Shown here in pieces: positions 1-34,664 of a stretch of 34,664 bases of DNA. The translations under genes and the position numbers were made by a program. The stretch is from the NCBI GenBank assembly GCA_027483345.1, contig JAIXUV010000054.1:1-34664 (forward strand), in the 5' to 3' direction. Position 1 is the first letter of the stretch. Every line of letters begins with the position of its first letter. The notes beneath the pieces are model-generated. The model had not been told where the DNA came from. It saw only the letters and a list, made by a program, of their open reading frames with translations, and searched no databases. The DNA is from Verrucomicrobiales bacterium (GTDB taxonomy: Bacteria; Verrucomicrobiota; Verrucomicrobiia; Limisphaerales; UBA9464).

Positions 1-2
1 AC

Positions 3-359
3 TTCACGAGGGAACAAGACGGCCTACTCCAAGATTGGAGCCACCAGGTCATCTTCATGAACCCACCGTACGGACGGGTCATCGGGAGGTGGATTGAGAA
101 GGCGTACCAATCAAGCCGCGAGGGGTCCCTCGTCGTGGCCCTCCTACCCGCCCGTACCGACGCCAGTTGGTGGCACGACTACGTCATGAAAGGCGAAATC
201 CGCCTCCTCCGTGGCCGCCTCACCTTCGAAGGCGGCAAGTACCCCGCCCCCTTCCCCTCCGCCATCGTCGTCTTCCGACCTCCCCAAGCTAAGATGATTT
301 CTGTACAGCGCGATCCAAGACACGAACAGACCAGAATCGAGCGTGGACTACTACTGTGA
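3..359 (+). CDS. Phage-type DNA N6-adenine methyltransferase, C-terminal part
   Basis: The reading frame is open at the window edge, so the 5' end is missing; 118 codons are visible. The segment has the catalytic NPPYG motif (codons from 57), preceded by a hydrophobic strand ending in VIFM and followed by a WIEKAY helix. A strand-rich stretch ending in PFPSAIVVFRP follows. This is the pattern of the Dam-like phage N6A methyltransferase family, which transfers methyl from S-adenosylmethionine to adenine in DNA. The SAM-binding N-terminal part is outside the window. In this family the gene often protects phage or island DNA from restriction; that role is inferred. Its last 9 bases overlap the 3' end of the convergent DyP gene. 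Confidence 0.8.
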   Translation, partial: FTREQDGLLQDWSHQVIFMNPPYGRVIGRWIEKAYQSSREGSLVVALLPARTDASWWHDYVMKGEIRLLRGRLTFEGGKYPAPFPSAIVVFRPPQAKMISVQRDPRHEQTRIERGLLL

Positions 360-1802
360 AGCAGTCGAAGCGCCCGAGGCGAGCCAGCGGAGTGCGGGAA
401 TAGACGGGAGCAAAAACGAGCCGGAACAGCGGATTGAAACTGCACAACGCGGCAGATTGAATTCAATGTCCCCTTCTCTCCCGAGAATGCGGAACAAAGA
501 CTGCCCCTCTGAGGACCGGTAGCCGATAATTGGGTCAGGTGACTCGATGGCTCCACCGAAGGAAGGATTATTAACCCAGGCAGAGACAACGAAACCAAAC
601 TGGTTTCGGATACTCGCGTTAAGGGCTACGAATCGAAGTCCGCGAGTCCCTTGCACAGCAGACAATTGGCCAAAGAAGGAATCGAGCCCGATCTTGTACG
701 GCGGCAGCAGGATTCGAGGATCGAAGGCGTCAGAACCGTATACTCGGGAGCGACGAAAGATGACTCTCCGTGCCGATTCTAGCCTTGAGAGTTCGACGTC
801 ACGATTGGGAACCACATCGCGGGGATTGGTTCTACGAATGTGAGCAGAAAATGGACACCGAACTCCATTTGGATCGGATGAAAAGCTAAACTCCTCATCC
901 GGGGGTTCTCCACCCGGATCCGCATCTGGTGCCAATGAAACCGGCCATCCACTAGGCCAACGACCGATCATTCTTGATGCGGCCCAGACGAGTTTCTCCA
1001 GCGAAGCAGGCCCTACGGCCTGAACCAGAGCCGTGTGAAGTCCTTTCCAGAACCCCGACACATCCTGCTCAAGATCCTGGAACACAAGGAATGTTCCCCA
1101 CCGACCAAGATCCTTATTGCAAGGTGAGTAAATCGCTTCGGGAAGGACATTACCTGGGTCCAAATCCATCGGAACCAAAATTGATTCGGAAACCTGACCT
1201 GAAGCCGACTTCGCACCCAGGAACAGTTCACCTGCATGTACATCTGAATTTCCATCCCATCCGTGGATACGAGGCTCAGTTAAGCCATCACGAAACCCAA
1301 ATGGCTCGCACCGATGGCAACGAAGCGAACCATCAAGTTCAAACAAAAGCTTTGTCCCAGCTGGAGGCGGTGGAGCCAGTCCGGGGCCATTAACGGAATA
1401 GGTACACCTTAGAAGATGGATCGTCTCAGATGGGAATGTACTGTTGGCAGGGGGAATTGGTAATTCAGAAAACTCGGGCGGAAATTGAGAAAGGAGGCGC
1501 TCCGGCAACCCAATACAGTGGAACCCTTGATAACTAAATGCAAATTGTTGAACCTCATCCCAAGGTACACCATGGACTCTCCGAGAAGAACCATAGTCTC
1601 TTGCTGTAAGGACTCTGGTTGCCAGAGTTTCTAGATCACGCTTGAATGAACCTATATCGGTGATCTGAAAGAACTCATAACGTGTATACCTAAAAAAACC
1701 AAGACCAGATCTTGCAAGTGCTTGGCAATTCGTTTCAACCTCGATCTGCTCGGGCGAACGATCGGAAATTCTTGAAGGCATGAGGATCTGCTGATAATTC
1801 AA
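351..1802 (-). CDS. DyP-type peroxidase
   Basis: The 483-residue product has the hallmarks of dye-decolorizing (DyP) haem peroxidases. GFRDG at 169-173 is the GXXDG motif, whose Asp (D172) is the distal catalytic residue. The HIRR motif after CPFSA supplies the proximal haem ligand, His321. There is also a GTFLVFQDLEQDVSGFW strand-helix (about 235-252) and a C-terminal GLRFVALNASIRNQF block. These enzymes reduce hydrogen peroxide while oxidising varied organic substrates; the substrate here is unknown. No signal peptide is visible, so it probably acts in the cytoplasm or is exported by another route. The frame opens with TTG at 1802; an ATG at 1781 is an alternative start. It begins 9 bases after the upstream gene ends, so the two are probably one operon. 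GC is low for the window, consistent with island cargo. Confidence 0.85.
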   Translation of the reverse strand: MNYQQILMPSRISDRSPEQIEVETNCQALARSGLGFFRYTRYEFFQITDIGSFKRDLETLATRVLTARDYGSSRRVHGVPWDEVQQFAFSYQGFHCIGLPERLLSQFPPEFSELPIPPANSTFPSETIHLLRCTYSVNGPGLAPPPPAGTKLLFELDGSLRCHRCEPFGFRDGLTEPRIHGWDGNSDVHAGELFLGAKSASGQVSESILVPMDLDPGNVLPEAIYSPCNKDLGRWGTFLVFQDLEQDVSGFWKGLHTALVQAVGPASLEKLVWAASRMIGRWPSGWPVSLAPDADPGGEPPDEEFSFSSDPNGVRCPFSAHIRRTNPRDVVPNRDVELSRLESARRVIFRRSRVYGSDAFDPRILLPPYKIGLDSFFGQLSAVQGTRGLRFVALNASIRNQFGFVVSAWVNNPSFGGAIESPDPIIGYRSSEGQSLFRILGREGDIEFNLPRCAVSIRCSGSFLLPSIPALRWLASGASTASQ

Positions 1803-1811
1803 ATACTCGCT

Positions 1812-3014
1812 TTAGGAAATTCTTAGCAACCCATATGGGTGAGTTATATGAGCAAGAGTTCGGCGTGAATATGCAGAAAAGTAGAAAAGCGTCTCGCACT
1901 CCCGTTGGGCAAGGTACTGCTTAAGTGCTCTAACATCTGCAGAACCCGACACCGGATAAATAGGATCAGAACCCCAGATCGCATCAAGTCCCGAACCGAT
2001 CATATCCCCAAACTCGTCAATATAGCCGTCCCATCCTCCGTCGTAGTTGGAAGCAAACAACAGATAACGCCCACCGTCAACAATGCACCAGTAGGCTGAA
2101 TGAATTGTTTGAATATCAAGCAGTCGTCCAGTCGGTGCAATTTTTCTAGAATACAGATCAATAATCCCAAGCGTAGCCTGAAGCCGCTCAACAGCTCCAG
2201 CGTTAACGCGGATAGGAGAGAATAACGTTAGCGGATTCTGACTAAACAATGACTCATCATGTAGTGCCGGCGCATTACGCCACTTAGCCTGTCTTGCTGC
2301 AGATCGAAGAGGCGTACCATTCGTAGGCGGATTCCGAAAAAGGCGATTGATTAGTCTATACTCAGGAAATCGGTCCAAGGATCGCGTGATAGCGAGCGCG
2401 GAGTCCACAGAAACGCTTTGGCCATGACTCCTAATCAAACGAAGCACAGCAGGAATGGCGAGTATGCTTCTTACAACTGAGGCTGGTCGCCCAGTAACCG
2501 ATTGATGAGCTAGAGCAAATAGTTCAGCCATTGGCTTTAGCATACTAATCCAGACACGGTGGGCCTCCGCCCCGTCACACCAGCCTTGACGCGAGCGAAA
2601 GAACCTTTGGAATTCCTCTAGTCTCTGGATACGCCCTTCAAGCTCTCGACGCGTTAGCCCTCGCATAGCTCTAAATGTCGCAGATGGCTGAATTCGTCGC
2701 TCAAATACTTGCTCCAGACAGTTCTTGTTCTCCGGGATTTGAAGAATTTTTCCGAGGCCACACTTTCTTATAGATTCAGAGATTCTGATCCATCCTTCTA
2801 GCTGTTCGCCATCCAGATCCATCGCTAGAAGAATCTGATCACAAGCTTCTCTCCGGACGTGGGAAATGCGGAGAAAATGGAGTTCTTTGACGTTTAAGAG
2901 CGCCTCGCGGAATACTTTAGTGACATTTTCGTTCGATAGGGAGGCGCGTATTGCTCCAAGCCCGCCTTCTTCCGTGCGGACATCAAGTAGCAGCAGGACG
3001 CCATTGTGATGCAT
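1812..3014 (-). CDS. DyP-associated conserved protein
   Basis: The 400-residue protein has no domain I can name with certainty. At 304-329 it has IHSAYW, a hydrophobic strand, then LLFASNYDGGW and a helix. This matches a pattern (IHFARW...SNYDGSW in better copies) that I associate from memory with proteins encoded beside, or fused to, DyP-type peroxidases. A weaker copy may lie at 44-69 (LHFLRI, then LLAMDLDG), so it may be a two-repeat protein. The middle is mostly helical and rich in Arg. It lies 35 bases after the lipoprotein gene and 9 bases before the peroxidase gene, so it is probably co-transcribed and works with the peroxidase. The ATG at 3014 is the first start in frame; the next codons have no better choice. 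Function unknown. Confidence 0.75.
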   Translation of the reverse strand: MHHNGVLLLLDVRTEEGGLGAIRASLSNENVTKVFREALLNVKELHFLRISHVRREACDQILLAMDLDGEQLEGWIRISESIRKCGLGKILQIPENKNCLEQVFERRIQPSATFRAMRGLTRRELEGRIQRLEEFQRFFRSRQGWCDGAEAHRVWISMLKPMAELFALAHQSVTGRPASVVRSILAIPAVLRLIRSHGQSVSVDSALAITRSLDRFPEYRLINRLFRNPPTNGTPLRSAARQAKWRNAPALHDESLFSQNPLTLFSPIRVNAGAVERLQATLGIIDLYSRKIAPTGRLLDIQTIHSAYWCIVDGGRYLLFASNYDGGWDGYIDEFGDMIGSGLDAIWGSDPIYPVSGSADVRALKQYLAQRECETLFYFSAYSRRTLAHITHPYGLLRIS

Positions 3015-3049
3015 CGCAGCACAAATAACACCATCCGAACGTCATGGAC

Positions 3050-4402
3050 TCAGTTCGACCTTTGAACCCCAATAGCCCAAACCGCCGAATCTTCAGCCTT
3101 ACCGCCACGCACGTACCGAAGACCAATGTCTATCTGAAAACTATTCGTTCCAACAACAATCTCTTTAAGTTTTATAGCCACACCGACTTGACTTGCATTG
3201 AGAGTAGGATTCGAGACGGTCAAGCTTTCCACCTTAGCAAGATCAGTAGGAACAACTTTAACTACGAGATTAGTGGAATCAACGATACGTTCAAACCCAA
3301 GACCACCCAAAGTCAAATTCACTGACGCGTTTGTCGCGGTAGCAGGGATAGACAATTGAGGTGGAAATATATACGAGATCACTGACGGGCGCTGCGGCGT
3401 ATCAATAACTCGCCCATCCCGCTGAATAACATCTTTTTCAACAGCGGTTTTCAGCTGAGAAAGACCATGGTAAAGGGAGCTTCTGTTTTCAAATTCCTTT
3501 ACATCACCGATTGCGGCTTCGAGTGTGTATTCTTGTAGAGGAAGACGCTGTTTAGCTTGGATAAGTCCTTCCATTTCATTTTGAGAGACCCGAATTAGAC
3601 TTATAATACTTTCAACAAAGGTTCCGCGAAAAACCTCGTCGTTGACCAGTCCACGAGCGCCTGACGTTCCGGCAGCCGCTCCAGCAAGGGCTCGGCCAGT
3701 GCTGCCGCCGGCAACCGTGGCTCCGCCCGCAAGCCCGATCGTGGCTAGTCCAAGAATGATATTGGAGACATTCTCATCTGCCATTACTCGAGCAAGGTGA
3801 TTGGCGCTCTCGTCTTTAGCGAGGCGAAGTGCCGCGTTCTGCATCTCATTCCGATAATACTGAGCAAGCACGCCATTTGTTTGAAAGGTTGTAGCAGCCA
3901 AATAATAGAAAGAGTTTCCCAAAATATCAACACCAGCAGTCCGAGCGTAAACATCGGCCCACTCGCGGCTGACTTTCTCAAACTTACTTTTCGCTGCATC
4001 TACATCTTTCGCGAGCTTTTCCTTGTCACCTGCTCCTAAAGCGTTTGCCATACTCTTAATTAGCTCATCTTGAGCCTGAATCATCGTCGTTGTAGCTCGA
4101 TTTCTCGCTACCGTCGCCGCATTTGCCTCAGGGGAGGGACTTCCTTCTGGCGAAGCTGCCACAGGATTAAATGTATATGGATTGATGTGCTGGTGCTTGG
4201 TACCAGCCGAGGTTAACCAAGGGCTTCGAGAGCGTGTATACCATGTACTACGATCAGACTTGGATGTGTCGATGACCGTCGGAGTACGGTACTTATTGGC
4301 ACAACCGGTTTGGACGGTAACCACCGCAGCGGCAATCACCATGCTGCGACTAGCCGCCCAGCAGCCTTGCCGCTGCCAATTAGGGATTGATGGAAGATTC
4401 AT
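3050..4402 (-). CDS. Predicted lipoprotein of unknown function
   Basis: The frame is open from 4513, but the ATG at 4402 is preferred. It follows ACGGAAAA, a usable ribosome site, and gives an N-terminus with a hydrophobic run (MVIAAAVVTV) and the lipobox VQTGC with Cys34. The 450-residue product is then a lipoprotein anchored in the envelope. After a Ser/Pro linker (to about 98) come a helical, probably coiled-coil region (about 103-150), a Gly/Ala-rich hydrophobic stretch (214-247) that could insert in a membrane, another helical part, and a beta-rich C-terminal domain (about 343-450) of Ig-like appearance. No family recognised. It heads the minus-strand run with the DyP partner and DyP peroxidase, 35 bases apart, so the three may act together at the envelope; that is inference. 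Confidence 0.75.
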   Translation of the reverse strand: MNLPSIPNWQRQGCWAASRSMVIAAAVVTVQTGCANKYRTPTVIDTSKSDRSTWYTRSRSPWLTSAGTKHQHINPYTFNPVAASPEGSPSPEANAATVARNRATTTMIQAQDELIKSMANALGAGDKEKLAKDVDAAKSKFEKVSREWADVYARTAGVDILGNSFYYLAATTFQTNGVLAQYYRNEMQNAALRLAKDESANHLARVMADENVSNIILGLATIGLAGGATVAGGSTGRALAGAAAGTSGARGLVNDEVFRGTFVESIISLIRVSQNEMEGLIQAKQRLPLQEYTLEAAIGDVKEFENRSSLYHGLSQLKTAVEKDVIQRDGRVIDTPQRPSVISYIFPPQLSIPATATNASVNLTLGGLGFERIVDSTNLVVKVVPTDLAKVESLTVSNPTLNASQVGVAIKLKEIVVGTNSFQIDIGLRYVRGGKAEDSAVWAIGVQRSN

Positions 4403-5140
4403 TTTTCCGTGAGAAGATTGATTTCGAGACCGAGAACATTCAATCCCAAACAGCGATGGATCTTGCGGCATTGAACCGGAACACTCGCAACTCACATGAA
4501 CGACTCGAATCACAAATACTGCATCGTTAACGGTTGAACGCTTCTTCCAACTTCAATATCCTTGGGTCCGCTTGCAATCCGAGAACTCGCCCGATGCGCA
4601 TCAACGGCATCTCGATTTCGGCATCCGCAGAGACGTTGCAACATCTTCACCTAGAACGACGCTGAGTTGTAAGGCTCTACACTTGAAAAGGTTGTACGCC
4701 TGAGAACACTCAAGGGAAACGCAACGGATTGGCAATCCTTCAATGAGTCTCGACCTCGAAACTCGGTCGAGACTGCTCGCCTCCCCTTGCCGGCTACCAT
4801 TAGCCGCAACGATTCTATTGGTGCGACAACCTAGCTCACGCAAATTCGCCAAGGCGCACCGACGCGGAGCCGGAATTGTGACCGGAGGAGACGATCACCA
4901 GCGGGTGTCCGGTGCTGCCACGATGAACCAGCGGCTTTGCGGCTTCGCATGCCAATCCCAATTGCAGCGCTCCGTATAGATGCGCAACCCGTAAATGGCC
5001 GTCACCTATGGAACAGTTGGAGTGCGTTTTGGTGCGTGATTGGGACAGGCACGCATTGTCCAGGAAGTGCCATTTTCCCCCTGTTTACGGCCTCATCATG
5101 AACTTTTTGCGCAGCATCGTGAAAGGCCGATTCTGGATTC
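4403..5140. other. Low-GC gap inside the element, no convincing gene
   Basis: Several short open frames occur here on both strands, but none has a recognisable motif, a good ribosome site or consistent codon use. Near the excisionase gene there is a direct repeat of GTGCGT at 5022-5027 and 5032-5037, exactly 10 bases apart. An inverted pair GGACA/TGTCC lies at 5043-5047 and 5057-5061. One-turn spacing is typical of protein-binding sites, so these could be excisionase or integrase arm sites, but that is only a suggestion. The promoter of the lipoprotein operon should lie above 4402; I could not pick a convincing one. Confidence 0.4.
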
Positions 5141-5389
5141 CTAAACCGATTTCCCCTTTCGAACCACTCGGCAATGGATGCGGAACCACTCGTCCACCTC
5201 GCGCAGATCGAATCGAACCCGGCGTGGACCCAGCTTGAGGTGCGGAAGTCCCCTCTGTAGCCAGTTGTCCACAGTCCTGCGGGCAATACCCATTCGGAGA
5301 GCCAAAGCCCTCTTGTCGATGTAGGGACTGGGGGACTGGGGAAACTGCGACTCGGGGAGCAGCGGTTGGGAGGTCTTCACAAGATTCAA
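5141..5389 (-). CDS. Excisionase-like helix-turn-helix DNA-binding protein
   Basis: The 82-residue product has a MerR/AlpA-type helix-turn-helix (about 24-70). It reads YIDKRALALRMGIARRTVDNW, a variable turn, then LPHLKLGPRRVRF and DLREVDEWF, the usual order of the excisionase-type HTH with a short wing. Such small proteins direct integrase toward excision or regulate element genes. The frame starts with TTG at 5389 after GGGGA; a GTG three codons later (5380) is an alternative. It lies 34 bases downstream of the integrase gene on the same strand, so the two are probably co-transcribed. The basic tail (RVVRKGK) fits DNA binding. Confidence 0.75.
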   Translation of the reverse strand: MNLVKTSQPLLPESQFPQSPSPYIDKRALALRMGIARRTVDNWLQRGLPHLKLGPRRVRFDLREVDEWFRIHCRVVRKGKSV

Positions 5390-5423
5390 ATCCCCAACCT
5401 ACGCACCGCCGGTTGCCCCGATT

Positions 5424-6674
5424 TCACCCACCGTCTGTGGAGTCCTTCGCAGATGGAGGAAACACCTTGAACCACTGACGCGCGGCTCCGGCATCGACCA
5501 GTTCCCGGTAGTAACGATGGACCACAGCGGCGGTGTTTCCCAACTCGCCTGCAACCCGCCCAGCGTCGGCGCACTCGGCAAACCTGTAGCTGGCGTAGCT
5601 GTGTCGGAGCCCATTTGCCTTCCACGAAACCCCACTTCTTTCTGAGGCAATCCGCTGTTGCTGGTAGAATCCAACCTGGTTCCCCGCCCAAATCGGTCCG
5701 GAACCGGGCGGACCGAATCGCAACCAAGCGACCAACGCGTCACACATGGGCACGACGCGGCGCGAGGCCGTCTTTGCCCGCTCGGCACCAACCACGATGT
5801 GCTTTCGACCAAGATCGATGTCCTCCCATCGTAGGCGCTCGATTTCGGCGCTCCGGAGCCCGGCAAGCCCCCCCAACGCGACACAGACTCGAAAAGCTGC
5901 CGTGGCTCCTCCCAACAAGAGTCTCAGCTCCTCGGGCGTGTAGATCTCCACCGTGCCACTCCGGACCTTGAGGGTCTCGGTCTTCCCGACAGGATTTTCG
6001 TCCGCGTAGTTGCGAGCGACCGCGAACTCAAACAGGAGGTTCAAAGTTCTTCGGTAGTTGGTGTAGCTCTGCGGCGCCAACTTCAAGGAATCGAGCCAGG
6101 CCTGGATGTCGGCGGTTGAGACATCCGACGCCGACTTCTGGCAGTCCTTTGCGAAGCGTCCAAGCCGCGACTCTAGGTCACCGAGATAACGCTCGGAGGC
6201 CTTCCGAGACTTCTTCACCTCGAGGAGCTCGCGCACGACATCCACGACTGACTTCCGCACCACCCTTTGGTTGCGTCGTTCGTATTGCCTTACAGCCGCC
6301 TCCAGATCCGAAAGGCTGGAAAGCCGCTTAAAGGCCTCAGCGACTGCGTGGGCCGCAGCGAGCAGCGAGACACCATGGGGACGGAGGATCTCGACGCTCG
6401 AGCAGTACTCAGCAGCCTCTCGATGGGTCAGGGAGGAAGCCGCTGCATCCCCGGAGCTCATCTGGCGCGCGAGGTCGGCGGCCCGTTCCAAAGCACCTTC
6501 GGCGGTCGGAAACGATTCGAGACGCCGGGAACCCGTGGCGTAGGACGCCACCTCGTAGCCAAGAGATCCATCGCGCCGGCGACGTCGATAAACGGTGACG
6601 GAGACCCGGCCATGACGCACTCGGCGCGGCCACTTCTCATCGATCGTCCTTTTCGCGGAACGCGCTTGGTTCAC
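5424..6674 (-). CDS. int: Tyrosine recombinase (integrase)
   Basis: The 416-residue product has an N-terminal basic arm-binding region (1-50), a SAM-like core-binding domain (about 140-225) and the catalytic domain (about 245-395). Active-site residues by position are Arg274 in AGLRSAEI, Lys301 in AKTASRR, Arg357 in NGLRHSY and the nucleophile Tyr389 in HRYYREL. The two other usual residues are changed: Asn354 stands where HxxR has His, and Asn380 (LGNTAAVV) stands where LGH has His. The start is GTG at 6674 directly after GGAGGA, closer than usual; upstream codons contain no ATG. It would integrate and excise the element at the adjacent tRNA-Thr gene. Both Asn changes may be lineage-typical rather than inactivating. 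Confidence 0.92.
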   Translation of the reverse strand: MNQARSAKRTIDEKWPRRVRHGRVSVTVYRRRRRDGSLGYEVASYATGSRRLESFPTAEGALERAADLARQMSSGDAAASSLTHREAAEYCSSVEILRPHGVSLLAAAHAVAEAFKRLSSLSDLEAAVRQYERRNQRVVRKSVVDVVRELLEVKKSRKASERYLGDLESRLGRFAKDCQKSASDVSTADIQAWLDSLKLAPQSYTNYRRTLNLLFEFAVARNYADENPVGKTETLKVRSGTVEIYTPEELRLLLGGATAAFRVCVALGGLAGLRSAEIERLRWEDIDLGRKHIVVGAERAKTASRRVVPMCDALVAWLRFGPPGSGPIWAGNQVGFYQQQRIASERSGVSWKANGLRHSYASYRFAECADAGRVAGELGNTAAVVHRYYRELVDAGAARQWFKVFPPSAKDSTDGG

Positions 6675-6762
6675 TCCTCCAACTGTCGGAAAAGTGTCGG
6701 AACTTTCAAGCTTTGAGATCAGATTGAAACGCCGCCGTCTACGTAAGTGCTTGAAGGAGAGT

Positions 6763-6837
6763 TGGAGCCAGCTGTCGGGATTGAACCGACGACCAACGGT
6801 TTACAAAACCGCTGCTCTGCCGCTGAGCTAAGCTGGC
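6763..6837 (-). tRNA. tRNA-Thr (anticodon TGT)
   Basis: The minus strand folds into a complete cloverleaf. The 7-bp acceptor stem GCCAGCT/AGCTGGC is followed by discriminator T and an encoded CCA. The D arm is GCTC/GAGC; the anticodon stem GCGGT/ACCGT encloses the loop TTTGTAA; the variable loop has five bases; the T arm is GTCGG-TTCAATC-CCGAC. Anticodon TGT reads ACA and wobble Thr codons. The 3' end faces the integrase gene, making this the likely attB site. Because CCA and the T arm are intact on this side, any crossover within the gene re-created the same sequence. Confidence 0.96.
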
Positions 6838-7010
6838 CCCGGGGTCGGCACCGCATCGGGTTCGATCGTGGATTCCCAGCGTCAGCCAGATCCTCCGAAC
6901 TCCTCCTACGCGGTTCCGTCGACGAAAACCTTGCCTCGCACCCCGGCCGCTGCCAAGGCCGAGTTGGCCCGAACCGGCCGCGTCCTGCCCCGTGGGCGCA
7001 CCCCTGCGGC

Positions 7011-7787
7011 TCAGTAGCGGCTTCGGAGTCTCGCCAGTTGGGGCTGGAGCCGTTCGCCGACGTCGTCCTGGTAGATGAAGGAATCACGGCTGCCGCCGGC
7101 ATCCCAGCTGTGGAGGAACAGCAGCTTCTCGAACCGCACCCAACTGGCGGAGCCGTCCATATAGAGCTGGTTTCCGCCGGCCGGCAGCCGGCCGTTCTTG
7201 TGACCCGGCATGCCCTTGAAGGCGCTGTCGCGTCCCCCGCCCCACTGGTTGTCGACCTTCATCACCGCGTCCGCCGCCAACACCCAGCCCGGTTGTGCGG
7301 TGGTCGACTTCACCGGACTGCGCGACGGGAAGCTGCCGGCGGGATTGACCCAGGTCTCGATGCCGCCCAGGTACTGGTACCCGATGATCCACTGGTCGAA
7401 GTCCGCCTCGAACGTCGGGAATCCCGGCCGCGTGGGGCAGGACCAGATCGTCGAAGCCTGGGAGTTGGTCTGGATGGCCAGCCCCACGGTGGCCGCCGCC
7501 AGCCGTTCCGGTGGATTCAACGCGATCTGCACCGCCCCTCCGCGGGCCTGCAACAGGGTTCCCTTGTGGTCGTCGGCATAGATCGTCATGGCGATGCCAA
7601 GTTGCCGGAGGTTGTTCAGGCATTTGGATCGCCGGGCCTGTTCCTTGGCCCGCCCCAGCGCCGGCAGGAGCATGCTGGCAAGGATCGCGATGATGGCGAT
7701 CACCACAAGCAGTTCGATCAGGGTGAAGGCCCGACGGTCCAGGGAACCCGGGCGGGCGACCCTGCGGAGGCTGAAGGTGGTTTTCAC
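7011..7787 (-). CDS. Type II secretion/type IV pilin-like pseudopilin
   Basis: The protein has a class III prepilin signal: basic N-terminus, then [20 protein letters not shown], with the Phe at the cleavage site and the Glu at +5. The C-terminal part has GHKNGRL then [10 protein letters not shown], the His/Asn/DG pattern of the DUF1559-like pseudopilins that are very numerous in Verrucomicrobiota and Planctomycetota. It would be cleaved and methylated by a prepilin peptidase and sit in the inner membrane, possibly assembled into a pseudopilus. Start choice is uncertain. GTG at 7787 gives MKTTFSLRR and a normal leader of 18 residues before the Phe; GTG at 7835 adds 16 residues. No ribosome site marks either. 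No secretion genes are near, which is common for this family. Confidence 0.85.
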
Positions 7788-8134
7788 AGGGGGAATTCGG
7801 GTCCACGGAATCCGTCCGTGGGAATGCCCTGCCACCGACGTCCGGTCAACGCATTCGACCGGGCTTCATCGTCGAATTGGGCCGGAATCCGCACCGGGAC
7901 GAAAACGTCACGATGCGGTCACCGGAACGACGGACCTGGATCACCACCGATTCGCTCGGGCCCCGTCTCCTGGGGATCTCGCGGAAATGGCCGATGGAAT
8001 CCGCAGATGGCCCGGATTCCCACGGATGCCTCGGAGTGAAGGAACCCCGGAACCCGGGTCATCGGCTCCGGTTGCGGAGGGTCCTTCCCCCCATCGGATT
8101 CATCCCGGATCGAACGGGAGATCCGCAGCCCCGG
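7788..8134. other. Intergenic stretch without a recognised gene
   Basis: This GC-rich stretch lies between the end of the rpmH-jag operon and the start of the pseudopilin gene, both on the minus strand. Overlapping frames on the plus strand are composition artefacts. I see no T-run terminator for the operon and no clear promoter for the pseudopilin. If the pseudopilin starts at 7835 its first 48 bases lie here. Confidence 0.4.
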
Positions 8135-8602
8135 TCAGGAGGCGGCGGGCTGGTTCCGACGCGGCCGGAGCAGGATGACCTTCTTGTCGCTGCCGTCGAC
8201 CTCGACGCTGTGGGTCTCGATGTCCGGATCGGTCTTGAGGGCCTGGTGGACGATGCGCCGTTCGTAGGCGTTCATCGGCTCGAGCTCCATGATGTCCCCG
8301 AACCGGCGGACCTTGTCGGCGAGTTCCACGGCGCGCTTGGCCAGCTGCTCACGGGCCTGGCGGCGGTAGCCGCCGACGTCGAGCATCACGCGGGGAACGG
8401 AGTCGTCTCCCTTGTGCAGGATGCGGTTCAGCAGGTACTGCAGTTCGCTGAGGGTCTGCCCCTGCCGGCCGATCAGGCGGGCGGAATCCTCGGTCTGGAT
8501 GTCCAGCAGGAGCATGTCGTCGTACTCCTGCTCGGTGACCGTGGCCTCGAAGCCGAGATGCTTGAGCATCTCGACCAGGGTGTCTTTTGCGTTCATGGGC
8601 AT
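8135..8602 (-). CDS. jag: Jag/KhpB-like KH-R3H RNA-binding protein
   Basis: The 155-residue product has a KH domain with the RNA-contacting loop GRQGQT at 45-50 and an R3H domain with Arg115 and His119 (ERRIVHQAL). This is the Jag/KhpB family, single-stranded RNA-binding proteins linked to cell envelope and division control in other bacteria. It lacks the extra N-terminal Jag domain found in Firmicutes, so it is the short form. It starts 16 bases after yidC ends, at the end of the rpmH-rnpA-yidD-yidC-jag cluster, its classic position. Two ATG codons (8602 and 8596) are possible; neither has a Shine-Dalgarno. Confidence 0.92.
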   Translation of the reverse strand: MPMNAKDTLVEMLKHLGFEATVTEQEYDDMLLLDIQTEDSARLIGRQGQTLSELQYLLNRILHKGDDSVPRVMLDVGGYRRQAREQLAKRAVELADKVRRFGDIMELEPMNAYERRIVHQALKTDPDIETHSVEVDGSDKKVILLRPRRNQPAAS

Positions 8603-8618
8603 GAAAGGGAGGGCCGGA

Positions 8619-10469
8619 TCACTTGCGTCGGGCGGGCAGCACGGGGACGACCTTCTCGCCCTTCTCGCCCGCCTTGGTGATCTTGGTCTGGAGGATGGAC
8701 ATGAGGTTCTGGGTCGTCCAGTACAGCGTCAGGCCAGCGGAATAGCTGTAGAACATGAATCCGAAGAAGACCGGCATGTACTTCATGATCTTCTGCTGGG
8801 TCGGATCCATTTGGGGGGACGGAGGGGTCAGCGAAGAGAGCCACCAGGCGCTGGCCAGATAGAGAACCGGCATGAGGTTGAGGGTCAATCCGACGCCGGG
8901 CGTTCCGATCACCGGAAGGAAGCCGAGTCCGGGGATGACGAACACGGTGTCGGGCCGGGAAAGGTCGCAGCACCAGAGGAAGCTCTCGCCTCGGAGCTCA
9001 ATGGCGGTCCGCAGCATGAAGAAGAACCCGATGAACACCGGGAAGGTAAGGAGGAGCGGGAGGCAGCCGGCCATCGGGTTGATGCGGTTCTCGCGCATGA
9101 ACTCCATGGTCTTCTGGTTCACCTTGGCCGGGTCGTTCTTGTACTTCTCCTTGATCTCGTTCATCTGCGGCTGGAGGGCGGCCATCCGCTTCATCGACTT
9201 GGTGCTCGCATTGGTCAGCGGCCAGAAGGCGAGCTTGATGAGGACGGTCAGCACCACGATCGACCAACCGTAGGACGGGATGAGGCCGTGGAGGGCGTTC
9301 AGCATGGACAGCAGGAGCTTGGCGCAGATGCCGGTGATGCCGGTGAAATCCATGACCAACGCGATGTCGTTCTCCGAATCCTTGAGCAGGCGGTACTCCT
9401 TGGGGCCGGCGTAGACCGCGTGTTGGCGGACGAGGCGGCCGCCCGGGGGAAGGACGGTGGCCGGATAGGTGAAGGAGGTGACGAAGGCGTGCTGGGCCGG
9501 ATTGAGACCGGGATCGGCATTCAACTCGGCGGCGCTGGGCCGGGGGAGAGCGACGTCGCGGACACGGACGCCGGCGGGGCTCTGGTCCGGCGTGGCGATC
9601 AGCGAGAAGAACTGGTTGTGGACGGCGGCCCAGACGACGTTGCTGGAGCCTCCGACGAACTCGGTACGGGGATTGGAACCGAAGCAGCCGAAGGTGGAGT
9701 TGAGGAACCACGGGGCGGCGATCTGCTCGGCCTTGGAGCCGTTGTACCAGTAGGCCCCCTGGACCTCGGCCTTGTCGTGGCGGTCCATCGGCGTCGCCGA
9801 GGCGACCACGTAGTCGTGGCCCGGAAGGCTGAGGGGAGCGGCGCCGCGGTTCTCGACGGTGACCGTGGTGTTGAGGAAATAGGCGTTGGACAGGCTGTAG
9901 TCCTGGAAGACGACCAGCCCGCCGGGAAGGGACTTCTCGGCACGGAGGCCGGCCGGGGTTCGGCTGAGCCGGAACTCGCCGTCACCGGTCAACGGCCCGG
10001 CCCCCAAGGTCAGCGCGGGCGTCGGCGCGAAGCGGTTCAGGGCGGCCAGCAGACCGCGGTTCGGATCGTCCTTGTCGAGGCAGTTGACCGAGGAGGGGTA
10101 CTTCTTGAGTTCCACCAACCGGACACCGCCGCCGTGGCTGGTGAAGGTGACGCGGACGGAATCGTTCTCGAGGACCTCGGTGGCCTCGGCGGACTGGAAG
10201 CTCGGGGTGACGTTGACGAACGGTGCCGGGGACGCGACCGGGGTGGATCCGGCGACGGCCGAGGTGGAAGCGGCGGCGGAGGGGCCGATGGCGGTGCCCG
10301 GCAACGGGTTGGTCGCGGCGGCGGAATTGGGCAAGTTGGTACCCGAGACCGCGGCGGCGACCGGACGGCTGCCCGGGGGCGGAGTGGGCCAGATCAGGTC
10401 CAGTCCGTACTTGAGGCCGAGCATGCCGGCGATGCAGGCGGCGATGAAGGCGATGCCTTTGCGATCCAT
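8619..10469 (-). CDS. yidC: Membrane protein insertase YidC
   Basis: The 616-residue protein has the Gram-negative YidC layout. An N-terminal membrane helix (about 5-27) is followed by a Pro/Ala linker and a large periplasmic beta domain (about 90-370). Then come the conserved insertase core with helices near 402-421, 465-486, 525-546 and 563-590, and a basic tail. Core signatures include WPLTNASTKSM, the cytoplasmic helical hairpin with LQPQMNEIKEKY, and NPMAGCLPLLL. It inserts and folds inner-membrane proteins with or without SecYEG. The conserved groove arginine appears to be Lys412 (VLIKLAFWP), a conservative change. The ATG at 10469 is preceded by CCCCTACA, with no Shine-Dalgarno. It starts 24 bases after yidD and is cotranscribed with it. 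Confidence 0.97.
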   Translation of the reverse strand: MDRKGIAFIAACIAGMLGLKYGLDLIWPTPPPGSRPVAAAVSGTNLPNSAAATNPLPGTAIGPSAAASTSAVAGSTPVASPAPFVNVTPSFQSAEATEVLENDSVRVTFTSHGGGVRLVELKKYPSSVNCLDKDDPNRGLLAALNRFAPTPALTLGAGPLTGDGEFRLSRTPAGLRAEKSLPGGLVVFQDYSLSNAYFLNTTVTVENRGAAPLSLPGHDYVVASATPMDRHDKAEVQGAYWYNGSKAEQIAAPWFLNSTFGCFGSNPRTEFVGGSSNVVWAAVHNQFFSLIATPDQSPAGVRVRDVALPRPSAAELNADPGLNPAQHAFVTSFTYPATVLPPGGRLVRQHAVYAGPKEYRLLKDSENDIALVMDFTGITGICAKLLLSMLNALHGLIPSYGWSIVVLTVLIKLAFWPLTNASTKSMKRMAALQPQMNEIKEKYKNDPAKVNQKTMEFMRENRINPMAGCLPLLLTFPVFIGFFFMLRTAIELRGESFLWCCDLSRPDTVFVIPGLGFLPVIGTPGVGLTLNLMPVLYLASAWWLSSLTPPSPQMDPTQQKIMKYMPVFFGFMFYSYSAGLTLYWTTQNLMSILQTKITKAGEKGEKVVPVLPARRK

Positions 10470-10493
10470 TGTAGGGGAAGTGGGAGTGGAAAA

Positions 10494-10745
10494 TCAGCGT
10501 TGCGGGGCCTGAGGTACGGGATCGTACCCGAACCCGCCCCAAGGGTGACACCGGCACAGGCGCCGGAGGGCATGTGAGGAGCCACGACGGGCACCGTGAC
10601 ACCGGATCGCCTCCGCGGCATAGGCGGAACAGCTGGGCGTAAACCGGCAACCGGCACCAGGACCGAACAGGAACAGTTTGGCCGGCGAAACCACGAAACG
10701 GTAGAGCCGAATGGCGGCCAGCAGGCCGATGGCCAAGGGGCTCAC
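10494..10745 (-). CDS. yidD: Membrane protein insertion efficiency factor YidD
   Basis: Eighty-three residues, a normal YidD length. It has an amphipathic N-terminal segment ([15 protein letters not shown]), the family signature [12 protein letters not shown] with its two Cys, and a C-terminal [12 protein letters not shown]. YidD is a small inner-membrane-associated protein that helps YidC-dependent insertion. The start is GTG at 10745, which overlaps the rnpA stop as GTGA; this coupling and the domain boundary both argue against the longer open frame to 10829. It sits between rnpA and yidC, the conserved order. Confidence 0.92.
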
Positions 10746-11116
10746 GACGGGGGCGTCCCGGTCGGTTGGCGGAGGCGGGCCCGTGTGATCAGGTTGAGGA
10801 AGTCGCGTTCCACAGTGACGAAGTCGCAACGGGCAATCGAGGGACGGGCCACGAGCACTAGGTCCACCGGGATCCTGAATTCATGTTGATGGACCCGAAA
10901 GGCCTCCCGGATCCATCGACGGGCGCGAGAGCGGCCTACGGCAGCACCGACCTTTCGGCTGGTGACCACGCCAAGGCGCAGATGTTCTGCGGGGGCCCAG
11001 TTCATCACCAAGCACCCAGACACTTCCCGCTTTCCCTCTTCCTTGAGCCGACGGAACTCCGAGGAGCGTCCGATCCGGAGGCTCCTTGGGAAGGCGTTTC
11101 GGCCCGTTCCGCTCAT
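10742..11116 (-). CDS. rnpA: Ribonuclease P protein component
   Basis: The 124-residue basic protein matches RnpA. It has an N-terminal [17 protein letters not shown], a central strand [18 protein letters not shown], and the RNR-type motif [13 protein letters not shown] (about 62-74) that contacts P RNA. It binds the RNase P RNA and assists 5' maturation of tRNAs. The ATG at 11116 follows AAGGTG, one of the few plausible ribosome sites in the core genes. It begins 19 bases after rpmH and overlaps yidD by 4 bases. Confidence 0.95.
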
Positions 11117-11135
11117 GGCACCTTGCGGTGGCGGA

Positions 11136-11273
11136 TCAAACCGGGGTGAGGCGCTTGCGTCCCACGCGGCGGCGGTTGTTCAGGATGGCGCGGCCGCTCT
11201 TGCTGGCCATGCGAGCGCGGAAACCATGCTGGCGCTGACGGCGGATCTTCGAAGGTTGATACTGACGTTTCAT
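11136..11273 (-). CDS. rpmH: 50S ribosomal protein L34
   Basis: A 45-codon frame starts with [18 protein letters not shown] and ends with GRKRLTPV, the standard L34 sequence of Arg/Lys-rich residues with GFRARM and [12 protein letters not shown]34 is a small protein of the large ribosomal subunit. It is the first gene of the rnpA-yidD-yidC-jag cluster. The ATG is preceded by CCTACA and no Shine-Dalgarno. Many bacteria have dnaA and the origin on the other side of rpmH; here a different gene lies there. Confidence 0.97.
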
Positions 11274-11316
11274 TGTAGGCTGGAACTGCGAGGCCTTTCA
11301 GCCGGCAGAGCCGGGC

Positions 11317-11344
11317 AGACTAGAGATCGACCCCGTCGAGTCAA
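11317..11344 (-). promoter_or_regulatory. Probable promoter of the rpmH operon
   Basis: On the minus strand TTGACT and TAGTCT are separated by 16 bases, a good sigma-70-type match in otherwise GC-rich DNA. The -10 box ends 43 bases before the rpmH ATG. The TAGNCT form of the -10 recurs at other core genes in this window. Confidence 0.65.
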
Positions 11345-11528
11345 GCACCCGGCTGAAATCTTTGCCGCGGACCGGCGATTGGGTGTCAGGGATGTCCAAA
11401 TCCGGCCGACTGGGGGTTCTGCGGTGACTTCCGTCTGACAACCGCTCTGGGCGCTTGCTTTCGCCGCATCCGATTCCCATGCTGCCCGCCCTTTGCCGGC
11501 AACCGCCTTGGGCGGCCTTTGCATCATT

Positions 11529-13364
11529 ATGAGCGAACCACTGGAGATCAATCTCGACCTCGACAAGCTGTTCCAGCCCTCCTGGGCTACTTCCCCCACC
11601 GACCCGAACAAGTATGCCCGTTACGAGGGCAACGAAGGCGAGGGGCGGGGCGACCGCCGCTTCGGCCGCGGCGACCGCCCTCCCCGGCGTGACTTCGGCG
11701 GACCCGGCGGACCCGGTGGCCCGAGGGGCGGTGGACGTCCCGGCGGCTTCGGAGGCCCTGGTGGGCCCCGACCCGGCGGACCCCGTCCCGGCGGCGACCG
11801 TGGACCACGTCCGGGTGGTCCCGGTGGCCCGGGTGGTCCTGGTGGCCCGCGTGGTGGTGGGGACCGTGGTCCCCGCCCCGGTGGCGGGCCCGGTCTCGCC
11901 TGGGATCCCAGCCAGGGACCCCGGCGCGATGGTGGCGACCGTGGACGTCGCCGTCCGGACTTCCGTCCGGAACCGTTGATCCCGATCGACGTGATCATGG
12001 TCCCCGAACAGGGCGGCGTGGTCTCGCTCGCCCGTCAGATCAAGCTGAGCGGCCGCGCGTATCCGCTCTTCGAGGTCGCGAGCCTGGTGGTCCAGAAGCC
12101 CGAGCGCTACTCGGTCACCTTGAAGGTGGTCAAGAAGCGGGACGAGGCCACGAAACAGGACGTGGCGTTGGCGCCCCTCTTCGTCTGCAGCCTCGACGAC
12201 ACCCTCTGGCTGAGCGAGTCGGCGGCGGCGGAGCACGTGTTGAAGGCCCACTTCGACACCTTCTACCAGACGGAGAAGCAGCCTTGCGACCCCCCGAAGG
12301 GCGTTTGGACGCTGGTGGCCCAGTGCGGCATCAGCGGCGAACTGCTCGGCCCCCCGAACTTCCACGGCTACCAGGACAAGCTGCGCAAGCTGCACGCCGA
12401 GCGCTTCTCCCGCATGCCGTTCGACATGTACAAGAGCCGCGTCCGCATCGTGAAGGACGAGGCCGTCGTGAAGCAGTGGATCGAGTCGGTGAGCTCACGC
12501 TTCGCCTACACCACGCTCAACGTCGCCGAGCCGAAGACCTTGCACTCCATGGAGGAGGTCCGGGCCCACTTCGTCGAGGTGCACCAGGCCGGCCTGATCA
12601 AGTCGGTGGACACCTTCTCGCCGAAGCCCGACGCGAAGCTGCCCGGCGCGATCCAGACTCTGCTCCGGGTCACGCTGGACAAGGAGAAGCGCTTCCCGAT
12701 CCGCATCGCCACGGCGCTCAGCAACTCGTTTGCGTCGCAGGGACTTCAGTTCTTCAAGCGCGACAAGACCATCGTCCACGTCGCCGTGGCTCGTCCGCAC
12801 CATCTCGATGTCGAGACCAGCGCGGTCTCCGAGACGGTCCGGAAGATCATCGCCCACATCGACAACAATGCCGGCACGAACCGGAAGCGGTTGCTGGAGT
12901 CGATCAGCCCGAGCGTCGCCCCGGAGGCCCCGGTGGCCGCCGAAGGTGCCGCGCCGGACGCAGTGGCCGCGGCCACGGCCGCTCCGCTCACCGCCGAGCA
13001 GCAGACGGTGCTCAACGACCTGCACTGGTTGATCCACCAGGGCCACGTCATCGAATTCGCCAGCGGTCTGCTGGAAACGGCGAAGAAGCCGGCCCCCCGC
13101 CCCACGCCGGCCCCGAAGCCGGAGAAGAAGGCCAAGGGACCACAACAGCCGTCCGCTCAGAGCCCGGCCGCTGAAGCCACCGGTCCGGCCGAAGCCACCG
13201 CTGAAGCCCCTGTTGAGGCCCAGGCCGACAACCAGGCGGAATCCGCGGTGACCCCGGCGGACATCGCCGCGACTCCGGAACCGGAATCCTCCGAGAGTGA
13301 CTCGGCCGACGAAGGCGAGTCCACGGAACCCGACAAGGGCTCCACCGGCAATCCGACGGCCTGA
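11529..13364 (+). CDS. Gly/Arg/Pro-rich protein of unknown function
   Basis: I do not recognise this 611-residue protein. After an acidic N-terminus (1-35) there is a low-complexity region at about 36-148 made of GGPGGP, RGG and RPGG repeats, strongly basic and like RGG-box RNA-binding tails. Residues 150-455 look like a folded domain. It includes FVCSLDDTLW, AAAEHVLKAHF and GPPNFHGYQDKLRKLH, with scattered Cys and His but no clear zinc finger. A short helical segment at 487-518 (LTAEQQTVLNDLHWLIHQG) precedes a Pro/Lys then Ala/Glu-rich acidic tail. The start is the ATG at 11529; an upstream ATG at 11493 would add 12 unlikely residues. It is divergent from rpmH and ends before a strong terminator. 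An RNA- or ribosome-related role is a guess from the RGG region and neighbours. Confidence 0.85.
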   Translation: MSEPLEINLDLDKLFQPSWATSPTDPNKYARYEGNEGEGRGDRRFGRGDRPPRRDFGGPGGPGGPRGGGRPGGFGGPGGPRPGGPRPGGDRGPRPGGPGGPGGPGGPRGGGDRGPRPGGGPGLAWDPSQGPRRDGGDRGRRRPDFRPEPLIPIDVIMVPEQGGVVSLARQIKLSGRAYPLFEVASLVVQKPERYSVTLKVVKKRDEATKQDVALAPLFVCSLDDTLWLSESAAAEHVLKAHFDTFYQTEKQPCDPPKGVWTLVAQCGISGELLGPPNFHGYQDKLRKLHAERFSRMPFDMYKSRVRIVKDEAVVKQWIESVSSRFAYTTLNVAEPKTLHSMEEVRAHFVEVHQAGLIKSVDTFSPKPDAKLPGAIQTLLRVTLDKEKRFPIRIATALSNSFASQGLQFFKRDKTIVHVAVARPHHLDVETSAVSETVRKIIAHIDNNAGTNRKRLLESISPSVAPEAPVAAEGAAPDAVAAATAAPLTAEQQTVLNDLHWLIHQGHVIEFASGLLETAKKPAPRPTPAPKPEKKAKGPQQPSAQSPAAEATGPAEATAEAPVEAQADNQAESAVTPADIAATPEPESSESDSADEGESTEPDKGSTGNPTA

Positions 13365-13390
13365 TCGGCGGCAACGCGTCGAACCCAAGC

Positions 13391-13427
13391 AAAAGCGGCA
13401 CCCGTTTCCGGGTGCCGCTTTTCTTTT
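13391..13427. terminator. Strong bidirectional intrinsic terminator
   Basis: A perfect stem of 14 bp (AAAAGCGGCACCCG paired with its complement) closes a TTTC loop and is followed by TTCTTTT. Read from the other strand it ends in TTTT followed by GCTT. It lies between the convergent gene ending at 13364 and the amidohydrolase ending at 13466, so it probably stops transcription from both sides. Confidence 0.92.
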
Positions 13428-13465
13428 GCACGTTGGCCGACTGACGAAGGACCGGAAACCGGCGG

Positions 13466-14761
13466 TCAAGGGGTCGGACGAGGCCGACTGCGGTACCGGT
13501 CGTTGAGTCGGGTGTGACGCGAGGAGAGGTCCATCTCCTCGCCCGCGATCCACATCCGGCGCACGTTGGACCGGATGTCCAGGACGTCGCCGTCCAAGGC
13601 GATCAGCGTGGCCTCGCGGCCGGGCTCGATGGAACCGAGGCGGTCGGCCAGTCCCAGGATCCGGGCCGGATACAGCGTGAGGCCCCGGACGGCTTCGGCA
13701 TGGGAAAGCCCGAACGCGCGGGCTTGGGCCGCGGCGTGGGGGACGTTGCGGATGCTGCTGGCGCCGAACCGGTCCGTGCCCTCGGTGAACGCCACCGTCA
13801 CGCCGGAGGCCGCGAGGATGGCCGGGGCCGAGAACTGGACATCGTACGGATCGACGTCGCGGGGAGGTTGGGTGAAAACGTGTTCGTAGGCCACCGCCAC
13901 ACCGTTCGAGGCCAGCAGCGAGGCCTCACGCCAGGCGTCACGGCCACCGGCGATGACCCCGGAGAACTTCCGTCGCGACAGCCATCCGACCGCGGAACGG
14001 ATCTGGCGGACCTCGTCGGCATGGACCCAGACGGGCCTTTCGCGACGGACGAACGGCAGCATGGCCTCCCAGGCGGGAACCACCTGGAACGGGCCGGACC
14101 CGGCGGCCTTCTTGGCATCATCATACGCCTGGGCCTGATCGAAGAACTCGTCGATCCGCCGGAGGACCTTGTCGCGGTCCTTGTTCTGATCCTCCACCGA
14201 CTTCCAGGAATCCTTGTTTCCGGCCGTCTCCCGGGGCGTGGTGTCGATCGAGAAGGAAGGCCAACGGACATGGAGGGCGCAGCGCGGCTCCACCGTGAGG
14301 TCCTCTATGGTCCAACCGCGCAACCGGATCACCGCGCTCGAGCCGGAAACGATGCCGCCCAAGGGAACCACCTGGACATGGGTGTAGCCGCCGGCGCGCG
14401 CCACGGGGATGAGTTCGCTGTCGGGGTTCACCGCGATCCACGCCGCGACATCGGGGGTGAACTCCCCGACCTCCGTGGTGTCCTTCGATTGCCGGAGCGC
14501 ATCGATCTCCTGGAGGCCGAGCACCGAGGTCGGCGTGATGAGTCCGGGGAACAGTTGGAGCCCGTGGAGGTCCACGACCTTGTCCGCGGTGGCCGGCGCA
14601 GTCCCGACGGACGCGATGCGACCATCGCGGACCAACACCGGGGCATTGGTCAGGACCGGACCCGATACCGTGTGGACCGTCGCGTTCTTCAGGAGGAGCG
14701 TGGCGGCATCCACCGAGACGGCGCACGAGAGGAGGAGTGAGGCGACGAGGGACGGCTTCAT
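13466..14761 (-). CDS. Exported amidohydrolase-like protein lacking the HxH metal motif
   Basis: The 431-residue product has a signal peptide (MKPSLVASLLLSCAVSVDA). It then has the composite beta-sandwich start of imidazolonepropionase-type amidohydrolases (NATVHTVSGP, VLVRDGRIASVG, VVDLHGLQLFPGLI). After PGLI, where the metal-binding HxH should be, the sequence is Thr76-Pro-Thr78. Later family positions partly remain: His247 (VWVHADE), His294 (AYEHVF) and Asp330 (EGTDRFG). The C-terminal GLADRLGSIEPGREATLIAL is typical. Loss of HxH suggests a changed metal site or a non-catalytic periplasmic role. Its ATG overlaps the stop of the upstream amidohydrolase as ATGA, so the two are translationally coupled. 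Substrate unknown. Confidence 0.85.
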   Translation of the reverse strand: MKPSLVASLLLSCAVSVDAATLLLKNATVHTVSGPVLTNAPVLVRDGRIASVGTAPATADKVVDLHGLQLFPGLITPTSVLGLQEIDALRQSKDTTEVGEFTPDVAAWIAVNPDSELIPVARAGGYTHVQVVPLGGIVSGSSAVIRLRGWTIEDLTVEPRCALHVRWPSFSIDTTPRETAGNKDSWKSVEDQNKDRDKVLRRIDEFFDQAQAYDDAKKAAGSGPFQVVPAWEAMLPFVRRERPVWVHADEVRQIRSAVGWLSRRKFSGVIAGGRDAWREASLLASNGVAVAYEHVFTQPPRDVDPYDVQFSAPAILAASGVTVAFTEGTDRFGASSIRNVPHAAAQARAFGLSHAEAVRGLTLYPARILGLADRLGSIEPGREATLIALDGDVLDIRSNVRRMWIAGEEMDLSSRHTRLNDRYRSRPRPTP

Positions 14762-15708
14762 GGCTTCGTGGAACGGCGGGGCTGGAGTCCGTAGATCCGG
14801 GCGGCGTTGCGGGTCAGCACCTTTCTCAGAGCACCTTGGCCCATGGGCTTCAGGTAGTCATCCAGGATTCCGAGCACCGTGCCGAAAGGGGCGAATCGCG
14901 AGGAGACCGGCCAATTCGAGCCGAACATCAGCCGATCCTCGCCGAACACCCGCCACAGTGTGTCGAGGACCGGCCGATAGAGGTCCAACGAACGCGGCGC
15001 AGTGCCGTCGATTCGGCCGGTACCCTCGACCAGTCCGGAGAGCTTCATGAAGACGTTGTCGCGGTAGTGGCATGCGACGATGCCCTCCACCCAGGCGGAC
15101 TCGTGCGGAGGCGGCCCCATGCGGATGTTGGCGCAATGGTCGACCACGAAGGACAGGCGGGGAATCCGTGCGGCCAACTGCTCGACCACCGGCATCTCCT
15201 TGGGCCCCACGAGGAGGTCCACCGTCAGCCCGAGTTCGGCGACGTGTTCGAGGTCGGCGATCCAAGCCGGATCCGTCGGCCTCAGGCCTTCGTTCCAACC
15301 GCCGACCCGGATCCCGCGGAACTTCGGCCTTGGGGCCAAGCCTTCCAGCCTCTGCCGGAATCCAGGCCGGCCTGGATGGAGGAAACCGATGAAACCAAGC
15401 AGGAACGGATCCCGGTCGGCGAGGTCGAGGACCCATTCGTTGTCTTCGTCCCGCGGACTCGCCTCAACCACCACGGTTCCGGCGACTCCCAGCGGCTCAG
15501 CCATGCGGCGGTATTCGGAAGGAAGGACCGGGCGGTGAAGGACGGGATCCCCTTCCGGTGGCCAGGACACGCCAGCGGGCCGGGTCGGGTCGTAGAAGTG
15601 GGTGTGGGTGTCGATGATGCCATCCGCACCCACCAGCCCGGAGCAACCCGCGGCCGCGGCAGCCGCGGCGACCGTGGCGTTGCGGAAGAAGTCCCTTCGG
15701 CTGAGCAT
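14758..15708 (-). CDS. Tat-exported amidohydrolase (amidohydrolase-2 / lactonase type)
   Basis: The 316-residue product starts with MLSRRDFFRN, a twin-arginine signal, followed by a poly-Ala stretch and Cys22, so it may be a Tat substrate, perhaps a lipoprotein. The mature part has IDTHTHFYDP with His35 and His37, a VDHCANIRMG strand and RLMFGSNWPVS. These are the metal ligands and fold of the amidohydrolase-2 family (lactonases of the fuconolactonase and pyrone-dicarboxylate lactonase type). It probably hydrolyses a lactone or similar sugar acid derivative in the periplasm; the substrate is not shown. The ATG at 15708 is chosen because the Tat motif begins there, although the frame is open to 15828. 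It is the first gene of a two-gene operon. Confidence 0.88.
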   Translation of the reverse strand: MLSRRDFFRNATVAAAAAAAGCSGLVGADGIIDTHTHFYDPTRPAGVSWPPEGDPVLHRPVLPSEYRRMAEPLGVAGTVVVEASPRDEDNEWVLDLADRDPFLLGFIGFLHPGRPGFRQRLEGLAPRPKFRGIRVGGWNEGLRPTDPAWIADLEHVAELGLTVDLLVGPKEMPVVEQLAARIPRLSFVVDHCANIRMGPPPHESAWVEGIVACHYRDNVFMKLSGLVEGTGRIDGTAPRSLDLYRPVLDTLWRVFGEDRLMFGSNWPVSSRFAPFGTVLGILDDYLKPMGQGALRKVLTRNAARIYGLQPRRSTKP

Positions 15709-15769
15709 TCGGACATCCTGTCGCGGGAACGGGCGTGAGAAAATCCCGAAGTCGCCACGAAGCCAGCCG

Positions 15770-16303
15770 ATGCATCCCTCGGAATTCTTCCTCCATTGTC
15801 CACGCTGCGCCCAGCCCAGGACGTCCACGACGACATCGCCAGGTCAACCCTTCGACTGCCCGGGTTGCGGTTTCCGCTACTACTTCAATCCCGCGGTTGC
15901 CGTCGCCGTGTTCATCCGTCGGGAAGACGGCCGCACATTGCTGATCCGGCGCGGGAAGGATCCGGCGAAGGGTCGGCTGGCCCCGGCCGGCGGGTTCATC
16001 GACATCGGGGAACGGGCCGAGGACGCCGTCGGACGGGAGATCGCCGAGGAACTGGGGATCCGGCTGGAACAGGTGGGCTTCCTCTGTTCGCAGCCGAACC
16101 AATACCGGTTCCGCGAAGTCACCTATCCGGTACTCGACCTGTTCTTCACGGCGACCACCACCGACCGGACGCTCCGGATCGATCCAGAGGAGGTGGGCGC
16201 GGCGGACTGGTACGATCCCGTCGAAGTCGCGGCCGAGGACTTGGCGTTCCCCTCGATGCAGGCCGCATGGAGGCGGATGATGGGACAGGACGCGGCAAGG
16301 TGA
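15770..16303 (+). CDS. Zinc-ribbon Nudix hydrolase
   Basis: The 177-residue product has an N-terminal zinc ribbon with Cys10/Cys13 and Cys30/Cys33 (CPRC and CPGC). A complete Nudix box spans 75-97: Gly75, Glu81, then REIAEELGI with Arg89, Glu90, Glu93 and Glu94. The ribbon followed by Nudix recalls NADH pyrophosphatase (NudC), but the protein is shorter and the NudC SQPWPFP signature is absent, so the substrate is a nucleoside diphosphate derivative of unknown kind. The ATG at 15770 begins just before the ribbon. It is divergent from the Tat amidohydrolase with 61 bases between starts. Confidence 0.9.
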   Translation: MHPSEFFLHCPRCAQPRTSTTTSPGQPFDCPGCGFRYYFNPAVAVAVFIRREDGRTLLIRRGKDPAKGRLAPAGGFIDIGERAEDAVGREIAEELGIRLEQVGFLCSQPNQYRFREVTYPVLDLFFTATTTDRTLRIDPEEVGAADWYDPVEVAAEDLAFPSMQAAWRRMMGQDAAR

Positions 16304-16335
16304 GTTCCCGCACCGGATTGCGGCGACTTGCGGGT

Positions 16336-16364
16336 TTGGTCCGGACGCCATTCGGGAATAGGCT
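16336..16364 (+). promoter_or_regulatory. Probable promoter giving a leaderless HAD-Nudix transcript
   Basis: TTGGTC and TAGGCT are 17 bases apart. Only six bases (CCACCC) separate the -10 box from the GTG start at 16371, so transcription would begin at or next to the start codon. Confidence 0.6.
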
Positions 16365-16370
16365 CCACCC

Positions 16371-17447
16371 GTGATCCGCAACGTGATCTTCGACTGGTCC
16401 GGCACCCTGGTGGACGACCTGCCGGCGGTCTGGCACGCCTCGAACCACGCCTTCGAGCGTTCCGGTGTCGAGCCAATGACCCTGGACGCCTTCCGGACGG
16501 AGTTCCGCCTCCCGTTCCGTGGATTCTACGAGGAGCGCGTGCCCCATGTTCCGCTGCCCCAGTTGGAGACGTGGTTCCACGAACGCTTCCGTCAGGTTCA
16601 GGAGTCGGTGGTTCCCCTGCCCCATGCCGAGGACTTCCTCAGATACTGCAGAGAAAAGGGGCTCCGGACCTTCTTGCTGAGCGCGGTCCATCCCGAGCAT
16701 TTCGAGGTCCAGGACCGGGCCACGGGATTCGGGAGATACCTCGACCGTTCCTACCTCGGAGTCCACGACAAGATGGAACGGATCCGCCTTGTTCTGGAGG
16801 AAAACGGACTCGACCCGGCCGAGACGGTGTTCATCGGCGACATGCAGCACGACATCGAGACCGCCCGCCACGGAGGCATCCGGTCGGTGGCGGTGCTCAC
16901 CGGCTACAACAGCCTCGGACAGCTTCGGGAGAGCCGTCCCGACCTGATCGTGGAGAACCTCGGGGAACTCCGCCGCCACCTCGACGAGTCCGGGCTCCGA
17001 CTGGGGGCGGTCGCGACACGGCCGCGTCATCCGATCCCCACCGTGGGAGCCCTCGTCCTCGACATGGAGGGACGGATGCTGATGGTGCGGACCGCGAAGT
17101 GGTCCGGGCTTTGGGGGATCCCGGGCGGGAAGATCGAATGGGGTGAACCCTCGGAGGCCGCGTTGCGACGGGAGTTGCTCGAGGAGACCGCGCTGGAGGT
17201 CCGCGACATCCGTTTCGTGATGGTGCAGGACGCCGTGCGACCGCCGGAGTTCTACCGTGACGCCCATTTCCTGCTGCTCAACTACACCTGCGTCGCACTT
17301 CCCGGACAGCAGGTGCGCCTCAATTCCGAGGCACAGGAATTCCGTTGGCTCACCCGGAGCGAGGCCGACGCGTTGCCTCTCAACACACCCACCCGGCTGC
17401 TGCTCGCCGCCATCGACCACCAGAATGGACATCATCCGCATCGTTGA
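16371..17447 (+). CDS. HAD phosphatase fused to Nudix hydrolase
   Basis: This 358-residue protein joins two hydrolase domains. Residues 1-205 are a haloacid dehalogenase (HAD) phosphatase of the phosphoglycolate phosphatase type. It has Asp8 in FDWSGTLVDD (the second Asp of DxD is Ser10), Ser104 in LLSAV, Lys134 in HDKMER, and Asp157/Asp161 in GDMQHD. Residues about 222-350 are a Nudix domain with box GGKIEWGEPSEAALRRELL and Glu271/Glu272. Such a fusion could hydrolyse a nucleotide diphosphate and then the resulting phosphate ester. Its overlap of 23 bases with folB suggests a link to pterin or folate synthesis, where a Nudix pyrophosphatase and a phosphatase step precede dihydroneopterin aldolase. 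The substrate remains unproven. GTG start; no Shine-Dalgarno. Confidence 0.9.
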   Translation: MIRNVIFDWSGTLVDDLPAVWHASNHAFERSGVEPMTLDAFRTEFRLPFRGFYEERVPHVPLPQLETWFHERFRQVQESVVPLPHAEDFLRYCREKGLRTFLLSAVHPEHFEVQDRATGFGRYLDRSYLGVHDKMERIRLVLEENGLDPAETVFIGDMQHDIETARHGGIRSVAVLTGYNSLGQLRESRPDLIVENLGELRRHLDESGLRLGAVATRPRHPIPTVGALVLDMEGRMLMVRTAKWSGLWGIPGGKIEWGEPSEAALRRELLEETALEVRDIRFVMVQDAVRPPEFYRDAHFLLLNYTCVALPGQQVRLNSEAQEFRWLTRSEADALPLNTPTRLLLAAIDHQNGHHPHR

Positions 17448-17772
17448 CCTCGAGGTCACCTACCACGTCGGCGTGCCCGACTCCGAACGTGCCAACGCCC
17501 AGCGCCTCCTGATCTCGGTGGACCTCTGGCACGACTTCGGCCCCGCGGCGGACGGCGACGACCTGTCCCGTACGATCGACTACTACGCGGTGAGCCGGCG
17601 TATCCTGGCCTTCGGCGATGGCCGCTCGTGGAAGCTGATCGAGAGGCTGGCCTGCGACCTGGCGTCGATGGTCCTGACGGACTTCAACCCACGAAAGGTC
17701 CGGGTGGAGGTGAAGAAGTTCATCCTGCCGGAGGCCCGCCATGTCTCGGTGGAGGTCGTCCGACCGAGCTAG
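17425..17772 (+). CDS. folB: Dihydroneopterin aldolase
   Basis: The 115-residue product matches FolB. It has GVPDSERANAQRLLISVDL with the conserved Glu21, then TIDYYAVSRRI, the WKLIERLACDLA helix with Glu73, and VRVEVKK ending in the catalytic Lys98. It converts dihydroneopterin to 6-hydroxymethyl-dihydropterin in folate synthesis. The ATG at 17425 lies inside the end of the HAD-Nudix gene (23-base overlap, different frame), so translation is probably coupled. No other folate gene is visible in the window. Confidence 0.92.
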   Translation: MDIIRIVDLEVTYHVGVPDSERANAQRLLISVDLWHDFGPAADGDDLSRTIDYYAVSRRILAFGDGRSWKLIERLACDLASMVLTDFNPRKVRVEVKKFILPEARHVSVEVVRPS

Positions 17773-17852
17773 GTCTGCTCCATTCCAAGGGAACGGAGCC
17801 GGGACCAAACAGGGACGCCAAGTCGGTCGCCGGAGGGAACACCGGCGGGACA

Positions 17853-17881
17853 TTGCTTAGGCGGCGGCGCTTCCATAGGCT
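17853..17881 (+). promoter_or_regulatory. Probable promoter of the SurA-like gene
   Basis: TTGCTT and TAGGCT are separated by 17 bases; nine bases then lead to the ATG at 17891. The transcript would have almost no leader and no ribosome site is present. Confidence 0.62.
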
Positions 17882-17890
17882 GCGCGCCCC

Positions 17891-19090
17891 ATGAGGTTGT
17901 TGACGGTCCTGTTCATCCTGCTTGTCCCGACGGTCCTGGCGCAGTCCACGCCCGGAGCCGGAGGGCGTCCCGTGCCGAAGCTGGTCCTGACCAACTCGAT
18001 GGATGCGATCACCGGGGCGGGAGTCCCGACTGCGGGTCGGAAGTCGACCAACGCGTCTCCGGCGTCCCAGACCAACGTCCCATCCCCCGCTCCGACCACA
18101 GGGATCCCGCTCGTTCCGTCCGGGACGGTCCCGCCACCCGGAAAAGGGGCGCCCGAAGTGGAGACCGACAACATCTGGGCGTCTGGCGAGGGCGTGCGTG
18201 TCGCGGCCTCGGCGGTGAACGCCAAGGTCTCGCGGGGCATCGCGGAGGCGGCTGTGAACGGGAAGATCCTGACCGAGCGCGAAATCCACGACTTCCGGGC
18301 GCGCACGCTGAACACGATGGTCTTCGTCCAGCTCGTGTTGTCCCAGGCCAACGCGGCGGACACGAACCGCGCTCAGTTCGAGACCAAGAGCCGCATCGAA
18401 GGCATCATCAAGAACGCGCCGTCCGAGGAGGAGTTCTGGAAGGCCGTGAACGCGGCGGGCTATTCGCGCGAGGCGTTCCTCGCCGAGAAGTTCGAGGAGG
18501 CCTTGGTGGTGACCATCCTCGACCGGGAAGTGAAGTCGAAGGTGAAGATCCCCGACGCGGACGTCCGGCGCTACTACGAGGAGGAGCCGAACCGCTGGAA
18601 GAAGCCCGAGCAGGTGAAGGCGGCTCAGATCTTCTTCGCCACGATCACCCCAGACACCCACCTGCCCCTGCCCGCCGACGCGGTGGCGGCCAAGCGGAAG
18701 AAGGCGGATGAGACTTTGGCCCGGCTGAAGGCGGGCAGCGACTTCGCGGCGATCGCCCGGGAAGTGAGCGAGGACCCGGCATCGAAGGAACGTGGAGGCG
18801 AATATGTCATCCAACGGAAGCAGATGTTCGAGGAGTTCGACAAGGCGGCCTGGTCCATGAAGCCCGGGGAGATCAGCGACGTGGTGTCGACCCAGTTCGG
18901 CTTACACATCTTCAAGATGATCGAACCGGTGCCCGCGCGGGTGATCCCCTACGAGGAGGTCGAGGGCCAGATCCGCGAGATGCTCGTCCAACGCGAGATG
19001 GAGGTGAGGATCCCCGAGTACGGCGACCGCCTCAAGACGACGGCCGGCATCCGCATCTCCGCCTCGGCGCCCCGTCCGATGGCCTACTGA
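17891..19090 (+). CDS. SurA-like periplasmic peptidyl-prolyl isomerase
   Basis: The 399-residue product has a signal peptide ([18 protein letters not shown]) and a Pro/Thr/Gly-rich linker (about 20-100). A helical SurA N-like chaperone region follows (about 115-230: [15 protein letters not shown] and the [11 protein letters not shown] element). A parvulin domain lies at about 239-348, with VKAAQIFF, a [16 protein letters not shown] helix, [10 protein letters not shown] and [10 protein letters not shown]. Parvulins catalyse proline isomerisation; this one probably folds outer-membrane or secreted proteins in the periplasm. The order, with one parvulin domain only, is a short SurA type; PrsA-like is the alternative name. 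Confidence 0.9.
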
Positions 19091-19108
19091 CGGGCCCGGA
19101 GGTCCGCA

Positions 19109-19138
19109 TTGCCCGACACTTCCTTCCCGACCTAGACT
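19109..19138 (+). promoter_or_regulatory. Probable promoter of the DAHP synthase gene
   Basis: TTGCCC and TAGACT are separated by 18 bases; 13 bases follow before the ATG at 19152. It lies directly after the stop of the SurA-like gene, so the synthase gene can be transcribed on its own. Confidence 0.58.
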
Positions 19139-19151
19139 GACCCTGAAAACC

Positions 19152-20225
19152 ATGCAAAAGACGAACGACCTGCGTGTCGTCTCCGCCCGTCGCCTCCTGG
19201 CGCCAAGCGAACTCAAGCACGCGCTTCCGATGGATGTGCGCGCCAACGAAACCGTCGTGACCGGGAGGCAGACCGTGCAGCGGATCCTCCACGGCGAGGA
19301 CCCGCGCCTGCTGGTCGTGGTCGGCCCGTGTTCGATCCACGATCCCGCCGCGGCCATGGAATACGCGCGGCAGCTTTCGGCCCTCGCGGCGGAGGTGTCC
19401 GACCAGCTCTTCCTGGTCATGCGGGTGTACTTCGAGAAGCCGCGGACCACGATCGGCTGGAAGGGCCTGATCAACGACCCGCATCTGGACGGCTCCTACG
19501 ACGTGGACACCGGCCTCCGCACCGGGCGTCGCCTGCTGCTGGCCGTGAACCAGCTCGGCCTCCCGGCGGCGACGGAGTTCCTGGATCCTGTGGTGCCCCA
19601 GTACCTGGCGGACCTGGTGAGCTGGGCCGCGATCGGGGCGCGGACGACCGAGAGCCAGACCCACCGCGAGATGGCCAGCGGGCTGTCGATGCCGGTCGGT
19701 TTCAAGAACGGGACCGACGGCTCGTTGCAGATCGCGGTCGACGCGATGCTCTCCGCGCGGCATCCGCACCATTTCCTGGGCATCGACCAGGAAGGGGCGA
19801 CCTGCGTGGTCCAGACGACCGGCAACGCCGACGGCCATGTGGTCCTGCGCGGCGGCCGTGCGCGCACGAACTTCGACGCCGCGTCCATCGCGGAAGCCGC
19901 CGCAAGCCTGCGCGCCGCCAAGCTCCCCCACGGCCTCATGGTGGACTGCAGCCATGCCAACTCCGGCAAGCAGCATGCCCGGCAGGAGGACGTCTGGATG
20001 AACCTGATCGCGCAACGCGCCGAAGGCTGTGAACCGCTGATCGGCGTGATGATCGAGAGCAACCTCCACGAGGGCGCCCAACCGCTCAAGGATCCGGGAT
20101 CCCTCCAGTACGGCGTGAGCATCACGGACGCCTGCCTCGGCTGGGAAGTCACCGAGAGGATGCTGCGGCATGGCGCGGACGTTCTGCGCCGCGCCCGCGC
20201 TGCGGCGCCAGCGACCGTGGCCTGA
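19152..20225 (+). CDS. aroG: 3-deoxy-7-phosphoheptulonate synthase (class I, AroG type)
   Basis: The 357-residue product is a class I-alpha DAHP synthase. It has GPCSIHDP with metal Cys60, [15 protein letters not shown] binding phosphoenolpyruvate, [16 protein letters not shown] with the metal His, MIESNLHEG with the metal Glu, and SITDACLGW with the metal Asp. It condenses phosphoenolpyruvate with erythrose 4-phosphate, the first step of the shikimate pathway. Length matches the feedback-regulated AroF/G/H enzymes. Which aromatic amino acid inhibits it cannot be read here with confidence. No other aro gene is adjacent. It has its own promoter-like sequence. Confidence 0.95.
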
Positions 20226-20238
20226 ATCTGCCTGCGCC

Positions 20239-20418
20239 GTGGACGCACCGACACCAGCCCTGCTGTTCGCCGCGGTGGTGGGCGTGATGGCGGTGGCGAT
20301 GGCAGCCTGGCTGGTCTGGAAGGTCACCCGGCTCGCCCTGAAGCTGTTCCTCGCGGCGGGAATCCTCCTCTTGCTCGCGGGAATGGCGGTACTCGCCTTC
20401 CTCGCGTCGCGTGCCTGA
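20239..20418 (+). CDS. Small membrane protein, unknown function
   Basis: A GTG at 20239, 13 bases after the aroG stop, opens a 59-residue frame. It encodes two hydrophobic segments (about 6-26 and 37-56) separated by a short basic hinge (KVTRLALK), so a two-helix membrane hairpin. A longer version from ATG 20170 would overlap aroG by 56 bases and begin with unlikely residues. It has no known family. Regular hydrophobic pattern and tight spacing support it as real; the GC-rich composition could also produce such a frame by chance. Confidence 0.5.
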   Translation: MDAPTPALLFAAVVGVMAVAMAAWLVWKVTRLALKLFLAAGILLLLAGMAVLAFLASRA

Positions 20419-20475
20419 CGTTGGACTTCGGATCCTGTTCCGGGACCGAATCCGTTCCGGCCGGGAAACCGGATC

Positions 20476-21762
20476 TCAGCCTCGTACCTGGCCGGTACCG
20501 AACCCCTGCCACTTGTAGGTGCAGAGTTCCTCCAGGCCCATCGGTCCCCGTGCGCCGATCTTGTCGGTGCTGATTCCGATCTCGGCACCCATGCCGTACT
20601 CGGCTCCGTCGGTGAACCGCGTCGATGCGTTCCAATACACCGCCGCCGAGTCGACCTCGTGGAGGAACCGTCCAGCCACCACCGTGTCCGCGGTCACGAT
20701 GGTGTCGCTGTGGGCCGAGCCATGCCGGTGGATGTGTGCGATCGCCTCGTCCACGTCGGCAACCACGCGCACGTTGAGGACGTAGTCGTTGTACTCCGTC
20801 GACCAGTCCTCCTCCGTGGCCTCGCGGGCCTCGACGGGACGGTTGCCGGCGCCGAAGCGGATTCCCGGCAGCGCTTCCGGATCCGCGTGGAAGGCGACCC
20901 CCTTGCCCAGCAGCCTCGAGGTGACGCAAGGCAGGAATCGGGCGGCCACCGCGCGGTCCACGAGCAGCGTCTCGGCGGCGTTGCAGGTGGAGGGACGCTG
21001 GCACTTGGCGTTGAAGACGATCTCCTCCGCCATGTCGAGGTCCGCGGCGGCGTGGACGTAGACGTGGCAGACGCCCTTGTAGTGCTTGATCACCGGCACC
21101 TTGCTGCAGGCGGTGACGGCGCGGATCAAGCCCTCGCCGCCACGTGGCATGCAGAGGTCGACGCAATCGGTCTGCGACAGGAGCGCGGGGATGGCTTCCC
21201 GGTCGCTGGTGGGGACGACGAGGATGGCGTCCTCGGGGAAACCGGGAACCGCGGCGCGCGCGGCGGCAACCAGGGTCGAGGCGATCAGCCGGTTGGAATT
21301 CAACGCCTCCTTGCCTCCGCGCAGGATGGTGGCGTTCCCGGTCTTCAGGCAGAGCGAGGCGGCGTCCGCGGTGACGTTGGGACGCGACTCGTAGATGATC
21401 ACCACCACACCGATGGGGACCGCGATCTTCCGGAGGCGGAGGCCGTTCGGACGGGTTCGTTCATCGAGGACACGGCCGACCGGGTCGGGAAGCGCGGCGA
21501 CTTCGCGCAATCCCTGGGCCATGGCGGCGATCCGGCGGTCATCCAGGGCCAGACGGTCCATCATGGCGTCGGTGAGCCCCAGCGAGCGGCCAACCTCGAG
21601 ATCGGCTTCATTGGCGGTCTTCAGAGCCGGGGCGGCGGCAAGGATGGCGTCCGCCATTGCGGACAAGGCACGATCCTTCTCCGCCGTGGAAAGGCGGGCC
21701 AATCCTCGCGAAGCCGCCTTCGAGCGGAGTGCCAGGTCCCGCATCTCTTCCTGAATCGACAT
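20476..21762 (-). CDS. proA: Gamma-glutamyl phosphate reductase
   Basis: The 428-residue product is ProA, an aldehyde-dehydrogenase-fold enzyme that reduces gamma-glutamyl phosphate to glutamate semialdehyde with NADPH in proline synthesis. Signatures include VVIIYESRPNVT, KTGNATILRGGKEA, CMPRGGEGLI, and the catalytic Cys260 in QRPSTCNAAETLL. The C-terminus has EYGMGAEIGISTDK and GPMGLEELCTYKW, as expected. Length is normal. The ATG at 21762 is preceded by TAGGCT and six bases, so the message may be leaderless. The partner gene proB is not in the window. Confidence 0.97.
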   Translation of the reverse strand: MSIQEEMRDLALRSKAASRGLARLSTAEKDRALSAMADAILAAAPALKTANEADLEVGRSLGLTDAMMDRLALDDRRIAAMAQGLREVAALPDPVGRVLDERTRPNGLRLRKIAVPIGVVVIIYESRPNVTADAASLCLKTGNATILRGGKEALNSNRLIASTLVAAARAAVPGFPEDAILVVPTSDREAIPALLSQTDCVDLCMPRGGEGLIRAVTACSKVPVIKHYKGVCHVYVHAAADLDMAEEIVFNAKCQRPSTCNAAETLLVDRAVAARFLPCVTSRLLGKGVAFHADPEALPGIRFGAGNRPVEAREATEEDWSTEYNDYVLNVRVVADVDEAIAHIHRHGSAHSDTIVTADTVVAGRFLHEVDSAAVYWNASTRFTDGAEYGMGAEIGISTDKIGARGPMGLEELCTYKWQGFGTGQVRG

Positions 21763-21768
21763 GGCGGG

Positions 21769-21796
21769 AGCCTAGGTGCGGAACCCCATCGCGGAA
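21769..21796 (-). promoter_or_regulatory. Probable promoter of proA (leaderless)
   Basis: The minus strand has TAGGCT six bases (CCCGCC) before the proA ATG, the same geometry as at the HAD-Nudix gene. A weak -35 candidate TTCCGC lies 16 bases upstream. The -10 is convincing by recurrence; the -35 is not. Confidence 0.5.
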
Positions 21797-21815
21797 GACG
21801 AAAAACCGTCCACCA

Positions 21816-21831
21816 CCAGCACCGATGCTGG
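21816..21831. repeat. Inverted repeat upstream of the sigma-54-like promoter
   Basis: CCAGCA and TGCTGG flank CCGA. The dyad lies 20 bases before the -24 element and could be an activator-binding site, although enhancers of sigma-54 promoters usually lie farther upstream. Confidence 0.35.
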
Positions 21832-21851
21832 AGGTCTCACGGAAATGCGAC

Positions 21852-21867
21852 TGGCACGCCTCTCGCT
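21852..21867 (+). promoter_or_regulatory. Sigma-54 (RpoN) type promoter
   Basis: TGGCACGCCTCTCGCT matches the RpoN consensus TGGCACG-N4-TTGCW at every fixed position except one (C for the second T of TTGC). The GG (-24) and GC (-12) pairs have the exact spacing. Predicted transcription starts near 21878 and runs into the structured stretch that ends at 22016. No protein gene follows on this strand before 22994. Confidence 0.5.
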
Positions 21868-21877
21868 ACAACTCTAA

Positions 21878-22016
21878 TCGGCAGTTGTGGATGGTCTGGC
21901 TTGTGCGCACGGAGTAGAAAATTGCGCTACTCAACCAACCTCCGTGCGTGCGGGATCAAAAACAGCCGCCGGTCCCTCCAAGGCGGTCGCAGTCGAGTGA
22001 TTGCGACCGCCTTTTT
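21878..22016 (+). ncRNA. Candidate structured small RNA
   Basis: This stretch has no gene on either strand but is bounded by a sigma-54-like promoter and an intrinsic terminator, both on the plus strand. It can form a 12-bp stem at 21903-21914 with 21940-21951 (two G-U pairs), enclosing an alternative inner hairpin GAGTAG/CTACTC at 21912-21917 and 21927-21932. CCGCC at 21966-21970 could pair with GGCGG at 21982-21986 and so compete with the terminator. A hairpin CTACAACT/AGTTGTGG at 21866-21890 straddles the predicted start. The start site is an estimate (about 12 bases after the -12 element). It resembles no family I can name. An 8-codon frame (21891-21917) ends in TAG inside it and may be coincidental. 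Confidence 0.5.
21980..22016 (+). terminator. Strong intrinsic terminator without an upstream gene
   Basis: A perfect 12-bp stem (AAGGCGGTCGCA with its complement) encloses a 10-base loop and is followed by TTT after the TT of the stem, giving CCTTTTT. The T-run is only on the plus strand. The nearest upstream gene on that strand ends at 20418, beyond the opposite-strand proA, so the terminator most likely serves an RNA gene. Confidence 0.85.
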
Positions 22017-22134
22017 CCGTTCAAAACGGGCTTCATTGAATTCCTAGGGTATTCCTCAGCCGCCACGCGAGCGCGACGTGACATTCGTCACGTGACACGC
22101 AGGAAGACTCCGCGCCGGAGGGCTGGGAAACCGA

Positions 22135-22845
22135 TCAAGCCGGACGGATCAGCAGTTCCTCGATGACGGCGCGCTTGGGCAAGGTCGCCGAGAACAGGAC
22201 GCAGGCGGCGATGTCCTCGGGCATCATCATGCGGGCCCTCGCGGTTGCGTCGGGAACAACAGGACGCTTGCTCAGCAGCGGGGTGTCGATGTCGCCGGGA
22301 AAGATCCCAATGGCCCGCACCCCGTTGGGGCGTTCCTCGGCATTGATCGCCTGGGTGAGGCCGGCGAGGCCGAACTTCGAGATCACGTAGCCGGGGCCGG
22401 CCTTGGGGGAAGCCTGCTTCCCGGCATCGGAGATAATGTTGACGATCGTGCCGGCGCGTCGTGCCCGCATCCCAGGTAGGAACGCCTGCACGCAATGGTA
22501 GGCGCCGTCGAGGTTGGCGCCGACCATCGAACGGTAGTCCTCCATGGTCAGCACCTCCAGCGACCGCTTGGGCACGTTCGTGCCGGCCGCGTTGACGAGC
22601 AGTTCCACGACGGGATGGGTTTCGAGGATCGTACGAGCGACCGTCTGGACCTGGACCCAGTCGGCGATGTCACAGGAGACGGCCTCGATCCGGCCGGCCG
22701 CGCTGCCCGCAAGGGAACGGGTTTCTTCAAGGGCCTCCTTCCGGCGTCCGAGGATCGTGACTGTCCAGCCGGCATCGACGAGGGCGAGCGCCGTGGCCCG
22801 CCCGACACCGGAACCGCCTCCGGTCACCACCGCATGTTGATTCAT
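22135..22845 (-). CDS. Short-chain dehydrogenase/reductase
   Basis: The 236-residue product is a classical SDR. It has TGGGSGVG at 8-15 binding the dinucleotide, GRRKE after strand 2 (suggesting NADP preference), NAAG at 85-88, and the catalytic Ser139, Tyr153 and Lys157 (GYVISKFG). It probably reduces or oxidises a small carbonyl or alcohol. IFPGDIDTPLL is the usual substrate-loop start. Substrate unknown. It starts at the ATG 22845, six bases after TAGCCT, and is divergent from the large sensor kinase. Confidence 0.93.
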   Translation of the reverse strand: MNQHAVVTGGGSGVGRATALALVDAGWTVTILGRRKEALEETRSLAGSAAGRIEAVSCDIADWVQVQTVARTILETHPVVELLVNAAGTNVPKRSLEVLTMEDYRSMVGANLDGAYHCVQAFLPGMRARRAGTIVNIISDAGKQASPKAGPGYVISKFGLAGLTQAINAEERPNGVRAIGIFPGDIDTPLLSKRPVVPDATARARMMMPEDIAACVLFSATLPKRAVIEELLIRPA

Positions 22846-22851
22846 CCGGGG

Positions 22852-22857
22852 AGGCTA
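22852..22857 (-). promoter_or_regulatory. Probable -10 box of the SDR gene
   Basis: TAGCCT lies six bases (CCCCGG) before the ATG, the same geometry as at proA and the HAD-Nudix gene. No -35 match is visible at the expected distance, so this rests on the shared position only. Confidence 0.4.
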
Positions 22858-22993
22858 TCCCGCGTAACCCGCCGGGGGCCAGCCGGACCTGATCCGGATG
22901 CGACCGACGGCAAGCCCGATCCAACTTGCGGGGACAGTTCAAGGTCGATGAGAGGACTGGCCTCGGAACCACGACGAAGCCATCCTGCTGACC

Positions 22994-25900
22994 GTGTTCC
23001 ACCTCCGCGCCCGCAGTGAGGCTTCCTCGCGAGCCCGTTCCCATGGGAACGGCTGCAAGGCCTGCTGCACGGCTGCATGGATCCTCCTGCTGACCCATTT
23101 TTTCGGGGCGTCCATCGGTGGCATGCTTCGGGCGGACCGGATCGACGTCCGGGTCGTGCTCCACGAACCCGACGCGGGGCTCACCTGGTTGCTCAACGGA
23201 ACGCGACTCCAGGCGATCCCGCATCCGGGCGGCTCCTTTCCGATCCGTCCCGGCAGCCATGTCAGCGTCGATGTGCCGGAAGGCGCCCCGCAGGTGGTGC
23301 CATTGCCCGGCGGGTTGAAGTTCCATGCGCTTCCGGACCTCCGGATTCCGCCGGCACCCCAGCTCCCCTTCCATTTCAGCCAACCCCTTCGTGTCGAGAC
23401 CTGGGCGACACTGGACGTGGTGGTGTTGGCCACCCGCAGCGTGGGTGGCCGCGGCGTCCTCGACATCCTCGCCAACGGCGAACCGGGACTGCTCGAGATC
23501 CAGGGACCGGGGCCGGTCGTCACCCCGCCGGCCCTCTCGGTGCTCCGGGCCACGGGCGTGGCCGTGCCTTCGCGGGTCGAGGGCGGTGCCGTGGCGCGGC
23601 CGTTCCGCCTCCTTGTCGATTCCATGGACAGCGTCCGCGAGCTTTCGCCGGATCTCGCGCCTGCGTTCCCGGGCCCGTTCAACAGGCCGGAGGATTTCGA
23701 ACCGACGTCGGTGGGGGAAGGAGTCCAACTGCGCGGCACGGTCACCTCGGTGGCGACCCCGAATCGGTTTGAGGTGGAAATGCCGGGACGCCGGGTTGCC
23801 GTCGAGCATGCCCTGCCCCGGCCGCCTCGAAGCGGCGCGCTGGTGGAACTCGTGGGCGAACTCCATCCGCCCGGCGCCGGCACCGGGACCTGGCGTCTTG
23901 CCCGGGCCCTATTCCGAGAAATCGGCAACGCCACCGGCGGGGCGGCCGAAACCTTGGTGCCGGTGATCCATTCCATCGAGGAGGTCCGCCGACTCACTCC
24001 GGAGATGGCCGGCCGGAATCTTCCTGTGGCCGTCGTCGCCGCGGTGACCGGGGACTACACGCGCTTCGGAGAAAAGGTCCTCTTCCTTCAGGATGAGACC
24101 GGGGGGATCTACTCCTATCCGGGGACAAACGTCGCCAACCACGCCATCGGCGAGGAAGTCCGAGTCATAGGCACGACCGGCGCCGGGCTCTTCGTTCCGG
24201 AGATCTTGGCCGGAGAAATCCGGCCGCTGGGCACCCGACGTGCGATCCGCAGCACGCCCGCCGAGATCGGGGTCCTCAAGAGCGGGCTCTTCGACAGCCA
24301 ATGGGTGGAGATCGCCGGCCTAGTCACCCGTGTGTGGTTCAAAGACGGGATGCCACGACTCGAGCTGACGGACGGGGTGGAACCGATCGAGGTTCGCATC
24401 GGAACCACGGAACCACCGACCCACCTGCTCGAGACCCTGGTCCGCATCCGAGGGGTCGCAGCGACCGCCTACAACGCGAGGCGGCAGGCGGAGGGCGCGT
24501 TCCTCTGGTGTCCGTCGGAGATGTTCATCCACGCGGAGGAGCCGGCCGGGCGCGATCCCTTTGAGACCCCGTCCAAGCCGATCGCCTGGCTCAGGAACTT
24601 CCAGCAGATGTCCCGCGGTCCAACCCGGGCGCACGTCCAGGGGGTCCTGACCGCAGTGGCACCGGACGGCCGGGCCATCGTCCAAACCGGCTTTGACGCC
24701 TTGCAGGTGCTGGCCGCCACTCCCGTGGCGGAGGTCCCGGGAACGGAGGTCGATGTCGTCGGCCTGATCGGATGGAACGGGGCGCGTCTCGAAATGAGGC
24801 GGGCGCAGATCCGGTCCCGCGGGCCCGCGGCGATGCCCCCCGCGGTGCCGCTCAGCGCCCGAAATACAATAGCCGAGTTCGACGGCATCCGGTCGCAGGT
24901 CGAAGGCGAGGTGCTGAGCGTGAACCTGGAAGAAGGCCGGATGCGCCTCCTGCTCATGGAAGAACAGCCCGTCCAGGTGATCGTCCCCCGGTTCACCAAC
25001 CGCCTCTACCAGGCGGACCTCTCACCCGGGATGCGGATCCGGGCCGAAGGCGCCAGACTCAACCGCCTGGATTCCGAGGGGCATGTCGACGGCCATGAGC
25101 TCCTGCTGGGACTTCCCTCCGATCTCCAGATCCTCGAGCGGGCGCCATGGTTGACCTGGAGCAACGCGGCAACAACGCTCGGATCCGCGGGAGTCGCGGG
25201 TCTGGCGGCCTTGGCCTGGATGCGGAGCCTGCGATCCAAGGTCCGTCAGCAGGCCGCCGAGATCGATGCCCGGTACCGCCTCCAGGCGGAGCTGGAGAGG
25301 CGCAATGCGGAACTGGTCGAACAGGCGGGCGAAGTCATCCTCGAGCTCGAACCCGACGGTCGGATACGCTCTGCGAACCCCGCGGCGGGGCGCATCTTCG
25401 CCCAGACGTCGACGGGACTGGTAGGCCTGCTTCTGCCCGACCTCGCCCCTGTTGGAGACCGCACTCGGATCCAGGAGGCCTTGGACTCGGCGGCCCGCGG
25501 CGCCGTCGAATCGGTGCAGTTCCCGGTGCCCTTCGACGGCCCGGCGGTCCGGTGGATTGAGCTGCGCCTCCAGACGTTCGGAAGCCTTGCCAGCCAACCC
25601 CTGCTCGGCGCGGTCGGTCGGGATGTCTCGGACCGCAAGCAGGCCGAGATGGCCCTCCGCCAAAGCGAACAGAACCTGAGGAAGATCATCGAGTTCCTCC
25701 CGGACGGAGTGGTGCTTCTCGACGAACGCGCGGTGATCCGGTTCCAGAACCGCCGGGCCGGTACGCTGCTGGGGTACCCGGCGGACGGGTTGGTCGGGCG
25801 CCCGGTGGGCATCCTCCGCAACGCAACCCTCGAAACCTGGGCCCTCGATCTCATCCAGTCCACGGACCACGGGTCAACCACGGTCCAGTCCGGGGATCTC

Positions 25901-28078
25901 CAGACCCTCGTCCTTGCACGGATCGAGGGAGCGGAACTGCAGGCGGACGTGTCGATCGGGGTCGTCCGCCGCTCGGATTCCCGGTCCTGCCTGGTGAGTT
26001 TCAGGGACGCCTCAACCCGGATCGCGGCGGAAGAAGCCCTCCGGAGTCAGGCGATGATGGCCCGGGTGGAGTCCGAGGTGTCCCGGATGGTCGGACTGGC
26101 CGACGATTCGGAGACCCTGCTGCGGAAATGTGCTGAGATCCTGGTTTCGTTGGCTGGAGCCACGGTGGTTCGGGTCTGGATCCGGGGAGTCCGCGATGCC
26201 GAACCACGTCTGGTGGCCGCCGCCGCCGAACAGGACCTCCCCTGCACCCCGGCGGCCCTTGGCGGCCCGGCGGCCTGTTGCATCGAATTGCTTCAGGGCT
26301 CGGGCGAGGCCCGGCAGATCCTCCACCTCGCCGCCGAACCGGGAATGGCGACGGCTTCGCTGCGCGGCCTCACGACGTGCGGACTCCACCCGTTCGCCGC
26401 GGGCGATCTCGGGAACGGCGTCCTGGAGGTCTATTCACGCGGCCCGTTTCCTGCGCTGGTCGCCGGAAACCTCGCGGTCGTCACCTCAACCCTCGCCGGC
26501 GGACTGCTGCGGGTCCAGGCGGTGACCCAGCTCAACCGCTCCAATTCAAAGCTCAGGGCCCTGCTCGATTCGACACCGGTGGCCATCGTGGAAGTGGATG
26601 CCGAGGTCCGTGTCCTGGACATCAACCCCGCGGCGGAGAAGCTCTTCCGGCACACCGAACGACAGGCGCGAGGACTCCCGTTTGGCATCCTCTCCGGCTG
26701 CGACGACGCCACGCACCGCCGACTCCAGGAAGTCGGCCGTGGTGCCGGTCCGGTCTCGGGACTCGAGATCACGCTGCTGCACGGCGATGGTTCCAAGACG
26801 CCCTGCAGCCTGTTCGCGGCCTCGGCGACGGCTTCGGGCGGGCCGGCATCGGAGACGGTCTGCGTCCTCGTCGATCTCACGGAGCAACGTCGGATCGAAG
26901 CCGAATCCGAACGGATCCAACGGAAGCTGCGCGACGCCCAGCGGCTCGAGAGCCTCGGCGTCATGGCCGGCGGGATCGCCCACGATTTCAACAACATCCT
27001 CGGATCGATCCTGGGCAACGCGAACCTCGCCGCGGCCACGGCCGCGGGGAAGGACGAGCTGCTCGACCACATCCACGAGATCGAACGGGGAGCCCAACGT
27101 GCCGGGGAACTGTGCCGGCTGATGTTGGCCTACGCCGGCCAGGCCGGTATCGGCAAGCAGTCTTCCGACCTCAACGAGATCGTCCGGGACACGCTCCGGC
27201 TGCTCCGGCATGGCATCTCGAAGCTGGCGGAGGTGCGGCTGGATCTCGCGGAACCCCTGCCCTGGGCCCCCCTCGACACCGCCCAGGTCCGACAGGTGGT
27301 CATGAACCTCGTCGCCAACGCCTCCGACGCCCTGGGCGAGGGTCCCGGTGTCATCGGCATCCGGACCGCGATCCACGTCCCGGGCGACACCTCCCCGCCG
27401 AGCGCCGACATCCCCTCCGGCCGCCACATCCTGCTCGAGGTCTCCGACACCGGTTGCGGCATCGAGGAATCCGTGGTCTCCCGGATCTTCGATCCGTTCT
27501 TCACCACCAAGTTCGCCGGACGCGGACTCGGCCTGGCCGCGGTCTGGGGCGTCGTGAGGGGACACGACGGACACATCGCCGTTCACAGCGTACCCGGCGC
27601 CGGATCCACATTCCGGGTCTGGATCCCGGCCCCGGAGGAGGTCGGCCGCCCAGCCCCGGCGCCCGAGCCCGACGCTCCCACGAAGGAGGTCCCGGCCCCT
27701 CCGGGCCTCGTCGTGTTGATCGACGACGAGGCGCCGTTGCGGAGGGTGACCCGACAACTGCTCCAGAGATTCGGATACGAGGTGGTCGAGGCGTCCGACG
27801 GCGTCGACGGACTGGAAGCGGTCCTCCTGCACCGGTCACGCGATCCACTGGTCCTGCTGGACGTCACCATGCCCCGCATGGGTGGCGGCGAGGTTCTCGC
27901 CCGGATCCGGGGGGAGGCCCGGGATATCCGCGTGGTGATGATGAGCGGCTACGCCTCCGGAGGATCGACCGGGGCGGAGTTTCCGGATGCGGACGGGTTC
28001 CTCTCGAAGCCCTTCAACACCGAGGCCCTTGTCCACGCGATGAAGCAGGCGGACGAACGGCGCCGGACCCGTGCCTGA
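22994..28078 (+). CDS. Giant hybrid sensor histidine kinase with OB-like sensor repeats
   Basis: The 1694-residue protein has a basic N-terminus and hydrophobic signal segment (about 27-43). A long extracytoplasmic part (about 50-715) contains several OB-like strand-rich units (for example VLFLQDETGGIYSYPG). One membrane helix (about 726-742) and a short coiled coil follow. Then come PAS (about 775-885), PAS (about 894-1000), GAF (about 1021-1175), PAS (about 1187-1300) and a histidine-kinase core with His1330 in GGIAHDFNNILG. The ATPase domain has its N box near 1437 and FDPFFTTKF. A receiver domain has the acceptor Asp1623 in LLDVTMPRMGG and Lys in LSKPF. It senses an unknown signal in the periplasm and phosphorylates its own receiver; no output domain is present. 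GTG start at 22994, the only good one before the signal segment. Confidence 0.92.
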   Translation: MFHLRARSEASSRARSHGNGCKACCTAAWILLLTHFFGASIGGMLRADRIDVRVVLHEPDAGLTWLLNGTRLQAIPHPGGSFPIRPGSHVSVDVPEGAPQVVPLPGGLKFHALPDLRIPPAPQLPFHFSQPLRVETWATLDVVVLATRSVGGRGVLDILANGEPGLLEIQGPGPVVTPPALSVLRATGVAVPSRVEGGAVARPFRLLVDSMDSVRELSPDLAPAFPGPFNRPEDFEPTSVGEGVQLRGTVTSVATPNRFEVEMPGRRVAVEHALPRPPRSGALVELVGELHPPGAGTGTWRLARALFREIGNATGGAAETLVPVIHSIEEVRRLTPEMAGRNLPVAVVAAVTGDYTRFGEKVLFLQDETGGIYSYPGTNVANHAIGEEVRVIGTTGAGLFVPEILAGEIRPLGTRRAIRSTPAEIGVLKSGLFDSQWVEIAGLVTRVWFKDGMPRLELTDGVEPIEVRIGTTEPPTHLLETLVRIRGVAATAYNARRQAEGAFLWCPSEMFIHAEEPAGRDPFETPSKPIAWLRNFQQMSRGPTRAHVQGVLTAVAPDGRAIVQTGFDALQVLAATPVAEVPGTEVDVVGLIGWNGARLEMRRAQIRSRGPAAMPPAVPLSARNTIAEFDGIRSQVEGEVLSVNLEEGRMRLLLMEEQPVQVIVPRFTNRLYQADLSPGMRIRAEGARLNRLDSEGHVDGHELLLGLPSDLQILERAPWLTWSNAATTLGSAGVAGLAALAWMRSLRSKVRQQAAEIDARYRLQAELERRNAELVEQAGEVILELEPDGRIRSANPAAGRIFAQTSTGLVGLLLPDLAPVGDRTRIQEALDSAARGAVESVQFPVPFDGPAVRWIELRLQTFGSLASQPLLGAVGRDVSDRKQAEMALRQSEQNLRKIIEFLPDGVVLLDERAVIRFQNRRAGTLLGYPADGLVGRPVGILRNATLETWALDLIQSTDHGSTTVQSGDLQTLVLARIEGAELQADVSIGVVRRSDSRSCLVSFRDASTRIAAEEALRSQAMMARVESEVSRMVGLADDSETLLRKCAEILVSLAGATVVRVWIRGVRDAEPRLVAAAAEQDLPCTPAALGGPAACCIELLQGSGEARQILHLAAEPGMATASLRGLTTCGLHPFAAGDLGNGVLEVYSRGPFPALVAGNLAVVTSTLAGGLLRVQAVTQLNRSNSKLRALLDSTPVAIVEVDAEVRVLDINPAAEKLFRHTERQARGLPFGILSGCDDATHRRLQEVGRGAGPVSGLEITLLHGDGSKTPCSLFAASATASGGPASETVCVLVDLTEQRRIEAESERIQRKLRDAQRLESLGVMAGGIAHDFNNILGSILGNANLAAATAAGKDELLDHIHEIERGAQRAGELCRLMLAYAGQAGIGKQSSDLNEIVRDTLRLLRHGISKLAEVRLDLAEPLPWAPLDTAQVRQVVMNLVANASDALGEGPGVIGIRTAIHVPGDTSPPSADIPSGRHILLEVSDTGCGIEESVVSRIFDPFFTTKFAGRGLGLAAVWGVVRGHDGHIAVHSVPGAGSTFRVWIPAPEEVGRPAPAPEPDAPTKEVPAPPGLVVLIDDEAPLRRVTRQLLQRFGYEVVEASDGVDGLEAVLLHRSRDPLVLLDVTMPRMGGGEVLARIRGEARDIRVVMMSGYASGGSTGAEFPDADGFLSKPFNTEALVHAMKQADERRRTRA

Positions 28079-28152
28079 GGTCGATGCCTCCGGAAGGAGC
28101 GGACAACCTCGACATCCCCGCTACCCGGCGCCGCGGGAGGACGTTCCCGGGC

Positions 28153-31728
<3,576 letters not shown>

Positions 31729-31880
31729 CCGCGACCCGCCATCCGCCGGAGACGGAGAAGGGTCACGTCGGGAATCATCGGCGATCCGTCCGCGGGCCTT
31801 GAGCCACGAGGACCGCCGACGGGATCCGACGGCGACCGTGCAGCGGTCCACCGGGTCGGCACCGGACTCGGTGGCGTCGG

Positions 31881-32555
31881 TCACTCGGAGACGGGTATTC
31901 CTCCCCGGAGCCGGAGCCGAAGCCCAGTCCTGGAGGCGAGTTCGGGATCGTGGGTGACCAGCACCAGCGCGGTGCCGGCCTCGGCGTTGAGCCCGAAGAT
32001 CAGGTCGGTGATCCGCGCGGCGGTCTCGGCGTCCAGGTTTCCGGTCGGCTCGTCCGCGAAGAGGATGGCAGGCCGGTTGACGAAGGCCCGCGCGAGGGCC
32101 ACCCGCTGTTGCTCCCCGCCGGACAACTGCGCGGGATAGTGGTCCATTCGGCCCTCCAGGCCCACGCGACGCAGGAGCGAGCGTCCCGATTCCGGGTCGG
32201 CTTCGCCCCGCAGCTCGGCGGGCACCAGCACGTTCTCCAGTGCGGTCAGGGTCGGGAGAAGCTGGAAGTTCTGGAAGACGAAGCCGACATGGCGTCCCCG
32301 CACCGCGGCACGGCCGTCCTCGTCCAGCGGCGCCAGGTCGGCGCCGGCGATCCGGACGGAACCCGACGTCGGCTGGTCGAGGCCGGCGCAGAGGGCCAGG
32401 AGGGTCGACTTGCCGGAACCGCTGGGCCCGATGATGGAACAGGTGTCGCCGCGTTTGAGCACGAGGTCCACCCCTTGGAGGACCACGAGCTCCGAACCGT
32501 CGGGACGCGGATAGGACTTCCTCAACCCGCGGGCCTCGAGGACGAAATCAGGCAT
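31881..32555 (-). CDS. ABC transporter ATP-binding protein (LolD/MacB type)
   Basis: The 224-residue ATPase has Walker A GPSGSGKS (43-50), Q-loop in [10 protein letters not shown] (about 95), signature LSGGEQQR (144-151), Walker B ILFADEPT with Asp168 and Glu169, and the switch His202 in LVTHD. Length and sequence fit the LolD/MacB/FtsE group, which drive lipoprotein or efflux machines with FtsX-like permeases. No permease gene follows; the next gene is a sensor kinase, to which it is joined by a possible GTGA overlap. It starts 45 bases after the large gene upstream on the same strand. A partner permease may be elsewhere. Confidence 0.92.
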
Positions 32556-32600
32556 ATCGCCGATGGTCCACCAAACGGGCTGCGGGGCAAGGGCCCGTGC

Positions 32601-34664
32601 TCAGGCCACCCAGATCGACGGCTCCCCGCCGAGGGTCCCCCGGAGCTCCCCGAGCCTCGAATCGGCACGGCAGCGCTCCTGCATGCTCCTGGCGAAGGCG
32701 CGGCGCCCGAGCAGATCCAACCGGGCGGTCTCCCCCTCATACTCGGGTCTTGTGACGAAGCGTTCCAGGTAGGTCGCGACCCGGCTCCAATGACGCATTT
32801 CGAAGCCCCTCCGGGCCTGGAGGCGCGCCTGGTACCATCCGCTCGAGAGCACCGACTCCCGGCTGAAGAGGGCCCGGAACTCGGGGTCGGCCAACGCGGC
32901 CCCGGTCTCGTCTCCGCCACGCATAATCTCCAGGAGACGCCTCAGCGGAGGCACCGCCAGCTCGACCGAGCCGTCGGCGAAATAGTGTTCGGCCACACGC
33001 CGATGGGTCGCCGCGACGTTCTCGACGGAATCCGCGTACTGGTCGGCGTCCTGCAGCTCCGGACGCAGCATCTCCTCGGTCAACACCGCATGGGGATGGT
33101 TGAAGACCCGTCCGAAGAAGTCGTGGACGAACCGATGGGTGATCCGCCATCCGAGCCGGCTGGCCGGAATCCGCCGGCCCTGGTGCTCCACATCCACGAC
33201 CCGCTCCAGGCATCCCTTGGCGATCAGATGCGCCGGATCCCGCTCCTCGACCCCCATCCGGCACCAGACCTCGGGCACCAGGAGGCTGACGTCGTGGTCC
33301 ACGCGCACCCGGGGTCCGAGGCAACCGGCGCTGGTGAGGAAGGCCGGGTATCCGGACAGGGCGAAGGAGACGAACGCGGCGTTGAGGTCGTAGACAGGCG
33401 GAAGCGCGTTGAACGGCCCCTTGGTCAGGGCGCCCTCGCTGCCGGCGCCGGTCGTCGACGGCGACTTGCCGGTCATGCTGGAGATGAACTCCATGAACGC
33501 CTCGGGCAGCTCCATGTAGTGGATCGGACCGTAGCAGCTGAGCGGACGGACCCCGGTTTCGGCCGGGTTGTTCCGCCGTCCGGCAAGCACGGCGTGGACC
33601 GGCGTGGAGAGGGGCTTGGCCGTCGGCAGACGCCTGGCGAGACGCGCCCCCATCCCGGCCACATACGAGCTGCGCGGATCCATGAGGTCCGGCCGACGCT
33701 GCAGGTACCGGGGATTCTTGGACGGCTTGCCGTCGACGATACGAGGATGGCTGGTGGTGACGATCCAGGAGGGGGAACCGTCGCCTTCGGATGAGGACCC
33801 GGCCTCCTCGACCAGCGTCCGCATCGGCGCGGTGTACTGGAACAGCCCGACCGAATCCTCGACCAGCGCCCGTGCGGCTTCGCGGGACAGCGGCTCGTAG
33901 TTGCTGAAGAAGTTGCCGCCGCGGGCGAAGTCCGCCTCGGCGGCCTTGTCGTAGCCACGGTGGATGGCGTCGTCGGGCCGCTGGAACAGGCAGGATTCCA
34001 CGTTCTCCACCAACTTCAGCGCCGGGAACGGGCATTGGTCGTCCAACTCGCCGAGCCATTCGCGGGGAACAGTGACGCTGGCCGTGATGTCATCCTCCAT
34101 CTGGATCTTCCGCGCCGGCATGAAGTCCTTGCGGAGCCCGAAGGTGCGCCATGCGCCCTGCTCGTCGTAGCCAACGCGGAGGAACTGGGTGACCAGGCGC
34201 TTGCGTCCCATGCGCAGCTCGTTGGCCGGGGTGCCGTTGATGACGTCGACGCTGAACCGCGACCGCCAGTTGTCGCCCCACGTGGGATTCCAGAAGCGCT
34301 TGACCACCAGCACGAGCTCCCGGATGTGGGGAGGCACGCCCTGGATCCAGGCGTTGTGTTCCTCGGAGAAGTCCTCGCTCGGCGTGAGCAGCTTGATGAC
34401 GGAGCCGAGCGTCCTGTGTGGCGAGAGGATCGGACGCCGGTCGACGCCGTTGCGCGACGCCTCACGGAACCTCGGGGAGAAGTCGCGCTTCAGGACCTCG
34501 TCGACCAGTTCCAGGTCGCGGGCGATGTCCGCCACGAACACCGATCCGTGGATGATCGCGTCGGTGATCGGCTTGGAGATCTCGCTCTTGCCGCCGCCGG
34601 AGACGGTGCAGGGCTTGTGGCAGAGCGTGCCCTCGGGCCGGGTCCCGACGAGGCGCCACGCGCG
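32601..34664 (-). CDS. Large conserved protein, 5' partial; candidate PPi-type PEP carboxykinase
   Basis: The frame is open to the window edge, so only the C-terminal 687 residues are seen. Near the start of the visible part is CHKPCTVSGGGKSEISK; later come FSVDVINGTPANELRMG, QMEDDITASVTVP, and TGKSPSTTGAGSEGALTKG (about 398-416 of the visible part) followed by PVYDLNAAFVSFAL. From memory these blocks resemble the very long pyrophosphate-dependent phosphoenolpyruvate carboxykinases, which interconvert PEP, CO2 and phosphate with oxaloacetate and PPi. I cannot verify that here and rate it moderate. No signal peptide or membrane segment is visible in this part. It reads toward the ABC ATPase with 45 bases between, possibly one transcript. 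Confidence 0.85.
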   Translation of the reverse strand, partial: RAWRLVGTRPEGTLCHKPCTVSGGGKSEISKPITDAIIHGSVFVADIARDLELVDEVLKRDFSPRFREASRNGVDRRPILSPHRTLGSVIKLLTPSEDFSEEHNAWIQGVPPHIRELVLVVKRFWNPTWGDNWRSRFSVDVINGTPANELRMGRKRLVTQFLRVGYDEQGAWRTFGLRKDFMPARKIQMEDDITASVTVPREWLGELDDQCPFPALKLVENVESCLFQRPDDAIHRGYDKAAEADFARGGNFFSNYEPLSREAARALVEDSVGLFQYTAPMRTLVEEAGSSSEGDGSPSWIVTTSHPRIVDGKPSKNPRYLQRRPDLMDPRSSYVAGMGARLARRLPTAKPLSTPVHAVLAGRRNNPAETGVRPLSCYGPIHYMELPEAFMEFISSMTGKSPSTTGAGSEGALTKGPFNALPPVYDLNAAFVSFALSGYPAFLTSAGCLGPRVRVDHDVSLLVPEVWCRMGVEERDPAHLIAKGCLERVVDVEHQGRRIPASRLGWRITHRFVHDFFGRVFNHPHAVLTEEMLRPELQDADQYADSVENVAATHRRVAEHYFADGSVELAVPPLRRLLEIMRGGDETGAALADPEFRALFSRESVLSSGWYQARLQARRGFEMRHWSRVATYLERFVTRPEYEGETARLDLLGRRAFARSMQERCRADSRLGELRGTLGGEPSIWVA

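Follow-up and report, generated by a model that had tools for sequence, protein, structure and literature searches.

The intergenic stretch between a gene that we take to be proA, encoding gamma-glutamyl phosphate reductase, and a short-chain dehydrogenase gene in a Verrucomicrobiales bacterium raises the question whether it houses an RNA gene with a sigma-54 promoter of its own, and if so, how such an RNA might act. The window, which is the whole stretch of DNA that was analyzed, comprises the 34,664 nucleotides of contig JAIXUV010000054.1 (assembly GCA_027483345.1). The original prediction, made from these letters, described a sigma-54-dependent small RNA and had named a lack of conservation in relatives beforehand as one finding that would speak against it. 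Comparison between genomes supports the small RNA: the stems covary in 21 of 28 pairs, the promoter is present in 19 of 19 copies and the gene order with proA in 17 of 19. We regard it as probable that this element, referred to as RNA1, is a stand-alone, sigma-54-dependent and trans-acting regulatory small RNA of one Verrucomicrobiota family, and that it constitutes a new RNA family. The features of the locus are collected in Table 1.

Table 1. Positions of the features at the RNA1 locus and of the second RNA in the same genome.
Feature	Position	Strand	Basis or remark
Operator-like dyad CCAGCACCGATGCTGG	21816..21831	+	20 bp before the -24 element; self-complementary in 7 of 8 positions
Sigma-54 (-24/-12) promoter TGGCACGCCTCTCGCT	21852..21867	+	Sequence read; element kept in relatives
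Predicted RNA1 transcript, about 139 nt	21878..22016	+	Putative start about 12 nt past the -12 GC; end at the terminator T-run
RNA1 conserved core	21876..21979	+	Covariance model R1 match
Lower helix P1, 5' strand	21877..21899	+	Pairs with 21953-21973
Lower helix P1, 3' strand	21953..21973	+	Folding, covariation
Upper helix P2, 5' strand GTGCGCACGGAG	21903..21914	+	Covariation
Upper helix P2, 3' strand CTCCGTGCGTGC	21940..21951	+	Covariation
Conserved apical-loop segment TGCGCTACTCAACCAAC	21923..21939	+	Candidate contact or base-pairing site
Intrinsic terminator hairpin and T-run	21980..22016	+	Terminator scan, folding
proA (gamma-glutamyl phosphate reductase, presumed), divergent neighbour	20476..21762	-	Adjacent to RNA1 in 17 of 19 genomes
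Short-chain dehydrogenase, convergent neighbour, not conserved	22135..22845	-	Gene reading
Hybrid histidine/sensor kinase, very large, 1694-aa frame; PAS, HATPase and receiver domains	22994-28078	+	
RNA2 of the window's genome	L167:276-399 (G000:C214:276-399)		Sigma-54 site TGGCATCCGAACTGC, GC hairpin, GGTCGGTTCTGGGTTG linker, terminator

Fold, conservation and distribution of RNA1

As judged by comparison of its copies, RNA1 is a conserved structured RNA whose conservation and covariation exceed chance. In the window, the fold of 21877-22020 reaches -70.9 kcal/mol (z = -5.7; none of 200 shuffles was equally low), a value to which the terminator contributes part. When RNAalifold was applied to a plain MAFFT alignment of the 19 copies (alignment A4), two helices with 28 pairs were obtained, and 21 of these pairs display two-sided changes. 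In this alignment, such changes occur in 14 of the 16 pairs of the lower helix P1 and in 7 of the 12 pairs of the upper helix P2, of which 93% of the cells are paired. Over the whole 19-copy alignment, 89.5% of the cells are paired compared with 72.4% after shuffling, the covariation score amounts to 0.551 compared with a shuffled mean of 0.244, and none of 500 shuffles equalled the alignment in any of five measures; in this control, kinship alone can beat the shuffles, although it seldom does so in the measures that count pairs. If the partner is shifted by 1-3 columns, the paired cells fall from 89.5% to 37-46%, in a test that flatters the structure, because the structure was derived from the same alignment.

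The apical loop is the best-kept stretch of RNA1, with the exact TGCGCTACTCAAC in 14 of the 19 copies of the MAFFT alignment and variants in five; this conservation is inflated, because four of the 19 copies entered via an exact search for part of the loop. An asymmetric bulge, CUGGC opposite GCGGG, is likewise conserved in the 19-copy alignment as judged by eye. An inner alternative pairing, GAGTAG/CTACTC, fared less well: by eye, it is present only in the four copies of the window's genus, and the conserved upper stem is formed by GTGCGCACGGAG and CTCCGTGCGTGC.

At the 3' end, the terminator hairpin with its T-run that had been predicted is indeed present, with 15 pairs at 21980-22013 and the T-run next to them. 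It is the sole match of the terminator scan within 20000-24000 on either strand, and shuffles averaged 2.1 sites, so that the presence of such a site does not by itself exceed chance. Clear terminators were found by script in 8 of the 19 copies (at least 6 T in 9), or in about 10 of the 19 if G025 and G066 are added by eye. In about 9 of the 19 copies no clear U-tract terminator lies within about 200 nt, and the 3' end of these copies may therefore differ or overlap the convergent gene. The pair that had been thought to compete with the terminator cannot be a conserved feature, because terminators beyond the window's genus differ in sequence and about nine of the 19 copies have none that is clear.

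RNA1 is confined to a part of one family in the searches performed. The covariance model R1, which was built from 11 sequences, matches 19 of 50 family genomes (the 11 sources and eight new ones), in a single copy each and in five of nine genera. Across the order, R1 returned the same 19 among 320 genomes. Under strict filters, no believable RNA1 was found elsewhere in the order (320 genomes) or in a sample of the class (384 genomes); distant copies may be missed, because these searches scored the best 10-12 of hundreds to thousands of first-look candidates per genome. A second model matched 8 of the 384 genomes of the class sample, comprising seven known family members and one false match. 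The match in G414 (E 2.4e-4; class sample, 384 genomes) was rejected as RNA1; it reads like protein-coding sequence and carries neither TGGCA-N9-CT nor the loop. A DNA search of 59 genomes matched seven, namely the window's genome, three congeners and one genome each of three other genera; in the last three, the match extended no further than the core of the RNA, with its loop and upper stem. When GTDB contigs were scanned for exact copies of a 21-base piece of the loop and stem, nine loci were returned, all titled Verrucomicrobiota. One of these, the contig CAMASJ010000069.1 (L012), is titled Akkermansia muciniphila; it carries the locus of the window's relatives, and its species label is probably wrong.

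The impression that the sequence belongs to no known family was borne out by Rfam. At gathering score, Rfam 15 recognizes in the whole window only a tRNA at 6766-6837 (-), and nothing at RNA1; at 21760-22140, with E up to 5, three matches were returned, all far below gathering, and seven loci (five of the second RNA described below, two of RNA1) gave no match. No published Verrucomicrobiota RNA of such kind was found among the matches listed in a search of titles and abstracts, which had subscription journals and preprints outside its scope. The accessible part of a report on sigma-54 regulons mentions Verrucomicrobiota and no small RNA (PMC12316311).

The sigma-54 promoter and its adjacent palindrome

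The near-consensus RpoN element can be upheld. The consensus of sigma-54 promoters is TGGCACG-N4-TTGCW, from which TGGCACGCCTCTCGCT departs by one difference, with the -24/-12 spacing between GG and GC being exact. In the family genomes, TGGCA-N8-GCT lies directly 5' of RNA1 in 19 of 19 copies, compared with a background of 46 exact occurrences in 2.0 million positions of family sequence, which corresponds to 0.0015 per 65-nt window. The promoter query was TGGCA-N9-CT; the G of GC was not required, yet it was found in all 19 copies. Within the window's genus, the DNA query already included the promoter of the four copies, which is near-identical among them anyway; the real test is provided by the 15 copies outside the genus, in which the promoter lies beyond both the query match and the model (R1 starts 3' of the promoter and excludes it). 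RpoN (PF04552) was identified in 46 of 50 family genomes, including that of the window (G000), and in 17 of the 19 RNA1 genomes, the two without a match being 67% (G006) and 89% (G067) complete. Since RpoN is nearly universal in the family, its presence cannot explain the distribution of RNA1.

Upstream of the promoter, a dyad had been noted which proved to be real, with 7 of 8 positions self-complementary. It matches the palindrome TTCKCA-N4-TGMGAA in 6 of 12 positions and is thus a good dyad and a poor copy of the motif, located where two congeners, G004 and G006, hold a better palindrome (score 10, with a 20-bp spacer). At this same place G000 scores 6 and G013 scores 7, and the best 12-position score of both is 8, at another place. 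Outside the genus, 14 of 15 RNA1 copies carry the palindrome with 10-12 of 12 positions, ending 8-10 bp before TGGCA, and the remaining copy (G064) has a score of 9. The mean best score at RNA1 is 9.63 compared with 5.66 in mononucleotide shuffles, a difference that is partly circular, because the RNA1 promoters are themselves the source from which the motif was derived by eye.

The step of 10 bp between the spacers suggests a protein that is bound on one face of the helix. The usual enhancer sites of sigma-54 promoters are located farther from the promoter than the palindrome of RNA1, which, being closer, may therefore not be where the activator binds. If the activator does bind there, a promoter-proximal and phase-keeping arrangement would challenge the picture of sigma-54 activators as proteins acting from remote enhancers.

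A second RNA and a possible common regulon

In the 19 RNA1 genomes, a search for the palindrome with TGGCA yielded five places (one in the reversed control), namely three RNA1 promoters and two other loci. Both of the latter combine a -24/-12 site with a short RNA-like element with a terminator, and follow a gene which we judge to be prepilin-like from its start motif, a gene order that recurs in several genomes. With two mismatches, the palindrome search of 50 genomes gave 21 places (four in the control), consisting of eight RNA1, six of this second element, termed RNA2 (G059, G062, G063, G060, G035, G028), and seven others; the matches in G009, G008 and G070 were left aside. A pattern composed of the promoter and GGTTCTGGGT was found in 26 of 320 order genomes (14 in the reversed control, of which five in the family). 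RNA2 was accepted in 18 genomes, all in the family and including that of the window (C214:276), because these copies aligned through linker and terminator. The pattern match in G011, which lacks the RNA2 shape, and seven matches outside the family look like chance and were rejected.

The terminator helix of RNA2 covaries. Its promoter and GGTTCTGGGT are conserved by construction, both being in the query, and the single-stranded GGUUCUGGGU is invariant, but part of the search pattern. The 18 copies were gathered without the palindrome, though RNA2 was first met through it; 11 of them hold the palindrome with 10-12 of 12 positions, 9-10 bp from the site, the mean best score is 9.11 compared with 5.72 in mononucleotide shuffles, and 7 of the 18 promoters (G023, G061, G025, G071, G027, G033, G072) have no palindrome score of at least 10. 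In the window's genome, the palindrome TCCTCATTTTTGAGAA (11 of 12) lies upstream of the sigma-54 site, and no Rfam match was obtained for this RNA2. When the remaining 32 family genomes were searched with R3, a model of RNA2, three more were obtained: G066, the promoter of which is clean, and G067 and G070, which lack TGGCA where it would be expected. R1 finds nothing at the 18 RNA2 loci, and R3 nothing at the 19 RNA1 loci. The description of the RNA1 promoter as an orphan was partly wrong, because RNA2 of the same genome has a promoter of similar layout. In two genomes without RNA1, weak matches of the RNA2 model (L181, G015:C68; L179, G030:C378) resemble additional sigma-54 sites, each with a short stretch behind it that ends in a terminator.

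RNA1 and RNA2 tend to occur together: 14 genomes hold both, five only RNA1, seven only RNA2 and 24 neither (Fisher p 0.0009), an association that is weaker than it looks, because related species are not independent. In the same order, the counts are 12/7/6/25 (p 0.003) with RNA2 assigned by pattern alone, and 4/0/0/15 (p 0.0003) in the window's genus. These counts include the model matches G067 and G070 and exclude the G011 pattern match and the weak model matches G068, G030 and G015; that of G068 has an E of 1e-3, yet lies after the same kind of prepilin-like gene. Direct pairing of the two RNAs was considered, as the loop AACCAACC and GGUYGGUU of RNA2 looked complementary, and was abandoned on account of the duplex energies: in 13 of 14 genomes the energy of the duplex between RNA1 loop and RNA2 linker is not below that of dinucleotide shuffles, and G061 alone reached p 0.021-0.027, through another stretch.

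RNA1 and RNA2 may form one regulon, because RNA2 often has the same layout of palindrome and promoter. Tentatively, and as a possibility that we rate somewhat below even, we propose that they are unrelated small RNAs in one sigma-54 regulon, in which a novel regulator would act on the promoter-adjacent palindrome with the helical phase kept constant (about 10 or 20 bp), in contrast to remote enhancers, and which perhaps also includes genes of PEP-CTERM surface proteins.

Among nine pattern candidates for PEP-CTERM genes in 400 kb each of G063 and G004, seven were judged credible by eye (two and five, respectively); palindrome and promoter are present at one of the seven, and the other six are without them. 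This one gene, at L111 (G004:C65:14379), has the palindrome with 10 of 12 positions, a clean sigma-54 site and a 10-bp spacer.

Mode of action and comparison with known systems

If RNA1 is transcribed as proposed, RNA polymerase with sigma-54 would bind the -24/-12 element, and a DNA-binding protein on the adjacent palindrome, presumably the activator or its partner, would time the opening of the promoter. The transcript would be a long hairpin presenting the conserved single-stranded loop UGCGCUACUCAACCAAC, with CUCC adjoining in the stem. This loop is expected to act in trans, most likely on messages to which it would pair close to their start sites, and its part AACCAACCUCC could pair with GU-rich and Shine-Dalgarno-like stretches. 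Base pairing with mRNA is our first choice for the mode of action, and protein titration the second.

According to this second mode, RNA1 would be a decoy in the manner of CrcZ/CrcY or GlmY, with its loop and internal bulge titrating an RNA-binding protein. A long hairpin in which the loop and an asymmetric bulge are both well conserved would also suit an RNA that binds proteins, sigma-54-driven decoys are known, namely CrcZ/CrcY, which antagonise Hfq-Crc (PMC6292655), and GlmY, and RNA2 offers an invariant single-stranded GGUUCUGGGU, though this is part of its search pattern. Titrating RNAs often repeat their motif; RNA1, however, contains no direct repeat of at least 7 bases and is present in a single copy per genome, and we consider a decoy unlikely, albeit worth keeping in view.

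Less probable still, and in our estimation a rather poor prospect, is an action in cis, in which RNA1 or its promoter controls proA or the convergent gene by promoter interference or 3' antisense, the fold being secondary. The divergent gene is indeed proA in 17 of 19 genomes (in G035 its copy gives an Aldedh family match), and copies without a clear terminator could run antisense into the 3' end of the convergent gene. However, RNA1 faces away from proA without overlapping it, and the exceptions comprise G067, without a proA match, and G068, which holds RNA1 and proA on separate contigs. The genes downstream of RNA1 also differ between genera, the convergent neighbour being a GFO/IDH/MocA oxidoreductase in G035 and G067 and a NAD kinase in G020, and the covariation argues for selection on the RNA itself. 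Upstream of proA, RNA1 is absent in the 18 RNA1-negative genomes examined (of 31) and also at the proA of G068, in a reading that covered 20 loci, with that of the window as control. RNA1 thus appears to come and go while proA stays, which would fit an accessory regulator, and the adjacency to proA need not imply any link in function.

That RNA1 belongs, as a leader or riboswitch, to a small + strand protein that escaped detection, as the attenuator-like succession of conserved structure and terminator might indicate, is hardly credible and was already disfavoured, as the window has no credible + strand gene for 978 bases, the convergent gene often comes next in relatives, and gaps in the alignment of RNA1 copies are often not multiples of three. 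The absence of a plus-strand gene for more than 900 bases had been stated correctly: the next credible one after the terminator is that of the hybrid histidine kinase at 22994, and a 462-aa open reading frame at 20659-22047 (+) is mostly antisense to proA.

For the preferred reading, a trans-acting small RNA, several known systems offer a comparison. Small RNAs driven by sigma-54 are known mainly from Proteobacteria. Among these, the Qrr small RNAs of Vibrio are driven by LuxO and sigma-54, act in trans and exist in several similar copies, whereas RNA1 has no Rfam match and one copy per genome. In the accessible part of the respective report, CrcZ and CrcY of the Pseudomonadaceae are described as two loci with RpoN-dependent promoters under one regulator, CbrB, the products of which antagonise Hfq-Crc (PMC6292655). 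RNA1 and RNA2 may be such a two-locus pair. CrcZ and CrcY resemble each other, whereas the models R1 and R3 miss each other's loci.

GlmY of the Enterobacteriaceae, a decoy small RNA, is likewise intergenic and, as far as the accessible text describes it, has a -24/-12 promoter and dyad sites for its regulator, with QseF binding three TGTN12ACA sites with the help of IHF (PMC6075780). RNA1 shares with this description the intergenic location, the promoter type and the upstream dyad. It differs in its palindrome, which is another one and has a spacer of 8-10 or 20 bp to the -24 element; TGTN12ACA has no exact match in the 3104 bases around RNA1 of G000 (L019), and no Rfam covariance match to GlmY/GlmZ was found at RNA1. 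Of the likeness to GlmY and Qrr that the original prediction had drawn, the promoter type stands and the remainder does not hold.

The PEP-CTERM-box promoters, which depend on PrsR and sigma-54, are similar in that a regulator motif and a sigma-54 site precede many genes, and one PEP-CTERM gene of G004 carries the palindrome. The published motif, in the accessible part of its description, differs from the palindrome in sequence (ending in TTTACA), in spacing (about 63 nt from the sigma-54 motif) and in host range, being given for Proteobacteria only (PMC1569441). RNA1 and RNA2 look like undescribed gene regulators, and an RNA family backed by covariation in an uncultured family of this phylum, accompanied by another RNA in which the promoter layout is often the same, would provide the Verrucomicrobiota with a testable RNA-based regulon and with a motif by which to search for it.
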